DNA from: Amycolatopsis deserti
Lineage (GTDB): Bacteria > Actinomycetota > Actinomycetes > Mycobacteriales > Pseudonocardiaceae
Length of the DNA: 64,000 bases
Reading direction: 5' to 3'
Assembly: GCF_014653945.1 (NCBI RefSeq)
Contig: NZ_BNAU01000006.1
Location: forward strand, 248,001-312,000
Position 1 is the first letter of the stretch. Each line of letters starts with the position of its first letter. The notes under the pieces are model-generated. The model did not search any database. It was not told the origin of the DNA and saw nothing but the letters and a program-made list of their open reading frames with translations. This document shows, piece by piece, positions 1-64,000 of the stretch. The translations under genes were made by a program, and so were the position numbers.

Positions 1-497
1 GCCCGCTGCTGCAGGACGGCCCGGTGCCCACGGCCGAGCAGGGCGCGCTCTCCCGGATCACCGTGCAGACCCGCGGCGGCACGGTCCTCGCCCAGTACGC
101 CTACCCGCAGGAGCCGGTGTTCGCGCCGGGCGCGGGCGGCAGCACCGGAGTCTCCTCGATCCTCGCCGCCGACCCGCTCGACCCGTCGCGCTACCTGGTG
201 ATGGAGCGCGCGTTCGTCTCCGGGGTCGGCAACAAGGTGCGGATCTACGAGATCGACACCCGCGGCGCGACCAACGTCCTGCACACCGCTTCGCTGCAGG
301 GCGCGAAGGTCCAGCCGGTCCGCAAGAAGCTGTTGCTCGACCTGTCGGACCACCCGCTGTCCAAGGTCGACAACGTCGAGGGCATGACCTGGGGGCCGCG
401 CCTGCCCAGCGGTGAACGCACCCTGGTGCTGGTCAGCGACGACAACTTCTCGGCGAACCAGATCACGCAGGTCATCGCATTCGCGGTGCGCCGATAG
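1..497 (+). CDS. Esterase-like activity of phytase family protein, C-terminal part (5' end outside window)
   Basis: The reading frame is open to the left edge, so only the last ~165 residues are present; an internal GTG at 24 is not a convincing start. The segment has the character of the phytase-like beta-propeller family: blade-type stretches such as [17 protein letters not shown], then [19 protein letters not shown] and [10 protein letters not shown]. In this family the phrase around NVEGM and the final SDDNF strand are typical of the last blades. Members are usually exported proteins thought to act on phosphate esters, but no catalytic residue can be confirmed in a fragment. It ends 31 bases before leuS, which has its own promoter-like element. 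Confidence 0.7.
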
Positions 498-516
498 GCG
501 GGTCGGCCGGGCCGCT

Positions 517-522
517 TACCAT
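517..522 (+). promoter_or_regulatory. -10 element for a leaderless leuS mRNA
   Basis: TACCAT lies exactly at -12 to -7 relative to the GTG at 529, and no Shine-Dalgarno sequence precedes that GTG. This is the geometry of actinobacterial leaderless transcripts. It supports choosing GTG 529 over the longer upstream frame. Confidence 0.5.
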
Positions 523-528
523 GGTTGG

Positions 529-3378
529 GTGAGTGAAGCAATCGAGGAAACGCCCGGCCACCGGTACAACGCCGACCTGGCCGGTCGGGTCGAGCTGCGC
601 TGGCAGAACTACTGGGCCGATCACGGCACCTTCCACGCACCGAACCCGGCCGGCTCGCTGGCGACCGACTCCAGCGTTCCCTCGGACAAGCTCTTCGTGC
701 AGGACATGTTCCCCTACCCGTCGGGGGCCGGCCTGCACGTGGGGCATCCGCTGGGCTTCATCGCCACCGACGTCTACGCCCGCTACCACCGCATGATCGG
801 GCGCAACGTCCTGCACACCATGGGCTTCGACGCCTTCGGCCTGCCCGCCGAGCAGTACGCGGTGCAGACCGGGCAGCACCCGCGCAAGACCACCGAGCAG
901 AACATGGAGACCTACCTGCGGCAGATCCGCAGGCTGGGCCTTGGCCACGACGAGCGCCGCCGGATCGCGACGATCGACCCGGACTACTACAAGTGGACCC
1001 AGTGGATCTTCCTGAAGATCTACAACTCCTGGTACGACGAGAAGCAGGGCAAGGCCCGGCCCATCGTCGAGCTGGAGGCCGAGTACGCGCAGGACAAGCG
1101 CCGCACGCCCGACGGCCGCGGCTGGTGCGAGCTGACCCGCGCCGAGCAGCTGAAGATCCTGGACGAGCACCGGCTGGCCTACATCTCCGAGGCGCCGGTG
1201 AACTGGTGCCCCGGTCTGGGCACCGTGCTGTCCAACGAGGAGGTCACCCCGGACGGCCGCAGCGAGCGCGGCAACTTCCCGGTGTTCCGCCGCAACCTGC
1301 GCCAGTGGATGATGCGCATCACCGCCTACGCCGACCGCCTGGTCGACGACCTGGACCGGCTGGAGTGGCCGGAGAAGGTCAAGTCGATGCAGCGCAACTG
1401 GATCGGCCGGTCGCACGGTGCGCGCGTCAACTTCGCCGCCGGTCAGCACAAGATCGAGGTCTTCACCACCCGGCCGGACACCCTGTTCGGCGCCACCTAC
1501 ATGGTGCTGGCGCCCGAGCACCCGCTGGTCGACGAGCTGACCACCGACGCGTGGCCGTCCGATGTGGACGAGCGCTGGACCGGTGGCGCCGCCACCCCGG
1601 CCGAGGCGGTCGCGGCCTACCGCCGCGCCGCGTCCCGCAAGTCCGAACTGGACCGCCAGGAGAGCAAGGACAAGACGGGCGTCTTCGTCGGCTCGTACGC
1701 GGTGAACCCGGTCAACGGCAAGCAGATCCCGGTCTTCATCGCCGACTACGTGCTGATGGGCTACGGCACCGGCGCGATCATGGCGGTGCCCGCCCAGGAC
1801 CAGCGCGACTGGGACTTCGCGGAGAAGTTCGGGCTGGAGATCGTCCGCACGGTCCAGCCGAGCGAGGGCTTCGACGGCAAGGCCTACACCGGTGACGGGG
1901 TGGCGATCAACAGTCGCCAAGAAAACGGACTCAGCCTGGACGGCCTGAACGTCGACGACGCCAAGAAGACGATCATCGCCTGGCTGGAGGAGAACGGCCA
2001 CGGCGCCGGCACCGTGCAGTACAAGCTGCGCGACTGGCTGTTCTCGCGGCAGCGGTACTGGGGCGAGCCGTTCCCGATCGTCTACGACGAGGACGGCCAG
2101 GCGCACGCGATCCCGGAGCACCTGCTGCCGGTCGAGCTGCCCGAGGTGGACGACTACTCGCCGCGGACCTTCGACCCGGAGGACGCCGACAGCGAGCCGT
2201 CGCCGCCGCTGTCCCGCGCGAGCGACTGGGTCGAGGTCGAGCTGGACCTGGGCGATGGCAAGAAGACCTACCGCCGCGACACCAACACGATGCCCAACTG
2301 GGCCGGCTCGTGCTGGTACCAGCTGCGGTACATCGACCCGGACAACGCCGAGCGGTTCGTCGACGCCGGCAACGAGCAGTACTGGATGGGCCCGCGCCCC
2401 GGCGAGCACGGCGTGAACGACCCCGGCGGCGTCGACCTGTACGTCGGCGGCGTCGAGCACGCGGTGCTGCACCTGCTGTACTCGCGGTTCTGGCAGAAGG
2501 TGCTGTTCGACCTGGGCTACGTCAGCGCCGAGGAGCCGTACCGGCGGCTGTTCAACCAGGGCTACATCCAGGCCTACGCCTACACCGACGAGCGCGGCTT
2601 CTACGTCCCGGCCGAGGAGGTCGAGGAGAAGGACGGAAAGTTCTTCCACCAGGGCAAGGAAGTCAAGCAAGAGTACGGGAAGATGGGCAAGAGCCTGAAG
2701 AACGTGGTCACGCCCGACCAGATGGCGGCGGACTACGGGGCCGACACCTTCCGGTTCTACGAGATGTCGATGGGCCCGCTGGCCGACTCCCGGCCGTGGG
2801 CGACCAAGGACGTCGTCGGCGCCCACCGGTTCCTGCAGCGCGTGTGGCGCCTGGTGGTTTCGGAGCAGACCGGTGAGCTGCGCGTGTCGGCGGCCGAGGC
2901 GACGGACGAGGACCGCCGGATCCTGCACAAGACCATCGCCGGTGTCCGCGACGACTACTCCGGCCTGCGGTTCAACACCGCCGGCGCGAAGCTGATCGAG
3001 TACAACAACCACCTGACCAAGGTCTACGGCGCCGCCGAGTCGACGCCGCGCGAGCTGGTCGAGCCGCTGGTGCTGATGCTGGCGCCGCTGTGCCCGCACA
3101 TCGCCGAGGAGCTGTGGCACCGGCTGGGCCACGAGGGCTCGCTGGCGCACGGCCCGTTCCCGGTCGCCGACGAGAAGTTCCTGGTCGAAGACACGGTGGA
3201 GTACCCGATCCAGGTCAACGGCAAGGTCCGCGCGCGGATCCAGGTGCCCGCCGACGCGGGCAAGGACGCGGTCGAGGCCGCAGCCCTGGCCGACGAGAAG
3301 ATCGTGGCGTTGCTGAACGGCGGCACGCCGCGCAAGGTCATCGTCGTGCCGGGCCGCCTGGTGAACGTGGTCCTCTAG
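529..3378 (+). CDS. leuS: Leucyl-tRNA synthetase
   Basis: Charges tRNA-Leu with leucine in the cytoplasm; class Ia aminoacyl-tRNA synthetase, 949 residues, normal for actinobacterial LeuRS. The HIGH-type motif reads HVGH at residues 70-73 after PYPSGAGL, and the KMSKS loop reads KMGKS at 718-722. Between them sits the CP1 editing domain, with the [13 protein letters not shown] stretch (about residue 310), and the C-terminal part carries the anticodon-binding helices and a final small domain ([13 protein letters not shown]). GTG 529 is preferred because the conserved protein begins [15 protein letters not shown] and a TACCAT box is placed for leaderless initiation. The stop codon overlaps the stop of the convergent tetR gene in a shared CTAG. 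Confidence 0.97.
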
Positions 3379-4118
3379 GAGGCGTCGAGGCCGATCTCGC
3401 GCGCGAGATCGGCCAGCAGCGCGTCGAACACGGCGTCCGGCTTGGACATCGGGATCGGGTAGTTGCCGAACACCTCGAGCGTCACGTGCCCGTAGAGCCG
3501 CGCCCAGAACTGGATCATCACGTACGTGGTGCCCAGGTCGAGCTTCTCCGGCGGGAAGTCGACACCCGATTCGCGCAGGACGGCCAGCAGGTCGTCCTGG
3601 AACGCGGTCAGGTCGTCGTGCAGCTCGACCGGCACCGCCTCGGCCGGCGGGATCTCCAGCTGGAAGTTGGCCAGCAGGTGCCCGGCGGCGGTGAGGAAGA
3701 TCCGGCCGAACGGCTCGTTGGCCCGGTTCAGGGTCGCCACGCTGCCCGCCGCCGAGCCGACCTCGCCGGTCGGCGACGCGAACACGAGCGTGAACTCCTT
3801 GGTGTGCGTGAGCGCCCAGCGCCGGAAACCGCGGCAGATCGCGAAGAGCTGCACCGCGCCGTCGTCGGGCAGGCCGGAGATTTCCTCGGTGAGTTCGGCG
3901 GCCAGGTCGGCGACGACGTCGAGGCGCAGGTGCTCGACGAGGTCGTCGCGTGAGCCGTAGTACCGGTAGAGGGCGGGTGCGGTGATGCCGAGTTCACGGG
4001 CGATGGCCCGCAACGTCACGGCTTCCGGTCCGCGCTCGACGAGGAGCTTGCGCGCGGTGCGGCGGATGTCCTGATCGGTCGCCGCGCGCTCGCGACCCCG
4101 TCGGGTCGGCTTGTCCAT
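3375..4118 (-). CDS. TetR/AcrR family transcriptional regulator
   Basis: 247 residues. The N-terminal helix-turn-helix is clear: after a basic start ([21 protein letters not shown]) comes [28 protein letters not shown] at about residues 36-63, the canonical TetR recognition region. The C-terminal part ([28 protein letters not shown]) resembles the WHG-type ligand domain found in many actinobacterial TetR proteins; the ligand is unknown. It is divergent from the PfkB kinase with 284 bases between them, so either the kinase or an unlinked gene could be the target. ATG 4118 is supported by a TAGAAT box in leaderless position. Confidence 0.9.
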
Positions 4119-4124
4119 TCCGGC

Positions 4125-4130
4125 ATTCTA
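4125..4130 (-). promoter_or_regulatory. -10 element for leaderless tetR
   Basis: On the minus strand TAGAAT occupies -12 to -7 before the ATG at 4118, and there is no ribosome binding site. Confidence 0.5.
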
Positions 4131-4170
4131 GAAGGTGACCACGGCATTTCCGACGGAATCGGGCGCCGCC

Positions 4171-4206
4171 GGTACCGATCGCTCGGGGGGCTACGCGATC
4201 GGTACC
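4171..4206. repeat. Perfect 12-bp inverted repeat in the tetR/kinase intergenic region
   Basis: GGTACCGATCGC at 4171-4182 and its exact complement at 4195-4206, separated by 12 bases. It lies between two divergent genes, so a terminator role is unlikely. It could be a paired operator or a cruciform-forming element. The rest of the 4119-4402 gap holds a second, smaller inverted repeat near the kinase. Confidence 0.6.
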
Positions 4207-4358
4207 AGCGACCCGATGCCCGGCCTCCGGTGGCGCAACCGGGTGCCGGACGCCAAGTGAGAGCCCGCGTGAACCCTGGCGGGACGCCCCGATGTCGAGA
4301 TTGCCCCAATCGGGTGAACGCCGCGGACGCTCACCCTAGTGTCGCACCGTTCGCCCCA

Positions 4359-4376
4359 GAAGTTACAAGAAACTTC
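4359..4376. promoter_or_regulatory. Candidate operator upstream of PfkB kinase
   Basis: Inverted repeat GAAGTT-N6-AACTTC, 27 bases before the kinase start, in a locally AT-richer stretch. Size and position fit an operator for a dimeric regulator; which regulator is not shown by the sequence. Confidence 0.4.
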
Positions 4377-4402
4377 ACGTTTGCATAGAGAAGAATGCCC
4401 GG

Positions 4403-5275
4403 ATGGCTTGCGACGTTCTGGTGGTCGGCTCCGCCAACGCTGATCTCGTGGTCCCCGCCGAGCGCCGGCCCGGGCCCGGCGAGACCGTGCTGGGCGGCGA
4501 CACGGTGGTCTCCCCCGGCGGCAAGGGGGCGAACACCGCGGTCGCGGCGGCCCGGCTCGGCGCCGGGGTCGCCCTGCTCGGCGCGGTCGGTGAGGACCCC
4601 TACGGCGATCTGCTGCTCGATTCGCTGCGCGACGCCGGTGTCCGCACCGATCTGGTGCGGCGGGTGGCCCGGCCGACCGGCATCGCCTACATCACCGTGA
4701 CGCCGGACGGCGAGAACTCGATCCTGGTCTCCCCCGGCGCGAACACCGCGCTCGAACCGTCCGTGGTGGACAGCGCGCTGGACGGGGCGAAGGTGGTGGT
4801 CGCGTCGATGGAGATCCCGCTCGCGACGGTCGAGCGGACGGTCGCGGCCGCCGCCGAGAAGGGCGTCTGCAGCCTGCTCAACCTGTCCCCGGTCGCCGCG
4901 GTGAGCGCGGAGACCCTCGCCGCGCTCGACGTGCTGCTGGTCAACGAGCACGAGGCCGCGTGGCTGCTCGGCGACGGGGTGCCGCCGGAGCGGCTGCTCG
5001 ACCTCGGGCCGTCCGCGGCGGTCGTGACACTGGGCGCGCGCGGGGCGCTGGTGCTGACCGGCGACGGGGCCACCGAGGTCGCGGCGCCGAAGGTGACGCC
5101 CGTGGACACCACCGGCGCGGGCGACGGGTTCGCCGGTGCGCTGGCCGCGGCGATCGCGGAGGGCAAGCACCTGGAGACGGCGGCGCGACGGGCGGCGCAG
5201 GTCGCCGCGATCTCGGTCACCCGGCCCGGCGCGCAGCCCTCTTATCCGACCGCTGCGGAAGTCGCGGGTTCGTGA
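4403..5275 (+). CDS. PfkB/ribokinase family sugar kinase
   Basis: 290 residues, ATP-dependent phosphorylation of a sugar or nucleoside. N-terminal signature VVGSANADLV then SPGGKGANTAVAAARLGA (residues ~35-53, sugar-binding GGKG motif), and the C-terminal PfkB signature DTTGAGDGFAGAL, with catalytic Asp241 in GAGD. The pattern is closest to ribokinase, but substrate cannot be assigned without comparison; adenosine or 1-phosphofructokinase relatives are possible. It lies 43 bases upstream of PTS enzyme I on the same strand, suggesting a link to carbohydrate uptake. Upstream are weak GAGAAG pairing sequence and an inverted repeat that may be an operator. Confidence 0.85.
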   Translation: MACDVLVVGSANADLVVPAERRPGPGETVLGGDTVVSPGGKGANTAVAAARLGAGVALLGAVGEDPYGDLLLDSLRDAGVRTDLVRRVARPTGIAYITVTPDGENSILVSPGANTALEPSVVDSALDGAKVVVASMEIPLATVERTVAAAAEKGVCSLLNLSPVAAVSAETLAALDVLLVNEHEAAWLLGDGVPPERLLDLGPSAAVVTLGARGALVLTGDGATEVAAPKVTPVDTTGAGDGFAGALAAAIAEGKHLETAARRAAQVAAISVTRPGAQPSYPTAAEVAGS

Positions 5276-5306
5276 AACGCTGGTCCGGAACGGATCCGGA
5301 GAGGGT

Positions 5307-5320
5307 ATGGTCTAGACCAT
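5307..5320. promoter_or_regulatory. DasR-type (dre) operator overlapping the ptsI -10 box and start codon
   Basis: ATGGTCTAGACCAT is a perfect 14-bp palindrome containing the core TGGTCTAGACCA known as the DasR responsive element in Streptomyces. DasR is the GntR-family repressor of N-acetylglucosamine uptake and of pts genes. The left half forms a TATGGT -10 box (5306-5311) and the right half includes the first two bases of the ptsI ATG (5319), so a bound repressor would block RNA polymerase directly. Confidence 0.8.
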
Positions 5321-6950
5321 GTCGGAAACGAGGCTGTCCGGAGTACCGGTGAGCCCGGGGCGCGCGAGCGGTCCGGTCGTCGCCGTGGCCGAACCCGCCG
5401 CCGCGCCCGCGAGCGGGCCGGCGCCGTCCGATCCGCAGGCCGAGGCCGCGCGGATCGCGCCCGCCGCACAGGCGGTCGCCGCGCGGCTGGAAGCGCTTGC
5501 CGGGCAGGCGACCGGTGACGCCGCGACGATCCTGCTGACCACCGCGGCGATGGCCGGTGACCCGGCGCTGGTCAGCGAGGCGGAACGGCTGGTCGTCGCG
5601 GAGGGCAGGCCGGCCCCGCGGGCGGTGTACGAGGCGGCGAACGGCTTCGCGAAAGCGCTTGCAGCCGCTGGCGGGTACATGGCCGAGCGCGTGCGCGATG
5701 TCGAGGACATCCGGGACCGCGTGATCGCCGAACTGCAGGGCGTGACGCCGCCCGGGGTGCCGGAGCTGACCGGCCCGAGTGTGCTGGTCGCGCGGGACCT
5801 GGCGCCTGCCGACACGGCGGGCCTCGACCCGGCGCGGGTGCTGGCATTGGTGACCGAGGAGGGCGGGCCGACCAGCCACACCGCGATCCTGGCCCGGTCG
5901 CTCGGGATCCCGGCGGTCGTGGCGGTGCGCGGGGTCTTGGCGGTGGGCGCGGAGGCGCTGCTCGTGGACGGCGACACCGGCGTGGTGGAGGTCGTCGCGG
6001 CGGACGCGCCGGTGGTGGCCGCGGTGCGCGAGGGCGCGGCGGAGTGGAACGGCGTCGGCGCGACGGCGGACGGTCACCGGGTCAAGGTGCTCGGCAACGT
6101 CGGTTCACCCGCGGACGCGACCGCCGCGGCGGAGGCGGGGGCCGAGGGCGTCGGCCTGTTCCGCACGGAGTTCTGCTACCTGGACGCCCCGGCCGAGCCT
6201 TCCGTGGACGAGCAACGCGCGGCGTACGCCGCGGTGCTGGCGCCGTTCGCCGGGAAGCCGGTGATCGTGCGGACGCTGGACGCGGGGGCGGACAAGCCGC
6301 TGGCGTTCCTGTCCCCGGAGGCGGAACCGAACCCGGCGCTCGGCGTGCGCGGTGTGCGTGTGGCGTTCGACCGGCCGGACGTGCTGGACCGGCAGCTGGA
6401 GGCGATCGCGGGCGCGGCGGCGGATTCGGGCGCCGAGGTGTCGGTGATGGCGCCGATGGTGGCGACCGCGACGGAGGCGGCGTGGTTCGCCGAACGCGTC
6501 AGGGCCGCGGGAATCGCGCGGGCCGGGGTGATGATCGAGGTGCCGGCGGCGGCGCTGGCGGCGGAGGAGATCCTGGCGGCGGTCGACTTCGTGTCGGTGG
6601 GCACGAACGACCTGGCGCAGTACACGTTCGCCGCCGACCGGCAGCTGGGCGCGGTGGCGGCGTTGAACGACCCGTGGCAACCCGCGCTGCTGAGGCTGAT
6701 CGCGCTGATCGGCCGAGCCGCCGCGGCGACCGGCAAACCGGCGGGCGTCTGCGGCGAGGCGGCGGCGGACCCCCTGCTGGCCCGCGTGCTGACGGGCCTG
6801 GGAATGACCAGCCTGTCGATGAACGCGAGCGCGATCCGCGCGGTGGGAGCCGGCCTGGCACAGGCGACGCTGGCGGACTGCGAAGCGGCGGCCGAGGCAG
6901 CCCTGGCGACCCAATCCCCAGCCGAGGCGCGCAGCGCCGCAAGAGGCTGA
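5319..6950 (+). CDS. ptsI: Phosphoenolpyruvate-protein phosphotransferase (PTS enzyme I)
   Basis: 543 residues; transfers phosphate from phosphoenolpyruvate to HPr, the first step of PTS sugar uptake. The phosphorylated histidine is His187 in GGPTSHTAILARSLGIPAV. The C-terminal PEP-binding TIM barrel shows GLFRTEF, RTLDAGADKPL, FVSVGTNDLAQYT and the active-site Cys478 in GVCGEAAAD. HPr and enzyme IIA genes are not adjacent, so enzyme I stands apart from its partners here. ATG 5319 is fixed by a -10 box eight bases upstream and by the conserved start; the DasR-type palindrome over this start suggests repression relieved by amino-sugar metabolites. Confidence 0.95.
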   Translation: MSETRLSGVPVSPGRASGPVVAVAEPAAAPASGPAPSDPQAEAARIAPAAQAVAARLEALAGQATGDAATILLTTAAMAGDPALVSEAERLVVAEGRPAPRAVYEAANGFAKALAAAGGYMAERVRDVEDIRDRVIAELQGVTPPGVPELTGPSVLVARDLAPADTAGLDPARVLALVTEEGGPTSHTAILARSLGIPAVVAVRGVLAVGAEALLVDGDTGVVEVVAADAPVVAAVREGAAEWNGVGATADGHRVKVLGNVGSPADATAAAEAGAEGVGLFRTEFCYLDAPAEPSVDEQRAAYAAVLAPFAGKPVIVRTLDAGADKPLAFLSPEAEPNPALGVRGVRVAFDRPDVLDRQLEAIAGAAADSGAEVSVMAPMVATATEAAWFAERVRAAGIARAGVMIEVPAAALAAEEILAAVDFVSVGTNDLAQYTFAADRQLGAVAALNDPWQPALLRLIALIGRAAAATGKPAGVCGEAAADPLLARVLTGLGMTSLSMNASAIRAVGAGLAQATLADCEAAAEAALATQSPAEARSAARG

Positions 6951-7084
6951 CAGGCGGGGCCGCCCCACCGACGGCGATCTCCCACCGCCGCGCCGCTGAG
7001 CGGCGCACCCGCCCCGCACTGACGGCCGGCTCGCGCCGCCGCGCGGGGCGACGGGCGACCCCGCACCGCCCCCGGCGGCAGCCC

Positions 7085-7702
7085 TTAATGCCCGAAGAAC
7101 CCCCGCCGCGGGTGGCGGATCACCAGCGAACCTCCGTGCAACCGGCCCGCGAACACCAGCCGTGGGTTGCCGGGCTTGCCGTCCGAGCCCGTCTTGTCCT
7201 GCAGCGAGCCGTACTTGATCTCGGTGATCGCGTTCAGGTCGACCGCCGCGTGGTCCGGGATGATCACCTCGACCGAGCCCCACTTGCAGTCCAGCTCGAC
7301 GCGCACCACCGGGGCCGTCACCTGCGCGTCGCTGAAATCGAGCTTCGTGGAGCCGTACCGGTTGCGCACCACCACCTCGGGCGGGACCAGCCACCGGCCG
7401 TTGCGCACCAGCGCCGAGTACTTCGCGTTCAGCTCGAGCCGCTGGTCCGGCGCGTACGACACCGTCGGCGCCGCCGGGTACACCTCCGGGTGCACCAGCC
7501 CGGGCAGGTCCGCGAGCACCGCGTTCAGCTCACCCCGCGTGCGCGCCGCCAGCGCCGTGTCGGTCCGCTCGGTGAACTCGTCCAAGTCGATCATGCCGCG
7601 GCCGATCGCCTTCTGCAGCACCTCGACGACGTGCTCGCGCTCCGCGTCCGACACCCGCAGGTCGCGCGGGCTCATCGGCTTGGTCCCGGTCTCCTCGCCC
7701 AT
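7085..7702 (-). CDS. DUF1707 domain protein with LiaF-like C-terminal domain
   Basis: 205 residues, no signal peptide or membrane segment. Residues ~12-55 carry the DUF1707 SHOCT-like pattern LRVSDAEREHVVEVLQKAIGRGMIDLDEFTERTDTALAARTRGEL. The remaining beta-rich part (WGSVEVIIPDHAAVDLNA, LVIRHPRRGFFGH) resembles the cell-wall-active-antibiotic response domain at the end of LiaF proteins. The combination is common in actinobacteria and is associated with envelope stress sensing, but the molecular role is unknown. It lies 48 bases downstream of the response regulator on the same strand, yet has its own leaderless-type promoter box. Confidence 0.8.
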   Translation of the reverse strand: MGEETGTKPMSPRDLRVSDAEREHVVEVLQKAIGRGMIDLDEFTERTDTALAARTRGELNAVLADLPGLVHPEVYPAAPTVSYAPDQRLELNAKYSALVRNGRWLVPPEVVVRNRYGSTKLDFSDAQVTAPVVRVELDCKWGSVEVIIPDHAAVDLNAITEIKYGSLQDKTGSDGKPGNPRLVFAGRLHGGSLVIRHPRRGFFGH

Positions 7703-7708
7703 GCCACC

Positions 7709-7714
7709 ACGCTA
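7709..7714 (-). promoter_or_regulatory. -10 element for leaderless DUF1707 gene
   Basis: TAGCGT on the minus strand at exactly -12 to -7 before the ATG at 7702. Confidence 0.45.
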
Positions 7715-7750
7715 CGACCGGAGACCCCGGGACGAGATCCGGGAAAATCC

Positions 7751-8395
7751 CTAGTCTTCGTCCAGCCCGTGCTCGATCGCGTAGCGCGCCAGCTCCACCC
7801 GGTTGTGCAGCTGCAGCTTCCGCAGCGTCGACTGCACGTGGTTCTCCACCGTCCGGTGCGACAACACCAGCCGCTCGGCGATCTGCCGCGCGGTGAGGCC
7901 CTTCGCGACCAGCCGCAGCACGTCGGTCTCCCGCTCGGTCAGCCGCGGCGGCGCCACCCCGCCCGCCGGCGCGTCCGCCATCCGGCGGTACTCGCCCAGC
8001 ACCAGGCCGGCCAGGCCGGGCGTGAACACCGGGTCGCCCTCCGCGGTCCGCCGCACCGCCTCGACCAGCTCCCGCACCGACGCCGACTTCACCAGGTACC
8101 CGGACGCCCCGGCCTTGACCGCCTCCAGCACGTCGCTGTGCTCGCCGCTGGCCGACAGCACCAGCACCCGGGTGTCCGGCAGCGACGTGGTGATCTCGCG
8201 CGTCGCGTCGACCCCGGAGGTGTTGCCCAGGTTCATGTCCATCAGCACGACGTCCGGCCGCACCGCGGTCGCGATGCGCACCGCGGCGGTGGCGTCCGGC
8301 GCGGTCGCCCGCACGTCGAACCCGTTCTCGGTCAGGTCGCGGGCCACACCGTCCCGCCAGATCGGGTGGTCGTCGACGACCATCACGCTGATCAT
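7751..8395 (-). CDS. NarL/LuxR-type response regulator
   Basis: 214 residues. Receiver domain with the acidic pair Asp8-Asp9, phospho-acceptor Asp53 in VVLMDMNLG and the Lys of LVKSASVREL. The C-terminal LuxR helix-turn-helix reads LTERETDVLRLVAKGLTARQIAERLVLSHRTVENH. The ATG at 8395 overlaps the kinase stop codon as ATGA, indicating translational coupling. It is the cognate partner of the upstream kinase. Arrangement and kinase type recall the MacRS system of Streptomyces, whose targets are membrane and lipoprotein genes; its regulon here cannot be read from the window. Confidence 0.93.
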   Translation of the reverse strand: MISVMVVDDHPIWRDGVARDLTENGFDVRATAPDATAAVRIATAVRPDVVLMDMNLGNTSGVDATREITTSLPDTRVLVLSASGEHSDVLEAVKAGASGYLVKSASVRELVEAVRRTAEGDPVFTPGLAGLVLGEYRRMADAPAGGVAPPRLTERETDVLRLVAKGLTARQIAERLVLSHRTVENHVQSTLRKLQLHNRVELARYAIEHGLDED

Positions 8396-9528
8396 GTCCT
8401 CGGCACCCGGATCTCCCATTCGGTCCCCTGTCCTGGCGCGGTCTCCAGGGAGATCGTGCCACCGAGTTCGGCCACGCGTCCCCGCATCGAGCGAACAACG
8501 CCCATCCGGCCCTCACTCTCCGCGTCCGCGAGCCGTCCCTCGGGGATGCCCGGACCGTCGTCCCGCACGGTCACCACGACCTCGCGGCCGACGTCCTCCA
8601 GCAGCACCCACGCCTTCGCCGCCGGGCCCGCGTGCTTGTCGACGTTGGACAGGGCCTCGCGGACCACGGCGACCAGCTCCGCGGTCGTCTCGGACGGCAG
8701 GTTCACCTCGCCCGCCGGCGCCGCGACCTGCACCTTCGACGATCCGAGCAGCTGCAGCGCGGCCCGCAGATCGGTCTCGCCGGTGCTGTGCCGCCGCGGC
8801 CCGGAGGAAACCAGCGCGCGCAGCGCGATCTCCTGTTCACCGGCCAGTTCGGCGAGCTCGGCAGCCTCCCCGCCCAGTTCCGCGCCGCGCCGCCGGACGC
8901 GGGCCAGCACCTGCAGGACGCTGTCGTGGATGTCGCGCGCCAGCCGTTCCCGCTCGGCGTTGGCGACCTCGGTGCGCAGCGCCTCGGCGAGCACGGCCGC
9001 CGACTTGCGCGCGGTCGACGCGCTCATGCCGATCAGCAGCCCGCTCGCGACCAGCAGCACGCCGTCGCGCGCCACATCGAGGGTGAACCCCTGCCGGGCG
9101 ACGCCCGTCGCGGCCGCGATCACCAGCCCGGCCGCGACGCCGCCCACCCCGCCGAACCGGGTGCCCGCCGCGACCGGCGCGCCGGCCACCCACACCGTCG
9201 TGATCAGCGGAGCCACCGCCGCGTTCTGCTCGTCGGTCAGGATCCACGGCGAGGTCAGCATCAGGGCGCACGTGACCAGCACATCCGCGAAGACGAACCA
9301 CCGCCACCGCCACCGCAGCGCCTCGCGCGCGTAGACCAGAGCGGTCGCGACCGTCCACAGTGTCATCCCGCCGAGCACCGCCCACGCCAGCCACGGCCGC
9401 TGGTAGCCGTCGCTGTGCACGATCACCGCGCCCACCGCGAACAGCAGCGTCAGCACCCGCAGGCCGATCGTGCCCCACCACAGCGGGGTGGCCGGTTCGC
9501 GCGCGGTGGGCCCGAACCGGCGGCTCAC
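8392..9528 (-). CDS. Sensor histidine kinase, MacS-like (HisKA_3 type)
   Basis: 378 residues. The N-terminal half holds about five or six membrane segments between residues 18 and 172, of the DUF5931 style seen in MacS-like kinases. It is followed by the dimerisation helix with phospho-acceptor His201 in RDIHDSVLQVLARV, and an HATPase_c domain with the N box (VREALSNVDKHA), DDGPGIP and the GMGVVRSM-like lid segment. GTG 9528 overlaps the stop of the upstream transporter as GTGA, so transporter, kinase and regulator are one operon. The signal is probably membrane-derived, since there is no large extracellular loop. Confidence 0.92.
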   Translation of the reverse strand: MSRRFGPTAREPATPLWWGTIGLRVLTLLFAVGAVIVHSDGYQRPWLAWAVLGGMTLWTVATALVYAREALRWRWRWFVFADVLVTCALMLTSPWILTDEQNAAVAPLITTVWVAGAPVAAGTRFGGVGGVAAGLVIAAATGVARQGFTLDVARDGVLLVASGLLIGMSASTARKSAAVLAEALRTEVANAERERLARDIHDSVLQVLARVRRRGAELGGEAAELAELAGEQEIALRALVSSGPRRHSTGETDLRAALQLLGSSKVQVAAPAGEVNLPSETTAELVAVVREALSNVDKHAGPAAKAWVLLEDVGREVVVTVRDDGPGIPEGRLADAESEGRMGVVRSMRGRVAELGGTISLETAPGQGTEWEIRVPRT

Positions 9529-10703
9529 GACTTGTCCGGTTCGCCGGGCTCCTCGTCCGACTCGGCGGGGTCGGCGTTGGGCACGGCCTCGATGTCGTGC
9601 AACACGTCGACGTCCGCGGGGTCCGGATCGACCTCGTGCAGCAGCGACCGCACACCGGCGTTGACGATCGACATCAGCGGCACCGCGAGCAGCGCGCCCG
9701 GGATGCCGTAGATGACCAGGCCCGCGGCGATGCCCAGCACGACGGCCAGCGGGTGCAGCTTGACCGCGCGGCCGAGCAGCAGCGGCTGCAGGATGTGGCT
9801 CTCCAGCTGCATGACCGCGATCAGGATGGCCAGCACGATCAGCGCGGTCACGAAACCCTTGGTGACCAGCGCGACCAGCACCGCGACCGCGCCGGTGATC
9901 ACCGCGCCGAAGATCGGGATGAACGCGCCGAGGAACACCAGCGTGGACAGCGGGATCGCGAGCGGGACGCCGAGGATCGCCAGCCCGATCCCGACACCGA
10001 CCGCGTCCACCACGGCGACCGCGGCGGTGGCGCGGACGAACGCGACCAGCGAGGCGAAGCCGCGCCGCCCGGCGACGTCCACGCGCTGCCGGACCTGGCC
10101 CGGGATGCCCAGCATCAGCCAGCTCCAGATCTTCTCGCCGCCGGCGAGGAAGAAGATCGTGACGAACAGCGTCAGCACGAAGCCGGTGAGGATCTCGCCG
10201 ACCGTGGTCGCGGTGGTGACCGCGCTGCTGGTGAACGCCGCCTGGTTGTCCTGCAGGAAGCTGATCGAGTTGTCCAGGAACTGCTGGATCTGTTCCTGCT
10301 TGAGGTGCAGGTCGTTGATCAGCCAGTCCCGGATCTGGTTGAGGCTGTTGTTGACCTGGCTGGTCAGCGCCGGCAGGCCGTCGGTGACGTTGATGACGAC
10401 GAACGCCAGCATCCCGCCCAGCACCGCCAGCCCGCCGACCAGCACGATCGCGGTCGCCAGCCCACGCGGCACCCGGACCTGCACGAGCCGCGCCACCGCC
10501 GGGGCGAGCAGGGCCGCGAGCAGCAGCGCGATCGCCACCGGGATCACCACGACCGACAGGAAGGCGAGCAACCGCAGGATGAGGTAGCCGGCCGCGGCCA
10601 CCACCAGCAACCGCCAGCTGAACGCGGCGCTGACCCGGAGCCCGCGCGGGACGACCGAGTCGTCGCTGAGGAATCCGTACTTCGGAGGCTGCGGCTCACT
10701 CAC
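9525..10703 (-). CDS. AI-2E family transporter (PerM-like membrane protein)
   Basis: 392 residues. A short cytoplasmic N terminus is followed by two hydrophobic helices (residues ~28-66), a membrane segment near 70-95, an amphipathic loop region, and a C-terminal group of helices with the family pattern LGAFIPIFGAVITGAVAVLVAL and YGIPGALLAVPLMSIV. The family includes TqsA and PerM, with varied or unknown substrates; AI-2 export should not be assumed. It is first gene of an operon with a two-component system, so the kinase may monitor or control it. The GTG at 10703 is preceded by a TAGGGT box placed for leaderless transcription. Confidence 0.88.
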   Translation of the reverse strand: MSEPQPPKYGFLSDDSVVPRGLRVSAAFSWRLLVVAAAGYLILRLLAFLSVVVIPVAIALLLAALLAPAVARLVQVRVPRGLATAIVLVGGLAVLGGMLAFVVINVTDGLPALTSQVNNSLNQIRDWLINDLHLKQEQIQQFLDNSISFLQDNQAAFTSSAVTTATTVGEILTGFVLTLFVTIFFLAGGEKIWSWLMLGIPGQVRQRVDVAGRRGFASLVAFVRATAAVAVVDAVGVGIGLAILGVPLAIPLSTLVFLGAFIPIFGAVITGAVAVLVALVTKGFVTALIVLAILIAVMQLESHILQPLLLGRAVKLHPLAVVLGIAAGLVIYGIPGALLAVPLMSIVNAGVRSLLHEVDPDPADVDVLHDIEAVPNADPAESDEEPGEPDKS

Positions 10704-10709
10704 GGATCC

Positions 10710-10715
10710 ACCCTA
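10710..10715 (-). promoter_or_regulatory. -10 element for the transporter/two-component operon
   Basis: TAGGGT on the minus strand lies at -12 to -7 before GTG 10703; no ribosome binding site is present. Confidence 0.45.
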
Positions 10716-10903
10716 TCGAGCCGGACGAATACGGCAGCGCAACGCGCGCGAACCGCGGCCGCGGGGGCACGGTCACCCGATCAGGCGCAAGTGCCGTCAT
10801 CGAGTCAGCGCAAGTTCCGGCGGTATGTCAATCTTCAACCAAGATCGACACTGCGTGATCGCGCCGCCCACCCAGCGCGACGAGAGGACGTGGCAGCTTC
10901 TCC

Positions 10904-11608
10904 ATGACGCGACCGACCACGGCCGGGAACATCCTGGTCCGCGTACTGCTCGGCATCGCCGGGGCGTTCGCGGTCACCCTGGTGTCCTGGCTCGTCGCGT
11001 CGTCGGCGTCGGCGGACGAGGCGCCGGATCCGCTGTCGCCGTTGCTCGGCCTGGTCGGTGAGACGACCGAGCCGGTGCACGAGGTCGTGCGGCAGGTCAC
11101 CGAGGTCGTCGTGCCGCCGCTGCGGACCGACCGGATCGTCGCTTCGCTGACCGGCACCGCGCCGGTGTTCGCGGAACCGGTGCGGCACCGGGCCACCGGA
11201 ACCACCCGCGCGAGCGCTCCGAAGCCACCGGCCGTGCCCGACCGCCGGGCGACCGCGGTGGCGCCGCGACCGCCGGAGCCGCAACCGGTTCCGGCGAAGG
11301 TCACGTCACCCGCGCCGCGGAAAGCCGCGCTGGTCTCGCTTCCCGAGCGCGTGCCGGATCCCGTTCCGGCCGAGCCCGCATCCGACAAACCCAAGCCGGA
11401 TGAGCCCAGACCGGACGCACCCGAACCGGCGGCGCCCGTGCCGCCGGAGCACGGCGTCTGCGTGGCTCCGGGGCACGCCACGGACACGGCCGCCGCGTGC
11501 CCGGCGCGTCCGGCGCCGCCGCCGATACCTTTCGCCGTGGTCGCCGAATCCCGTTCCGTCGTCGCCGGATTCTTCCGGGCCGAGCGCGCCCAGGTGTCTC
11601 CCGACTGA
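10904..11608 (+). CDS. Exported Pro-rich protein, paralogue of the 12810 gene (surface cluster gene 1)
   Basis: 234 residues, no known domain. A membrane-type signal (residues ~11-31, with LVRVLLGIAGA) ends in SSASA before DEAPD, a plausible signal-peptidase site at 37. The rest is mostly disordered and Pro/Ala-rich (repeated PxP and KPKPDEPRPDAPEP-type runs) with a possible cystine pair in the C-terminal third. The chain ends VSPD. The N-terminal pattern LVRxLLxIAGA and the C-terminal V(S/T)PD recur in the protein starting at 12810, so the two are relatives. Start ATG 10904 lacks a strong ribosome binding site (GAGAGGA is 15 bases away). Function unknown; cell-envelope location is inferred. 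Confidence 0.75.
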   Translation: MTRPTTAGNILVRVLLGIAGAFAVTLVSWLVASSASADEAPDPLSPLLGLVGETTEPVHEVVRQVTEVVVPPLRTDRIVASLTGTAPVFAEPVRHRATGTTRASAPKPPAVPDRRATAVAPRPPEPQPVPAKVTSPAPRKAALVSLPERVPDPVPAEPASDKPKPDEPRPDAPEPAAPVPPEHGVCVAPGHATDTAAACPARPAPPPIPFAVVAESRSVVAGFFRAERAQVSPD

Positions 11609-11661
11609 TTCGCCGGCACGTCCGCGCGACTTTTCCAATTGTTTTTCCTCGTGTCCTGTTC

Positions 11662-11692
11662 AGCCGCTCTGACCAGCAGTGGAGCGGCTTTT
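11662..11692 (+). terminator. Rho-independent-type terminator
   Basis: AGCCGCTC and GAGCGGCT form an 8-bp stem around a 12-base loop, followed by TTTT, 54 bases after the stop at 11608. It separates surface gene 1 from gene 2. Confidence 0.7.
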
Positions 11693-11824
11693 CGTGCTAC
11701 CCGAAAACGCGTTCTTCACACTTCCGGGTAATCGATCTGGTGAATTCTTCCATTCCACGTTTAACGTCATTTGCGACGGGAGTGCGTGGAACTTCCGGCT
11801 GAATGAAGAAGGAGTGCACTGACG

Positions 11825-12283
11825 ATGTTCAGCAAATTCCGCAAGACGACGGCCGCGGCGGTGCTGGTGGGGGCCGGCCTGCTCGCGATGGGTGTCTCCG
11901 GTGGGACGGCGTCGGCGGCGACCGGCGCGGAACCGTCCGGCCTGACCTGCCCCGCGCAGGTGCCCGCGTACCCGACCGGCGCCGACTACGTGAACGCGTG
12001 GAACCAGTCCGGGGCGTGTTTCGGCGCCGGTGCCGCGGGTCTGGTCAGCTCGGCCTGGGCCGGCGCCATCCCCTCGATCGTGCAGGGCGCGGCTGGTTCG
12101 GTCAGCGGCCGGGACGACAGCGGGCTGAGCGCGCCGGTGGTCGTCCCGTCCGACCCGACGGGCGCGGACTACGTGAACGCCTGGAACGAGTCCGGCGCGC
12201 TGGCCGGTGCGGGTGCCGCGGGCCTCGTCAGCTCGGCGTGGGCGGGCGCCATCCCGTCGATCGTCCAGGGCGCGCTCGGATAG
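11825..12283 (+). CDS. Small secreted protein with two GADYVNAWN modules (surface cluster gene 2)
   Basis: 152 residues. Signal peptide with KFRKTT basic start, hydrophobic core and GTASAATG cleavage region near residue 34. The mature part is two copies of a ~45-residue module: PTGADYVNAWN, a short spacer, GAGAAGLVSSAWAGAIPSI, then VQGA(L/A)G. The first copy has two cysteines (LTCPAQ and SGACFG); the second has none. The sequence is small-residue-rich and aromatic-spaced, like self-assembling surface proteins, but matches no family I know. AAGGAG lies nine bases before the ATG, inside AAGGAGTGCAC, which is also present before the next gene. The two proteins thus share leader and module. Confidence 0.8.
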   Translation: MFSKFRKTTAAAVLVGAGLLAMGVSGGTASAATGAEPSGLTCPAQVPAYPTGADYVNAWNQSGACFGAGAAGLVSSAWAGAIPSIVQGAAGSVSGRDDSGLSAPVVVPSDPTGADYVNAWNESGALAGAGAAGLVSSAWAGAIPSIVQGALG

Positions 12284-12320
12284 CGCTTTCACCCATCCCA
12301 CAACGCAAGGAGTGCACGTC

Positions 12321-12566
12321 ATGCGCAAGACCCTGATCCGCGGCACCGCCGCTTTCGCTCTCGCCCTCGGCGCGTTCGCTTTCGCCGGAACGGCGTCGGC
12401 CGACGAGCTGACCGCTCCGGTGGTGGTGCCGTCGCACCCGACCGGCGCGGACTACGTCAACGCCTGGAACGAGTCCGGCGCGCTCGCCGGCGCGGGTGCC
12501 GCCGGTCTCGTCAGCTCTGCCTGGGCGGGCGCGATCCCGTCCATCGTGCAGGGCGCGCTGGGCTGA
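12321..12566 (+). CDS. Small secreted protein with one GADYVNAWN module (surface cluster gene 3)
   Basis: 81 residues. Signal peptide (MRKTLIRGTAAFALALGAFA, then GTASADE, cleavage near residue 28) and a single module almost identical to the second module of the neighbour: over 50 codons (12131-12280 against 12414-12563) I count 17 synonymous and one amino-acid-changing difference (Asp to His). AAGGAG lies eight bases before the ATG in the same AAGGAGTGCAC context. The gap to the upstream gene is 37 bases and no terminator is visible there, so the two are probably co-transcribed. A long stem-loop follows the stop. Function unknown; exported structural protein is inferred. Confidence 0.8.
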   Translation: MRKTLIRGTAAFALALGAFAFAGTASADELTAPVVVPSHPTGADYVNAWNESGALAGAGAAGLVSSAWAGAIPSIVQGALG

Positions 12567-12574
12567 TTTTCCTT

Positions 12575-12609
12575 GGTGCGCCCAGGATCTCTCGCATCCT
12601 GGGCGCACC
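12575..12609 (+). terminator. Strong stem-loop terminator after the module genes
   Basis: GGTGCGCCCAGGAT pairs perfectly with ATCCTGGGCGCACC (14 bp) around a 7-base loop, nine bases after the stop at 12566. There is no T-tract after it, as is common in high-GC terminators. Confidence 0.7.
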
Positions 12610-12809
12610 GTGGCCCGGTCACCTCCCGTGAGGCCCGACCACACCCACGGTTCTTCACACGATCGTGCGATCAAGTCGTGTCGAAGGTGCGAGGGCCACC
12701 CGAGTTTTGGTTATCTCGACAGCGCAAGCGATCACCGCATCAATGCGAGCACGTTTCGGACACGGCTCGGCGGGGAAATCGCGATCAACTTCTTCGACAG
12801 GAGACGGTG

Positions 12810-13763
12810 TTGCAGGCGAACGCGGCCATGGGACGGGGTACGGCTTCGGCCGTGCGCTGGCTCGTCCGCGCCCTGCTCGTGATCGCCGGTGCCGCCCTCG
12901 GCACCGCGGCCGCCTGGCTGATCGGCGACGCCACCGCCTCCGCCACCCAGCTCGCGCCCGCCCCGGCGGACACGCGCACCAGCGGTGACGAGGCGACCCC
13001 GGTCACCGACCGCGTGGTCACCGCCACCGACGACCTCACCTGGGGCGCCTCCGACCTGGTCGGCAACGCCACCGCCACCGTGCTGAAGTACGGCATGGCC
13101 GGCGGCCCGGTCGACCCGGCCCGTGGCGAGGCGGCCGCGGCGGACCTGCGGCAGACGGTCCACTCGTTCACCCGGGACGCGGTGCTGCGTCCGGTCGAGC
13201 GCACCCTCGGCACCGCCGAGCACATCAGCCGCAAGCCGCAGGACGCGCCGCAGGTGATCGGCAAGGCGCTGACCCCGCCGCCGTCGGTCGCGCAGTTCGG
13301 CGACAAGGTGTGGGGTTTCCTGCACCCGGCGGGCAAGAGCCTGATCAAGCTGCCGGGCCTGGGTGGCTCGGACGACGCCGAGCACGCGGTCGCGGTCCCC
13401 GCGGCCGATGTCCTGCTTGCCCCCGCCGCCGACACCGTGATGGGTCCGGTGGCGAAGGCGGTGCCGGAACGCCCGCACGGCTCGGCGGCCGGAGCCGGTC
13501 AGCACGACCGGGACGCCGACCGTTCCTCCGGCGACCAGCGGGACCAGTTCCCGTACTCGCCGCTGCGCGGACCGCTCGCACCCGCGGGTGTTCCGTTCGC
13601 CCCCGGTGGCGCTGTCACCGGTGGTCACATCGACGGCCTGCTGTTCGGCGTTCCCGCCGGCGGCCCGGCCGTGCGTGGTGTGGACGACCGCAGTGCCGTC
13701 CGCATCGTTTCCCGGCACACGCCGGTTCAGCCGGGCGAGCAGCCCGGTGTCACTCCTGACTGA
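12810..13763 (+). CDS. Exported/anchored protein, paralogue of the 10904 gene (surface cluster gene 4)
   Basis: 317 residues from TTG 12810, which is six bases after AGGAG (12799-12803); GTG 12807 or ATG 12828 are alternatives. A membrane segment at residues ~17-38 contains LVRALLVIAGA and is followed by TASA, matching the N terminus of the protein at 10904. The middle is helical and polar (VTDRVVTATDDLTWGASDLVG, then VERTLGTAEHISRK), the last third Gly/Pro-rich (RGPLAPAGVPFAPGGA), and the end is VTPD, again as in the paralogue. No known domain. It lies between the module proteins and the repeat protein, all on one strand, suggesting a shared envelope role. Confidence 0.75.
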   Translation: MQANAAMGRGTASAVRWLVRALLVIAGAALGTAAAWLIGDATASATQLAPAPADTRTSGDEATPVTDRVVTATDDLTWGASDLVGNATATVLKYGMAGGPVDPARGEAAAADLRQTVHSFTRDAVLRPVERTLGTAEHISRKPQDAPQVIGKALTPPPSVAQFGDKVWGFLHPAGKSLIKLPGLGGSDDAEHAVAVPAADVLLAPAADTVMGPVAKAVPERPHGSAAGAGQHDRDADRSSGDQRDQFPYSPLRGPLAPAGVPFAPGGAVTGGHIDGLLFGVPAGGPAVRGVDDRSAVRIVSRHTPVQPGEQPGVTPD

Positions 13764-13838
13764 TTTTCGCGCGGGGTAGCTCGAAGCGCCGCCCTGTTCG
13801 CCGTGCCCTCTTCTTCGGACCGGCGTCGCGCGCACAGC

Positions 13839-13904
13839 CAGAGCACCCCGCTTTTCCAGCCCTCGCGGGCTTCCTCACCCATGCCCGCGATCCCCGGTGC
13901 TCTG
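13839..13904 (+). promoter_or_regulatory. Structured region in the leader of the chaplin-like repeat gene
   Basis: CAGAGCACC (13839-13847) is the exact complement of GGTGCTCTG (13896-13904). Between them AGCCC (13858-13862) and GGGCT (13867-13871) can form an inner hairpin. It could be the terminator of the upstream gene, which stops at 13763, or a cis-acting leader structure of the gene at 13961. Confidence 0.4.
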
Positions 13905-13960
13905 TCAGTGCACCGACCTCAAGCCCCGCAAGGGAACCCGAAGAAAAGGAGAAACCCTCG

Positions 13961-16879
13961 ATGCAGACCTGGGCAAAGCGCGGATTCCAGACCGCGCTGG
14001 TCACGGGTGGCTTGCTGATGCTGGGTACCGGCATCGCATCTGCCGACGAGAACGTCAACCCGGACAGTCCTGCCGGGCCGCTGGACATCCACCTGAGCGT
14101 GCCGGTCGACATCCAGGACAACGCCCTGGGCACCTTGGGCAAGCAGGTCAACCTGCCTGAGTTCCACAAGGAGATCAGCACCACGCCGGTCACCGACGCG
14201 GCGAACAAGGCCGCGGCCCCGGTCACCAAGACCGGCGCCCTGAAGCCCGCCGCCCCGGCCACGAGCGCCGCCAACGGCGTCGTCGCCAAGGCCACCGACG
14301 CCGCCAGCGGTGTGGCGCAGCGCGTCGGCCAGGCGACCCACCCCGGTTCGCAGCGCGCCACCGTCGCCCAGGACGCCGCCCCCTCGGTGCAGGACAACGG
14401 CGACCCGTTCCACGGCAACAAGGTCTCGGGCAACATCGCCGTGCCGATCTTGATCAGCGGCAACGCCCTCGGTGTGCTGGGTGACGCGGCCGTCGAGTCG
14501 GACGCCACGCAGACCTACGAGCACAACTCGGACGTCAACACCGACGGTTCGCACGGCGGTCTCGCCGGCAACGTCGTCGCGCTGGACTGGGCCGCGCCCA
14601 TCCAGATCTCGGGCAACGCGCTCGGCCTGGTCGGCAGCGGTCACAGCTCCGGCAGCGCGACGCAGGAAGCGTCGACCACCGGTGACATCGTCACCGACGG
14701 CACCAACGGTGGCCTCGCCGGCAACGTCGTCGCCCCGCAGGGTGCGACCCCGCTGCAGGTGTCGGGCAACGCGCTGGGCTGGTTCCTCGGCCACGCCGAG
14801 ACCGACTTCGAAGGCTCCAGCGAGGCGGAGTCCGGCGGCTCGATCGAGACGCACGGTTCGAAGGGTGCGGGCACCGGTAACGTCGCCGGCGTCCCGGTGG
14901 CCCTGCCCGCCAAGGTGTCCGGCAACGCCGTCTCCTGGGGTGGCGACGCCGACGTCCCGGCCGGCTCGTACGACGCCGAGGCCGAGGCCGGCGACACCGC
15001 CGACGGCCCGCGTGGCCCGAGCTACATCCAGACCGACGGTGACGACTCGTTCCTGGCGGGCAACGTCGCGCAGCCGCAGCCCGCGGTGCCGGCGACCGTC
15101 GCGGGCAACGCCGCGGCCTGGATCGGCAACTCGCTCGTCGGCGGCGGCGCGGACCGCCAGTCCGGTGGCGTGGACCTCGGCAGTGAGGCCACCTCGGGTG
15201 GGACCACCAGCACCAGCGGTGAGAACGCGGCCGGCTCCGGCAACATCGCCGACGCGCCCGTCGCCCTGCCCGTCGAGGCGTTCTGCGTCGGTGGCACGTG
15301 GATCGGCAACGCGCACGCCAACGGCTGCGACAACGAGACCGAGGCGCAGGCCGGTTCGGACACCTTCACCTCCGGCAACGGCAGCTTCCTCGGCGGCAAC
15401 AGCGTTTCGGCTCCGCCGGCCGGCACCGTCGAGGTGTTCGGTGTGGGTGGTTCGTGGATCGGCAACGCCTCGGGCAGCGCGACCGAGACGAAGGACGTCA
15501 AGGCCGGTGGCTACACCGGGACGCTGGGCAACGACTCGGCGGGCTCCGGCAACGCCGTGCAGGTCCCGGTGGCTGTGCCCGCCGAGGTCTTCGGCGTCGG
15601 CGGCTCGTGGATCGGTCAGGGGGCCGGGGAGGCTTCCGAGACCAAGACCGTGACCTCCGGTGGGGACGGCAACACCCAGGACGACAACGCCGCGGCCTCC
15701 GCGAACCTGGTCCAGGTTCCGGTGTCGGCCCCGGTTCAGGCGTTCGGCATCGGTGGCGCGTGGATCGGCCAGGGCTCCGGCGCGGCCACCACTGACACCA
15801 CCTCGACCGCGGGTGGCGACGGCAAGGCGACCGGCAAGGGCGGCTTCGCGGCGGGGAACATCGGCGCGGTGCCGGTGTCGCTCCCGGCGCAGGTGCACGG
15901 CCTCGGCGCCGCGTGGATCGGCAACGGCTTCGGCGAGTCGGAGAACGTGACCGACTCGACCGCGGGCGGTGACCTGAACACCACCGGTGAGGGCGGCTCC
16001 GTCGCCGGCAACATCATCGAGGCGCCGGTCGGCGCCGTGGCCACCGTCTTCGGTGACGCCGCGGTGTGGGGCGGCGTGGTCAAGGGCGACGCGTCCAACG
16101 ACGTCGTCTCGACCGCGGGCGGCGACGCCACGACCAACGGTGACGGCGGCTCGATCGCCGGCGACGTGATCGCGGCGCAGGCCCTGCCGGTGGCCCAGGT
16201 GTTCGGCAACGCGGCCAGCCTGGTCGGTGTCGCGCACGCGGCCGGCCTCAACAGCACCGAGGCCAACTCGGGTGGAGACATCACCACCTCGGGCGAGGGC
16301 GGCGCGCTGTCCGGCGACATCTTCGACGTCCCGGCCGCGGCCGTGGCGCAGGTGTTCGGCAACGCCGTCTCGCTGGGCGGTGTCGCGCACGCGATCGCCG
16401 ACAACACCACCAACGGGACCGTGGGCGGCACGGACACCACGTCCGGCCCGACCAAGGCCCTGTCCGGGATCAGCAAGCAGGTTCCGGTCGGTGTCGTCGC
16501 CCAGGTCTACGACATCCCGCTGGGCCTGATCGCGGTCACCAGCACGACGGTCAGCAACGCGACGGACATCTCGGTCGCCGGCAAGGAGCCGCAGATCGAC
16601 CTGCCGATCACGATGCCGGAGATGGGCGCCACCGCCCTGCCGACGCTGCCCGCGCTGCCCGCCCGCTCGGAGCGCTCCGCGCTGCCGCAGGTGAACACGC
16701 TGCCGGTCGAGCTGCCGGGTGCGGGTCTGCCCGAGCTGCCGGAGCTGCCGACGAGCGTCGAGGGCGTCCTGCCCACCGGCGACGTCCCGGCCATCGCGCA
16801 GCTGGACAGCAACCCGACCGCCGTCTTCGAGCAGGTCAGCGACCTGGTCAGCGGCAAGGGGATCAACATCCGGGGCTGA
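13961..16879 (+). CDS. Giant secreted protein of about 14 chaplin-like repeats (surface cluster gene 5)
   Basis: 972 residues. Signal peptide 1-28 (cleavage GIASA before DEN). After a linker, about 14 repeats of 45-60 residues fill residues ~155-870. Each has (S/A)GN(I/V)xxxPVxxPxxV(F/S)G(N/V)xxxWIGNxxG, separated by acidic Thr/Ser/Gly linkers. This is the chaplin pattern (GNxxxxPVxxPxxxxGNxxxxxG) of hydrophobic amyloid-forming spore-coat proteins, but chaplins carry only one or two copies. One repeat alone keeps a cysteine pair, Cys442 and Cys456, as chaplins do. The C-terminal ~100 residues are Pro/Leu/Glu-rich (PTLPALPAR and LPELPELP); there is no sortase motif with a membrane helix. AAAAGGAG lies nine bases before the ATG. 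A secreted, probably self-assembling surface fibre is inferred. Confidence 0.85.
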   Translation: MQTWAKRGFQTALVTGGLLMLGTGIASADENVNPDSPAGPLDIHLSVPVDIQDNALGTLGKQVNLPEFHKEISTTPVTDAANKAAAPVTKTGALKPAAPATSAANGVVAKATDAASGVAQRVGQATHPGSQRATVAQDAAPSVQDNGDPFHGNKVSGNIAVPILISGNALGVLGDAAVESDATQTYEHNSDVNTDGSHGGLAGNVVALDWAAPIQISGNALGLVGSGHSSGSATQEASTTGDIVTDGTNGGLAGNVVAPQGATPLQVSGNALGWFLGHAETDFEGSSEAESGGSIETHGSKGAGTGNVAGVPVALPAKVSGNAVSWGGDADVPAGSYDAEAEAGDTADGPRGPSYIQTDGDDSFLAGNVAQPQPAVPATVAGNAAAWIGNSLVGGGADRQSGGVDLGSEATSGGTTSTSGENAAGSGNIADAPVALPVEAFCVGGTWIGNAHANGCDNETEAQAGSDTFTSGNGSFLGGNSVSAPPAGTVEVFGVGGSWIGNASGSATETKDVKAGGYTGTLGNDSAGSGNAVQVPVAVPAEVFGVGGSWIGQGAGEASETKTVTSGGDGNTQDDNAAASANLVQVPVSAPVQAFGIGGAWIGQGSGAATTDTTSTAGGDGKATGKGGFAAGNIGAVPVSLPAQVHGLGAAWIGNGFGESENVTDSTAGGDLNTTGEGGSVAGNIIEAPVGAVATVFGDAAVWGGVVKGDASNDVVSTAGGDATTNGDGGSIAGDVIAAQALPVAQVFGNAASLVGVAHAAGLNSTEANSGGDITTSGEGGALSGDIFDVPAAAVAQVFGNAVSLGGVAHAIADNTTNGTVGGTDTTSGPTKALSGISKQVPVGVVAQVYDIPLGLIAVTSTTVSNATDISVAGKEPQIDLPITMPEMGATALPTLPALPARSERSALPQVNTLPVELPGAGLPELPELPTSVEGVLPTGDVPAIAQLDSNPTAVFEQVSDLVSGKGINIRG

Positions 16880-16894
16880 CGCCCTGATCTGAAG

Positions 16895-16929
16895 CGGGCC
16901 CGGGAGCGTGTGCTCCCGGGCCCGTTTTT
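16895..16929. terminator. Bidirectional terminator between repeat gene and dioxygenase
   Basis: CGGGCCCGGGAGC and GCTCCCGGGCCCG form a 13-bp perfect stem with a 4-base loop followed by TTTTT on the plus strand. It serves the repeat gene and may also stop transcripts from the convergent dioxygenase gene. Confidence 0.9.
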
Positions 16930-16939
16930 CGTGTGTGGA

Positions 16940-17710
16940 TCAGCCGATCTGCACGGATCGCTTCGCCAGGCCGTACCAGTAACCGTCGATGACGGTCTCC
17001 GGCTCGGTGTCCGCGGAGCCGGCGCCGAGGCTGACGAACAGCGGCGCGAAGTGCTCGATGCGCGGGTGCGCGAGCGTGGCGGCGGGCGCCTTGTGGCGGA
17101 AGTCGAGCAACGCGTCGATGTCGTTGGCCCGCAGCGTTTCCGCACCCCACTGGTCGAACTCGGCGGACCACCGCGGCGGGGTGCCGTCCACGCCGACGCC
17201 CATCGCGGAGAGGTTGTGCGTGAAGAACCCGCTGCCGATGATCAGCACGCCTTCGTCCCGCAGCGGCCGCAGCTTGCGGCCCAGCTCGAACAGCTTCCGC
17301 GGGTCGAGCGTGGGCATGGACATCTGCAGCACCGGCACGTCCGCGTCCGGGTACATCTCGACGAGCGGCACGTAGGCGCCGTGGTCGAGGCCGCGGTCGG
17401 GGGCCTCGTGCACTTCGGTGCCCGGGCCGGTCAGCAGCTTGCGCACCTTCGCGGCCAGCTCGGGCGCGCCGGGCGCCGGGTAGGTGACGGTGTAGTAGTG
17501 GTCGGGGAAGCCCCAGAAGTCGTAGACCAGCGGAACCGTCGTGGTCGCGCCGACGGTCACCGGCGCCTCCTCCCAGTGCGCCGAGACGACGAGGATCGCC
17601 TTGGGCTTGGGCAGGTTCGCCGACCAGTCGGCCAGCTGGCGGGTCCACAACGCGTCATCGGCGAGCGGCGGCGCGCCGTGGCTCAGGTAGAGCACGGGAG
17701 TCGCACTCAT
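16940..17710 (-). CDS. DODA-type extradiol aromatic ring-opening dioxygenase (YgiD-like)
   Basis: 256 residues, class III extradiol dioxygenase fold (LigB superfamily). His residues expected to hold the metal are visible in YLSHGAPPL (N terminus), VVSAHWEE, DHGAYVPL and GFFTHNLSA. Family members open catechol rings such as DOPA, although bacterial YgiD-type enzymes may act on other catechols or serve in detoxification. The ATG at 17710 follows GGAGG at good spacing. A short inverted repeat, TTGAA-N2-TTCAA, just upstream looks like a MarR-type operator, which would fit induction by aromatic compounds. No other catechol-pathway gene is adjacent. Confidence 0.88.
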   Translation of the reverse strand: MSATPVLYLSHGAPPLADDALWTRQLADWSANLPKPKAILVVSAHWEEAPVTVGATTTVPLVYDFWGFPDHYYTVTYPAPGAPELAAKVRKLLTGPGTEVHEAPDRGLDHGAYVPLVEMYPDADVPVLQMSMPTLDPRKLFELGRKLRPLRDEGVLIIGSGFFTHNLSAMGVGVDGTPPRWSAEFDQWGAETLRANDIDALLDFRHKAPAATLAHPRIEHFAPLFVSLGAGSADTEPETVIDGYWYGLAKRSVQIG

Positions 17711-17724
17711 CGCAGCCTCCATGT

Positions 17725-17736
17725 TTGAAAGTTCAA
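17725..17736 (-). promoter_or_regulatory. MarR-type inverted repeat upstream of dioxygenase
   Basis: TTGAA-AG-TTCAA, 15-26 bases before the ATG, immediately upstream of the GGAGG. The repeat would cover the early transcript or promoter. No linked MarR gene is present nearby. Confidence 0.4.
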
Positions 17737-17834
17737 CTACTACGGTACCTGACGCTCCGCGGGCGCGCAGTATTCCCGGGCGCGGAACCGGTACAGACTG
17801 GCTCGGGGTGGCGGGCGCGCGCCTATCCTGAGCC

Positions 17835-18206
17835 ATGGTGGTGAACGTGGCGATCTACCTGGTCGTGTGTGCCACGCCGCCCGTGTTGTTCTGGCTCGCG
17901 AGCAAGACACCCGCGGCGGTCGCCGCCCTCCGCCGCCGCCGCGAACCGGAGCCGGCCGGCCCGCCGATCGAGCGGCTGGCCGCGGACCTGCGCCGCGTGC
18001 ACCGGTGCCTGGCGGACCTCGCGCCGGACGCGCCGATGCTGCGCCGCCGCGCGACCCACCAGGCGTACGACGCGCTGCTGGTCCAGGCGTGCGCGGCGCT
18101 CGGCCTGCCGCACTGGCTGGACGAACTGCCGGAGGGCGTGGAACGCGACATCGAGCGGCTGCGCGTGGAAGAGGCGCTCCGGCGGGCCGGCCTAGCGGTC
18201 CCCTGA
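17835..18206 (+). CDS. Hypothetical protein with one N-terminal membrane segment
   Basis: 123 residues. Residues 4-22 (NVAIYLVVCATPPVLFWLA) are hydrophobic and the rest is basic, Ala/Leu/Arg-rich and predicted helical. HWLDELPEGVERDIERLRVEEALRRAGLAV at the C terminus looks amphipathic. No family recognised. A TATCCT box five bases before the ATG suggests near-leaderless expression. Its last 15 bases overlap the 3' end of the convergent uvrA-like gene, so transcripts of the two genes would be antisense there. Confidence 0.65.
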   Translation: MVVNVAIYLVVCATPPVLFWLASKTPAAVAALRRRREPEPAGPPIERLAADLRRVHRCLADLAPDAPMLRRRATHQAYDALLVQACAALGLPHWLDELPEGVERDIERLRVEEALRRAGLAVP

Positions 18207-20375
18207 CAGCCGGGCCAGGTGCCGCCCGGTCTTCGACCCCGGCTGACGCGCGAGCTCGGCGGGCGGCCCCTGGAACAGCACCCGCCCGCCGTGCCGTCCG
18301 GCGCCCGGGCCCAGGTCGACGATCCAGTCGGCGCGGGCGATCACGTCGAGGTTGTGCTCGATGACCACGACCGTCGACCCGGCCTCGACCAGCCGGTCGA
18401 ACAACCCGACCAGCCCCGCGACGTCGGAGGGGTGCAGCCCCGTGGTGGGTTCGTCGAACACGTAGGTCCGGCCCGGACGCGAAAGCTCGACGGCGAGCTT
18501 GAGGCGCTGGCGTTCCCCGCCGGACAACGTGTTCAGCGGCTGGCCCAGCGACAGGTATCCGAGGCCGACGTCGACCAGCCGGTCCAGCATCGGCTCGTCC
18601 GGGAACACACCCCGTGCGTCCCGCGCGGACAGGTCGAGCACCTCGCTGATCGTGTGCCCGCGGTAGGTGTAGCGCAGGACGTCCTCGACGAAGCGGCGTC
18701 CCTGGCACTCCTCGCACGTGGAGACCATCGGGTCGAGGAAGGCCAGGTCGGTGTAGATCACGCCGAGGCCGTTGCAGCGCGGGCAGGCCCCCTCCGAGTT
18801 GGCGCTGAACAGCGACGGGCTCACCCCGTTCGCCGTGGCGAACCGCTGCCGGATGCCGTCGAGCATCCCGGTGAACGTGGCCGGGCTGGACCGGCGCGAT
18901 CCGCGGATCGGACTCTGGTCGACCGACACCGCGTCCGGGACGAACCCGTGCACCAGCGTGCTCTTGCCGGACCCGGCCACACCGGTGACGACGGTCAGCA
19001 CCCCCAACGGGATGTCCGCGTCGACTCCACGCAGGTTGTGCCGAGTCGCGCCGCGGATCTCCAGGAACCCGTGCGCCGGCCGCGCGGTCTCCTTGATCCG
19101 CGGACGGTGCCGCAGGTAGCGGCCGGTCGGCGTGTCCGCGAGCCCGGCCACGGTGCCCTGGTAGACCACCCGGCCGCCGTCCTGCCCGGCGCCGGGGCCC
19201 AGGTCGATCACGTGGTCGGCCGCGGCGATCACGTCCGGGTCGTGCTCCACCACCAGCACGGTGTTCCCCTTGTCGCGCAGGCTCTTGAGCAGGGCGACCA
19301 GCTGCGTCACGTCGTCCGGGTGCAGGCCGACGCTCGGCTCGTCGAAGACGTAGAGCATGTCGGTGAGGCTGCTGCCGAGGTGGCGCACCATCTTCACGCG
19401 CTGCGATTCACCGCCGGACAGGGTCGAGGTCGCGCGGTCCATCGTGAGGTACCCGAGCCCGATCGACACGAGCCGCTCCAGCTGCGCGACCAGCCCGGCG
19501 ACCACCGGCTCCGGTTCGGTCAGCGTGCGCACGAAGGCCAGCAGGTCCTCGGCCTCCATGGCGGCGCACTCGGCGATCGAGCGTCCGGCCACTGTGGACG
19601 CCAGCGCCTCCGGGGACAGGCGGGCGCCGTGGCACTTCGGGCAGGTCTCCTGGGTCACCACGCGTTCGAACGCTTCACGGGTGCGGCCTTTCAGCGAGTC
19701 GACGTCCTTGGGCAGCCAAATGCGTTCGAAGCGCGGCAGCAGGCCTTCGTGATCCGGCGAGCCGTGCAGGAACGCGTCCCATTCCGCCGGCGTGTAGTCG
19801 GCGAGCGGTTTGTCCAGGTCGAACAGGCCGGAGTCGGCGAAGGTGCGCCACATCCAGCCGCCCGGCTGGAACGTGGGGAACCGGATCGCGCCCTCGTTCA
19901 GCGAGCGGCCGCGGTCGACCAGCTCGTCGACGACGATCGTCCGTGCGGTGCCCAGGCCGGTGCAGCGCGGGCACATCCCCTGCGGATCGTTGAAGGAGAA
20001 CGCGTTCGAGTACCCGGCGAACGGCCGCCCGGCCCGCGACCACAGCAGCCGCATCAGCGAGTAGATGTCGGTGACGGTGCCGACCGTGGACCGCGGGCCG
20101 CCGCCGAGGCGTTTCTGGTCCACCACGATCGCGGCGGACAGGTTCTCGATGGAGTCCACGTCGGGCTGGCCGTAGCGGGGCAGCCGGTTGCGCACGAAGG
20201 TGGTGAACGTTTCGTTGAGCTGCCGCTGGGACTCGGCCGCGATGGTGTCGAACACCAGCGAGGACTTGCCCGATCCGGAAACCCCGGTGACCACGGTGAA
20301 CGCGTGCTTCGGCAGCGCGACGGTGACGTTGCGGAGGTTGTGCTCGCGGGCGCCCACGACCCGTAGTTCTGTCAT
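18192..20375 (-). CDS. UvrA-like ABC ATPase (excinuclease ABC subunit A paralogue)
   Basis: 727 residues, much shorter than housekeeping UvrA (~950), so this is a UvrA paralogue of the kind linked to drug resistance or damage tolerance. Two ABC modules are visible: Walker A GVSGSGKSSLVFDTI near residue 35 and GVAGSGKSTLVHGF in the second half, each followed by UvrA-type zinc clusters (CPRCTGLG, CPKCHGARL, CPRCNGLG and CEECQGRRF) and signatures LSGGESQRVKM and LSGGERQRLKL. The ATG at 20375 opens MTELRVVGAREHNLRNV. It is divergent from a WYL regulator with a perfect 12-bp inverted repeat in the 63-base gap, which probably controls it. Confidence 0.92.
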   Translation of the reverse strand: MTELRVVGAREHNLRNVTVALPKHAFTVVTGVSGSGKSSLVFDTIAAESQRQLNETFTTFVRNRLPRYGQPDVDSIENLSAAIVVDQKRLGGGPRSTVGTVTDIYSLMRLLWSRAGRPFAGYSNAFSFNDPQGMCPRCTGLGTARTIVVDELVDRGRSLNEGAIRFPTFQPGGWMWRTFADSGLFDLDKPLADYTPAEWDAFLHGSPDHEGLLPRFERIWLPKDVDSLKGRTREAFERVVTQETCPKCHGARLSPEALASTVAGRSIAECAAMEAEDLLAFVRTLTEPEPVVAGLVAQLERLVSIGLGYLTMDRATSTLSGGESQRVKMVRHLGSSLTDMLYVFDEPSVGLHPDDVTQLVALLKSLRDKGNTVLVVEHDPDVIAAADHVIDLGPGAGQDGGRVVYQGTVAGLADTPTGRYLRHRPRIKETARPAHGFLEIRGATRHNLRGVDADIPLGVLTVVTGVAGSGKSTLVHGFVPDAVSVDQSPIRGSRRSSPATFTGMLDGIRQRFATANGVSPSLFSANSEGACPRCNGLGVIYTDLAFLDPMVSTCEECQGRRFVEDVLRYTYRGHTISEVLDLSARDARGVFPDEPMLDRLVDVGLGYLSLGQPLNTLSGGERQRLKLAVELSRPGRTYVFDEPTTGLHPSDVAGLVGLFDRLVEAGSTVVVIEHNLDVIARADWIVDLGPGAGRHGGRVLFQGPPAELARQPGSKTGRHLARLSGDR

Positions 20376-20392
20376 GCCACCGACGCTAGGGA

Positions 20393-20421
20393 GAATCGCG
20401 GCCACATCCTGGCCGCGATTC
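20393..20421. promoter_or_regulatory. 12-bp inverted repeat operator between uvrA-like gene and WYL regulator
   Basis: GAATCGCGGCCA (20393-20404) and TGGCCGCGATTC (20410-20421) are perfect complements with a 5-base spacer, filling nearly half of the 63-base divergent gap. This is the expected place for an autoregulatory site of the WYL protein. Confidence 0.6.
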
Positions 20422-20438
20422 CTGCCACCATCGAACCC

Positions 20439-21392
20439 GTGCACGGACCGAGCGCGCGGATGCTGGAGCTGCTGTCGTTGCTGCAGACCGGCCGCACCTG
20501 GAGTGGTGCCGACCTGACCGGACGGCTGGGCGTCTCGCCGCGCACCCTGCGCCGGGACGTGGAACGGCTGCGTGAGCTGGGCTTCCCGGTCGAATCGGTG
20601 TCCGGCCCCGGCGGCCGCTACCAGCTCGTCGCCGGCCGCGCGATGCCGCCGCTGCTGCTGACCGACGAGGAGGCGGTGGCCACGGTCGTCGGCCTCCGGT
20701 TCGCGGCCCTGGCCCAGGTCGACGGCGCCACCGGTGCGGCCGAGGGCGCGCTGCGGAAGCTGGAACAGGTGCTGCCGTCGCGCCTGCGGTACCGGATCGC
20801 GGCGGTGCTGGCCTCGACGGAGGCGATGTCCCGGGCGGCGGGCCTGCTCGACCTGCGGGTGCTCCAGCAGCTCGCCACGGCCGCCCACGCCCACCAGGAC
20901 GTGCGGTTCGGCTACACCACGCGCGCCGGGGAGCGGAGCGAGCGCCGGGTCGAGCCGTACCGCCAGGTGCTGCTCGGCAAGCGGTGGTACCTGCTGGCCT
21001 GGGACGTCGACCGGCGGGACTGGCGCACCTTCCGGATCGACCGGATCAGCGGCCTGGCCGTGCCGGGCACGACGTTCGTCCCGCGGCCGCTGCCGCCGGA
21101 CCCGGTGAGCTTCGTGCAGTCCAGCGCGAACCTCCCGCTCAGCAGGCACCGCGGGGTCGTCCGCTTCGAGGCGCCGGCTTCGGTGGTCGCCGAACGGCTG
21201 ATGACCGAGGCCGGCACGCTGGAGCCGCTCGACGAGCACAGCTGCCGGTTCGTCACGCCGGTCGACTCGTGGGAGTGGCTGGCGATGACCTTGCCGATGA
21301 TCGGCGTGCCGTACACCATCGAAGGCCCACCGGAACTCGTCGAGCGATCCCGCGAACTCGCCGACCGAATCCGCGCCGCGACGGAAGGCTGA
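20439..21392 (+). CDS. WYL-domain transcriptional regulator (YafY/DeoR-like)
   Basis: 317 residues. N-terminal winged helix-turn-helix: ARMLELLSLLQTGRTWSGADLTGRLGVSPRTLRRDVERLRELG, with the wing GPGGRYQL. The WYL domain follows at ~130-215 with the diagnostic KRWYLLAWDVDRRDWRTFRIDRI. The C-terminal WCX extension is present. WYL proteins often respond to nucleic-acid or nucleotide ligands and to DNA damage, which fits the divergent UvrA-like gene. GTG 20439 is the only start that gives the complete HTH. A 29-bp inverted repeat precedes it and may be its operator. Confidence 0.92.
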   Translation: MHGPSARMLELLSLLQTGRTWSGADLTGRLGVSPRTLRRDVERLRELGFPVESVSGPGGRYQLVAGRAMPPLLLTDEEAVATVVGLRFAALAQVDGATGAAEGALRKLEQVLPSRLRYRIAAVLASTEAMSRAAGLLDLRVLQQLATAAHAHQDVRFGYTTRAGERSERRVEPYRQVLLGKRWYLLAWDVDRRDWRTFRIDRISGLAVPGTTFVPRPLPPDPVSFVQSSANLPLSRHRGVVRFEAPASVVAERLMTEAGTLEPLDEHSCRFVTPVDSWEWLAMTLPMIGVPYTIEGPPELVERSRELADRIRAATEG

Positions 21393-21419
21393 GGCGGGAG
21401 CGCCCGCCGCGGGACGGCC

Positions 21420-21435
21420 GCGCAAGCGTTTGCGC
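21420..21435. terminator. Small hairpin between convergent WYL and hydrolase genes
   Basis: GCGCAA-GCGT-TTGCGC forms a 6-bp stem 28 bases after the WYL gene stop and 70 bases from the hydrolase stop. No T-tract; weak terminator at most. Confidence 0.35.
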
Positions 21436-21504
21436 TGCTGGTGGCGGCACGCCCTCGACCCAACCGGTGAGTCCACGCGGGCGGCCCGGCTGGAGCTGCT
21501 CGGC

Positions 21505-22248
21505 CTATGCGGTGAGGAACTCGCCGATGGCGTGGCCGAGTTCGGGTTGCGCGACCGCGCTGAGGTGGTTGCCCGGCACGCTGACGTACCGCCCGTGCGG
21601 CAGCACCTCGGCGAGGTCGGGCGCCGTCTTGTCGTGCGGGTCCTCGGTCCCGGCGACCACCAGCGTCGGCGTGTCGAGGTGCTCCAGCGCGCCGCGGGGT
21701 GTGTCGACCGAGGTGTTCAGCACCTGCAGCAGCGGGTCGCGGTCCCCGCCGATCTGCTTGAAGAACGCCTCCGCCCGCCACTCCGGCGTGCCGCGCTCGA
21801 AGGTGCCCAGGCCGGTCAGCACCTTGCGGAAATGGGCGTTGCCACCGCTGGTGTGCTCGATGCCGTGCAACCCCATCCCGGCGACGACCGCGCGTCGCGG
21901 GCGGGCGCCGCGCACCAGCATGCGGATGGTCGTCCGCCCGCCGAGCGAGTAGCCGCCCAGGTCGTAGTCGCTGAGCCCGAGGTGCTCGACCAGGTCGAAC
22001 CCGTCGTCGGTGAGCACGTCCGGCGGGTAGGCGGCCGGGTCGTGCGGCTTCGCGCTCTCCCCGTGGCCGCGCAGGTCCGGCATGATCACGCGGAACCCGA
22101 GCCCCGCCAGGTGCTCGGCGTGGCCGTAGGTGATCCAGTTGACCCGCGAGGTGGAGAAGTAGCCGTGGATCAGCACGAGCGGCCGCCCGGCCCCGACCTC
22201 CCGGTAGGCCAGCTCGGCCCCGTCCCGGGCGGTGAAGTATCCGAGCAT
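21505..22248 (-). CDS. Alpha/beta hydrolase
   Basis: 247 residues with a complete alpha/beta hydrolase fold. The oxyanion region is IHGYFSTS, the nucleophile serine sits in GYSLGG, the acid is in VVAGTEDPHD, and the catalytic His is in VPGNHLSAV near the C terminus. The family spans esterases, lipases and C-C hydrolases; the substrate cannot be named. The ATG at 22248 shares one base with the dnaB stop (TGATG), so it is translated from the dnaB transcript and may be co-expressed with replication genes without functional relation. Confidence 0.88.
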   Translation of the reverse strand: MLGYFTARDGAELAYREVGAGRPLVLIHGYFSTSRVNWITYGHAEHLAGLGFRVIMPDLRGHGESAKPHDPAAYPPDVLTDDGFDLVEHLGLSDYDLGGYSLGGRTTIRMLVRGARPRRAVVAGMGLHGIEHTSGGNAHFRKVLTGLGTFERGTPEWRAEAFFKQIGGDRDPLLQVLNTSVDTPRGALEHLDTPTLVVAGTEDPHDKTAPDLAEVLPHGRYVSVPGNHLSAVAQPELGHAIGEFLTA

Positions 22249-23651
22249 CAGCCTTGGGCGAGGTCGGCGAACCGGCTGTAGTGCAGCTGGTGCGCGACCA
22301 CGATCGTGCTGGTCGGGCCCGCACGGTGCTTCGCCAGGATCAGGTCCGCCTCACCGGCGCGCGGGTCGTCCCGCTCCCACGCGTCCGGGCGGTTGATCAG
22401 GATGACCATGTCCGCGTCCTGTTCCAGCGAACCGGACTCACGCAGGTCGGACAGCATCGGGCGCTTGTCGGTGCGCTGTTCCGGACCACGGTTCAGCTGG
22501 CTGATCGCCACCACCGGCACCTCGAGCTCCTTCGCCAGCAGCTTGAGCTGCCGGGAGAACTCCGAGACCTCCTGCTGCCGCGACTCGACGCGCTTGCCGG
22601 AGGTCATCAGCTGCATGTAGTCGACCACGACGAGCTTGAGGTCGTTGCGCTGCTTGAGCCGCCGGGCCTTGGCGCGGATCTCCATCATCGTCATGTTCGG
22701 CGAGTCGTCGATGAACAGCGGCGCCTCGCTGATCTCGCTCATCCGCCGCGCCAGCCGCGTCCAGTCGTCGTCGGACATGCGGCCGCTGCGCATGTCCGCG
22801 AGCCGGATCCGGGCTTCCGCGGACAGCATGCGCATCACGATCTCGATGCGGCTCATTTCCAGCGAGAAGATGACGCTGCTCATGCCGTGCTTGATGGAGC
22901 ACGACCGCGCGAAGTCCAGCCCCAGGGTCGACTTGCCGACACCGGGCCGCGCCGCGACGATGATCATCTGACCTGGGTGCAGGCCGTTGGTCACCTCGTC
23001 GAGGTCGGCGAAGCCGGTCGGCACACCCTGGGACACGCCGCCGCGCGAGGCGATCGCGTCGATCTCGTCCATGGTCGGCTGGAGCAGTTCCTCCAGCGCC
23101 ACGTAGTCCTCGCTGGTGCGCCGCTCGGTGACGTCGTAGATGGCGGCCTGCGCGCGGTCGACGACCTCGTTGATGTCGCCGCCGTCGTTCGCGGCGCCGT
23201 AGCCGTACTGCACGATCCGCGTGCCGGCCTCGACCAGCCGCCGCAGGATGGCCTTCTCCCCGACGATCTGCGCGTAGTAGCCGGCGTTCGCGGCGGTCGG
23301 CACGGTCGCGATCAGCGTGTGCAGGTAGGGCGCGCCGCCCACCCGGGCGAGTTCACCGCGTCGTTCCAGTTCCGCGGAGACGGTGATCGGGTCGGCCGGT
23401 TCGCCCCGCGCGTAGAGGTCGAGGACGCAGTCGTAGACCGCCTGGTGCTTGGGCAGGTAGAAGTCGTTGGGCGAGAGCACCTCGACGACGTCGGCGATGG
23501 CGTCCTTGGACAGCAGCATGCCGCCCAGCACGGACTGTTCGGCCGGGATGTCCTGCGGCGGCTGACGGTCGAACTCGCCGTACCGCGGCCCCGGGTCCTC
23601 GGGGCCGGGATCGGACGGATAAGCCGGACCACGGTCGTCAGTCAGCGCCAC
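22248..23651 (-). CDS. dnaB: Replicative DNA helicase
   Basis: 467 residues; hexameric helicase that opens the fork during chromosome replication. The N-terminal DnaB domain starts after a disordered leader (PPQDIPAEQSVLGGMLLSKDAI). The RecA-like motor has Walker A ARPGVGKST at 234-242, Walker B LKLVVVDYMQLM and the arginine-finger region near the C terminus (KHRAGPT). No intein interrupts the P-loop or elsewhere, unlike several mycobacterial DnaB genes. GTG 23651 is chosen because GGGAGG lies about ten bases upstream and the longer frame adds low-complexity basic sequence. The 444-base upstream gap carries a cluster of DnaA-box-like sequences. Confidence 0.97.
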   Translation of the reverse strand: MALTDDRGPAYPSDPGPEDPGPRYGEFDRQPPQDIPAEQSVLGGMLLSKDAIADVVEVLSPNDFYLPKHQAVYDCVLDLYARGEPADPITVSAELERRGELARVGGAPYLHTLIATVPTAANAGYYAQIVGEKAILRRLVEAGTRIVQYGYGAANDGGDINEVVDRAQAAIYDVTERRTSEDYVALEELLQPTMDEIDAIASRGGVSQGVPTGFADLDEVTNGLHPGQMIIVAARPGVGKSTLGLDFARSCSIKHGMSSVIFSLEMSRIEIVMRMLSAEARIRLADMRSGRMSDDDWTRLARRMSEISEAPLFIDDSPNMTMMEIRAKARRLKQRNDLKLVVVDYMQLMTSGKRVESRQQEVSEFSRQLKLLAKELEVPVVAISQLNRGPEQRTDKRPMLSDLRESGSLEQDADMVILINRPDAWERDDPRAGEADLILAKHRAGPTSTIVVAHQLHYSRFADLAQG

Positions 23652-23825
23652 CGCGCGGATACCTCCCAGACAGCGAACACCAGTTCGATTATGCCGGATC
23701 TCCGGCCGGAGCGTGGGACCCCGCCGCACCGGCGAACCGTGTCTTGCGGCCACTGAGTGCGACTACTCCCGCGGGAACCGTAGATCGCTCGGACGGAGCA
23801 GTGCAAACCTGCTTGGGGACCGCTC

Positions 23826-24038
23826 TGTGGACAGCTTGTGGAGGAGCGGGGCGAACCAGTCACAGGCAGGCCTTTGGCTGTGGACAACCTGGGGGCAACT
23901 CATACGACCGCCAGGAAAACCGCAGTTCAAACCCTGTGGGTAAGCTGTGGAGAACTCCGTTGAAAAAACTTCGGCGTGTCGCCGCGAACCCGATCTTCGG
24001 CGTGTCGCGCCACTCGGCAGGCTTCGACCTGTGGATGA
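23826..24038 (-). promoter_or_regulatory. Cluster of six DnaA-box-like 9-mers upstream of dnaB
   Basis: Six sites read TGTGGNNNN on the plus strand, at 23826, 23837, 23879, 23935, 23946 and 24030. On the minus strand the best reads TTGTCCACA (23879-23887), the preferred DnaA box of Streptomyces; the others are CTGTCCACA, TCCTCCACA, TTACCCACA, TTCTCCACA and TCATCCACA. All have the same orientation within 213 bases. It may regulate dnaB or titrate DnaA. Confidence 0.65.
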
Positions 24039-24056
24039 AGGCTACGGACAGTAGAA

Positions 24057-24084
24057 GACCCCCCGCTCGGCCGAGCGGGGGGTC
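24057..24084 (-). terminator. Terminator of the ESX cassette
   Basis: GACCCCCCGCTCGG followed directly by its complement makes a 28-base palindrome 12 bases after the espG-like stop; on the minus strand TCTTCTAC follows. Confidence 0.75.
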
Positions 24085-24095
24085 CGGTGAGCTGA

Positions 24096-24902
24096 TCAGC
24101 CCAGTGCGCGCATCGCGTTGTGTAGTCGTTCGCCGATCGCCTGGGGCGTACCCGGAGTGAGCACGATGAGCGACTCGCCCGTGCCCGGTCGCTCCTCCAG
24201 CAGCCAGCGGCCGTCCGGGGTGTCGATGAAGTTCAGCGCGCGGTCGCACCGCTTGCGCGTGCCGGCCCGGGTGCGCGCGGCCGCGTACAGGCTGCCGGCC
24301 GCCACCCGCGGCCCCTCGAGGATGCGCTTGATCTCCTTGCCCGGCTCGGCCACCGACCGGCCGCCGCCACCACGCATGATCGACATGTCCTCGCCCGCCG
24401 GCCGTCGGGCACCGCCGTAGACCTCGCTCTTCGGCGCCACCAGCGGGCTGCTGCCGCCCGGCGGCACCCGCGGGATCTGGTCCACGAACGCCGGGAGCAG
24501 CTGGTCCGGCCGCTGCGGACGCATCACCACCACATCCTCCTTGATGTGGCGGGCGAGCACGAACCCGCCACCGGCGCCGCTGCCGGCCAGCACCGTGAAG
24601 TTCTGCGGCGCGTCGTCCGGGAACGTGCCCTCGAACCAGCCGTAGAACTCCACGTTCGGCCGGGCGATCGACTCGATCATCGCGGCGAACTCGCGGTCCA
24701 TGCCCCGCGGCCCCATCAGGCCGTGGTGCGTCAGCACCGCGTTGACCTGCTGGTCGATGATCCGCTGGGCCGTCTCGTCGTACCAGGTCGCGGTGGGCGA
24801 GAGCGTGTTGTGCGGCTCGGCACCCCGGCGCTGCAGCAGGTTCAGCAGCGTCGGGGTGGTGATCGTCAGCGGCCGGCTCACCGGCATCGTCCCGGGCCTC
24901 AT
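24096..24902 (-). CDS. EspG family ESX secretion-associated chaperone
   Basis: 268 residues. The sequence fits the EspG family: an N-terminal PLTITTPTLLNLLQRRG segment, a central two-fold related pair of alpha/beta halves with PNVEFYGWFEG and FVLARHIKEDVVV, and the final WLLEERPGTGESLIVLTPGTPQAIGERL. EspG proteins are cytosolic chaperones that bind PPE partners before ESX (type VII) secretion. ATG 24902 overlaps the stop of the PPE-like gene as ATGA, which fits chaperone/substrate coupling. The ESX membrane machinery (EccB-E, MycP) is not in this window, so the substrate must use an unlinked system. Confidence 0.85.
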   Translation of the reverse strand: MRPGTMPVSRPLTITTPTLLNLLQRRGAEPHNTLSPTATWYDETAQRIIDQQVNAVLTHHGLMGPRGMDREFAAMIESIARPNVEFYGWFEGTFPDDAPQNFTVLAGSGAGGGFVLARHIKEDVVVMRPQRPDQLLPAFVDQIPRVPPGGSSPLVAPKSEVYGGARRPAGEDMSIMRGGGGRSVAEPGKEIKRILEGPRVAAGSLYAAARTRAGTRKRCDRALNFIDTPDGRWLLEERPGTGESLIVLTPGTPQAIGERLHNAMRALG

Positions 24903-26191
24903 TCGCCGATGACGGGCGGAGCCGTCAGCTCGTCGGTGCCGAACAGCTCGTTCGGGTCGTCACCCACCATGTACTTGTTCTCGTGCTCTTCGTCGTCCTC
25001 GCCGTTGGCGTGACCACCGCGGCCGCCCATGCCCGGCGCCCCGGCCATGCCGGCGCGGCCCGCACCGCGCCCGGCCCGTCCGCCCGCGCCACCGGCGCCC
25101 GTGCCGCCTGCTCCGGCACCCGTGCCGGCCGTCGCACCGGTACCGATTCCCGCGCCCGGGCCGAACCCGGCGCCGAACCCGGAGGCGCCCACACCGCCGC
25201 CACCGGCACCGGCACCGGCACCGCCGCCGGCACCGAAGCCGGCCCCGCCACCGGGGCCGAACCCGCTGGTGGAGGTCGGCGTGTACCCGGCCGCGGTGGT
25301 CGCGTCGAAGGCCGGGTTGTACGCGCCCGAACCGGTGCCCGGCGTGTACCCGGTGCCGGTGGGGGGCTTCGGCAGGTTGGCCGACGGGTCGGTGGCGCTG
25401 AACTGCGGCAGGTTGCCGGTGCTGGCCGGCTTGAAGTCACCGGGCATGCCGGACGCGCTGGGCATGTTCCCGGTGCCGCCGACGCCGCCGGGCACCCCGC
25501 CCGGCACCCCGCCGTTGGAGAAGACGTTGCCCTGCCAGGCCGTGTACTGCGGCATCCCGCCCGCGTTGGTCATGCTGGCCTGGTAGTAGTTGTTGAACGC
25601 GTCGACGTTCGCCTTGCCGCGCTGGTTGTACTGCTCGATCTGATCGTCCACGTCGGACATCGGGTTGATGCCGTCGAGGAAGTTGCCGTCCGGCGGCTGG
25701 GCGGGCACTTCCTGGACCTTGGACTTGACCGTGGCGAACGCGCTGGCCTGGTCGTTGAGGTAGGTCTCGCTCTTGCCCAGGTTGGTGGCCGAGTCCTGCA
25801 GCCAGATGCCCAGCGGGTGCGCGCCCGCCTGCGCCTGACCCGAGGCCATGCCCTTCCAGGCGTTGTCCATCAGGTCGTTGATCTGCTGGATGAGCCGTCC
25901 GCGTTCCTCGTGCACGCTCTTGAGGCTCTTCGCGGCGTTGGCGCCGGACACGAGCGAGGACGCGTCACCCGGGCTGATCTGCTCCCAGATCTTGCGCGCG
26001 TCGATCGTGCGGCCACTGATGTTCGCCTCGTGGTGCTCGGCCTCGGGCGTGCTCATCAGGCCGACGAGACCGCCCACCACGGCGCCGCCGACGGCCCCCA
26101 CCGCCGTGCCGACACCCGGGACGACCGACCCGATCGCCGCACCGACAGCCGCGCCGGTCGCGACGCGTCCCGCTGTGTAGTCGTCAACCAT
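24899..26191 (-). CDS. PPE-like ESX-associated protein with Gly-rich tail
   Basis: 430 residues. It opens with a glycine-zipper-like hydrophobic stretch (residues ~8-45, GAAVGAAIGSVVPGVGTAVG). Then a helical PPE-type region (residues ~60-215: KIWEQISPGDASSLVSGANA, GRLIQQINDLMDNAWKGMAS, containing a W-x-G motif) follows. The second half is low complexity: Pro/Asn-rich, then Gly/Ala-rich (GAGGGAGAGAGGGG), and an acidic end with KYMVGDD, which satisfies the YxxxD/E type VII signal, and TAPPVIGE. This is the Pseudonocardiaceae style of PPE substrate. It is coupled to the EspG-like chaperone downstream. The extreme Gly repeats in its gene may be prone to slippage. Confidence 0.8.
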   Translation of the reverse strand: MVDDYTAGRVATGAAVGAAIGSVVPGVGTAVGAVGGAVVGGLVGLMSTPEAEHHEANISGRTIDARKIWEQISPGDASSLVSGANAAKSLKSVHEERGRLIQQINDLMDNAWKGMASGQAQAGAHPLGIWLQDSATNLGKSETYLNDQASAFATVKSKVQEVPAQPPDGNFLDGINPMSDVDDQIEQYNQRGKANVDAFNNYYQASMTNAGGMPQYTAWQGNVFSNGGVPGGVPGGVGGTGNMPSASGMPGDFKPASTGNLPQFSATDPSANLPKPPTGTGYTPGTGSGAYNPAFDATTAAGYTPTSTSGFGPGGGAGFGAGGGAGAGAGGGGVGASGFGAGFGPGAGIGTGATAGTGAGAGGTGAGGAGGRAGRGAGRAGMAGAPGMGGRGGHANGEDDEEHENKYMVGDDPNELFGTDELTAPPVIGE

Positions 26192-26232
26192 GGCTCAACC
26201 CCTCCTGCTGCCGAATCTGATCTGGACGTGCA

Positions 26233-26808
26233 TCACGCGGCCCCCTTCAGGTGCCGCACCATCGCGACGGCGACCTCTTCGACGATGGGACACGGGTCGG
26301 TGGCGTTCGGGCCGACGAGGATGCTCGAGGTGACCCCGACCGCCAGCTGGTCGGTGACCCCGACCCACAGCGCGCACGAGCCGTTGGGCCGGAGGTCGGC
26401 GTTGTCCGCGTAGACGGCCGGGTAGCCGTCGACGGTCGTGGGTTCGAAGTACTTCGCCGTTCCCCTGGTGGCGTACACGCCGCTGAGGCCGTTCCGCGCG
26501 ACCGCGAGCGGCGAGATGAAGATCTTGTTCGCGTCGTGCGCCGCCGACTGCCACTGGCACCTGGATCCGGTCTGGCCCGGGATCACCTCACCCGGGGTGG
26601 CGAGCCCGATGGCCGTCGCCTGCGCGTCCGCCAGCCCGGCGCACGGGTTGCCGGCGAGCGCGTCCGCGGCCAGCGGTGCCGGCACCCGCAGCGACGGATC
26701 GATCGAGGGTGCCGTGCTCGACGGCGCGGCGCCCTCGCCGGTCGACGAGCACGCGGTGAGGAGCGCCGCGGCGGTCAGGGTGACGCCCAGCAGCGACGTG
26801 CGGATCAT
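26233..26808 (-). CDS. DUF3558 family lipoprotein (ESX cassette)
   Basis: 191 residues. Lipobox LTAC with Cys20 after a hydrophobic signal, then a Ser/Thr/Pro linker and a DUF3558 domain starting GNPCAGLADAQATAIGL. Two or more conserved cysteines are present in the domain (NPCAGL, GSRCQW, GSCALWVG, DPCPIVEE). DUF3558 lipoproteins recur beside PPE/EspG genes in this family, pointing to a periplasmic or cell-wall side of the same pathway, but the role is unknown. It starts three bases after the upstream gene ends (stop at 26811), so the cassette is a tight operon. Confidence 0.85.
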   Translation of the reverse strand: MIRTSLLGVTLTAAALLTACSSTGEGAAPSSTAPSIDPSLRVPAPLAADALAGNPCAGLADAQATAIGLATPGEVIPGQTGSRCQWQSAAHDANKIFISPLAVARNGLSGVYATRGTAKYFEPTTVDGYPAVYADNADLRPNGSCALWVGVTDQLAVGVTSSILVGPNATDPCPIVEEVAVAMVRHLKGAA

Positions 26809-26810
26809 GC

Positions 26811-27203
26811 TCAGACTTCCCGGTACCGGCCAACCGCCTGGTGGGTGTCGGCCTCGTGCTCCTCGACGATGCCCGCGGCCTTCTGCAGCGCCTCGATGTA
26901 GTTCTGCACGTAGTCGACCATGCGCTGGTGCTGGAGCAGGAGGGTCTCGCCGGAGACCTTGGCCGCCCGGTTGACGAAGTCACCGCTGGCGAACTCCCGA
27001 CCGGGAGGCGCGACACGCGCGACCGCCTGGGCGTTCGCCAGGTCCGTCTGGAGGTCGTCGCGCAGCTCTTTCCACTTGCTGATCACGCCGCGCACCTCGT
27101 CCGGGGAGAACTGGTACCCGCCGGGGCTGCCGTTGCCGCCCACCTGGATCGGCGCTGGCGGCGGTACCTCCGTGAGCCTGTCGGTCGGCTTCTCACCGGT
27201 CAT
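26811..27203 (-). CDS. WXG100/PE-like small ESX-associated protein
   Basis: 130 residues, mostly helical after a Pro-rich start. FSPDEVRGVISKWKELRDDLQTDLANAQA forms the first helix and FVNRAAKVSGETLLLQHQRMVDYVQNYIEALQKAAGIVEEHEADTHQA the second, a helical-hairpin plan like PE or WXG100 partners of PPE proteins. It is first of four genes (this gene, DUF3558 lipoprotein, PPE-like, EspG-like), so it is the natural heterodimer partner of the PPE-like protein. No classical W-x-G turn is seen; GREFASG occupies that place. A GGGGG tract upstream of ATG 27203 serves as ribosome binding site. Confidence 0.78.
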   Translation of the reverse strand: MTGEKPTDRLTEVPPPAPIQVGGNGSPGGYQFSPDEVRGVISKWKELRDDLQTDLANAQAVARVAPPGREFASGDFVNRAAKVSGETLLLQHQRMVDYVQNYIEALQKAAGIVEEHEADTHQAVGRYREV

Positions 27204-27290
27204 GGCCAGGAACCCCCTACGTTCTCGCCTCGGCGTTGATCGCCCGCTTGGATGCTAGCGCAGGGCCGCCGGTTCCCGCGGCCGAACAGC

Positions 27291-27332
27291 AAAAACCGGG
27301 CAGGCCCCGCGAGCTGCGGAAACCTGCCCGGT
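27291..27332 (-). terminator. Terminator of the rpsF-ssb-rpsR-rplI operon
   Basis: On the minus strand ACCGGGCAGG (27323-27332) pairs with CCTGCCCGGT (27295-27304) and is followed by TTTTT, 18 bases after the rplI stop. Confidence 0.9.
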
Positions 27333-27349
27333 TGGTACTGCGTGACGAC

Positions 27350-27808
27350 CTACTGGCCGGCCTTCACCTCGAGGCGGACCGAGGCCTGCACCTCGGGGTG
27401 CAGGCGCGCGTTCACCGCGTGCTTGCCGACGGTCTTGATGTGCCCGTCGGTCTCCAGGACGCGCTTGTCGAGCAGCGGGCCGCCGGCCGCCTTGATCGCG
27501 TTCGCGATGTCGGCGGTGGTGACCGAACCGAAGAGCTTCTTCGAGCCCGCGGCGGCCTTGGCGGTCAGCTCGACGGTGCCGAGACCCTCCAGCGCGGCCT
27601 TGACCTCACGAGCGTGGTCGAGGTCGCGGATGCGGCGGGACTCCTGCGCGCGGCGGATGGTCTGCACGTTCTTCTCGGCGCCCTTGGTGGCCTGGATGGC
27701 GTAGCCGCGGGGCAGCAGGAAGTTGCGCGCGTAACCGTCCTTGACCTCGACGATGTCGCCGGGGCCGCCGAGGTTCGCCACGTCAGTGGTGAGGATGATC
27801 TTCGCCAT
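27350..27808 (-). CDS. rplI: 50S ribosomal protein L9
   Basis: 152 residues. N-terminal globular domain with the L9 signature (MAKIILTTDVANLGGPGDIVEVKDGYARNFLLPRGYAI), a long connecting helix, and the C-terminal rRNA-binding domain ending RLHPEVQASVRLEVKAG. It spans between ribosomes in polysomes and affects frame maintenance. It is last of the rpsF-ssb-rpsR-rplI operon, 14 bases after rpsR, with a clear terminator beyond it. A longer in-frame extension exists, but the conserved start is ATG 27808. Confidence 0.98.
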   Translation of the reverse strand: MAKIILTTDVANLGGPGDIVEVKDGYARNFLLPRGYAIQATKGAEKNVQTIRRAQESRRIRDLDHAREVKAALEGLGTVELTAKAAAGSKKLFGSVTTADIANAIKAAGGPLLDKRVLETDGHIKTVGKHAVNARLHPEVQASVRLEVKAGQ

Positions 27809-27822
27809 GATGTGGTCCCTCC

Positions 27823-28071
27823 TCAGCGCGCGGTCGAGGTGTAGGGCAGCAGCGCCATCTCGCGGGAGTTCTTGACCGCGGTGGCGATGTCGCGCTGGTG
27901 CTGGCTGCAGTTGCCGGTGACCCGGCGGGCACGGATCTTGCCGCGGTCGGAGATGTACTTCCGCAGCAGGTTGGTGTCCTTGTAGTCGATGAGTTCCGGG
28001 TGGCCCTTCTGCTCGGCCTTGCAGAACACGCAGACCTTCTTCTTGGGCTTGCGGATGGGTGGCTTGGCCAC
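27823..28071 (-). CDS. rpsR: 30S ribosomal protein S18, zinc-binding form
   Basis: 82 residues, standard S18: [11 protein letters not shown] near the N terminus and [35 protein letters not shown]. The C-x-x-C plus NCSQH cysteine and histidine indicate the zinc-containing C+ paralogue; actinobacteria often carry a second, cysteine-free copy elsewhere that is induced under zinc limitation. Located between ssb and rplI in the conserved operon. Confidence 0.97.
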
Positions 28072-28106
28072 GGTGATGCTCCTGGGAATTCAGTACGAGT
28101 GGTTGG

Positions 28107-28598
28107 TCAGAAGGGGGGCTCGTCGGCGAAACCGCCGCTGTCGCCTGCCGGCGGGGCGGAACCCCACGGGTCGTCGGCGGGGGCACCACCGCCGCTGCCG
28201 CCGCCGTAGCCGCCGCCACCGCCGCCGCTGCCGCGGCTGACCTTGTTCACCTTGGCGGTGGCGTAGCGCAGCGAGGGACCGATCTCGTCGACCTCGAGCT
28301 CGACGACGGTCCGCTTCTCGCCTTCCTTGGTCTCGAACGACCGCTGCTTGAGGCGGCCCTGCACGACCACGCGGGCACCGCGCGTCAGGCTCTCCGCGAC
28401 GTTCTCCGCCGCCTGCCGCCAGATGTTGCAGCGCAGGAACAGCGCCTCGCCGTCCTTCCACTCGCCGGTCTGGCGGTCGAAGGTGCGCGGCGTGGACGCG
28501 ACGGTGAAGTTGGCGACGGCGGCGCCGGACGGGGTGAACCGCAGTTCGGGGTCGGACGTGAGGTTGCCGACCACGGTGATGACGGTGTCTCCAGCCAT
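28107..28598 (-). CDS. ssb: Single-stranded DNA-binding protein
   Basis: 163 residues. OB fold (residues ~5-110: [65 protein letters not shown]). It is followed by a Gly-rich flexible linker (residues ~122-140) and an acidic C-terminal tip ADEPPF, the docking peptide for replication and repair proteins. Lies 12 bases after rpsF and 35 bases before rpsR. Typical length for actinobacterial SSB-A. Confidence 0.98.
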
Positions 28599-28610
28599 GG
28601 GCTATTCGCC

Positions 28611-28934
28611 TCAGGCCTTCGCCGCGGCCTTGGCGGCCTTGCGCGGGACCGGCTTGCGGACGACCTTGGTGCGGAGCACGGTCTCCTGCAGCGACAGCTG
28701 CCGGTCGAGCTCCTTCACCGCGTCGGGCTCGCTGTTGAGGTCGAGCACGGCGTAGATGCCCTCGGCGTGCTTCTTGATCTCGTAGGAGAGCCGGCGACGG
28801 CCCCACACGTCGACCTTCTCCACGCTTCCGCCGGACGTGCGGATGACGTTGAGGAAGGTGTCCAGGGTCGGGGCGACCTTACGCTCGTCGAGCGTGGGGT
28901 CGAGGATGACCATTACCTCGTAATGGCGCGACAC
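28611..28934 (-). CDS. rpsF: 30S ribosomal protein S6
   Basis: 107 residues with the S6 pattern [51 protein letters not shown] and an Ala/Lys-rich tail. Three possible GTG or upstream starts are close together. The third GTG (28934) is preferred because GGAGG lies nine bases upstream and the product then starts [10 protein letters not shown], as in relatives; GTG 28940 is only three bases from GGAGG. First gene of the ribosomal/ssb operon. Confidence 0.95.
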
Positions 28935-29014
28935 AACCACTCACCTCCTGTGGGCTCGCGGCCACGGGCTTTCCGTGGCAGGAGGGTTTGTCAACGGCCG
29001 AGTCTACTTGGCGG

Positions 29015-29935
29015 CTACGACAGTTTGCGCAGCACCCAGGTCCGCACCAGCGCGGCGCTCACGCCGGCCAGCGCGACGACCGCCAGCAGCATCGGCAGCT
29101 GGACGTTTCCGGACGCCGGTTCGCCGGCGATCGCGCTGGCGTTGCCCGCGTTGCGGACGTCGGCCTGGCCGCCGGCCGAGGTGGACTGGCCGCCCAGCAC
29201 GCCGACCTGCGGCAGCGCCTGGTCGGGGAGCGTCGCGGAGGACGGGTAGAGCGCGCCGGGCGGCACCGCGACGCCGGCCACGCCCGGCACGGCGGCCGGG
29301 ATGTTGCCGTAGTTGCGCGGCGGGGCGGTGGCCGAACCGGTGCCTGCGATGCCCGGGCTGGTCGTGGCCGGCGAGGTGCCGGGCGCGGGGGTGGCGGTGC
29401 CGGGCTGCTGCGTCGTGGGCAGGCCGGGCTGGGTGTAGTTGTTCGCGTAGGTGGTCAGCCCGCAGTTGCCGGAGACCTTGTGGGAGATCGCGTCGAGGGT
29501 CTTCTTCTGCTGGTCGGCGCCGATGCCGAGGCCGACGGCGTACGGGTCGCCCGCGTTCTTCAGCGTGGTCGCGACGGCGGTGGCGATGGCGTCGCCGGCG
29601 ATCGTGCCGCTGGCCGCGTTCGCCGGGATCTGCCCGACCGTGATCGCGCCGGCCTTGCTGACCGTGTCCGCGACCTTCTGCGGGTCCACGCCGTTGAGGT
29701 GCAGGAACCACTCCTGCTCCTGCGCACCGGCCTTGACCACGCCCGCGAGGTCCTTGCCCTGCACGGCGACGCTGTCGCTGAGCGCGCCGATCACGGTGCC
29801 GGTGCAGGCCTGCGACAGCACGGTGCTCGCCGACGCGGTCCCCGCCGAGAGGAGCGAGCCGCCGGCGATGGCCGCGGCGACGGCGGTGACGGTCAGCGCT
29901 CTACGGGTGGTCTTCATCAGGCCGGTGTTGCGCAC
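29015..29935 (-). CDS. Exported protein with C-terminal LP-helix-Arg anchor (anchor trio, copy 1)
   Basis: 306 residues from GTG 29935, which has GGAGGA eight bases upstream. Signal peptide (MKTTRRALTVTAVAAAIAGG, cleavage around GTASAS). A folded part runs to about residue 165 with two cysteines (LSQACTGTV and SGNCGLTTY), followed by a Pro/Thr/Gly-rich linker containing APPRNYGNIPAAVP. The C terminus is NVQLPMLLAVVAL, a single membrane helix, and an Arg-containing tail (VRTWVLRKLS). The two upstream genes encode the same plan and the same end. No family recognised. It probably displays a domain outside the membrane, anchored or processed at the C terminus. Confidence 0.8.
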   Translation of the reverse strand: MRNTGLMKTTRRALTVTAVAAAIAGGSLLSAGTASASTVLSQACTGTVIGALSDSVAVQGKDLAGVVKAGAQEQEWFLHLNGVDPQKVADTVSKAGAITVGQIPANAASGTIAGDAIATAVATTLKNAGDPYAVGLGIGADQQKKTLDAISHKVSGNCGLTTYANNYTQPGLPTTQQPGTATPAPGTSPATTSPGIAGTGSATAPPRNYGNIPAAVPGVAGVAVPPGALYPSSATLPDQALPQVGVLGGQSTSAGGQADVRNAGNASAIAGEPASGNVQLPMLLAVVALAGVSAALVRTWVLRKLS

Positions 29936-30004
29936 GAGCGCGGTCCTCCAGTGATCGCAGGCGTGTCCCCGGAAGGGATTAACGACGAGCGGACCCGAAG
30001 GATA

Positions 30005-30862
30005 CTAAGCGGTAGCTCCCCGTAAGACCCACGCGCGTACGAGACCGGCGCTGACACCCGACAGAGCGACAACGGCGATGAGCATTGGTAGCGCCACGTT
30101 GCCGCCACCGCCCGAGCCGCTCGGAAGCGCCTCCGCCCGGCCCGCGTTCTGCACCGACTGGCCGGACTGCGCGGGCTGGCCGAGCGCGCCGTACTGGGGC
30201 GCGTACCCGGGGATCTGCCCGCCGTACTTCAGCCCCGGCGAGGGCGCCCACAGCGCGGACACCGCGAACGGCAACCCGGCGTAGTTGCGCATCGGCGCGT
30301 ACGCGCTGCCCGACCCGAACGGCAGGAGGCTGAAGGTCGCCGGGTCACCGCCCAGGACGGGGCTGGTCGATCCGGGGATCGCGGCGGGGGCGACGCCGCC
30401 GGTGCGGCCGGGCGTGCTGCCGGGTGGGGTCTGTTGGTTGCCGCCGCTGCTGGGCGGGTTCTGCGGCTGCGGCTGAGCCGCGCCACCTCCGCTGAGCGCC
30501 CGGCCCGCCTGGTCGACCGTGCTGGTGAGGCCGTTCGTGGTGCCCGTGACGGCGCCGTTGACCGCGCTCGCGGCCGGGGCGCCGACGGCGGGCAGCGGCT
30601 CGACGACCGTGTCCACGACCTTGACGGTGATCTGGCACAGCCCGCCGAGCAGGCCGCCGACGATCGAGGTGAGCCCGTCGGTGACGGTCTTCAGGCCGAG
30701 CGGGGTCTTGATGACGTCGCCGGGCTTGGCCGTGACGGTGTCGCCGCACTGGGCGGTGAGCGTTTCCGCGCTCGCGGTCGCGGGGAGGGCGAGCGCGGCC
30801 GATCCGGCCAGTACGAAGGCGGCGGCGCCCGCCGCGGCGGTCCTGCGTGTCCGACCCTGCAT
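30005..30862 (-). CDS. Exported protein with C-terminal LP-helix-Arg anchor (anchor trio, copy 2)
   Basis: 285 residues from ATG 30862, six bases after GGAGGA. Signal peptide (RTRRTAAAGAAAFVLAGSAAL, cleavage after PATASA). The mature part has two cysteines (TAQCGDTV, GGLCQITVKVVDTVV) and a helical stretch VNGAVTGTTNGLTSTVDQAG. A Pro/Gln-rich linker and APMRNYAGLPFAVSALWAPS follow; the C terminus is NVALPMLIAVVAL, one helix, and VRAWVLRGATA. The end is nearly identical to copy 1 while the middle is not, so the C-terminal segment is the conserved functional element. Function unknown. Confidence 0.8.
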   Translation of the reverse strand: MQGRTRRTAAAGAAAFVLAGSAALALPATASAETLTAQCGDTVTAKPGDVIKTPLGLKTVTDGLTSIVGGLLGGLCQITVKVVDTVVEPLPAVGAPAASAVNGAVTGTTNGLTSTVDQAGRALSGGGAAQPQPQNPPSSGGNQQTPPGSTPGRTGGVAPAAIPGSTSPVLGGDPATFSLLPFGSGSAYAPMRNYAGLPFAVSALWAPSPGLKYGGQIPGYAPQYGALGQPAQSGQSVQNAGRAEALPSGSGGGGNVALPMLIAVVALSGVSAGLVRAWVLRGATA

Positions 30863-30940
30863 GTTCGTCCTCCAGCGCGTCGCTACTGGTTCAACGAAGC
30901 TAGGGCAGGTGCGTGACGCGCGCACGCCGGAAAGTAGCCG

Positions 30941-31738
30941 TCAGGCGCGGCGCATCCAGGCGCGGGTGAGCGCGGCGGCCACGATCGCGAGCGCGAACAC
31001 CGCGATGATCAGCGGCAACCGGTCCGGAACGGACGACGACGGCATCGCCTCGGCGGTCCCGGAATTCTGCGTGACCAGCGGCGGCTCCGTCCCAGCCGGT
31101 GGGACGAGCGCGGGTGCCGCGGGCGGGACGACGCCGGGCTGGATCAGCGCGGACAGCGGCGTGGTCGACGGGATGATCCCGGATCCGATGAGGAAGCCGC
31201 CCGTGACGAACGAGGCGGGCACGATCCCGCCGGTCGCGCCGGGGGCCGGGGTGCCGGGAGTTCCGGGTGCCGGGGTCTGCTCGCCGGGCTGCGGTTCGCC
31301 GGGCGACGGGTCGCCGGTGGACGGCGGGTCGAGCGGCTTGCCGGAGACGAGGCTCTGGGTGGCCGCGGACAGCGTGTTCACCGTGCCCTGCACGCCGGGG
31401 CACAGCTGCTCGGTCGCCAGGTCGCCGACGACCGGCGCGTCACCCAGGTTCAGCGCCTTCGCCAGGTCGGCCACCGGCAGCGGCAGCAGCGGGCCACGCT
31501 GGTCCGGGCCGGTGGGCGCGGACTCGCTGCCGGTGCCGACGGTGAGCACGCCGGGCTGGTCGAGCGGGGCGCCCGCGTCGAGGGTGAGCGCCTTGCCCGG
31601 TTCGTCGCGCAGGGTGGCGTCGCAGCTGCCGGCCAGCGCGGGGTCGGCCTCCTCGGCGAACGCGGCCGGCGCGGTCAGCGTGGCCGACAGCGCCAGCACG
31701 AACCCGGCCACTCCGGCGCGGCGCGCGGTCTTCCCCAT
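30941..31738 (-). CDS. Exported protein with C-terminal LP-helix-Arg anchor (anchor trio, copy 3)
   Basis: 265 residues from ATG 31738 behind GGGGGA. Signal peptide (KTARRAGVAGFVLALSATL, cleavage after PAAFA). Two cysteines (AGSCDATL, TEQLCPGVQG), a Pro-rich run of PGEPQPGEQTPAPGTPGTP character, the segment GGIVPASFVTGGFLIGSG, and the terminal RLPLIIAVFAL helix with LTRAWMRRA. The third, most divergent member of the tandem trio. It starts divergently from nfo. As with its neighbours, no enzyme or binding motif is recognised. Confidence 0.78.
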   Translation of the reverse strand: MGKTARRAGVAGFVLALSATLTAPAAFAEEADPALAGSCDATLRDEPGKALTLDAGAPLDQPGVLTVGTGSESAPTGPDQRGPLLPLPVADLAKALNLGDAPVVGDLATEQLCPGVQGTVNTLSAATQSLVSGKPLDPPSTGDPSPGEPQPGEQTPAPGTPGTPAPGATGGIVPASFVTGGFLIGSGIIPSTTPLSALIQPGVVPPAAPALVPPAGTEPPLVTQNSGTAEAMPSSSVPDRLPLIIAVFALAIVAAALTRAWMRRA

Positions 31739-31829
31739 GCGTCCCCCAGCACTCAGGTGTGTCACGGACCGCGCTCACGGTACTTCATAGCGTCGGTGCG
31801 GTTGGGGAGAACCGAGGCGATTCCGCCGG

Positions 31830-31835
31830 TAGCGT
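31830..31835 (+). promoter_or_regulatory. -10 element for nfo
   Basis: TAGCGT ends eight bases before the ATG at 31843, one base further than the leaderless optimum; no ribosome binding site is visible. Confidence 0.4.
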
Positions 31836-31842
31836 GGCCCCC

Positions 31843-32616
31843 ATGCAGATCGGTGCGCACGTCCGTGACGACGACCCGCTGACCGCGGCCAAGGAACGCT
31901 CGGCCGACGTGGTGCAGTTCTTCCTCGCCGACCCGCAGGGCTGGAAGAAACCCGTGGCGCAACCGCCGCGGGCGGACATCGAAGCGGCCGGGGTGGAGGT
32001 GTTCATCCACTCCCCCTACATCGTCAACGTCGCCTCGCTGAACAACCGGATCCGCATCCCGTCGCGCAAGCTCGCCGCCCAGCACGCGGCGGCCGCGGCG
32101 GAGATCGGCGCGAAGGGCCTGATCGTGCACGGCGGCCACGTCGGACGGGGCGAGGACGTGGCGGAGGGCCTGGCGAACTGGCGCAAGCTGTTCGAACGGC
32201 AGGCGGCCGACGGCGGTTTCGCGGTGCCGATCCTGATCGAGAACACCGCGGGCGGCGACGGCGCGATGGCGCGGGAGATGGACGTGCTGGCGCGGCTGTG
32301 GGACGAGGTGGCCGAGTTCGGCGCCGGGTTCTGCCTGGACACCTGCCACGCGTTCGCCGCGGGCTGGGAGCTGGACGACGTGGTCGACAAGGTGCTGGCG
32401 ATCACCGGCCGCATAGACCTGGTGCACCTGAACAACTCACGCGACGAGTTCGCCTCGGGACGCGACCGCCACGCGAACGTGGTGCACGGCGGCGGCACGA
32501 TCGACCCGGAGGCACTGGTGGCCGTCGCAGCGGCCGCGGGAGCGCCCGTGGTGGTCGAAACCCCGGCCGACGGCCAGGCCCAGGACATCGCCTACCTGCG
32601 GGAGAAGCTCGGCTGA
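31843..32616 (+). CDS. nfo: Deoxyribonuclease IV / AP endonuclease (endonuclease IV family)
   Basis: 257 residues; TIM-barrel, tri-zinc enzyme that cuts DNA 5' to abasic sites in base excision repair. Start is MQIGAHVRDDDPL; metal-ligand motifs typical of the family are visible: FIHSPYIVNVAS, LIVHGGHVGRGED, ILIENTAGG, FCLDTCHAFAAG, LVHLNNSRDEFASGRDRHANVVHGGGTI and VVETPAD. The longer frame upstream is rejected because conserved sequence starts at this Met. Immediately downstream are two degraded copies of its own 3' end. Confidence 0.95.
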   Translation: MQIGAHVRDDDPLTAAKERSADVVQFFLADPQGWKKPVAQPPRADIEAAGVEVFIHSPYIVNVASLNNRIRIPSRKLAAQHAAAAAEIGAKGLIVHGGHVGRGEDVAEGLANWRKLFERQAADGGFAVPILIENTAGGDGAMAREMDVLARLWDEVAEFGAGFCLDTCHAFAAGWELDDVVDKVLAITGRIDLVHLNNSRDEFASGRDRHANVVHGGGTIDPEALVAVAAAAGAPVVVETPADGQAQDIAYLREKLG

Positions 32617-32641
32617 CCGCTGCCGGCCGCTCGCGTTCGAG

Positions 32642-32850
32642 GGGATGGTGGCTTCGGCAGCCGGTGGTGGTCGAACACCCTGTGTGACGGGCAGCCCCGG
32701 ACATCACTTCCCCGCGGAGCAAGCTGGGCTGCCCCCGCCGGCCACGCGCGTGATCGAGCGGGATGGTACGGAGGCGCTGGTGGCCGCGGCAGCCCCGAGG
32801 TGGTCGAAACACCGGCCGTCCGACGTGCGGACCTGGTCGAAGGCGGACAA
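32642..32850 (+). repeat. Two decayed tandem copies of the nfo 3' end
   Basis: The block following nfo repeats its last ~110 bases in degraded form. Copy 2 (about 32648-32731) keeps GTGGTGGTCGAA, GGACATC and GCGGAGCAAGCTGGGCTG against GTGGTGGTCGAAA, GGACATC and GCGGGAGAAGCTCGGCTG in nfo. Copy 3 (about 32768-32830) keeps GGAGGCGCTGGTGGCCG, GGTGGTCGAAAC and CCGGCCG. The segments between copies (GCCGGCC, then GAGGGGATGGT or GAGCGGGATGGT) also match. No open coding role. Confidence 0.65.
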
Positions 32851-32893
32851 GGAGCGGTTCGCCAACGATGACCGCTGCTGCGGAACTGCCGAC

Positions 32894-34441
32894 TCAGACC
32901 GCGTGCCGGGCCCGGCGGCGCTGCCACACCACCACGTCCCGGGCCCGGTCCAGCACCCCGCCGGCGGGGTCGTCGTCGCCGGAAACCCGCACCAGGTCCT
33001 CGGCCGGGCGGTAGATCTCGCGCACCACCAGCACGCACAGCCCGATCACGGCCAGGTCCCGCAGCGCGACGAACCCGAGGAACCAGTCCGGCGGCAGCCC
33101 CTTGTGGTCGGTGCCCAGGTAGTAGAACATCCGCGGCACCCACACCAGCGCGTCCAGCAGCATCCAGCCCAGCAGCAGCCGCCAGCGCGGGATCGCCAGC
33201 ACCGCGAGCGGCACCAGCCACAGCGAGTACTGCGGGCTCCACACCTTGTTGGTCAGCAGGAACGCCGCCACCACCAGGAAGCACAGCTGCGCCAGCCGCG
33301 GCCGCACCGGCGCGGACAGCCCGACGTAGGCGATCCCGGCGCAGCAGGCCAGGAACAGCGCCCCGCTGACGATGTTCAGCCAGGTCGGCGTCTGCCCGGC
33401 GGCGAGCGGCCCGTCGAAGCCGGCCCAGCCGGTGAAGTACGAGATCACGTTGTAGATCGAGTCCGGGTCCATCCCGCGTTGCGCGTTGAGCCGGAAGAAC
33501 TCCTGCCAGCCCTCGTTCAGCGTGAGCGCGATCGGCAGGTTCACCGCCAGCCAGGTGCCGACCGCGGTGCCCGCCGTGACCGCCCACGGGCGCAGCTTCC
33601 CGGCCCGGACGCACAGGATGAGCAGGGGCCCGAGCAGGAACAACGGGTACAGCTTCGCCGCCGCGCCGAGCCCGATCAGCAGCCCCGCGAGCACCGGTTT
33701 CCGCCTCGCCCAGGCCAGCAGGCCGGTCGCGGCGAACGCCGTCGCCAGTGCGTCGAAGTTGGTGAACGCGTGCACCAGCACCAGCGGTGAGATCGCCGCC
33801 AGGCACGCGTCCCACGGTCTACGGTTCGCGGTGCGGCCCACCGCCCACACGGTGACCAGCCAGGCGAGCGCGAGCCAGAACGCGGTGATGTTGAAGTAGA
33901 TCGCCACCGGCAGCGCGCCGGGCAGCCAGCCGGTGTCCGAGATCGCCTTCCAGCCCTGCGCGAGTTTCGCGTTCGCCCACTGGAACAGCCCGGTCAGCAC
34001 CGGGTACTCCATGTACCGGACGTGCGCGTTCGGCGTGCCGGCGTCGTCGATCCAGCTCGTCCGGTACGGGAACGTGCCGGGCTGGTCCAGCCGCTCGGCG
34101 CTGAACAGCGGGACGACGTCGGAGTAGCACATCGCCACGTACGGGCGCCCGGATCGCCAGTCCAGCTGGGTCTGCCCGTTGTCGTCGACGTACTGCTGGA
34201 TGCAGCTGGCCTTGCCGAACCAGCACAGCATCAGCGCCAGCGTGGCCAGCGCCAGCCCGACCCGCTGCGGCGTCCAGAACCAGTGCCGCCCGACCGCCGC
34301 GTGCTCGCCGAGCGGGCCGCCGAGCGGTCTGCTCGCGGCCGCGACCAGCGGCTCGGTCCGGGACGGCGCGACCCGCTGACCGGCGTCGAGTGACGCCGGC
34401 GCGGGTTCGGCCGAGGTGGTCTCGTCGGTCGGGCTGGACAC
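32894..34441 (-). CDS. Glycosyltransferase family 87 (DUF2029) membrane protein
   Basis: 515 residues with about ten to twelve membrane helices after a cytosolic leader of ~55 residues. The first large loop carries the GT-C style acidic region ([13 protein letters not shown]-like segment, [14 protein letters not shown]). GT87 enzymes include polyprenol-phosphate-mannose-dependent alpha-mannosyltransferases of PIM and lipomannan synthesis. The order PBP then GT87 is shared with the Rv0050-Rv0051 region of Mycobacterium tuberculosis. It starts 36 bases after the PBP stop, so probably one operon. The donor and acceptor cannot be fixed from sequence. Confidence 0.85.
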
Positions 34442-34477
34442 CCGCGCGATGTTACGGCTTGCCGCGTGAGCCGGGGA

Positions 34478-37258
34478 TCAGCCGCCGTTGCGTGTGCTCG
34501 TCGGTCCGAAGTTGTCGCCGCCCGGGATCGTGAAGGTGGGCGTGTTCCGGGTCTTGGTGGGCGAGGTCTCGGTCGACTCCGGGGTGCTGGTCGGCGTCGA
34601 CGGCGGGGTCGACGGCGGCGTGTTCGAGCTCGACGTGTTCGGCCGGCTGCTCGGCGGCTTCGTCGAGGACGACGCGTCGTCACCGGCGGTCGCGGTCTTG
34701 CCGATCGGCGAGACCGTCGGGAACTTCTCGCTCGGCTTGCCCTTGAGGTAGTCGTTCATGAACTGCTGCCAGATCTTCGCGGGCAGACCGGTGGACGAGA
34801 TCGACTTGCCGTCCTTGTCGTGCAGCGGCTGGTTGCTGCCGGTGCCGACCCAGGCCGCCGCCGAGACCGACGGCGTGTACCCGACCATCCACACCTGCGA
34901 GTTGTCCTTCGAGGTGCCGCTGGCGTTGGCGCCGCTGGCGTCGTACTGCTGCGTACCGGTCTTGCCCGCGCACTCGTGTCCGCTCGGGCAGCTCAGCTTC
35001 GAGAACTCGATGACCGGCTTGAGCGCGTTGGTCACGTTGCCCGCGATCTGCTTGCTCTTATTCGCGTCGCCCTCGGCGAAGGCCGGCTTCGGGTTGCTCG
35101 ACGGCTGGTACACCACGTCCCCGCCGGGGGTGGTCACCTTCTGCACGAAGTGCCGGTCCAGGTAGGTGCCGTTGTCGGCGAAGGTCGCGTACCCGGCAGC
35201 CATGTCGAGCGGCGTGACCTCGGTCGTGCCACCACCGAGCGAGATGTTGTTGTCGACGGCCTTCAGCGACGTGACACCGGCCTCCTGGGCCGCGTCGGCG
35301 ACGGCCTGCGGGCCGGTCACGTTGGCGACCATGTCGAAGAACACGGTGTTGGTCGAGCGCATCATTGCCTCGGCGACCGTGCACTCCTTGGAGCAGCTGT
35401 TGGCGTCGCCCGCGTTGTTGATGTATCGCGGATTGCCGTTGGGCAGCACGCCGAACTGGCGGTGGGTGGACCCGTCGAAGGTCTCGCCGAGCCCCTTGCC
35501 CATCTTGAGGAACGCGGCCAGGTCGAACGGCTTGAACGACGACCCCGGGTTGCGCTTGGTGTTGGCCCAGTCGCGCTGGTCGGCCTTGTTGTTCGGGCCG
35601 CCGTAGTAGGCGATCACGCCGCGCGTCTTGGGGTCGACCGCGACCAGCGCCTCCTTGAGCGTGTCGGGCTGGCCCTGCATGACGTCGTTGACCGCCTTCT
35701 CCGCCAGACGCTGGGCGTTCGGGTCGATCGTCGTGTAGACGTTGTAGCCGTTGGCCTGGATCTTCTCCTTGGAGTAGCCCGCGGCTTCCAGCTCGGCCTC
35801 GACCTGGCCCTGGATGAACGCGTTCGGCCCGGTGATCGCCTGCGGCTTGGTCTGGTCCTTGGGCAACGGCGCCGGGTACTGGGCGGACTGGCGATCGGCC
35901 TCGGTCATCCACTTGTACTTGACCATCTGGTCCATCACGTAGTTCCAGCGCCACGTGGTGTACTCGGCGTTCTCCGACTTGCCGGGGCCCTGGATCAGAC
36001 CGGCCAGCAGCGCAGCCTCGGACTGGGTCAGCTCCGCCGCGGTCTTGTTGAAGTACGCGTGCGAGGCGGCCTCGATGCCGTAGGCGCCACGTCCGAAGTA
36101 GACGATGTTCAGGTAGGCCGTGATGATGTCCTCTTTGGACTGCGTCTGGTTCATCTTGAACGACTTGACCAGCTCGGTCGCCTTGCGGGTGAGCGTGGGC
36201 GCCTCGTTCTCGGTGGCCTTCTTGATGTACTGCTGGGAGATGGTCGAACCACCGCCGGAGCCACCGGTCAGGTTGTTGTAGACGGCGCCCAGGATGCCCA
36301 TCACGTCGAACCCGTTGTTGGTCTCGAAGGTCGCGTCCTCGGCCGCGTACACGGCGTGCTTGACGGTCTCCGGGATCTGGCCGGGCTTGAGGATCTGGCG
36401 GTTCCCGCTGTCCGGGATCTCCTTGCCCATCACCGTGCCGTCGCTGTAGTAGAAGGTCACCACCTGGTCCTGCTGGGCCAGGACCTCCTCCGGTGTCGGC
36501 ACGTCGACCAGGAAGTAGGCGATCGTGAACGCGATCGCCGGCAGCACCACGAACACACCGAAGAAGGCGTACAGGGTGCGCCGGATGATCTTCCACCGCC
36601 GCTTCTTGCGCTGCTTCGGCGTCAGGGCCGCCTTGCCCTTCTTCCCCTGGCCGGTCTCCTCGGGAGCGTCGTCGTCCTCGGGGCCGGAGTCGTTCAGGGG
36701 CTCGTCGACGTAGTCGTCGTAGTCGTCGTCGTACCCGCTGGCGCGCAGCTCGGCGTGGGTGAGCAGGCCCGGCTCGGAGTCACCCATCCCGGGACGGCGG
36801 CCGGCGGCGCCCGCGGCGGCACCGGCACCCGCCGCCGCGGCGGCCGGGCCGGCGGGCGGGCGGTAGCGGCCACGCATCGGCCGGTCGCCGGCGTTCGTCG
36901 GACCACCGTTCTGCGGACCACCGTTCTGGGGACCGGGGTTCTGGGGGCCGGGCGGCGGCCCCGGACGGCGCGGCGGCGGCGGAGGCACTCGGTTGCCCGC
37001 GGGCGGGACGCGGCGGGCGCCACGGGGCGCGTCCGGGTCCTGACCACCTGGCCAGCCCGGACCACCGCCCTCGCCCGGCCACTGCGGGCTCTGGGGGCCC
37101 TGCGGACCACGGGCCTGCGGGCGCTGGGGAGGCGCGGGACGTCGTGGCGGTTCGTCACCGCTCGGCCAGGCCGGGCCGCCGCCCTCGCGCGGCCACTGGG
37201 CACGACGGGGTTCGTCAGGCTCCTGACCAGGCCAGGAGCGATTGCGGTGGTCGTTCAC
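34478..37258 (-). CDS. Bifunctional penicillin-binding protein (PonA1-like, class A)
   Basis: 926 residues; polymerises and cross-links peptidoglycan. A long disordered Pro/Gly/Gln-rich cytosolic region (~220 residues, ending in a Lys/Arg cluster) precedes one membrane helix (YAFFGVFVVLPAIAFTIAYFL). The GT51 domain shows AEDATFETNNGFD and GGSTISQQYIKK; the transpeptidase domain has SSFK in NPGSSFKPFDLA, the STN triad in MRSTNTVFF and the KTG motif in AGKTGTQQ. The tail is Ser/Thr/Pro-rich without PASTA domains. GTG 37258 has GGGAGG seven bases upstream. Gene order with DUF5318, GT87 and ino1 matches the ponA1 locus of mycobacteria. Confidence 0.95.
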   Translation of the reverse strand: MNDHRNRSWPGQEPDEPRRAQWPREGGGPAWPSGDEPPRRPAPPQRPQARGPQGPQSPQWPGEGGGPGWPGGQDPDAPRGARRVPPAGNRVPPPPPRRPGPPPGPQNPGPQNGGPQNGGPTNAGDRPMRGRYRPPAGPAAAAAGAGAAAGAAGRRPGMGDSEPGLLTHAELRASGYDDDYDDYVDEPLNDSGPEDDDAPEETGQGKKGKAALTPKQRKKRRWKIIRRTLYAFFGVFVVLPAIAFTIAYFLVDVPTPEEVLAQQDQVVTFYYSDGTVMGKEIPDSGNRQILKPGQIPETVKHAVYAAEDATFETNNGFDVMGILGAVYNNLTGGSGGGSTISQQYIKKATENEAPTLTRKATELVKSFKMNQTQSKEDIITAYLNIVYFGRGAYGIEAASHAYFNKTAAELTQSEAALLAGLIQGPGKSENAEYTTWRWNYVMDQMVKYKWMTEADRQSAQYPAPLPKDQTKPQAITGPNAFIQGQVEAELEAAGYSKEKIQANGYNVYTTIDPNAQRLAEKAVNDVMQGQPDTLKEALVAVDPKTRGVIAYYGGPNNKADQRDWANTKRNPGSSFKPFDLAAFLKMGKGLGETFDGSTHRQFGVLPNGNPRYINNAGDANSCSKECTVAEAMMRSTNTVFFDMVANVTGPQAVADAAQEAGVTSLKAVDNNISLGGGTTEVTPLDMAAGYATFADNGTYLDRHFVQKVTTPGGDVVYQPSSNPKPAFAEGDANKSKQIAGNVTNALKPVIEFSKLSCPSGHECAGKTGTQQYDASGANASGTSKDNSQVWMVGYTPSVSAAAWVGTGSNQPLHDKDGKSISSTGLPAKIWQQFMNDYLKGKPSEKFPTVSPIGKTATAGDDASSSTKPPSSRPNTSSSNTPPSTPPSTPTSTPESTETSPTKTRNTPTFTIPGGDNFGPTSTRNGG

Positions 37259-37331
37259 GAGTGAGCCTCCCAGACCGGCGGTACACCGGGCGCCGTTCTG
37301 TGATCGAGTGCCAGCGCTGCGCTACGTCCCC

Positions 37332-37730
37332 TCACTGCCCGGCCGTCCTCCGGGACGGGCCGTGCGGGGTTCCGTTGCCCGAGACGTACGAACGCACCAG
37401 GTGGTTCCACCGGCACGTCCGGCACACCTCCACCACATGGACGTTGAACTCCCCGACCAGGTTGGCCAGGCGGGCCAGTTCCACCGGTGTCCGCGCCGAG
37501 CCGGAGACGTGCCTGAGCTGTTCGCCGAACACCCAGGACACGTTCGTCAGGCCGTCCTTCCCGCACAGCGGGCAGGGGGCCCCGCTCGGTTCACCGTGGA
37601 ACCGCGCAGCTCTGAGCAGGTACGGATCGGCGTCGCAGACGTCGCGCGTGCCGACACGACCGGAGCGGACGCCGGCGAGCAGCGCGCGGCGCTGCAGGGC
37701 GTAGTCCACCACCTGTCGCTGGTTCTGCAC
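37332..37730 (-). CDS. DUF5318 zinc-ribbon protein
   Basis: 132 residues, starting QNQRQVVDYALQRRALLAGVRSGR and containing two metal-type cysteine pairs, CPLCGKDG and CRTCRW. Conserved across actinobacteria just upstream of the ponA1-type PBP (Rv0049 in M. tuberculosis); role unknown. GTG 37730 is chosen over the longer frame because TACTCT lies at exactly -12 to -7 and the conserved family sequence begins there. The PBP gene starts 73 bases downstream, suggesting co-transcription. Confidence 0.85.
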   Translation of the reverse strand: MQNQRQVVDYALQRRALLAGVRSGRVGTRDVCDADPYLLRAARFHGEPSGAPCPLCGKDGLTNVSWVFGEQLRHVSGSARTPVELARLANLVGEFNVHVVEVCRTCRWNHLVRSYVSGNGTPHGPSRRTAGQ

Positions 37731-37736
37731 GGTGAC

Positions 37737-37742
37737 AGAGTA
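37737..37742 (-). promoter_or_regulatory. -10 element for leaderless DUF5318 gene
   Basis: TACTCT on the minus strand sits at -12 to -7 before GTG 37730 with no ribosome binding site. Confidence 0.5.
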
Positions 37743-37894
37743 CGTGTCCGCCGTGTGTCCGCCATGAGCTGTGCGGACTAACGGTCTGGACCGCGTGCGC
37801 GACACGCCGACCGTTCCATAACGCTCTGGTGAACTTCACGGGTGTGGTTCAGGTCGCATTGGGTGATCATTGGTGTTGGCTACACCACTTCGAT

Positions 37895-37917
37895 GTATCG
37901 GCCCGATATAATCGGGC
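37895..37917 (+). promoter_or_regulatory. padR promoter with overlapping palindromes
   Basis: A consensus TATAAT (37907-37912) is embedded in two overlapping inverted repeats: TATCGG-C-CCGATA (37897-37909) and GCCCGAT-ATA-ATCGGGC (37901-37917). A protein bound here would occlude the -10 box; PadR autorepression is the simplest reading. Confidence 0.6.
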
Positions 37918-37971
37918 GTTAGGTTGCCGGAGTGTCGTGGGAGTCTGGGAATCCTCGGAAGGGGGTGCACC

Positions 37972-38535
37972 GTGCTGGAGTTCGCCATCCTGGGGCTGCT
38001 GCACGAGGCACCGATGCACGGCTACGTGCTGCGCAAACGGCTGCACGACACGCTCGGCATGTTCCGCACCTTCTCGTACGGTTCGCTGTATCCGACCCTG
38101 CGCCGGCTGCAACGGGCGGGGTTCATCGAAGAGGCCGACAGTGACGTCGGAGGAGCCGGGGAGCCCGTCAAGGGCTGGGGCCGGCGGGCTCGGACGGTGT
38201 ACAAGCTCACAGCGGAGGGAAAAGAGCACTTCGCGAAGCTGCTCGCCGACGCCGGGCCCCAGACCTGGGAGGACGAAGGGTTCGGGGTCCACCTGGCCTT
38301 CTTCTCCCGGACACCGGCTGATGTCAGGATGCGGATCCTGGAGGGCCGGCGCCGCCGGGTCGAGGAACGCCGTGAAGGGCTGCGGGCGGCGCTCGCCCGT
38401 GCCGAGGAGAAGATCGACCGCTACACGCGTGAGCTGCACCGCCTCGGGCTGGAGAGCAGCGAGCGCGAGGTGCGCTGGCTGAACGAACTGATCGCGCACG
38501 AGCAGGACGAGCAGAACCGCGGGCTTCAGAGCTGA
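37972..38535 (+). CDS. PadR family transcriptional regulator
   Basis: 187 residues. The PadR winged helix is at the start: [25 protein letters not shown], then [24 protein letters not shown], wing [13 protein letters not shown]. The C-terminal Vir-type helical dimerisation part follows ([32 protein letters not shown]). GTG 37972, shortly after AAGGGGG, gives the usual [10 protein letters not shown] start. It precedes ino1 by 49 bases on the same strand, as in mycobacteria (Rv0047c-Rv0046c), so it probably regulates inositol synthesis and itself. Confidence 0.92.
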
Positions 38536-38584
38536 GACCGCATCCGAAATCGGGAAGACATCACTGAACGAAGGAGAAACCGGC

Positions 38585-39676
38585 ATGGGCGACAACAGCG
38601 GCCGCGTACGGGTGGCCATCGTTGGCGTCGGAAACTGTGCGGCGTCGCTGGTGCAGGGGGTGCACTACTACCGCGACGCCGACCCGGCCTCGCGGGTGCC
38701 CGGCCTGATGCACGTGCGGTTCGGCCAGTACCACGTCGGTGACGTGGACTTCGTGGCCGCGTTCGACGTCGACGCCAAGAAGGTCGGCCAGGACCTGTCG
38801 TCCGCGATCCTCGCCAGCGAGAACAACACCATCAAGATCACCGACGTGCCGCCGCTGGGTGTGCCGGTTCTCCGTGGCCCGACCATGGACGGTCTCGGCC
38901 GCTTCTACCAGGAGACCATCGAGGAGTCCGACGAGGAGCCGGTGGACGTCGTCGCCGCGCTGCGCGAGGCCGAGGTCGACGTGATGGTCTCGTACCTGCC
39001 GGTCGGCTCGGAGGAGGCCCAGAAGTTCTACGCCCAGTGCGCCATCGACGCCGGCGTGGCCTTCGTCAACGCGATCCCGGTGTTCATCGCCTCGAACCCG
39101 GAGTGGGCGCAGAAGTTCACCGACGCGGGTGTCCCGATCGTCGGTGACGACATCAAGTCCCAGGTCGGCGCCACGATCACGCACCGCGTGCTGGCGAAGC
39201 TGTTCGAGGACCGCGGGGTCCAGCTCGACCGCACCATGCAGCTGAACGTGGGCGGCAACATGGACTTCAAGAACATGAAGGAACTGGAGCGCCTGGAGTC
39301 CAAGAAGGTCTCCAAGACCCAGGCCGTCACCTCGCAGATCGACCGCGACCTCGGCAAGGCCAACGTCCACGTGGGCCCGTCGGACTACGTGCAGTGGCTG
39401 GAGGACCGCAAGTGGGCCTACGTCCGCCTGGAGGGCCGCGCCTTCGGTGACGTGCCGCTGAACCTGGAGTACAAGCTCGAGGTGTGGGACTCGCCGAACT
39501 CGGCGGGCATCATCATCGACGCGGTGCGCGCCGCGAAGATCGCCCTGGACCGCGGCATCGGCGGCCCGCTGCTGTCGGCGTCGTCCTACTTCATGAAGTC
39601 GCCGCCGGAGCAGTACGACGACTCGACCGCGCGCGACTCGGTGGAGAAGTTCATCGCGGGCGAGATCGAGCGCTGA
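38585..39676 (+). CDS. ino1: Inositol-3-phosphate synthase
   Basis: 363 residues; converts glucose 6-phosphate to 1L-myo-inositol 1-phosphate with NAD as cofactor, feeding phosphatidylinositol, PIMs and mycothiol. NAD-binding start [21 protein letters not shown]; catalytic region with [21 protein letters not shown] and [14 protein letters not shown], and the C-terminal [34 protein letters not shown]. Length is that of the short bacterial/archaeal form. GAAGGAG lies eight bases before the ATG. A strong terminator follows the gene. Confidence 0.97.
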
Positions 39677-39693
39677 GTTTTCCCGGAAGGCCG

Positions 39694-39729
39694 AACCGCT
39701 CCCCGGGGCTGGAGCGCGGGGAGCGGTTT
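39694..39729 (+). terminator. Terminator after ino1
   Basis: AACCGCTCCCCG and CGGGGAGCGGTT form a 12-bp stem with an 11-base loop, ending in TTT. Confidence 0.85.
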
Positions 39730-39834
39730 CGTGCCTGAGATGTCCCGTCGTTCCACCTCATTGCGGACGGGATGTGTCCTGATCTCTTCTTACGGTGCTG
39801 ATCCTGAGCCGATGAAGGGAAGGGATCGCACCAC

Positions 39835-40326
39835 ATGTCGTCCATCGTCCGCACCGGATCCGGTCTGCCACGCGGGGAGCGCACGCTCAATCCGTTCGCC
39901 ATCGTCGACGGGGCAGCCGGCCTGATCACGTTCGTCGAGGAGGTCTTCGACGGCGAGGAACGCGTGGCGGCGCGCACACCGCTGCCCTCGGGTTCGCTGA
40001 TCCACGCCGAGGTGGCGCTCGGCGACTCGGTACTCCTGGTGGCCGACAGGCAGCCGGGCTGGCCGGTCATGCCTGCCCTGCTGCAGGTCTACGTGCACGA
40101 CGCGCGGCAGGTTCTCGACCGTGCCACCGCACGAGGTGCCGTGGTAGTCACCAAGGTGACGCCGTTCTACGGCGGCGAGGATCTGGCGCGGATGCGCGAC
40201 CCGTGGGGCAATTTCTGGTGGTTGTACGCGCCGGCTCAGGGCGCGGGAGCCGTGCCGTCGTGGGAGGGGGGTTCGGCCTACGTGTTCGACTCCCTCGACA
40301 CGGCGTTGCGCGCCCGCACCGGCTGA
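39835..40326 (+). CDS. VOC family (glyoxalase-like/PhnB-like) protein
   Basis: 163 residues. Two half-domains of the vicinal-oxygen-chelate fold are suggested by NPFAIVDGAAGLITFVEEVF, IHAEVALGDSVLLVAD and LLQVYVHDARQVLDRATARG, then MRDPWGNFWWLYAP. The pattern RDPWGNFW is characteristic of PhnB-like VOC proteins. Substrate unknown. An AGGGAAGGG sequence precedes the ATG. It stands alone between ino1 and the HAD gene, so context gives no further hint. Confidence 0.82.
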   Translation: MSSIVRTGSGLPRGERTLNPFAIVDGAAGLITFVEEVFDGEERVAARTPLPSGSLIHAEVALGDSVLLVADRQPGWPVMPALLQVYVHDARQVLDRATARGAVVVTKVTPFYGGEDLARMRDPWGNFWWLYAPAQGAGAVPSWEGGSAYVFDSLDTALRARTG

Positions 40327-40366
40327 CCGCTCGTCGAAGGCGCGGCCGGATGAGGCCACGCGGTGC

Positions 40367-41008
40367 TCACGCCTGGAGCGCGGCGGGCAGGTCGGCGACG
40401 GTGTCCAGCACCCGGTGCGCCCGCTCGAGCACGGCCGGATCCGGCGGGAAGTGCGGGTTGGGCACGGCGTAGACGGTCATGCCCGCGGCCATCGCCGACT
40501 TGAGCCCGTTCGTGGTGTCCTCGACCGCCGCGCACTTCGCCGGGTCGACGCCCAGCCGGCGGGCGGCTTCCAGGTAGACGTCCGGCGCCGGCTTGCCCGC
40601 GGCGACCTGCTCGCTGGAGATCGCCACCTCGACCAGCCCGGTCAGGTCGGTGGCCTCCAGGAACGCCGTGATCAGCACCGGTGGGGACGAGCTGGCGATC
40701 GCCACCGGGTACCGCTCGCCGACCGCGCGCACGGCCTCCGCGGCGCCGGGCAGCACCGGCGGGCCGCTCGCGTAGCGCCGGGCCATCCCCTCGATCACGA
40801 CCTCGGCGATCCGCTCCGGCGTGAGCCGCGCGCCGAGGTGATCAACCAGGTAGCGCGCCCATTCCGGGGTGCTCATCCCCTGCATCGCGCGGGTGGCCGT
40901 GGCGGTCCAGCTGCCGCCGTACTCGGCGACGACCACCCGGCGCACCTCGTCCCAGGTCTGCTCGGAGTCGACGAGCACCCCGTCGAGGTCGAAAACCACC
41001 GCGTCCAT
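40367..41008 (-). CDS. HAD-superfamily phosphatase (beta-phosphoglucomutase-like)
   Basis: 213 residues. HAD motif I is MDAVVFDLDGVLVDSE at the N terminus, motif II ASSSPP, motif III with Lys in AAGKPAPDVY, motif IV AVEDTTNGLKSA. The helical cap between motifs I and II (WTATATRAMQGMSTPEW) places it in subfamily IA, next to beta-phosphoglucomutases and sugar phosphatases. A specific substrate cannot be named. The longer frame upstream overlaps the arsR gene, so the Met that begins the HAD motif (41008) is used; TACGGT lies near leaderless spacing. Confidence 0.88.
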   Translation of the reverse strand: MDAVVFDLDGVLVDSEQTWDEVRRVVVAEYGGSWTATATRAMQGMSTPEWARYLVDHLGARLTPERIAEVVIEGMARRYASGPPVLPGAAEAVRAVGERYPVAIASSSPPVLITAFLEATDLTGLVEVAISSEQVAAGKPAPDVYLEAARRLGVDPAKCAAVEDTTNGLKSAMAAGMTVYAVPNPHFPPDPAVLERAHRVLDTVADLPAALQA

Positions 41009-41022
41009 GCCCGTGACCGTAC

Positions 41023-41337
41023 CTACTCCTCCGCCGCCAGGCGCAGGATCGGGTCGAGCAGGCCGGGGAAGCGTTCGCCCAGGTCGTCGGTGCGGACCTG
41101 GACCCGGCGGTGCCTGCCGTCGACCGTCATGGTGATCACCCCGGCCTCGCGCAGGATCCGCCAGTGGTTGGTCAGCGTCGACATCGGCACGTCCAGGCCG
41201 TCGGCGAGCACCGCGCACGTCGATCCGGGGTCGTCGGAGGCGCGTCGCACCAGCTCCAGGCGGACCGGATCGCCCAGCGCGTGCAGCACCGGCGCGAGGG
41301 CCAGCGACTCGCGCGCGGGATGGGGTAGCGATCGCAT
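41023..41337 (-). CDS. ArsR-type helix-turn-helix regulator
   Basis: 104 residues, a minimal winged helix: HALGDPVRLELVRRASDD, recognition region TCAVLADGLDVPMSTLTNHWRILREAGVI and wing VDGRHRRVQVRTDDL. No metal-binding cysteine pair of the ArsR/SmtB type is seen apart from one Cys, so it probably senses an organic ligand. Divergent from an MFS drug-type transporter with 57 bases between, containing AGTTCG/CGAACT half-sites. A leaderless-type TAGGCT box precedes the ATG. Likely repressor of the transporter. Confidence 0.9.
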   Translation of the reverse strand: MRSLPHPARESLALAPVLHALGDPVRLELVRRASDDPGSTCAVLADGLDVPMSTLTNHWRILREAGVITMTVDGRHRRVQVRTDDLGERFPGLLDPILRLAAEE

Positions 41338-41343
41338 GCCCCG

Positions 41344-41349
41344 AGCCTA
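41344..41349 (-). promoter_or_regulatory. -10 element for leaderless arsR-type gene
   Basis: TAGGCT on the minus strand at -12 to -7 before the ATG at 41337. Confidence 0.45.
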
Positions 41350-41355
41350 GCAAAC

Positions 41356-41382
41356 AGTTCGACAGTTCGGGATTATCGAACT
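41356..41382. promoter_or_regulatory. ArsR-type operator in divergent gap
   Basis: Two direct AGTTCG half-sites (41356-41361 and 41364-41369) and one inverted CGAACT (41377-41382). The outer pair AGTTCG-N7-CGAACT is a palindrome placed just upstream of a TATCTT -10 box (41382-41387) for the transporter. Confidence 0.6.
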
Positions 41383-41394
41383 ATCTTTCCTGGC

Positions 41395-42753
41395 ATGACG
41401 AAGACCGAAACTCCCGCCGTGAGCCGGGCGGCGTTGCTCACCCTGACCTGCCTCGGCCAGTTCATGGTGCTGCTGGACAGCACCATCGTCGGGGCCGCGC
41501 TGCCCGACATGCAGGAACGGCTGCACGTCCAGCTCAGCGGGCTGCAGTGGATCGTGGACGCCTACGTGCTGCTGGTGGCCATGCTGTTGCTGTCCGGCGG
41601 GGTCTTCGCCGACCGGTTCGGCCGCAAGCGGGTGTTCCTGGCCGGTGTCGCGGTGTTCACGGTCGCGTCCGTGGTGTGTGCCGCCGCGCCGTCGATCGGC
41701 TGGCTGATCGCCGGGCGGGTGCTGCAGGGCGTCGGGGCCGCGGCGCTGAGCCCCGCGTCGCTGGCCCTGCTCAGCGCCGCGTACCCGGTGCCGGCCGAGC
41801 GGGTCCGGGCGATCGGGCTGTGGGCCGGGTTCAGCGGGATCGGCCTGGCCGCGGGACCGCTGGCCGGCGGCATCCTGGTCGAGGCGTTCTCCTGGCCGGC
41901 CATCTTCCTGGTGAACGTGCCCGTCGGCGCGGTCCTGCTGGTGGCCGGCGTGCGTGTCCTGGGCGAGTCCCGCCACCCGGACGCGCCGGCGATCGACGTG
42001 CCGGGCACGGTCCTGTCGGTCGTGGGGGTCGGCGCGCTGACCTACGGCCTGATCGAGGGCGGGTCGCGTGGCTGGACCTCGCCGGTGATCCTCGGCAGCT
42101 TCGCGGTCGCGGTGGTGGTGCTCGCCGGGTTCGTCGCCGTGGAAGCCCGCCGGGCGGCGCCGATGCTGGCATTGCGGCTGTTCCGGGAGCGCCTGTTCAC
42201 GGTGTCGAACACGGCGATGGTCGTGGTCGGTTTCGCGCTGATGGGTTCGTCCTTCTTCTTCTCCCAGTTCTTCGTGCACGTCCAGGGCAGCTCGATCCTG
42301 GTGGCCGGCCTGCGGACCCTGCCCGCGTCGCTCGGCATGGTGATCGTGAGCCCGTTCGCCGGCCGGCTCGCCGCGCGGCACGGGTTCCGGGTGGTGGTCA
42401 CCAGCGGACTGGTGCTGGCCGGGCTGGGCCTGCTGGTGCTGGGGTTCGTGGACGCCGGCACCGGCTACGGGAACGTGTGGTGGCGGCTGGCCGTGGTGGG
42501 CGTCGGGTTCGCGCTGGCCATGTCTCCGCTGACCGGGGCCGCGATCCAGGCGGTGAGCCCGCGGGAGGGCGGGCTGGCGTCCGGGATCAGCAGCACGACC
42601 CGGCAGATCGGCGCGGTGCTCGGGGTGGCGGTGCTGGGAGCGGTGGTCCAGACCGGCGCGGGCCTCGGCAGCGCCTTCGTCGTGGCCGGGGCGGTCACCC
42701 TGGCGGGCGCCGTGCTGACCGGACTGTGGCTGGTGAAGTCCGGGACGCGGTGA
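41395..42753 (+). CDS. MFS transporter, DHA2 (EmrB/QacA-like) drug:proton antiporter
   Basis: 452 residues, about 14 membrane helices. Motif A is seen in FADRFGRKRVFLAG and the DHA2 motif D1 in LDSTIVGAALPDMQ, followed by WIVDAYVLLVAMLLLSGG. The export-type motif C region contains GIGLAAGPLAGGIL. Such pumps expel drugs or self-made antibiotics, but the substrate is unknown. ATG 41395 is seven bases from a -10 box, with an ArsR-type operator overlapping; the divergent ArsR gene is its likely repressor. Confidence 0.92.
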   Translation: MTKTETPAVSRAALLTLTCLGQFMVLLDSTIVGAALPDMQERLHVQLSGLQWIVDAYVLLVAMLLLSGGVFADRFGRKRVFLAGVAVFTVASVVCAAAPSIGWLIAGRVLQGVGAAALSPASLALLSAAYPVPAERVRAIGLWAGFSGIGLAAGPLAGGILVEAFSWPAIFLVNVPVGAVLLVAGVRVLGESRHPDAPAIDVPGTVLSVVGVGALTYGLIEGGSRGWTSPVILGSFAVAVVVLAGFVAVEARRAAPMLALRLFRERLFTVSNTAMVVVGFALMGSSFFFSQFFVHVQGSSILVAGLRTLPASLGMVIVSPFAGRLAARHGFRVVVTSGLVLAGLGLLVLGFVDAGTGYGNVWWRLAVVGVGFALAMSPLTGAAIQAVSPREGGLASGISSTTRQIGAVLGVAVLGAVVQTGAGLGSAFVVAGAVTLAGAVLTGLWLVKSGTR

Positions 42754-42760
42754 TCGCGGG

Positions 42761-43213
42761 TCAGCCGACCTGCTCGGCCAGGGCGAGGAAGATGCCGGCG
42801 GGGCCGCGCAGGTAGGCGAGCCGGTGGCTGTTCCCGTACCGCACCACCTCGCCGACGAGTTCGGCGCCGTGCGGCTTCAGGCGGTCGATGACGTCCTCGA
42901 TGTCGTGGACGGCGAACATGACGCGGTGCGCGCCCAGCGCGTGCACCGGCTGGTCGCCGCCCGGGCTCGCCGGCGAGTGGTACTTGGTCAGCTCGATCCG
43001 CCCGGAGCCGTCCGGGGCGCGCATCATCGCGATGTCGGTGCGCACCCCGTCGAGGCCGATGAGGCGGTCCACCAGGCTGCCCTCCGTCGTCGCCTCGCCC
43101 TCCAGCTCCAGCCCGAGTTCGAGGAAGAACGCCTTCGCGGCGGCGAGGTCGTCCACGACGATGGCGACGTTGTCCATCCGCTGGAGGGCGCCGCCCTGGT
43201 CGGTGTGGGTCAT
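42761..43213 (-). CDS. VOC family protein (glyoxalase/bleomycin resistance type)
   Basis: 150 residues, two VOC modules: MDNVAIVVDDLAAAKAFFLELGLELEG, RIELTKYHSP, RVMFAVHDIEDVIDRLKPHGAELV and YLRGPAGIFLALAEQVG. Residues expected to bind metal are plausible (His/Glu positions in IELTKYH and IFLALAE). It could conjugate or sequester a small toxic compound. Divergent from a MarR-MFS operon and sharing its operator region, which suggests that all three genes answer to the same compound. GGAGGA precedes the ATG. Confidence 0.85.
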   Translation of the reverse strand: MTHTDQGGALQRMDNVAIVVDDLAAAKAFFLELGLELEGEATTEGSLVDRLIGLDGVRTDIAMMRAPDGSGRIELTKYHSPASPGGDQPVHALGAHRVMFAVHDIEDVIDRLKPHGAELVGEVVRYGNSHRLAYLRGPAGIFLALAEQVG

Positions 43214-43245
43214 GCGTCTTCCTCCGCGATCGTGTGAGCCGTTTA

Positions 43246-43262
43246 ACTTAGACTACCTAAGT
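43246..43262. promoter_or_regulatory. MarR operator 1
   Basis: ACTTAG-ACTAC-CTAAGT, a 6-bp inverted repeat with 5-base spacer, in the gap between the divergent VOC and marR genes. Confidence 0.7.
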
Positions 43263-43269
43263 AAAAAAG

Positions 43270-43284
43270 CTTAGGATAGCTAAG
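43270..43284. promoter_or_regulatory. MarR operator 2, overlapping the marR start and -10 box
   Basis: CTTAG-GATAG-CTAAG has the same arms and spacer length as operator 1, centred 23 bases away. It contains the TAGGAT -10 box (43272-43277, at -12 to -7) and ends on the first base of the GTG start, so binding would block initiation. Confidence 0.7.
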
Positions 43285-43733
43285 TGAATCCAGGAGTTGC
43301 CGAGCTCGCGCACGAGCTGCGCCCGCTGGTCTTCCGCCTGTACTACATGGTCCGGAGGCTGACCCCGCAGCACCAGCTCACCCTGACCCAGGGCTCGGTG
43401 CTGAGCGAGCTGGTCCACGGCGGACCACGGCGGATGAGCGTCCTCGCCGAGCTGGAGGGTGTGCGCCAGCCGTCCATGACGGACCTGGTCCGCCGGCTCG
43501 AGCGGCTCGGCCTGGTCAGCAGGCGTGCCGATCCGGACGACCGGCGCGCGGTGCTGATCGAGGCGACCGAGTCGGGCACGCGGTACGTGACCGCGCTGAT
43601 CACGGCCCGCGAGGAGTTCTTGCGCGAGCGCCTGGCCGCCCTGGATCCGGCCGACCGCGACGCGATCGACGCGGCGCTGCCGGCCCTGCGGAGGCTCATC
43701 GATCCGGTCAAGAAGGAGGAGTTGCTCGCATGA
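43284..43733 (+). CDS. MarR family transcriptional regulator
   Basis: 149 residues. MarR fold with LTLTQGSVLSELVHGGPRRMSVLAELEGVRQPSMTDLVRRLERLGLVSRRADPDDRRAVLIEAT, the winged helix and its DDRR wing. It starts at GTG 43284 in leaderless position, right on top of the second operator palindrome, so autorepression is very likely. Its stop overlaps the start of the MFS gene (ATGA). It is the expected repressor of that transporter and of the divergent VOC gene. Confidence 0.93.
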   Translation: MNPGVAELAHELRPLVFRLYYMVRRLTPQHQLTLTQGSVLSELVHGGPRRMSVLAELEGVRQPSMTDLVRRLERLGLVSRRADPDDRRAVLIEATESGTRYVTALITAREEFLRERLAALDPADRDAIDAALPALRRLIDPVKKEELLA

Positions 43734-44944
43734 GCAACCAACACGGGAGCCTGCTGGACGCGCTGAAGAACCAGCCCAAGCAGGTGTGGATCACGGCGTT
43801 CGCCGCGGTCATCGCGTTCATGGGGATCGGGCTGGTGGACCCGATCCTGCTGTCCATCGCCGAAGGGCTGCACGCCACGCCGTCCCAGGTGACCCTGCTG
43901 TTCTCGTCCTACCTGGGCGTCCAGGTGATCGCGATGCTGGTCACCGGCGCGGCGAGCGCGAAGTTCGGTCCGAAGCGGACGGTCCTCACCGGGCTGACGC
44001 TGATCGTCGTCGCGACCGCCCTGTGCGCCGCGGCTGGGTCGATCGAACAGCTCGTCGCGCTGCGCGCGGTGTGGGGCCTGGGCAACGCGTTCTTCATCGC
44101 CACCGCGCTGTCGGTGATCGTCGGCGCCGCCACTGGCGGTCAGGCCGGCGCGATCCTGCTCTACGAGGCCGCGCTCGGCGTCGGCCTCGCGGTCGGGCCG
44201 CTGCTCGGCGCCCTGCTCGGCAGCATCTCGTGGCGCGGCCCGTTCGTCGGCACCGCCGTGCTGATGGCCGCCGCACTGGTGCTGTGCTCGATCTTCCTGG
44301 CGAGCGACAACCACGAGAAGCGGGACCCGATCCGGCTGCTTGACCCGCTGCGGGCGCTGAAGCACCCCGGCCTGCTGCGCACTTCGATCGGCTCGGCGTT
44401 CTACACCGCCGCGTTCTTCACCGTGCTGGCCTGGACCCCCTTCGTGCTGGACTGGAGCGCGGTCGCGGTCGGGCTGATCTTCTGCGGCTGGGGCCTGTGC
44501 GTCGCGGTCGCCGGGGTGGTGCTCGCGCCGAAACTGGCCGGACGGCTCGGCGAGCGGCACGCGACCGTGGTGTCGGTGCTCGGGTACGCGGTACTGATGG
44601 TGGTGCTCGTGGTGCCGAGCAAGCCGGTGATCGTGGTCGGCGTGATCGCCTCCGGGCTGGTCTCCGGCCTGCTGAACACCCTGTTCACCGGCACCGCGAT
44701 GTCGATCAGCGGCGCACCGCGCCCGGTGGCGAGCGCGGGTTACAACTTCTGCCGCTGGCTCGGCGGCGCCGTGGCCGCCACCCTCGTCGGGCACGTCGCC
44801 GAGTGGCTCGGCTCGGAGCACGCCCCGTTCGTCATCGCCGCGGTCCTGTGCCTGCTGGCCGGCGGGCTCCTCGCGATCCGGACGAACAGCCCGGATCCGC
44901 ACCGGGTGCCGCGTGAGGCAGCTCTCGTCGGGGAAGAGCTTTGA
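43730..44944 (+). CDS. MFS transporter, DHA1-like
   Basis: 404 residues, 12 membrane helices. Early conserved sequence IAFMGIGLVDPILLSIAEGL; motif A appears in SAKFGPKRTVLTGL and the antiporter motif C region in ALGVGLAVGPLLGALLG. It is translationally coupled to marR and presumably exports the effector sensed by MarR. Family members include efflux proteins for drugs and dyes. Substrate not inferable. Confidence 0.92.
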   Translation: MSNQHGSLLDALKNQPKQVWITAFAAVIAFMGIGLVDPILLSIAEGLHATPSQVTLLFSSYLGVQVIAMLVTGAASAKFGPKRTVLTGLTLIVVATALCAAAGSIEQLVALRAVWGLGNAFFIATALSVIVGAATGGQAGAILLYEAALGVGLAVGPLLGALLGSISWRGPFVGTAVLMAAALVLCSIFLASDNHEKRDPIRLLDPLRALKHPGLLRTSIGSAFYTAAFFTVLAWTPFVLDWSAVAVGLIFCGWGLCVAVAGVVLAPKLAGRLGERHATVVSVLGYAVLMVVLVVPSKPVIVVGVIASGLVSGLLNTLFTGTAMSISGAPRPVASAGYNFCRWLGGAVAATLVGHVAEWLGSEHAPFVIAAVLCLLAGGLLAIRTNSPDPHRVPREAALVGEEL

Positions 44945-44949
44945 CTGCC

Positions 44950-44971
44950 GTTCACCTGTAGTTTGAGGACA
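44950..44971 (+). promoter_or_regulatory. Candidate PHO box upstream of phoX-like gene
   Basis: GTTCACCTGTA is followed 11 bases later by GTTTGAGGACA. The first unit matches the PhoP direct-repeat unit known in Streptomyces (GTTCACC); the second matches only in GTT. Fits phosphate control of the phosphatase 60 bases downstream. Confidence 0.35.
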
Positions 44972-45030
44972 CCTGGCCTCCGTCGCTTAACGTCACCAGC
45001 GTTTCCCCTGACTGAGTGACTGGAGACCAG

Positions 45031-47076
45031 GTGTCCTTCACCCCCGGGCGGCTGCTGCCCCTCCTTACCCACACGAGCGGCAGAGCCGCGACCACGTGCA
45101 TCTACCGTTGCGGCAACCAGTGTGCTCACGAGGCGCCCAACGAGTCGTCGAACGAGTACTTCGGTGACGTCGTCAAGGGCATGTCCCGGCGCGGCGTCTT
45201 CAAGGCCAGTGCCGTCATGGCCGCCGCGGCGGGCGGGTTCGCCGCGCTGAACGCCGGTGCCACCGCCTCCGCCGCCGTCCCGCCCGCGCTGGCCGGCAAC
45301 CGGCCCGGGCGCCCCGTGCCCGGCACGGACTTCACCCCCGTCGCGCCGAACAAGGCCGACGCCGTCGTCATCCCGGACGGCTGGGAGCAGAACGTCGTGA
45401 TCCGCTGGGGCGACCCGGTGGTCACCGGCGCGCCGGAGTTCGACATCGCGAAGCAGACCGCGGCCGCGCAGGCGAAGCAGTTCGGCTACAACAACGACTT
45501 CGTCGGGCTGATCCCGCAGGACCCGCAGGGCAAGCGCTTCCTGATGGTCGTGAACCACGAGTACACGACCGAGACGCAGATGTTCCCGGCCGGCCAGTAC
45601 GACGCGGCCAACCCCACCGAGGAGCAGGTCAAGATCGGCTGGGCGGCCCACGGCCTGTCCGTCGTGCTCGTGGAGAAGCAGCGCGACGGCGGCCTCGAGG
45701 TCGTGCCGAGCCACTACGGGCGCCGCATCACGCTGGACACGATCTTCGAGGTGCGTGGCCCGGCCGCCGGGTCGAAGTACCTGAAGACCTCCGCCGACCC
45801 GACCGGCACCAAGGTGCGCGGCACCCAGAACAACTGCTCGGGCGGCGTCACGCCGTGGGGCACGGTGCTCTCCGGCGAGGAGAACTTCCACCAGTACTTC
45901 GCCAACTCGGAGAAGGTCACCGACCCCGTCGTGCAGACGCGGCTGACCCGCTACGGCATCGGCAAGGGCACCACGACCCGCAAGTGGGAGCGCTTCGACA
46001 AGCGCTGGGACGTGCCGCAGGAGCCCAACGAGGTCAACCGGTTCGGCTGGGTCGTCGAGATCGACCCGAACGACCCGAACTCGACGCCGATCAAGCACAC
46101 CGCGCTCGGCCGCTTCAAGCACGAGGCCGCCACCGTCAAGATCACCAAGGACGGCCGGGTCGCGGTCTACTCCGGTGACGACGAGCGCTTCGAGTACATC
46201 TACAAGTTCGTGTCGAAGGGCAAGTACAAGCCTGGCACCAGCGCCCACGCCCGCCGCCACAACTCGGCACTGCTCGACGAGGGCACGCTGTACGTCGCGA
46301 AGTTCACCGGCGACAGCCCGGCGAGCCAGATCGACGGCACCGGCAAGCTGCCGTCCGACGGCGAGTTCGACGGCCGCGGCGAGTGGATCCCGCTGGTAAG
46401 CGGCGACAAGTCCTTCGTGGACGGGTTCACCGCCGAGGAGGTCTACGTCTTCACGCGCCAGGCCGCGGACAAGGCCGGCGCGACCAAGATGGACCGCCCG
46501 GAGGACATCGAGCCGAACCCGGTCAACGGCCGCATCTACGCCGCGCTGACCAACAACAGCGACCGCGGCGCGGCGGGCAAGGCCGGTGTCGACGAGGCGA
46601 ACCCGCGCGTCGGCAACAAGAACGGCCACGTGCTGGAGTGGGAGGAGGACCGCGGCGACGCGGCCTCGACGACGTTCTCCTGGCGGCTGCTGCTGGTCTG
46701 CGGTGACCCGGCCACGGCCGACACCTACTTCGGCGGGTTCCCGAAGGACCAGGTCAGCCCGATCTCCTGCCCGGACAACGTGGCGTTCGACCCGTACGGC
46801 AACCTGTGGATCTCCACCGACGGCAACGCGCTCGGCATGAACGACGGCCTGTTCGCGGTGCCGGTCGACGGCCCGAACCGCGGCCAGGTCAAGCAGTTCC
46901 TCACGGTGCCGATCGGCGCGGAAACCTGCGGCCCCAACGTGACGAGCGACTTCGTCACGGTCGCGGTGCAGCACCCCGGCGAGGGCGGCACCGTGACGAA
47001 CCCGCAGTCGCACTGGCCGGACGGCGGCAACAACCTGCCCCGCCCCGCCGTCGTCTCGGTGTGGCGTAAGCGCTAA
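45031..47076 (+). CDS. PhoX-type alkaline phosphatase (DUF839 family)
   Basis: 681 residues from GTG 45031 (GGAGA five to eight bases upstream; an in-frame ATG at 45016 is possible). The Tat signal is internal to the usual start: MSRRGVFKASAVMAAAAGGFAALNAG near residue 52, preceded by ~50 residues, as common in this family. The mature part is the PhoX beta-propeller: FLMVVNHEYT, WGTVLSGEENFHQYF, NPNDPNSTPIKHTALGRFKHEA, AVYSGDDERFEYIYKF, DNVAFDPYGNLWISTDGN and FVTVAVQHPGEGG. PhoX enzymes are calcium/iron-dependent exported phosphomonoesterases. A candidate PHO box upstream supports induction by phosphate starvation. The stop overlaps that of the convergent MFS gene. Confidence 0.9.
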   Translation: MSFTPGRLLPLLTHTSGRAATTCIYRCGNQCAHEAPNESSNEYFGDVVKGMSRRGVFKASAVMAAAAGGFAALNAGATASAAVPPALAGNRPGRPVPGTDFTPVAPNKADAVVIPDGWEQNVVIRWGDPVVTGAPEFDIAKQTAAAQAKQFGYNNDFVGLIPQDPQGKRFLMVVNHEYTTETQMFPAGQYDAANPTEEQVKIGWAAHGLSVVLVEKQRDGGLEVVPSHYGRRITLDTIFEVRGPAAGSKYLKTSADPTGTKVRGTQNNCSGGVTPWGTVLSGEENFHQYFANSEKVTDPVVQTRLTRYGIGKGTTTRKWERFDKRWDVPQEPNEVNRFGWVVEIDPNDPNSTPIKHTALGRFKHEAATVKITKDGRVAVYSGDDERFEYIYKFVSKGKYKPGTSAHARRHNSALLDEGTLYVAKFTGDSPASQIDGTGKLPSDGEFDGRGEWIPLVSGDKSFVDGFTAEEVYVFTRQAADKAGATKMDRPEDIEPNPVNGRIYAALTNNSDRGAAGKAGVDEANPRVGNKNGHVLEWEEDRGDAASTTFSWRLLLVCGDPATADTYFGGFPKDQVSPISCPDNVAFDPYGNLWISTDGNALGMNDGLFAVPVDGPNRGQVKQFLTVPIGAETCGPNVTSDFVTVAVQHPGEGGTVTNPQSHWPDGGNNLPRPAVVSVWRKR

Positions 47077-48383
47077 CGGCTCGACCGCGGACGGGCACCC
47101 AGCGCGAGGGCGACGCAGGCGCCGGCGACCATGCATGCGCCGACGACCCACAGCCCGCTGCGCTGGGTGCCCGTCAGGTCCCGCAGCCATCCCGTCACGT
47201 ACGGCGCCGCGAAGCCGGAGATGTTGCCCAGCGAGTTGATCAGCGCGATGCCCCCGGCGGCGGCCGTGCCGGACAGGAACGTCGACGGCAGCGTCCAGAA
47301 CGTCGGTAACGCGGCACACACGCCCACGGCGCAGATCGTCACCGCGACCATCGCGGCGTACGGGTTGCCGAGGTACAGCGCGATCGGGATGGCCACCCCG
47401 CCGACGATCATCGGCAGCGCCACGTGCCACTTCCGCTCGCGCGTGCGGTCGCCGTGCCGCGCCCAGAACACCATCACCACAGCGGCCACGACGTACGGGA
47501 TCGCGGTCACCAGACCGGCCTGCACGGTCGACAGCTTCGTCCCGAACTGCTGCCCGAACCCGGCGATGATCGTCGGCAGGAAGAACCCCAGCGCGTAGAG
47601 GCCGTAGGCGATCGCGAAGTACACGAACGCGAGCCCGAGGATGCGCGGATGCGTCAGGGCCTTGCGCAGCGGCCAGTGGTGCTCGGCCTCGGTCGCCTTC
47701 CGCTCGTTGTCCAGCTCGGTGGCCAGCCAGCGGCGTTCGTCGTCGGTGAGCCACTTCGCCTGCGCCGGCCGGTCGGTCAGGTAGAACCAGGTCACGAACC
47801 CGAGCAGGATCGCGGGGATGCCCTCGACGAGGAACATGAACCGCCACCCGGACAGTCCGAGCGCGCCGTGCCCGTGCGCGATCAGCAGGCTGGACACGGT
47901 CGACCCGATCGCCGAGGACACCGGCACGGCGACCATGAACAACGCGATCGCCTTGGCCCGCTGCGCCGCCGGGAACCAGTACGTCAGGTACAGGATGATG
48001 CCGGGGAAGAAGCCCGCCTCGGCGACGCCGAGCAGGAACCGCATGATCACCAGCGTCGTCGGGTTGGGCACGAACGCCAGCACGGTCGCGACGATGCCCC
48101 AGGTGACCATGATCCGCGCCAGCCACCGCCGCGCGCCGAACCGGTGCAGCGCGAGGTTGCTGGGCACCTCGAGCGTCAGGTAGCCGAGGAAGAAGATCCC
48201 GGAGGCGAACCCGAACGCGGTCGCGGACAGGCCGAGCTCGGTGTTCATCCCGTTCGGCCCCGCGAAGCCGATGTTGACGCGGTCCAGGTAGTTCACGAAG
48301 TACAGCAGGGCCAGGAACGGCATGATCCGCAGCGCGACCTTGCGCAGGATCCGGTCACCCTCGGCGATCGTCCTCGTCGACAT
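47073..48383 (-). CDS. MFS transporter, anion:cation symporter-like
   Basis: 436 residues with 12 helices. Family features: LRIMPFLALLYFVNYLDRVNIGFAG in helix 1, GASGIFFLGYLTLEVPSN-type sequence in helix 2, and RFLLGVAEAGFFPGIILYLTYWFP, the motif typical of the ACS family (tartrate, 4-hydroxyphenylacetate, phthalate and similar organic anions). An organic acid uptake role is likely but not specific. A good promoter, TTGACG-18-TGCAAT, ends six bases before ATG 48383, so the mRNA should be leaderless. Convergent with phoX with a 4-base stop overlap. Confidence 0.9.
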   Translation of the reverse strand: MSTRTIAEGDRILRKVALRIMPFLALLYFVNYLDRVNIGFAGPNGMNTELGLSATAFGFASGIFFLGYLTLEVPSNLALHRFGARRWLARIMVTWGIVATVLAFVPNPTTLVIMRFLLGVAEAGFFPGIILYLTYWFPAAQRAKAIALFMVAVPVSSAIGSTVSSLLIAHGHGALGLSGWRFMFLVEGIPAILLGFVTWFYLTDRPAQAKWLTDDERRWLATELDNERKATEAEHHWPLRKALTHPRILGLAFVYFAIAYGLYALGFFLPTIIAGFGQQFGTKLSTVQAGLVTAIPYVVAAVVMVFWARHGDRTRERKWHVALPMIVGGVAIPIALYLGNPYAAMVAVTICAVGVCAALPTFWTLPSTFLSGTAAAGGIALINSLGNISGFAAPYVTGWLRDLTGTQRSGLWVVGACMVAGACVALALGARPRSSR

Positions 48384-48389
48384 CCCCGC

Positions 48390-48419
48390 ATTGCATGCCA
48401 CTTACGGGTGGTTCGTCAA
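48390..48419 (-). promoter_or_regulatory. Promoter of the anion symporter gene
   Basis: Minus strand: TTGACG (48414-48419) and TGCAAT (48390-48395) with an 18-base spacer; the -10 sits at -12 to -7 from ATG 48383. Confidence 0.5.
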
Positions 48420-48421
48420 GA

Positions 48422-49420
48422 TCAGTCCAGAAGGTGCTCGATCACGTTGCGCGGATACGGCGCTCTCCGGGTCTCGGTGTGCAGGCGGAAGTAGAAGTCG
48501 TTGACCACGGCGGCGACCGGGGCGTGCCGTCGCACGACATCTGCCGCCGCGGGCGGCAGCGCGGGGAGGTCGCCGGTGCGGATGGCCGCGTTGCGCCACT
48601 GGACGTCGGAGATGCCGCCCAGTTCGCGCACGATCCAGTTGACCAGGTGGGTGAGCACGTAGCTGCGATCGTGGGTGGCGTGGTCGGCGAGGAAGCGCCG
48701 CTCGTCGCCGGTGAGGTCGAAGCGCGGACTGGACGCCAGGCCGAAGTCGGTGAGGTAGAGCCGCTCGCCGTCGGTGAGGGTGTTGCCGAAGTGCGCGTCG
48801 AAGTGCCACAACCCGACACGGCTCAGCGCCCCGGCGATGGCCGTCAGCTCGCGCTCGGCCATCTCGCACGCGTCCTCGTGCATCCAGGTGAGCAGGTCGT
48901 GCGGCATGTGCTCGAGGAACACCACAAGGTCCGCCGGCGCCGCGCCGAGCGCCTCCAGCCTCTGCCGCACGCCCGGGTGGCCGTGCCAGAACGCGATCGA
49001 CTCCTCCCGCTCGGCCGCGGTCATCGCCGGTCGCGCGCCGCTTCCGAGGATCCGCCAGTGGTGCAGCAGCAAGAAGTTCTCGCTGCCGCCCGCCAGCACG
49101 TCGTCGCTGGTCAGGACGTGCGCGGCCAGCTCACGCCAGGCGCCGCCGCCCGGCGAGCCGACCCCGTAGTGCGACCAGACCGGCAGACCGAAGAGGTCGG
49201 CGGTCGAGCGCGGGTGCGCCAGCTCCACCTCGGTGACCGGCACCCGCTTCACGAACACCGGCACGCCCTCGACGTCGGCCAGCCAGGTCGTGCCGCCGAT
49301 GCCGGTGCCCAGCGGACGGGCGGCGGCCAGGAGCGCGGCGAGACTCGAAGCGCTGAGCTGGGACAACGCCGCGGACACCCGACCGTGGCGGGCCCGCCGC
49401 GCCGCGAGTGACTGCCTCAT
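48422..49420 (-). CDS. Protein kinase/APH-fold kinase-like protein
   Basis: 332 residues with kinase-superfamily landmarks: a Gly-rich loop region (LGTGIGGTTWLAD), a candidate nucleotide Lys in VFVKRVPV, a catalytic loop HFDAHFGNTL (H-x-D-x4-N) and a metal-binding LTDFGLASS (DFG). The HFD and DFG spacing is that of small phosphotransferases and eukaryotic-like kinases. There is no membrane helix or sensor domain. The substrate may be a small molecule or protein. GGAGGA precedes the ATG. Neighbours give no clue; it is divergent from the SDR gene. Confidence 0.75.
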   Translation of the reverse strand: MRQSLAARRARHGRVSAALSQLSASSLAALLAAARPLGTGIGGTTWLADVEGVPVFVKRVPVTEVELAHPRSTADLFGLPVWSHYGVGSPGGGAWRELAAHVLTSDDVLAGGSENFLLLHHWRILGSGARPAMTAAEREESIAFWHGHPGVRQRLEALGAAPADLVVFLEHMPHDLLTWMHEDACEMAERELTAIAGALSRVGLWHFDAHFGNTLTDGERLYLTDFGLASSPRFDLTGDERRFLADHATHDRSYVLTHLVNWIVRELGGISDVQWRNAAIRTGDLPALPPAAADVVRRHAPVAAVVNDFYFRLHTETRRAPYPRNVIEHLLD

Positions 49421-49454
49421 CGGGATCTCCTCCAGCCGGCCGGGAACAACCGCC

Positions 49455-49460
49455 TAACGT
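49455..49460 (+). promoter_or_regulatory. -10 element for leaderless SDR gene
   Basis: TAACGT at -12 to -7 before the ATG at 49467; no ribosome binding site. Confidence 0.5.
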
Positions 49461-49466
49461 AGGGGC

Positions 49467-50150
49467 ATGCCGGAAAGTCCCCTCGCTCTCGTCACCGGTG
49501 CCTCCCGCGGGATCGGTGCCGCCGTCGCCCGCGCGCTCGCCCCCACCCACCGCGTTCTGCTCGGCGGCCGGGACGTCGACGCGCTCGCCGAGCAGGCCGC
49601 CGAGTCGGCGAACGCCGAGCCGTGGCCAGTGGACCTGAGCGACCTCGACGGCGTGCGCGCGGCGGTCGCCGGTATCGACCGGCTGGACGTCCTGGTCCAC
49701 TCCGCCGGCACGGCCGAGCTGGGCACCGTCGAGCAGTCCGCGCCCGCCGCGTGGCGGAAGAACTTCGAGGTCAACGTCGTCGCCGTGGCGGAGCTGACCC
49801 GGCTGCTGCTGCCCGCCCTGCGCGCCGCGAACGGGCACGTCGTGATCATCAACTCCGGCCAGGGCCTGTCCGCCCGCGCCGGCTGGGGCCCCTACGCGGC
49901 GAGCAAGCACGCGGTGCGCGCGTTCGCCGACGCGCTGCGCGATGAGGAGCCGGGCATCCGCGTCACCTCGGTTTACCCGGGTCGCACCGACACCGAGATG
50001 CAGCAGGCGATCATCGCGGGCGAGGGCAAGGAGTACGCCCCCGCGGAGTACCTGCGGCCGGACTCGGTCGGTGCGGCGGTGCTCTCCGCCGTCACCGCGA
50101 GCGCCGACGCGCACGTCACCGACATCACCGTCCGGCCCCGCCCGCACTAG
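49467..50150 (+). CDS. Short-chain dehydrogenase/reductase
   Basis: 227 residues, classical SDR: cofactor motif TGASRGIG at residues ~10-17, NSAG-equivalent HSAGTAE, catalytic Ser in IINSGQG and the Y-x-x-x-K in YAASKHAV. Cofactor (NADP preferred by the ASR basic position) and substrate are not certain. It has its own leaderless promoter. The stop codon overlaps the stop of the convergent gene in a shared CTAG (50147-50150). Confidence 0.9.
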   Translation: MPESPLALVTGASRGIGAAVARALAPTHRVLLGGRDVDALAEQAAESANAEPWPVDLSDLDGVRAAVAGIDRLDVLVHSAGTAELGTVEQSAPAAWRKNFEVNVVAVAELTRLLLPALRAANGHVVIINSGQGLSARAGWGPYAASKHAVRAFADALRDEEPGIRVTSVYPGRTDTEMQQAIIAGEGKEYAPAEYLRPDSVGAAVLSAVTASADAHVTDITVRPRPH

Positions 50151-50569
50151 ACGTCGGGGCCGAGCGAGCCGACGAACTCCCGGAAGTCGCCGGCCAGCGC
50201 GTCGAACTCGGCCCGGGTGCAGGTCAGCACCGCGCGGACGACGGCGCGCTGACCCGCCCCCTCGCCCATCGCGAGGTACACCTCGCTGCGCACGAACGTC
50301 TCGTCGCTGACCGTGAACCGCAGCTCCTGCACGAAACCGCCGCCGCCGATCTCCTCGCCGCTGAGCACGGTCACCTCGTCGGCGGTGTCGCGCAGGTCCG
50401 CCGCGGACTCGGCGGCCACCTCGCGCAACGGCACCGCCCGCGGCCACACCCCGCCGGTCAGCATGATCCCCGCGGTGTCCGACCGCACCGCGGCGAACGC
50501 GGCGTCCCGCGCGGGCACCGGCTCCCAGCCGTCCGGTAGTCCGAAGTGGACGGAAACGGGCAGTGTCAT
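50147..50569 (-). CDS. Hypothetical protein, LpqN/DcrB-like fold suspected, in T7SS substrate operon
   Basis: 140 residues, soluble. The start PVSVHFGLPDGWEPV and the alternating strand pattern (VLSGEEIGGGGFVQELRF, RAVVRAVLTCTRAEFDALAGDFREFVGSL) resemble LpqN/DUF1795-type domains. It starts inside the last four bases of the upstream T7SS substrate gene (start 50569, upstream stop 50566), so it is the third gene of a coupled operon. In such operons the third product is often a chaperone or an immunity-type partner; here that is only inference from position. Confidence 0.65.
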   Translation of the reverse strand: MTLPVSVHFGLPDGWEPVPARDAAFAAVRSDTAGIMLTGGVWPRAVPLREVAAESAADLRDTADEVTVLSGEEIGGGGFVQELRFTVSDETFVRSEVYLAMGEGAGQRAVVRAVLTCTRAEFDALAGDFREFVGSLGPDV

Positions 50570-51855
50570 CCGAACAACCCCTTGAGCGACTTGCCGACGT
50601 CGGTGACGTCCTCGCCGAAGTCCTTGATGCCTTCGCCGGCCGCCTCGATGCCGTCGCCGATCGCGTTCGTCGCCGACTTCGCGGTCTCGGCGACCTTGTG
50701 GCCGTCGACCTGCAGGTCGAACCCGAGCTCGCCGCCGAGCCCGAGCGCCAGGCCGGCGTTGCCCTTGATGTGGAACTTGCCGTCCTCGCCCTTGCCGACG
50801 GTGAACCCGGCCTCCGCGCCGAGACCGGCCCAGCCCTCCGCGGTCCCGCCGGCCCCGACACCACCGACGTCGACCGCGCCGCGCACGCTGCCGCGCGCCC
50901 CGGCGAACACCCCGGCCTTGGCTTCGAGCACCTCCTTGGTGGCCTTGAGCCCGGCCCGGCCGCGGACGCCGAACATGGCCTCCGCCTTGCCGTCCAGACC
51001 GAGGACGCCGTAGTCGACGCGGCCGGTCGCGGTGCTCTTGATGCCGTCGATCGTCTCCAGTTCGAGGATGAGGCCCTTCTTGTTCAGCGCCGCCTGGAAG
51101 TTGCTCTCGATGCCGACCATCGTTTCCAGCTTGCCGGTAAGGGTGAGATCGCCCTTCTGGAGCTTGCCCTCGGCGACCTGGTGCAGCAGGTAGGCGTAGT
51201 AGCGGTAGCGGCCAAGCTTGCCGTGCTCGGGCGGGATGTACTTGTTGCCGTACTCCCAGGTTTTGATCGACGAGCTGCCGCTGGCGTCCCAGCCGCTGGT
51301 GATCGCGTCGACGAGCCCGCCGATAGCGCTGCCGGTCGCGGCCTCGATCGTGCCGATGACCCGCGCGGCGTCGGCGGCCTGGCGTTCCAGCTGCTCACGG
51401 GCGCGGTCGAGGACGTCCCGCGCCTGCTGCTGGAGTTGCTCGCCCTGCTGCCGCAGCTGCTCGGCCTGCCGCACCGCCTCCTCGGCGGCGTCCTCGACGG
51501 CCTGCTCGGCGGCCCGGTCGAGGGCGCGGCGGCCGGAGTCCCACAGCTCGATCGCCTCCTGGGCCTGCTCCTGGGCCCAGCGCAGCGTGTCGGCGTAGTG
51601 GTTCAGACCGCCGGCGGCGGCGGCGAGGCTGTCGGCCGCCTTCAGCCACTGCGGGGGCAGCCAGTCGACCAGCTCGCCGAATGCGTCGGAGGCCGCGCCC
51701 TGCCAGCCGGGGACGCTGAACCCGGCGAGCTTCGACCCGACGCCTTCGAATTGTTTCGCCTGGTCGAGCAGGGTCCGGACGTGCTCGACGATGGTCTCCG
51801 GCGATCCGGGAACCAGCGCGCGGGGGTCGTTGGTGGAGCCGAGCTCCGCGCTCAC
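50566..51855 (-). CDS. Putative type VII secretion substrate with Gly-rich C-terminal domain
   Basis: 429 residues. The N-terminal ~90 residues have a WXG100-like hairpin: VEHVRTLLDQAKQFEGVGSKLAGF, then FSVPGWQGAASDAFGELVDWL (W-Q-G turn). A long coiled-coil region follows, rich in Gln/Glu/Arg (residues ~90-165, AEEAVRQAEQLRQQGEQLQ). The C-terminal part (residues ~210-390) is a beta-type Gly-rich domain (GVLGLDGKAEAMFGVRGRAGL, GEDGKFHIKGNAGLALGLGG), with a final amphipathic helix. WXG leader plus coiled coil plus distinct C-terminal domain is the plan of T7SS-exported polymorphic effectors; toxicity is not proven. The GTG start overlaps the upstream stop as GTGA. Confidence 0.75.
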   Translation of the reverse strand: MSAELGSTNDPRALVPGSPETIVEHVRTLLDQAKQFEGVGSKLAGFSVPGWQGAASDAFGELVDWLPPQWLKAADSLAAAAGGLNHYADTLRWAQEQAQEAIELWDSGRRALDRAAEQAVEDAAEEAVRQAEQLRQQGEQLQQQARDVLDRAREQLERQAADAARVIGTIEAATGSAIGGLVDAITSGWDASGSSSIKTWEYGNKYIPPEHGKLGRYRYYAYLLHQVAEGKLQKGDLTLTGKLETMVGIESNFQAALNKKGLILELETIDGIKSTATGRVDYGVLGLDGKAEAMFGVRGRAGLKATKEVLEAKAGVFAGARGSVRGAVDVGGVGAGGTAEGWAGLGAEAGFTVGKGEDGKFHIKGNAGLALGLGGELGFDLQVDGHKVAETAKSATNAIGDGIEAAGEGIKDFGEDVTDVGKSLKGLFG

Positions 51856-52148
51856 CGCCCGGCCCGGCGGATGGCGGCCTCGTTGTCGAGCTCCATCTCG
51901 CGGAACAACGCGGCCGTGTCCAGCAGCGCGGTGCCCGTCAGGTCGACCCGCTCCTGCAGCACACGCGCGGCGATGCGCGCCAGACCGGCGAACTCGCCGA
52001 GCTTGCTCGCCAGGCCGGCGTCACCGTAGACGTCCGCGGTCGGCACGATCCCGGCGAGCGCCTTGTTGTCCAATTTGGTCAGTAAGTCACCGATGTGACT
52101 TGCGGCTTTGTCGAGTCCCGCAGGCTCGGCGTCGAGAACTCCCCACAC
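51852..52148 (-). CDS. WXG100/EspC-like small T7SS partner protein
   Basis: 98 residues, all helical: DKAASHIGDLLTKLDNKALAGIV, then VYGDAGLASKLGEFAGLARIAARVLQERVDLTGTALLDTAALFREMELDN. Size and hairpin resemble EspC/DUF2580-type ESX-associated proteins, which have PYGDAGLA-like turns where WXG proteins have W-x-G; YGDAGLA is present here. It is the first gene of a coupled three-gene operon and probably the secretion partner of the 429-residue protein. Start is GTG 52148. Confidence 0.75.
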   Translation of the reverse strand: MWGVLDAEPAGLDKAASHIGDLLTKLDNKALAGIVPTADVYGDAGLASKLGEFAGLARIAARVLQERVDLTGTALLDTAALFREMELDNEAAIRRAGR

Positions 52149-52248
52149 GTGTCCCGATGTAAGACACCGCGCGGGAACGCGAGGTGAACGAACGCGTGAG
52201 AGCCGGTTAAGCGGCCACGAAGATCATGATCGACCGTCGTGCCACCCG

Positions 52249-53553
52249 CTAGGCGCGCAACCGCGCAGCGGAGTCGCGCGCGGTGGATTGGGCCTTGCTG
52301 CGCTCGACGCGCACCGTTTCGCCGTCGGTGACCACCTGTTCGCCGGCCACCCACACGTCCCGCACCTGCCGGGAGCCCGACGCCCACACCAGGTTCGAGA
52401 TCACCTGCTCGTCCGGCTCGTCCAGCCCGGTGGCGAAGGCCGGGCCGTCCGGGTCGACGTGCACGAAGTCGGCCCAGCGGCCGGGCTCCAGCGCGCCGAG
52501 GTCGTCGCGGCCCAGTGCGTCCGCGCCGCCGCGGGTGGCCATCAGCAGCGCGTCCTTCGCCCGCAGCGCGGTCGAGTCCTTCGTGGACAGCCGGGCGAGC
52601 ATCGCGGAGAGCTGGATCTCCTCCCACAGGTCGAGGTCGTCGTTGCTGGCCGGGCCGTCCGTGCCGAGCCCGACCGCGACCGCGGCCGCCCGCAGGTCGG
52701 TCAGCCGCGCGATGCCGGACGCCAGTTTCGCGTTCGACCCCGGGCAGTGCGCCACCCCGGTCCCCCGCGCGGCGAACAACGCGATGTCCTCATCGGACAG
52801 GTGCACCGCGTGCGCGGCGAGCACCCGCCCGCGCAGCATGCCGATCTCCTCCAGCAGCCGCGGCACCGAACCGAACTCCGCGCGCTGCCGGGCGTCCTCG
52901 TCCGCCGCCTCGGCGACGTGGATCTGCACCAGCGCACCCCGCGCCGCGGCCGATTCGGCCACCTGCCGCAGCGCCTCGACCGGCAGCATGTACGCCGAAT
53001 GCGCCGCGTACGACAGCTCGATCCGCTCGCCGGGGCCGAACCGCAGCCCGTCGGTGTCGATCCAGCGGTCCGCCACCTCGATCATGCGCCGCCAGTCGAC
53101 GCCGGGCAGGTCGATGATCGGCCCGCCGAGCACCGCGCGCGCGCCGGTCTCCAGCACCGCCTCGGCCATCTGCTCGGCGAAGAAGTACATCTCCGCGCTG
53201 GTCGTCACGCCGTGCCGGAGCATCTCCACCGACCCGAGCAGCATGCCGGCACGCACGTCCTCGGCCCGCAGCTTCGCCTCGGCCGGCCAGATGATCTCGT
53301 GCAGCCAGCGCAGCAGCGGCAGGTCGCCGCCCATCCCGCGCAGCAGCGTCATCGGGCTGTGCGCGTGCGCGTTGATCAGGCCGGGCAGCAGGATCCCGGT
53401 CAGCTCGGTGACCGGCAGATCGCCGGGCGCTTCGGCGGCGGGGCCGCAGAACGTGATCCGCCCGTCGTCGCCGACATCGACCACGCCGTCGCGGATGACG
53501 GAACAGTCCGGATCGCAGGGCAGGACGACGGGGGCACGAAAGCGCTGCGGCAT
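52249..53553 (-). CDS. Amidohydrolase (TRZ/ATZ/guanine-deaminase-like)
   Basis: 434 residues, metal-dependent deaminase fold. HAH motif in GLINAHAHSPMTLLRGMGGD, metal His in VQIHVAEAADED, His in AAHAVHLSDEDI, and the catalytic Asp in GTDGPASNDDLDL. The pattern is that of S-adenosylhomocysteine/5'-methylthioadenosine or 8-oxoguanine deaminases; substrate not resolved. A TAGAAT box lies at -12 to -7 before the ATG, within the end of the upstream XRE gene. The nearby XRE regulator is upstream on the same strand, so partial co-transcription is possible. Confidence 0.88.
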   Translation of the reverse strand: MPQRFRAPVVLPCDPDCSVIRDGVVDVGDDGRITFCGPAAEAPGDLPVTELTGILLPGLINAHAHSPMTLLRGMGGDLPLLRWLHEIIWPAEAKLRAEDVRAGMLLGSVEMLRHGVTTSAEMYFFAEQMAEAVLETGARAVLGGPIIDLPGVDWRRMIEVADRWIDTDGLRFGPGERIELSYAAHSAYMLPVEALRQVAESAAARGALVQIHVAEAADEDARQRAEFGSVPRLLEEIGMLRGRVLAAHAVHLSDEDIALFAARGTGVAHCPGSNAKLASGIARLTDLRAAAVAVGLGTDGPASNDDLDLWEEIQLSAMLARLSTKDSTALRAKDALLMATRGGADALGRDDLGALEPGRWADFVHVDPDGPAFATGLDEPDEQVISNLVWASGSRQVRDVWVAGEQVVTDGETVRVERSKAQSTARDSAARLRA

Positions 53554-53559
53554 TCCGGG

Positions 53560-53565
53560 ATTCTA
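53560..53565 (-). promoter_or_regulatory. -10 element for leaderless amidohydrolase gene
   Basis: TAGAAT on the minus strand at -12 to -7 before ATG 53553; its first three bases are the TAG stop of the XRE gene. Confidence 0.5.
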
Positions 53566-54393
53566 GGTCTCCTGCCGGGAGGTCGCGGCGAGCGACCCGA
53601 GCAGGGCGAGTGCCGCGCTGCTCGGTGAGCCCGGTTCGGCGTGGTAGACGACCAGCTCCTGCCCCGGACTGGACCGCACGTCGAAGGTCTGCATGGTCAG
53701 CGTCAGCGGACCGACCTCGCGGTGCACGAACTCCTTGTGCGCCAGGCTCTTGCCGCGGGCGTCCTGACCGGTCCACAGCTCGGTGAACTCGGGGCTGCGC
53801 TCGAGCAGCTCGGCGAGGACCTGCCGGACCCGCGGATCGTCCGGGTTCTTGCCGTAGCCGAGCCGGAAACCGGCGACCGAGTTGCGTGCGACCTCGTGCC
53901 AGTCCCGGTAGAACGTGCGCGCCGCCGGATCGGTGAACACGACGTGCATCAGGTTGCGCGAGTGCGCCCAGTCGTGGAACAGCGCGTCGGCGATCGCGTT
54001 GGAGGCGAGCACGTCGTAGGCGAGGTTGTAGACGATCGCGGGGTTGTCCGGCCAGGCGCTCATCAGCTGCAGCAGGCTCGGGTCGACCCTGGCGGGCACC
54101 GCGGCGAGCCGGGTCCGCGGGCCGAGCCCGGCGAGGCGGAACAGGTGCTCGCGGCCGTCCTCGGCGAGCCGGAGCGCGGCCGCCAGCGCGTCGACCACCT
54201 GCGCCGACGGGGTGCGCTCGCGGCCCTGCTCCAGGCGCACGTAGTAGTCCACGCTGACGCCGGCCAGCAGCGCCACCTCCTCGCGCCGCAGGCCGGGCAC
54301 CCGGCGCTGCCCGGTGCTGGGGAGGTTGACCTCGTCCGGGCGCACCTGGGACCGCCGGGCGGCGAGGAAGTCGCCGAGTTCGGACCGTGCCAT
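53563..54393 (-). CDS. XRE-family helix-turn-helix regulator with MmyB-like ligand domain
   Basis: 276 residues. The N-terminal HTH reads LGDFLAARRSQVRPDEV, then RRVPGLRREEVALLAGVSVDYYVRLEQGRERTPSAQVVDALAAALRL. This is the signature of the large actinobacterial group in which the HTH is followed by an MmyB-type domain (residues ~100-270: PAIVYNLAYDVLASNAIADALF, NLMHVVFTDPAARTFYRDW). The second domain may bind fatty acids. Divergent from an SDR gene by 101 bases, and such SDR/XRE pairs usually form a regulator-target unit. A leaderless TACGAT box precedes ATG 54393. Confidence 0.9.
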   Translation of the reverse strand: MARSELGDFLAARRSQVRPDEVNLPSTGQRRVPGLRREEVALLAGVSVDYYVRLEQGRERTPSAQVVDALAAALRLAEDGREHLFRLAGLGPRTRLAAVPARVDPSLLQLMSAWPDNPAIVYNLAYDVLASNAIADALFHDWAHSRNLMHVVFTDPAARTFYRDWHEVARNSVAGFRLGYGKNPDDPRVRQVLAELLERSPEFTELWTGQDARGKSLAHKEFVHREVGPLTLTMQTFDVRSSPGQELVVYHAEPGSPSSAALALLGSLAATSRQET

Positions 54394-54399
54394 GCCGCG

Positions 54400-54405
54400 A
54401 TCGTA
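54400..54405 (-). promoter_or_regulatory. -10 element for leaderless XRE gene
   Basis: TACGAT on the minus strand at -12 to -7 before ATG 54393. Confidence 0.45.
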
Positions 54406-54494
54406 AGCCGCCGGCGGCGGCGCTACCTGGGTGCGGCGCTCCCAGGAAGACCGTGCCCTGCCACGTCCCGCTCCGGGAGGCCACCGTCGGTGGC

Positions 54495-55235
54495 ATGAAC
54501 AACTTCGATCTCACCGGACGGGTCGCCGTCGTCACCGGCGCCGCCCGCGGCATCGGCCGTGCGTGTGCCGAGCTGCTGCGTGTGCGGGGCGCCCGCCTCG
54601 TCGTCACCGACCTGCGGGAGTCCGTGCACGAGCTGGCCGCCGACGACGTGGCCGTGCTGACCGGTGACGTCGCCGACGAGGAGCTGGCCGCGGCGACGAT
54701 GACGTTGGCGGTGGAGCGGTTCGGGCGGCTGGACGTGCTGGTCAACAACGCCGGCCGGACGCTGAACAAGCCGATCACCGAGACCAGCGTGGCGGACTTC
54801 GAGGCGATCCTGCGGGTCAACGCGCGCGGCAACTTCGTGCAGGCGCGGGAGGCGTTCCGGGTGATGGCGGCCGCGGGTGGCGGCTCGATCGTCTCGATCG
54901 CGTCGGTGTCGTCGGTGGTCGCGTTCGAGACGCAGACCGCCTACGCCGCGTCGAAGGGCGCGCTCGCCCAGATGACCCGTGTGCTGGCGATCGAAGGCGG
55001 GCCGGCCGGGATCCGCTCGAACGCCGTCCTGCCGGGCGTCATCGACACCGACATCATGGACGGCGTGGTCGACAACGGACGCGAGATGCTCGCCTCGTTC
55101 GGCCCCGCCCACCCGATCGGCCGCATCGGCCGCCCCGCCGAGGTCGCCGAAGCGGTCGCGTTCCTGGCCTCCGACGCGGCGAGCTTCGTCACCGGCGCCC
55201 TGCTCCCCGTCGACGGCGGCTGGACGGCGCAGTGA
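54495..55235 (+). CDS. Short-chain dehydrogenase/reductase (FabG-like)
   Basis: 246 residues. Cofactor loop VVTGAARGIGRACAELL, NNAGRTLNKPI, catalytic Ser in SIASVSSVVAF, Tyr-Lys in YAASKGALAQM, and the C-terminal FVTGALLPVDGGW of the FabG-like group. Likely NAD(P)-dependent oxidation or reduction of an alcohol/ketone. ATG 54495 is the first Met giving the complete N-terminal strand. Divergent from the XRE regulator, which probably represses it. Confidence 0.92.
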   Translation: MNNFDLTGRVAVVTGAARGIGRACAELLRVRGARLVVTDLRESVHELAADDVAVLTGDVADEELAAATMTLAVERFGRLDVLVNNAGRTLNKPITETSVADFEAILRVNARGNFVQAREAFRVMAAAGGGSIVSIASVSSVVAFETQTAYAASKGALAQMTRVLAIEGGPAGIRSNAVLPGVIDTDIMDGVVDNGREMLASFGPAHPIGRIGRPAEVAEAVAFLASDAASFVTGALLPVDGGWTAQ

Positions 55236-55236
55236 C

Positions 55237-55719
55237 TCACCGCGGCAGCAGCGGTTCCAGGCTCGTCGCCAGGTCTTCGGCCGCGGCGCACGCTTCGTCC
55301 TGCAGATCGCCGGAGAGCAACACGACGGTCGTCGCGGCGCGGGCGTGTTCGGTCACCTCGAGCACGACCTCGCACGTCCCGGGGCCGGTGAACTGGCCGA
55401 TCAGCGCCTTGCGGCCGTTGACCTCGAGCGGTGTCCCCGGGGCGTCCGCCCGCTCCGGATCCAGCGCGATGCTCACCGTGCCGTAGCCGGGTTTCGTCGC
55501 GCCGCACTCGTTCCCGGCGCCGATCCGCTGGCCGGGTGTGAACCCCTGCCCCGCGAGCAACTGGTCGAGCACGGCGCACGCGTCCAGCGAATCCAGCGGG
55601 GTGGGTGCCTGGCTCGTGGTCCGCGGCGCCGGCGTCGGCCTGCCGCTGACCGTGGTCGAGCAGGCGGCGAGACCGGTTGTCACGACGACCGCGGCCACCA
55701 GCGCCGCACTGCGCTTCAC
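55237..55719 (-). CDS. DUF3558-like lipoprotein
   Basis: 160 residues. Lipobox LAAC (Cys20) after MKRSAALVAAVVVTTG, then a Thr/Pro linker and a compact domain with LDACAVLDQLLAGQGFTPG, GNECGATKPGYGTVSIAL, GPGTCEVVLEV and LQDEACAAAEDLATSL. The cysteine spacing (four in the mature domain) resembles DUF3558. Role unknown. It stands alone between the SDR and the two-component genes; its end is one base from the SDR stop. Confidence 0.8.
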   Translation of the reverse strand: MKRSAALVAAVVVTTGLAACSTTVSGRPTPAPRTTSQAPTPLDSLDACAVLDQLLAGQGFTPGQRIGAGNECGATKPGYGTVSIALDPERADAPGTPLEVNGRKALIGQFTGPGTCEVVLEVTEHARAATTVVLLSGDLQDEACAAAEDLATSLEPLLPR

Positions 55720-55744
55720 GGTCGCCAGCCTGCACCCCGCGCGG

Positions 55745-56395
55745 CTAGTCCATCAACCCGCTGCGCCACGCCCAGGCTGCGACTTCGACGCGGTTGCGCG
55801 CCCCGACCTTGCCCTGCACCGCGGCCAGGTGCGTTTTCACCGTGGACAGGGACATGTACAGCTCGGCGCCGATCTCGGTGTTCGTCAGGCCCCGCGCCGC
55901 CGCCTTGACCACGTCCAGCTCGCGCGCGGTCAGCGGTTCCTTCGGCGGCTTCGCCGACCGCCGGGCGGACGCGCCTTCGAAGTGCTTCAGCAGCCGCACC
56001 GTCACCTGCGGCGACACCAGCGCGTCCCCGCGGTGGGCGGCCCGGATCGCCTCGATCAGCAGCGCCGGGCCGGCGTCCTTGAGCAGGAAACCGCTCGCGC
56101 CGTTGCGCAGAGCCGTGTGCACGTACTCGTCCAGGTCGAACGTGGTCACCACGACCACCTTCAGCGGATCGGCCACGTCCGGCCCGGCCAGCTGGCGCGT
56201 CACCTCCAGGCCGTCCAGCCCGGGCATCCGGATGTCCAGCAGGCACACGTCCGGCCGCAGTTCGCGTGCCTTCGTCACCGCCGCCACGCCGTCCTCGACG
56301 TCGGCGACCACCTCGATGTCGTCCTGGGCGTCGAGGATCATCCGGAACCCCATCCGCACCATGCTCTGGTCGTCGGCGATCAGTACGCGAATCAA
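55745..56395 (-). CDS. NarL/LuxR response regulator of an ABC-linked two-component system
   Basis: 216 residues. Receiver domain with Asp8-Asp9, phospho-acceptor Asp54 in CLLDIRMPGLDGLEV, conserved Thr in VVTTFDLDEYV and Lys in FLLKDAGP; LuxR HTH LTARELDVVKAAARGLTNTEIGAELYMSLSTVKTHLAAVQGKVG. The TTG start at 56395 overlaps the kinase stop as TTGA; it is the only start that preserves the IRVLIADDQ strand. Partner of the kinase upstream, and likely regulator of the divergent ABC exporter. Confidence 0.93.
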   Translation of the reverse strand: MIRVLIADDQSMVRMGFRMILDAQDDIEVVADVEDGVAAVTKARELRPDVCLLDIRMPGLDGLEVTRQLAGPDVADPLKVVVVTTFDLDEYVHTALRNGASGFLLKDAGPALLIEAIRAAHRGDALVSPQVTVRLLKHFEGASARRSAKPPKEPLTARELDVVKAAARGLTNTEIGAELYMSLSTVKTHLAAVQGKVGARNRVEVAAWAWRSGLMD

Positions 56396-58104
56396 GCTTC
56401 TTCCTCCACCGGCAACCACGCCTCCACGACCCAGCCCCCGTCCGGCGCCGGGCCCGCGGCGAGCCGGCCGTGCAGCAGCTCGACCCGCTCGCGCATCCCG
56501 ACGAGACCGTAGCCGCCCGATCCTCCCGCCGGTCGCGCCGCCACCTGGCGGCCGTCGTCGGCCACCCGGATGTGCAGCTCGCCGTCGCGGACCTCGGCCA
56601 GCAGGCACGCCCGCGTCGCACCGGCCGCGTGCTTGCCGATGTTCGTCAGCGACTCCTGGACCAGCCTCAGCGCCGATCGGGCCACCTCCTGCGGCAGGTC
56701 CCTGGGCACCCGCACGTCGGCCCGCACCGGGACCCCGTGGTGCCCGGACTCCACCAGCCGCCGCAGGTCCGCGTCCAGGTCCATGGTGGCGTGGTCGGTG
56801 ACCGCGTCCGCGCCGGCGCGCATGCTGCCCACCAGCCGCCGCATCGCGGTCATCGCCTCGGTGCCCGCCGCCTCGATGCGTTCGATGACCTCCAGCGCGA
56901 CCTTCGGGTTCTGGTCGGCGATCACCTTCGCCGCCTGCGCCTGCACGATGATGCCGGTGACGTGGTGCGCCACCAGGTCGTGCAGTTCCCGCGCCAGCGC
57001 CATGCGCTCGGAGTTCTGCGCGTCGGCGACCGCGGCCTCGACCACCTTGCGCCGCTCGGAGTCGCGTGCCCGCAGGTACAGCCCGGCGGCCACCGCGATG
57101 CCCAGCACGAGCACCGCGGCGATGACGGCGTCCCGCAGGTCGGCCATGTTCATCCGGCCGCGACCGCTGGCCAGGTTCGTCAGCGTGGTGAACGCGACCG
57201 CGGCCGACATCAGCGTGATCGCGCCCCACGCCCGCTTCGGCTCGACCGAGCGGACCAGCAGGACCACGATGATGATCCCGGCGATGACCTCGGTGAGCGG
57301 CAGCGCGCCGTAGCCCACCAGGTACTGCCGCGGCGCGACCCACAGCGCCGCCGACGTGACGAAGATGATCCCGGCGAGCAGCAGTCCCGCCCGCAGCGGG
57401 CGCCGGGTCGCGTACACGGTCGTGGCGGCCGCGGCGAGCGAGCAGGCCAGGGCGGGAAGCGCGCGGACGTCGCTGTCCAGCGCCTGGTACAGCTCCAGGA
57501 ACACGGGCAGGCTGAGCCCGCCGATCAGCGGCCACTGCTCGCGCACCAGGTCGCGCATCGGGCTTTCCGCGCGCGGGGCATCGCCGCGCCGGAAGTGCAG
57601 CGCCGCGAGCACCGTGGCGACCAGCAGCACCATCCCGAGCAGCAGCGTCTCGCCCAGGCTGCGGCTGCCCGAGCCGGTGCGCTGGAAGGCCGCGAACAAC
57701 CCGGCGAGCACCAGCGTGCCGGTGCCGATGAGGGATTCCGCCCACCGCACCCGCCGGACGCAGAAGAACACCAGCTCGAGGCCGGCGACGGTCTCGCTCA
57801 GCGACACGTTGCTCAGCAGCGTGGTGTAGGCCGCCGCGTCGGTCACGCGGATCAGGAACGTCGACGCGAACACAGTGGCGGCGCCGGCGAACACCGCGAC
57901 CGCGGGCCGGGTCCGGGCCCACAGCGCGCACGCGCCCAGCACGATCATCCCGGGCAGCAGCAGGAGGTCCCGCCCGCGTGGCCCGGCCAAGTCGACACTG
58001 GCCGGCAGCACGACGGCCAGATCGCACACGAAGGCGGCGACCAGTAGAACGCCTTCGAGCCCCAGCCATCGCCAGGCCGAGGTCACGCGATCGGAGAACG
58101 GCAC
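56392..58104 (-). CDS. Sensor histidine kinase (HisKA_3 type) with large membrane domain
   Basis: 570 residues. About ten hydrophobic segments between residues 16 and 345 form the sensor. The dimerisation helix has His375 in LARELHDLVAHHVTGIIVQAQAA, and the ATPase domain has VQESLTNIGKHA, RVADDGRQ and GYGLVGMRERVELL. GTG 58104 is chosen because a TACCGT box is at exactly -12 to -7, and the longer frame adds a charged, unconserved leader. It is coupled to the response regulator by TTGA overlap. Divergent by 134 bases from an ABC exporter, typical of envelope-stress or antibiotic-sensing modules. Confidence 0.92.
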   Translation of the reverse strand: MPFSDRVTSAWRWLGLEGVLLVAAFVCDLAVVLPASVDLAGPRGRDLLLLPGMIVLGACALWARTRPAVAVFAGAATVFASTFLIRVTDAAAYTTLLSNVSLSETVAGLELVFFCVRRVRWAESLIGTGTLVLAGLFAAFQRTGSGSRSLGETLLLGMVLLVATVLAALHFRRGDAPRAESPMRDLVREQWPLIGGLSLPVFLELYQALDSDVRALPALACSLAAAATTVYATRRPLRAGLLLAGIIFVTSAALWVAPRQYLVGYGALPLTEVIAGIIIVVLLVRSVEPKRAWGAITLMSAAVAFTTLTNLASGRGRMNMADLRDAVIAAVLVLGIAVAAGLYLRARDSERRKVVEAAVADAQNSERMALARELHDLVAHHVTGIIVQAQAAKVIADQNPKVALEVIERIEAAGTEAMTAMRRLVGSMRAGADAVTDHATMDLDADLRRLVESGHHGVPVRADVRVPRDLPQEVARSALRLVQESLTNIGKHAAGATRACLLAEVRDGELHIRVADDGRQVAARPAGGSGGYGLVGMRERVELLHGRLAAGPAPDGGWVVEAWLPVEEEA

Positions 58105-58110
58105 AACCGA

Positions 58111-58116
58111 ACGGTA
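58111..58116 (-). promoter_or_regulatory. -10 element for leaderless kinase gene
   Basis: TACCGT on the minus strand at -12 to -7 before GTG 58104. Confidence 0.45.
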
Positions 58117-58238
58117 GCGGCTGCGCCCGCCCGCGCACCTTGGCCGCCCGGCCACCCGGTATCGGCCGATCGGCCGATCCGGGCACCCCGCCCGGCCTGT
58201 GAACCTGCTCTGCGGGAACACCGAAAGGGGATACGTTC

Positions 58239-58931
58239 ATGACTCCACAAGGGAGCGTCGTGCTGTCCGGGCGGGGGCTCGTCAAGCGGTACGGCGAGCA
58301 GGTCGCGCTGGCCGGGGTGGACATCGACATCCACGCCGGGGAGGCGCTCGCGGTCGTCGGCCCGTCCGGATCGGGCAAGACGTCGCTGCTGCACGTGCTG
58401 GCCGGGATCCTGCGGCCGGACGGCGGCCAGATCACGCTGAACGGTCAGCGCATCGAGCAGCTGTCCGAAACGAAGCGCAGCGAGCTGCGGCGCACCGAGT
58501 TCGGGTTCGTGTTCCAGCAGGGGATGCTCGTCGCCGAACTGTCCGCCGAGGAGAACGTGGCGCTGCCGATGCTGCTCGGGGGCGCCAAGCGGCGGGACGC
58601 GATCGGCGCGGCGCGGGAGTGGCTGGGCCGGCTCGGGCTGCGGGGCCGGGAGGGGTCCCGCCCCGGCGAGCTGTCCGGCGGCCAGGCCCAGCGCGTGGCG
58701 ATCGCCCGCGCGCTCACCCACCGGCCGAAGGTGATCTTCGCCGACGAGCCGACCGGTGCGCTGGACACCCGCACCGGCAAGGACACCATGGACGCCCTGC
58801 TGGTCGCGGCCTCGGACGCGGGCACTTCGGTGGTCATCGTGACGCACGACGTGGAACTGGCCGCGTCGCTGCCGCGCACGGTGACCATCCGGGACGGGCG
58901 GATCGCGGAGCAGGTGGGGGTGCTTTCGTGA
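58239..58931 (+). CDS. ABC transporter ATP-binding protein (MacB/LolD-like)
   Basis: 230 residues. Walker A GPSGSGKTSLLHVLAG, Q loop in FGFVFQQGMLV, signature LSGGQAQRVAIARAL, Walker B VIFADEPTGALD and switch His in VIVTHDVEL. The T-G-A-L-D form and the FtsX-type partner place it in the MacB/LolD/BceA group. It energises the permease whose GTG start overlaps its stop. Divergent from the two-component system, which is its probable regulator; ligands may be peptides, lipids or antibiotics. Confidence 0.94.
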   Translation: MTPQGSVVLSGRGLVKRYGEQVALAGVDIDIHAGEALAVVGPSGSGKTSLLHVLAGILRPDGGQITLNGQRIEQLSETKRSELRRTEFGFVFQQGMLVAELSAEENVALPMLLGGAKRRDAIGAAREWLGRLGLRGREGSRPGELSGGQAQRVAIARALTHRPKVIFADEPTGALDTRTGKDTMDALLVAASDAGTSVVIVTHDVELAASLPRTVTIRDGRIAEQVGVLS

Positions 58932-61144
58932 ACCCGGTCCAGCTGGCGTTCAAGGTGCTGCGGGCCGACCGCCGGACCCGGACCGCCACCCTGCTCACCG
59001 CGGTGGGGGTCGCGGTGGCCACGGGTCTGGTGCTCCTGCTGCTGAGCCTGCCCTTCGCCACGCAGGCGCGCGCCGAACGCGCGGTGTGGCAGGAGGCGTA
59101 CGGCTCGCGCGTCGACGGCGCGCCGACCCTGTCGATCTCGACCAGCACCGACTTCTTCGACGGCAGGCAGATCGACCGGGTCGACGTGGCCCAGCTCGCC
59201 GGCGGGGTGAGCCTGCCGGCCGGGGTGCCGAAGTTCCCGGCGCCCGGTGAGGTGCTGGTGTCGCCGGAGCTGTTCCAGGCGATGCACCGGCTCCCGGCGT
59301 CGCAGCTGGCCGACCGGTTCCCGGGCAAGGTGGTCGGCACCCTCACCGAGGACGCCCTGCGTTACCCGGACCAGCTCGTCGCGCTCGTCGGGCACACGCC
59401 GGAGACGATGCCGGTGTCCGCGAACCAGCGGAACGGGTTCGTCCCGCCTTCCGACGCGCAGGTGGACGGCCTGCTGACCCTGCTCGCCGGCGTCGGTGTC
59501 GTGGTGCTGCTGGTGCCGAGCCTCGTGCTGGTGGCCTCCTCGGCGCGGCTGATCGCGGCCCGGCGGGAGCGGCGGCTGGCCGCCCTGCGCCTGGCGGGGG
59601 CGACGCCGGGGCAGGTCGTGTCGATCACCGCGGCCGAGACCGGGATCGCGGCCGTCGCGGGTGCGTTGATCGGCTGGGCGATCAGCCCGTTGCTGTGGTC
59701 GCTGGCCCGGCTCGTGCCGTGGGACGGCGGCACGTGGCTGGCGGGCGACTTCCGCGTGCCGATCGGGCTGACCGTGTTCGTGCTGGTCGCGGTGCCGGCG
59801 CTGGTGCTGCTGGCCGCCGTGTTCGGGCTGCGGCGCGTGGTGAGCAACCCGGTCGGGGCGGTCGTGCAGCACACGCCGAAACCGCTGCGGTGGTGGCGGC
59901 TGCTCTCGTTGCCCGCGACCGCGCTGTTCTTCTTCGTCGCCATCGAGCAGGGCCACGACGTCAACCTGATCCTGCTCGGCCTCGGGCTGATGATCGCCTC
60001 GGCGATGCTGGTCGGGCCGTACGTCACGGCGGTGATCGGCGGGTTCTTCGTCAGCCGGTGGCGCAAGCCGTCCGCGCTGCTGGCCGGCCGCCGGCTGCGC
60101 AACGACCCACGCGGCGCCTACCGCGCCTCGGCCGGGGTCGTGCTCGCCGTGTTCACCGGATCGATGGCGCTGACCCTGATGCCCAGCTTCGACGCGATGA
60201 CCGGCGGCGGCGGGACCTTCCGCGACTCGGTGCTGTCGGTGGACGCCTCCGGTGAACGGTCCGTGGCGATCGCCGGCCAGGCCAACGCCACGCTCGAGCG
60301 GTACAACCTGCCCGCCCGCGTGGTGTCGATGCCGGAGGTGACGCTGAAGTCGGTGAACGGATCCAGCTACACGGGCGTGGTCGTCTCCTGCGCCGACGGG
60401 GTCAAGCTGTACCGCCTCTCGGCCACCTGCACCGGGCCGGGGATCTACAGCACCTACGAGCTGGAACTGGGCGGCTTCCAGGTGTCGGGCACCTACGACG
60501 CCCCTGGCGTGCCGTTCGCGCGGGGCACCACGGTCAAGCCGGTCATGCGGAACGACGGCGACGGGTGGGCGCCGGTGCTGATCGACCCGGCCGTGATGCC
60601 GGCCGGGATCGTGCCGGAGTACTCGAAGATCGCCGTCGACACCACCCCGGCCGACCGGGAGATGGTGCGGACCGCGCTGGTCGGCGCGGCCGGCGGGGAG
60701 GACGTGTACAGCCGGGAGCTGTACCTGGACGGACAGCGCGACCAGCTGGACGACCTGCGTCGCGTCACGGTCATCGGGGTGACCGTCGCGGCGATCCTGG
60801 CCGGGTGCAGCGCGGCGATCGCGACCGCCGGATCGGTGATGGACCGCCGCCGCACGTTCGGGGCGCTGATGGCGGCGGGCACGCCGACCCGGGTGCTCGC
60901 CAGGGCGCTGCGGATGGAGGCCGCGCTGCCCGCGCTGGTCGCCACGATCGGGTCCGGGGTGCTGGGAATGATCGCGGGGCTCGGGTTGTTCTCGATCATT
61001 CAGGAATCCCGGAACGCCTCGGCGGTGATCAGCCCCTGGCTGGCCGCGCCGGTGGTGCTCGGGTTCGCCGTGGCCGTGCTCGCCGCGTCGGTCTGCACGC
61101 CGGCCCTGAACCGGGTGCGCGCGGAACCGCTCGCCGACGAATGA
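58928..61144 (+). CDS. FtsX-like ABC transporter permease
   Basis: 738 residues. Helix 1 at residues ~17-40, a periplasmic domain, then three FtsX helices (residues ~180-310, including VLVASSARLIAARRERRLAALRLAGATPGQVVSITAAETG), a second long extracellular part (~390-600) and three final helices with the FtsX pattern RRRTFGALMAAGTPTRVLARALRMEAALPALVATIGSGV. The duplicated FtsX plan is typical of large actinobacterial MacB/BceB relatives. GTG 58928 overlaps the ATPase stop as GTGA. Probably a mechanotransmission-type exporter or resistance pump. Confidence 0.92.
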   Translation: MNPVQLAFKVLRADRRTRTATLLTAVGVAVATGLVLLLLSLPFATQARAERAVWQEAYGSRVDGAPTLSISTSTDFFDGRQIDRVDVAQLAGGVSLPAGVPKFPAPGEVLVSPELFQAMHRLPASQLADRFPGKVVGTLTEDALRYPDQLVALVGHTPETMPVSANQRNGFVPPSDAQVDGLLTLLAGVGVVVLLVPSLVLVASSARLIAARRERRLAALRLAGATPGQVVSITAAETGIAAVAGALIGWAISPLLWSLARLVPWDGGTWLAGDFRVPIGLTVFVLVAVPALVLLAAVFGLRRVVSNPVGAVVQHTPKPLRWWRLLSLPATALFFFVAIEQGHDVNLILLGLGLMIASAMLVGPYVTAVIGGFFVSRWRKPSALLAGRRLRNDPRGAYRASAGVVLAVFTGSMALTLMPSFDAMTGGGGTFRDSVLSVDASGERSVAIAGQANATLERYNLPARVVSMPEVTLKSVNGSSYTGVVVSCADGVKLYRLSATCTGPGIYSTYELELGGFQVSGTYDAPGVPFARGTTVKPVMRNDGDGWAPVLIDPAVMPAGIVPEYSKIAVDTTPADREMVRTALVGAAGGEDVYSRELYLDGQRDQLDDLRRVTVIGVTVAAILAGCSAAIATAGSVMDRRRTFGALMAAGTPTRVLARALRMEAALPALVATIGSGVLGMIAGLGLFSIIQESRNASAVISPWLAAPVVLGFAVAVLAASVCTPALNRVRAEPLADE

Positions 61145-61150
61145 GCGCCT

Positions 61151-61184
61151 CCGGCCGCCCCTTCGTCGGGGGAGGGGCGGCCGG
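61151..61184. terminator. Bidirectional stem-loop between permease and trmB
   Basis: CCGGCCGCCCC and GGGGCGGCCGG form an 11-bp stem with a 12-base loop in the 40-base gap between convergent genes. Confidence 0.75.
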
Positions 61185-61883
61185 TCAGCCCACGCGTTCG
61201 AAGATCAGGTCGCGGCTGATCCGGCCCTCCTGGTCGGCCCGCTGCTCGAACTTCGTCACCGGACGCCAGCCCGGCCGCGGCGCCCAGTCGTCGAACCGGT
61301 TGCGCAACGCGGGCTCGGCCGAGCACACCTCGAGCATTTGCTCGGCGTAGTGCTCCCAGTCGGTGGCCAGGTGCAGGATCCCGCCGGGCGCGAGCCGCGA
61401 CGCGACCAGCTTGACGAAGTCCGGCTGCACCAGGCGGCGCTTGTGGTGGCGCTTCTTCGGCCACGGGTCGGGGAAGAAGATCCGCACGCCGGACAGCGAA
61501 TCCGGCGCGATGTGCTCGGTCAGCGCGATCACCGCGTCACCGTGCAGCAGGCGCAGGTTCTCCAGGCCGAGGCGTTCGGCCCGCAGCATCAGCTGGCCGA
61601 GACCCGCCTCGTATACCTCGACGGCGACGTAGTTGACCTCCGGCTCGGCGGCCGCGAGCTGCGCGGTGGTCTCCCCCATGCCGGAGCCGATCTCCAGCAG
61701 CACCGGCGCCGGGCGGCCGAACCACTCGGCGAAGTCGATCGGACCGGGCGGCAGCTCGGCCACCTTGCGCCCCATGTCCGCCCACTGGCGTTCCCAGGCG
61801 CGCTGCTGGCCGACCGTCATCCGGCCGCCACGCTGCACGTAGCTGACGACACTCCGCAGGCGGGGTTGCTGCTCGCTCTCCAC
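61185..61883 (-). CDS. trmB: tRNA (guanine-N7-)-methyltransferase
   Basis: 232 residues; makes m7G46 in tRNA with S-adenosylmethionine. SAM-binding motif LLEIGSGMGETTAQLA, then VAVEVYEAGLGQLM, and the diagnostic VRIFFPDPWPKKRHHKRRLVQPDFV. C-terminal segment EHYAEQMLEVC and GRISRDLIFERVG are typical. GTG 61883 has TAATTT at exactly -12 to -7 and no ribosome binding site, so leaderless translation is expected. Confidence 0.95.
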   Translation of the reverse strand: MESEQQPRLRSVVSYVQRGGRMTVGQQRAWERQWADMGRKVAELPPGPIDFAEWFGRPAPVLLEIGSGMGETTAQLAAAEPEVNYVAVEVYEAGLGQLMLRAERLGLENLRLLHGDAVIALTEHIAPDSLSGVRIFFPDPWPKKRHHKRRLVQPDFVKLVASRLAPGGILHLATDWEHYAEQMLEVCSAEPALRNRFDDWAPRPGWRPVTKFEQRADQEGRISRDLIFERVG

Positions 61884-61889
61884 CCGCCC

Positions 61890-61895
61890 AAATTA
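61890..61895 (-). promoter_or_regulatory. -10 element for leaderless trmB
   Basis: TAATTT on the minus strand at -12 to -7 before GTG 61883. Confidence 0.5.
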
Positions 61896-61901
61896 GCTGG
61901 C

Positions 61902-62465
61902 CTAGCGGACCGCCTCGAACTCCCCCAAGCGGGAGCGCAGGCCGCCGACCCCGGCGACCGCGATCGGCGACGGCGTGGTGCCCGTGTGCGCCGGCAGCAC
62001 GTCGATCCACCCGTCGTGGCGGCTGGTGTTGAGGATCGTGGTCGGGATCTTGTGCCCGGAGCGGCCGTTCTCCGACGGCATGAACTCCCAGTACCCGGAC
62101 TCGCCGTCGGCGGCCCACGGCACGTACTCCCAGCCCGGGCGGCGGGACAGCAGCTGCGCGATCCGGTCCTCGATGCGGAAACCGGTCTCCCGCGAATCCA
62201 GCCTGCCCTCGGCGAGCGCCCGCAGCCACCACGGCGCCGGGATCATCTCGCCCCGGGCACTCACGGCGCGGAACAGCGCGAGCACTTCACCCTCGGCGGC
62301 GCGGTGGATCCACGCGCGCCGGATCTCGGCCGGTCTGGTCGCGGTGGCCGCGATCCGGGGCAGCTCCACCGCCTGCGACCACTCGAGCGCGTCGAGCGGT
62401 TCCAGAGCGGGCGGATACGCAGCGGTGCGCGGGGCGGCGATTTCGGCATCAATATCCACCGTCAA
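61902..62465 (-). CDS. Hypothetical protein
   Basis: 187 residues, soluble, no family recognised. A helical first half (residues ~25-85: LEWSQAVELPRIAAT, EIRRAWIHRAAEGEVLALFRAV) and a second half with a repeated aromatic pattern (RPGWEYVPWAADGESGYWEFMPSENGRSGHKIPTTILNTSRHDGWIDVLPAH). The TTG start at 62465 is six bases beyond GGAGG; GTG 62459 is an alternative. It ends 18 bases before trmB, but trmB has its own promoter box overlapping this spacer. Confidence 0.7.
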   Translation of the reverse strand: MTVDIDAEIAAPRTAAYPPALEPLDALEWSQAVELPRIAATATRPAEIRRAWIHRAAEGEVLALFRAVSARGEMIPAPWWLRALAEGRLDSRETGFRIEDRIAQLLSRRPGWEYVPWAADGESGYWEFMPSENGRSGHKIPTTILNTSRHDGWIDVLPAHTGTTPSPIAVAGVGGLRSRLGEFEAVR

Positions 62466-62647
62466 GGGTCACCTCCGTGGAGTCGCCTGACGTGGTATTT
62501 CCAGAATGCCTGGTCAGAGGCGGTGCGTCCGCTTCCTGTGAGGCCGACCACAGCAGCTTTACGCGGTATTAACCCAGCGGTGGTAACGGCATCATCCGAT
62601 TAATCGATTCGACCTTTCCGGCGGTCACCGGATGCGGTAACGGCGAA

Positions 62648-62684
62648 GGCCCGGGCCACCCCCCGAAACTCGGTGGCCCGGGCC
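62648..62684 (-). terminator. Distal terminator downstream of ABC-2 permease
   Basis: GGCCCGGGCCACC and GGTGGCCCGGGCC form a 13-bp stem with an 11-base loop. Confidence 0.75.
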
Positions 62685-62699
62685 GTTCTCTTTCCCCGT

Positions 62700-62719
62700 G
62701 CTCCGGTCCCCACCGGAGC
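62700..62719 (-). terminator. Proximal terminator after ABC-2 permease
   Basis: GCTCCGGT-CCCC-ACCGGAGC hairpin 25 bases beyond the permease stop; the second, longer stem lies just beyond it. The rest of the 62466-62743 gap shows no gene. Confidence 0.6.
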
Positions 62720-62743
62720 TTTCCCTGTGGTGGTCTGTCCGTC

Positions 62744-63517
62744 TCAGGCGTCGCGTCGTCGGGCGGTGCCGATCGCGATGGCGAGCAGCGCCACGGCGAC
62801 CGCCGCGAAGTAGGCCAGCGACCAGCCCTGCGACAGCACGGCGGTGGACATCGGCGCGCCCGCCTCGGCGTTGCGGCCCATGTTCGACAAGCCGTCGCCG
62901 GTGAGGAACTTGTTCGCCACGTTGAATGGCAGCCACTGGTAGATGTCGTCGCCGATGCCCGGGATCAGCCGGATCAGGTCCTCGACCGCGAGCGCGTAGA
63001 TCAGCAGCAGCGCGATGGCGCCGGCGCTGTGGCGGAGCAGGATGCCCACGGCCACCGCGATCACCGCGGCGAGCGCGTAGACCGCGCCGACCCCGGCCAC
63101 GTTGATCCAGTCCGCGCCGGTGTCCAGCGCGAGCGGGGCGTTCGGCTTGAGCACCAGCGCCAGCGCCCACGAGCCGAACGCGCTCAGCTCGCCGATGGCC
63201 AGGGCGACCAGCGCGACCACGGTGGTCTTCGCGAGCAGCGCGGCGGCGCGGTTGGGCACCGCCTGGAAGGTCGTGCGGATCGTGCCGAAGCGGTACTCGG
63301 TGGTGACCGCGAGCGCGGCCAGCACCATGATCACGGCCATGCCGAAGCTGTAGCCGAACTGGGTCGAGGCGACGGTGGCGGTGAACTCCCCGCCGTCGTC
63401 GGCGTTGCCGACGATCAGGGCGGAGAACCCGATCGTGGTGGCCAGCGCCACCAGGGCGCACCACCACGGCGATCGGGTGGTGAACAGTTTCATCCGTTCC
63501 ACGGCAAGCAAAGTCAT
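62744..63517 (-). CDS. ABC-2 family transporter permease
   Basis: 257 residues with six membrane helices: WWCALVALATTIGFSALIVG, a second pair around MAVIMVLAALAVTTEYRFGTIRTTFQAVPNR (the coupling loop), ALVALAIGELSAFGSWALAL, AVIAVAVGILL, and the last helix before TARRRDA. A large extracellular loop of ~45 residues lies between helices 5 and 6. It pairs with the ATP-binding gene upstream (16 bases apart) in an ABC-2 exporter; relatives include drug, lipid and bacteriocin exporters. Confidence 0.85.
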   Translation of the reverse strand: MTLLAVERMKLFTTRSPWWCALVALATTIGFSALIVGNADDGGEFTATVASTQFGYSFGMAVIMVLAALAVTTEYRFGTIRTTFQAVPNRAAALLAKTTVVALVALAIGELSAFGSWALALVLKPNAPLALDTGADWINVAGVGAVYALAAVIAVAVGILLRHSAGAIALLLIYALAVEDLIRLIPGIGDDIYQWLPFNVANKFLTGDGLSNMGRNAEAGAPMSTAVLSQGWSLAYFAAVAVALLAIAIGTARRRDA

Positions 63518-63533
63518 GATGTTCGCGTCTCCC

Positions 63534-64000
63534 CTAGTTCGCCGGCTCGAGAGCGTGCCGGGCCGCGGTCTCCAGACCGGTGTGGTACTCCACGGAATCG
63601 CCCGTGATCTGCATGAACGCCTGCTCCAGCGAACCCGTCTGCGGGCTCAGCTCGTGCAGCACGATGCCGTTGCCGGCGGCCAGCTCGCCGATCTTCTCGC
63701 TGTCCAACCCGGACACCAGGATGCCGTCGTCGGTGTCGGTGGCGCTGTCGGCGGGCAGCAGCGAACGCAGCTTGTCCAGCTGCGGGCTGCGCACCTTGAC
63801 GGTGTTCTCGCTGGCCCGGGCCACGAACTCCTTGGTGGTGCTCTGCGAGATCAGCTTGCCCTTGCCGATGACCACCAGGTTGGAGGCGGTCAGCGCCATC
63901 TCCGACAGCAGGTGGCTGGAGACGAAGACGGTGCGGCCCTCGTCGGCCAGGCGGTGCATGAACTTGCGGATCCAGAGGATGCCTTCCGGGTCGAGGCCGT
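63534..64000 (-). CDS. ABC transporter ATP-binding protein, C-terminal part (5' end outside window)
   Basis: About 155 residues of the C-terminal part are visible; the gene continues past the right edge. Just after Walker B comes NGLDPEGILWIRKFMHRLADEGRTVFVSSHLLSEM, giving the D loop and the switch His in SSHLLSE, followed by VVIGKGKLISQ. The remaining C-terminal domain (LEQAFMQITGDSVEYHTG) is typical of ABC-2-type drug exporters. It energises the permease downstream. Confidence 0.85.
   Translation of the reverse strand, partial: GLDPEGILWIRKFMHRLADEGRTVFVSSHLLSEMALTASNLVVIGKGKLISQSTTKEFVARASENTVKVRSPQLDKLRSLLPADSATDTDDGILVSGLDSEKIGELAAGNGIVLHELSPQTGSLEQAFMQITGDSVEYHTGLETAARHALEPAN

Follow-up and report, generated by a model that had tools for sequence, protein, structure and literature searches.

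What might five consecutive genes for predicted exported proteins, ending in one for a giant chaplin-like repeat protein, build on the surface of the soil bacterium Amycolatopsis deserti? The genes (P1 to P5) occupy positions 10904-16879 of the plus strand in the 64,000-nucleotide stretch of DNA that was analysed (the window), and all five were found where a first-pass annotation had placed them. At the N-terminus of each product, inspection by eye shows a signal that is basic and hydrophobic and closes with an A-x-A site. The earlier impression that enzyme motifs are missing was borne out: P1-P4 gave no match above the curated cut-off in Pfam or NCBIfam, and P5 matched ChpA-C only.

Chaplins are a well-known functional amyloid, best known for their role in the aerial coat. 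By sequence comparison, P5 (13961..16879, plus strand; 972 aa) consists of a predicted export signal followed by an array in which a chaplin-related repeat recurs 13-14 times. Searched with a profile of its own repeats, P5 shows 13 strong copies over residues 144-817 and one further, weak copy at residues 826-855 (E 0.011), which agrees with the approximately 14 repeats counted in the first-pass annotation; the whole repeat region covers residues 144-855 (14390..16525, plus strand). The proposed kinship of these repeats with chaplins is supported by the Pfam ChpA-C profile (PF03777, E 2.4e-9), which scored 37.3 bits against a cut-off of 21 over five stretches; the best single stretch in the genome reached 24.6 bits, and P5 is the genome's only chaplin-family match at E <= 0.001. 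A separate Streptomyces-type chaplin profile gave 21.2 bits for P5 and at most 7.4 for its composition shuffles (500 shuffles, 435 of them reported by the program), and the profile-profile comparison of the repeats with chaplin reached 95.8%. The signal in single orthologues is weak: searching genomes with PF03777 at E <= 0.001 revealed a match in 9 of the 18 other same-genus genomes, and the Streptomyces-type profile gave E 0.01-1.1 on a few P5 relatives (L023, L025 and L061). Mean identity between the repeats within P5 is 36%. Two genera share the order of the repeats, their register and a large number of Gly and Trp positions without change.

The long chaplins ChpA-C of Streptomyces are, like P5, exported proteins with tandem domains of the same Pfam family. 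However, they have two domains and a sortase motif (19/19 Streptomyces-type frames with two domains), whereas P5 has 13-14 repeats, one Cys pair and a partner with a PD tail, and no LPxTG/LAxTG sortase motif was found in it. The available part of one report describes two cysteines in all chaplins ChpA-H but ChpE (PMC5618241). P5 departs from this rule of the chaplins sensu stricto, as its pair is confined to repeat 6 (Cys442 and Cys456; 15284..15328, plus strand). This vestigial chaplin-type pair sits one position off the chaplin column and is present in 18/18 same-genus loci (window counted); in 6/6 Prauserella, Cys pairs are missing from the entire protein. Taken as a whole, the repeat region of P5 lacks hydrophobic character, with a GRAVY of 0.01 against 0.46, 0.07 and 0.55 for three short Streptomyces-type chaplins, and it is acidic, with 70 D+E against 13 K+R.

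In the first-pass annotation, a multi-repeat form beside GADYVNAWN-module proteins was not recognised as a known system. Multi-repeat chaplin proteins are not confined to this locus: other actinobacterial families, several in number, also have chaplin arrays, mostly with 4-10 domains (L063, L064, L140-L154). Like P5, they contain many chaplin domains and mostly have a PD-tail protein upstream; several retain many Cys, and many bear a sortase motif (LPxTG/LAxTG-type, near the end of 10/17 other-family array frames), while P5 shows neither feature. In some family members, a gene carries the signal sequence of P5 but contains no repeats, three such loci adjoining the same AI-2E gene; therefore, the array is replaceable. 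In the accessible portion of a review, chaplin-like proteins outside streptomycetes are named in a few genera, with Amycolatopsis not among them although a genome of this genus was in the set (PMC4255298).

The partner upstream of P5 is P4 (12828..13763, plus strand; 311 aa). On their sequences, P4 and P1 (10904..11608, plus strand; 234 aa) are assigned to one unnamed family with fixed ends and a drifting middle, P1 by its reading frame and its anchor/tail pattern. The family signature is a Trp-bearing signal anchor combined with a C-terminal [S/T]PD (PGVTPD or SPD). P1 carries a W-containing signal anchor and ends in AQVSPD (tail VSPD at 11594..11605, plus strand); P4 consists of a signal anchor, a variable middle and a QPGVTPD end, followed by the stop (13740..13763, plus strand). 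The two had been described as paralogues, which stands in the sense of a shared anchor/tail signature; their direct likeness is confined to the ends (BLASTP E 0.11), and it is the relatives that identify these ends as the signature. P4 is weakly constrained (dN/dS 0.38-0.74). The QPGVTPD pattern has a single match in this genome, the P4 C-terminus. A genome-wide sorting tag was considered and is unsupported, with one copy here, one in 16/18 and two in 1/18 other same-genus genomes.

In 49/53 non-Streptomyces-type loci, representing seven of eight families, the chaplin array has a PD-tail protein encoded upstream of it; in this count the 37 loci from the window's family are non-independent, and the PD criterion was fixed after the first tails had been seen. 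Among the 19 Streptomyces-type loci there was none; under a looser test accepting any PD, one was flagged (L081, ending RCPD). The four misses comprise L062, which ends KFPD and was counted as such, and L061, L143 and L150, which have no such protein. Outside the 53 and 19 are L149, L155 (no frame with at least two domains) and 8/27 Streptomyces-type loci; the duplicates L022-L026 of loci already counted and the repeat-less loci L116-L121 were excluded. In 5/6 of the latter a PD-tail frame is nevertheless found upstream, two of them 1.6-1.9 kb away. No unrelated frame with a PD tail was detected among 2933 frames at the examined loci. From one set of 19 genomes the sample takes in 16 (G059 included), with G068, G074, G338 and extra other-contig matches of some genomes omitted.

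Between P1 and P4 lie two small exported proteins, P2 (11825..12283, plus strand; 152 aa) and P3 (12321..12566, plus strand; 81 aa). The GADYVNAWN modules noticed earlier were confirmed, two in P2 (the first with a Cys pair) and one in P3. Both genes gave low dN/dS values, 0.08 and 0.11 for P2 and 0.10 and 0.06 for P3. Mature P3, after removal of the signal, has 54 aa and GRAVY 0.47; three Streptomyces-type short chaplins have 52, 66 and 52 aa with GRAVY 0.46, 0.07 and 0.55. P3 thus resembles the short chaplins ChpD-H in size and GRAVY, but no sequence relation is detectable. The idea that P2 and P3 are divergent chaplins is unsupported (0.4% in hhalign of the module against chaplin), and the predicted structure of P2 (pLDDT 40) is uninformative.

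It had been expected that the five genes would be conserved as neighbours. Members of the set do adjoin in related genomes; however, the set is not conserved whole. In the loci compared, P4-P5 emerges as the old, deeply conserved pair, P2/P3 as mostly restricted to Amycolatopsis and P1 as patchy. P2/P3 modules occur at the P5 locus in 14/17 other same-genus loci and 1/6 Prauserella loci, they are absent genome-wide in 3/18 other same-genus genomes, and a tblastn match to P1 was obtained in 5/17 other same-genus loci. In one genome (G015), the contig with the P2/P3 module ends there, and the apparent absence of P5 was treated as missing data.

An assembled envelope layer is a plausible product of such genes. 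The reading we prefer, to which we give a probability of about 0.5, is that P4-P5 form a two-gene surface-assembly module, with P2/P3 as auxiliary components of the coat that were acquired chiefly in Amycolatopsis. It is proposed that P5 is secreted via Sec and that edge-to-edge stacking of its repeats yields a beta-solenoid, in effect a chaplin amyloid whose units are covalently linked; the cross-beta stacking that takes place between molecules in short chaplins would thus occur within one chain. Packed together on the hyphal wall, probably at the time of aerial growth, such rods might make up a layer of hydrophobic or amphipathic character. P4 would be held at or near the membrane by its signal anchor, and its C-terminal PD tail might dock, nucleate or retain the array; as Amycolatopsis arrays carry no sortase motif of the kind common on other arrays, P4 may be the main tether. 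P2/P3, close to short chaplins in size and hydrophobicity yet unrelated to them in sequence, could co-assemble or fill the layer. The relation of P5/P4 to curli CsgA/CsgB, and to the nucleation mechanism of curli, is one of analogy only: a repeat subunit that stacks would be paired with a partner at the surface, the fold of P5 being a prediction.

This predicted fold is the first point at which other explanations enter. The AlphaFold2 model of P5 is a strand-rich beta-solenoid with a moderate mean pLDDT of 56, from which we infer that the repeats may fold as a stacked beta-solenoid. Foldseek with this model gave 0 PDB matches at E <= 0.001, and the PDB sequence search using the P5 alignment gave 0 matches; in the VIA structural comparison CsgA ranked first, at 8% sequence identity, in a table that speaks only to the families it lists. 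According to the part of the source available, AlphaFold2 is biased toward beta-solenoids for perfect repeats (PMC11795689). If the solenoid were such an artefact, the repeats could be an extended, flexible Gly/Ala/Thr-rich stalk with a few chaplin-like sticky segments, which would fit the pLDDT and the Foldseek result. However, P5 is not a perfect-repeat case because its repeats average only 36% identity, and the register and the Gly and Trp positions fixed across two genera also make a flexible stalk unlikely. Strand-rich predictions and Thr-containing repeats would suit an ice-binding, nutrient-binding or enzyme-scaffolding solenoid as well, but given the chaplin homology and no enzyme or ligand-binding family above cut-off, such an unrelated function is very improbable.

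The strongest competitor concerns where the array acts. P5 could be an adhesin or a biofilm-matrix fibre serving attachment and pellet cohesion instead of an aerial-hypha coat, with P4 as membrane tether. The spread of arrays over several families, the sortase-type motifs of other-family frames and the acidic repeat region argue for it, as does a role of chaplins in attachment given in the consulted part of PMC4255298. Kinship to proteins best known from the aerial coat and the small hydrophobic P2/P3 adjoining in Amycolatopsis point the other way, although both are compatible with adhesion all the same; we hold this alternative to be possible, if somewhat doubtful. The PD tail, for its part, might mark P4 itself for processing or quality control, e.g., through recognition by an envelope protease, with the array pairing reflecting only shared timing. 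A conserved extreme C-terminus beside a drifting middle would be expected from this, but it is rendered highly unlikely by the pairing, which recurs across seven of eight families, and by the lack of any unrelated PD-tailed frame among those scanned.

The locus offers Amycolatopsis and its relatives a candidate for their coat, and the unnamed PD-tail family offers, with its conserved last residues and its place beside most non-Streptomyces-type chaplin arrays examined, a candidate partner. More tentatively, filamentous actinobacteria outside Streptomyces and their relatives might share a two-part surface layer made of a pre-stacked covalent chaplin amyloid rod and a docking or nucleating PD-tail protein, the Amycolatopsis locus being an extreme form that has shed almost every cysteine together with its sortase anchor and taken up a new family of small hydrophobic proteins, P2/P3. 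Bacteria would then have a route to a surface layer that has so far been overlooked, and it could be asked what is gained from covalent linking of amyloid units.

P1-P5 are probably not one transcript because stable hairpins follow P3 and P5. The GC-rich hairpin 3' of P3 (12574..12610, plus strand; z -5.3 for the fold of 12564-12625) is a possible terminator without a T run, and the strong hairpin 3' of P5 (16891..16930, plus strand; z -6.8 for the fold of 16880-16935) has a T run and is a likely terminator; the consensus promoter/terminator scan gave nothing useful and reported neither. A single operon of five genes is also disfavoured by gene-by-gene differences in conservation and by separate copies of TTCTTCACAC at P2 and P4. 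This element is present twice in the window (0.02 expected) and eight times genome-wide, and no clear regulon was seen for the other six sites. One copy (11712..11721, plus strand) starts 113 nt upstream of the P2 ATG and is exact in 8/9 aligned P2 upstream regions (window counted). The other (12651..12660, plus strand) starts 177 nt upstream of the P4 ATG, and it is exact in 14/17 other same-genus loci, with one mismatch in 2 more. Translation of P4 could also begin at a GTG located 21 nt further upstream.

The P1–P5 locus is a real, conserved chaplin-array locus, and its most interesting part is the unnamed PD-tail partner family represented by P4 and P1. P1 (10904–11608), P2 (11825–12283), P3 (12321–12566), P4 (12828–13763) and P5 (13961–16879) are all plus-strand ORFs with export signals, in a genome of 7.74 Mb; the closest named relatives by P5, within one collection, are A. 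tucumanensis (94% identity) and A. thermalba (91%). Divergent genes upstream (7085–10703, minus strand) encode an AI-2E-family transporter, a DUF5931 histidine kinase, a LuxR-type response regulator and a DUF1707 protein, and their regulatory link to the array locus is possible. Downstream of P5 lie genes for a LigB-type protein, a small product, a UvrA-like ABC protein (a label read from an ABC match and sub-threshold UvrA matches) and DnaB. Of the 30 same-family loci L033–L062, 27 carry the AI-2E gene near the array. The passages of PMC4255298 on chaplin-like proteins outside the streptomycetes name several genera but not Amycolatopsis, although A. mediterranei belongs to its genome set. No title or opening of an abstract on the P1–P5 locus was found in literature on chaplins and chaplin-like proteins of Pseudonocardiaceae and other actinobacteria or on the Amycolatopsis secretome, in a search of mostly open-access journals.

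P5 had been described in the first-pass annotation as a protein of about 14 chaplin-like repeats, and both the family assignment and the number held. P5 matches Pfam ChpA-C over five stretches (E 2.4e-9; 37.3 bits against a cut-off of 21), and a profile made from its own units detects 13 repeats strongly and a 14th weakly. Homology was examined separately with a profile made from Streptomyces-type chaplins, which scored 21.2 bits on P5, against a maximum of 7.4 bits for composition shuffles (435 of 500 reported). In a profile–profile comparison, P5-family repeats and Streptomyces-type chaplins were matched with a probability of 95.8% (E 8e-9), and column-shuffled controls (n=30) with at most 25.9%. 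The chaplin signal is weak in single orthologues of P5, which counts against the homology reading: a PF03777 match at E ≤ 0.001 was obtained in only 9 of 18 other same-genus genomes, and the Streptomyces-type profile gave E values of 0.011, 0.056 and 1.1 for the relatives at loci L023, L025 and L061. Genome-wide, no second chaplin-family match at E ≤ 0.001 was found beside P5. More than one chaplin array per locus or genome is seen for L054, L061 and L062, where the profile counts up to 18 repeats.

The comparison of individual repeats argues that the P5 array is old and fixed. Mean identity among the 13 repeats is 36%, and each best matches the same-numbered repeat in Amycolatopsis L023 (mean 78%), as also in Prauserella L027, L029 and L030 (65–71%); the register is blurred in five more distant loci tested. 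P5 matches were obtained in 37 of 61 genomes searched (its own included). These include 17 of the 18 others in the genus; the one without a match is G015, whose contig ends at the locus. Matches to the signal sequence and first residues only, in genes with no convincing repeats, occurred in G019, G023, G028, G030, G031 and at a second G033 site. Five same-family loci (L116–L120) combine a P5-like signal and first residues with a non-repetitive body and a nearby PD-tail protein; these loci may have lost an array or may never have had one.

Domain numbers, sortase signal and cysteine rule of chaplins are set out in PMC5618241. Most Streptomyces-type chaplins carry a cysteine pair per domain. P5 has a single pair, C442 and C456 in repeat 6, which all 18 same-genus loci (window included) retain one position off the chaplin column, and all six Prauserella relatives are without any cysteine. 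At L056 and L059 the first of the repeat-6 cysteines aligns with the chaplin column, as do cysteines in 8 of 10 repeats of L063 and 4 of 5 of L064, arrays of other families in the same order. Because of this distribution, P5 reads as a descendant of a cysteine-bearing chaplin array in which cysteines were lost later.

P1 and P4 had been called paralogous, which is right in the sense of a common kind of anchor and a PD tail (VSPD in P1). P4 orthologues keep both ends while the middle drifts; all 12 that were aligned end in an identical heptapeptide, QPGVTPD. Followed by a stop, this heptapeptide occurs at one site in the genome, P4 itself, and in 20 of 41 genomes searched (reversed control 0). 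Pairing was scored as a same-strand frame ending [STNR]PD upstream of a chaplin array, and such a frame was found at 35 of the 37 loci from the window's own family, in three further families within the order (f5 3/3, f11 1/1, f3 1/1) and in the rest of the class (f31 4/5, f51 4/4, f48 1/1, f22 0/1), together 49 of 53 loci and seven of eight families. Families are the fairer counting unit, since the criterion was fixed after the first tails were known and the 37 loci include many close relatives. At L144 a second array lies between the PD-tail frame and the array. Among Streptomyces-type loci, a class inferred from the chaplins of those genomes, the frame was found at 0 of 19. As background, 57 of 2933 closed frames (at least 150 aa, at the loci examined) end in [STNR]PD; 54 of these precede an array, and the remaining three, at the array loci L049, L054 and L063, share the tail type. 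The extra protein of L063 ends DPSVSPD, has a Trp anchor and lies on the minus strand of the oriented locus at position 2048, away from the cysteine-bearing array of 10 repeats. An N-terminal Trp in a hydrophobic stretch is common to 53 of the 54 frames by a simple rule, which clearly misplaced the anchor in L151 and failed for L152. For ten PD-tail proteins of other families, Pfam gave nothing at E ≤ 0.1 and no NCBIfam match came near its cut-off. In a separate check, DPSFSPD-stop occurred in 21 of 296 class genomes, all f31 and all chaplin-positive (reversed control 0); five of the 26 chaplin-positive f31 genomes are without the exact tail.

Long Streptomyces-type chaplins carry LPxTG/LAxTG in the last 70 residues (19 of 19 frames). 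Array frames of other families have a motif of this type in 10 of 17, and four more show, by eye, a hydrophobic C-terminal end that includes basic residues. P5 has no LPxTG/LAxTG motif, and within the set of 44 P5 sequences, to which L063 and L064 as well as five duplicates belong, a sortase-type motif in the last 80 residues is confined to L055 and L063. Because this set is almost without such motifs, it is proposed that P4 would matter most for array retention in the P5 group.

P2 and P3, with two and one GADYVNAWN modules, are similar in size to chaplins but not chaplin-like in sequence. They are the most constrained of the genes (dN/dS 0.06–0.11, against 0.22–0.55 for P5, 0.38–0.74 for P4 and 0.54–0.56 for P1). 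Modules are present in the P5 locus at 14 of 17 other same-genus and 1 of 6 Prauserella loci, and are absent genome-wide from G006, G011 and G016. The one good match outside the genus (G026, E 1.8e-16) lies on a contig other than that of its P5 copies; matches in the class sample came from 3 of 295 other genomes and were all weak (E 0.002–0.008).

The element TTCTTCACAC precedes both P2 (11712–11721) and P4 (12651–12660), its only two copies in the window, against 0.02 expected. Of the 17 other same-genus loci, 14 have an exact copy ahead of P4 and two more a copy with a single mismatch; 4 of the 6 Prauserella loci also have it exactly. By eye, the conserved block upstream of P4 (12651–12690) contains an inverted repeat, ACACGA...TCGTGT, possibly a regulator site.
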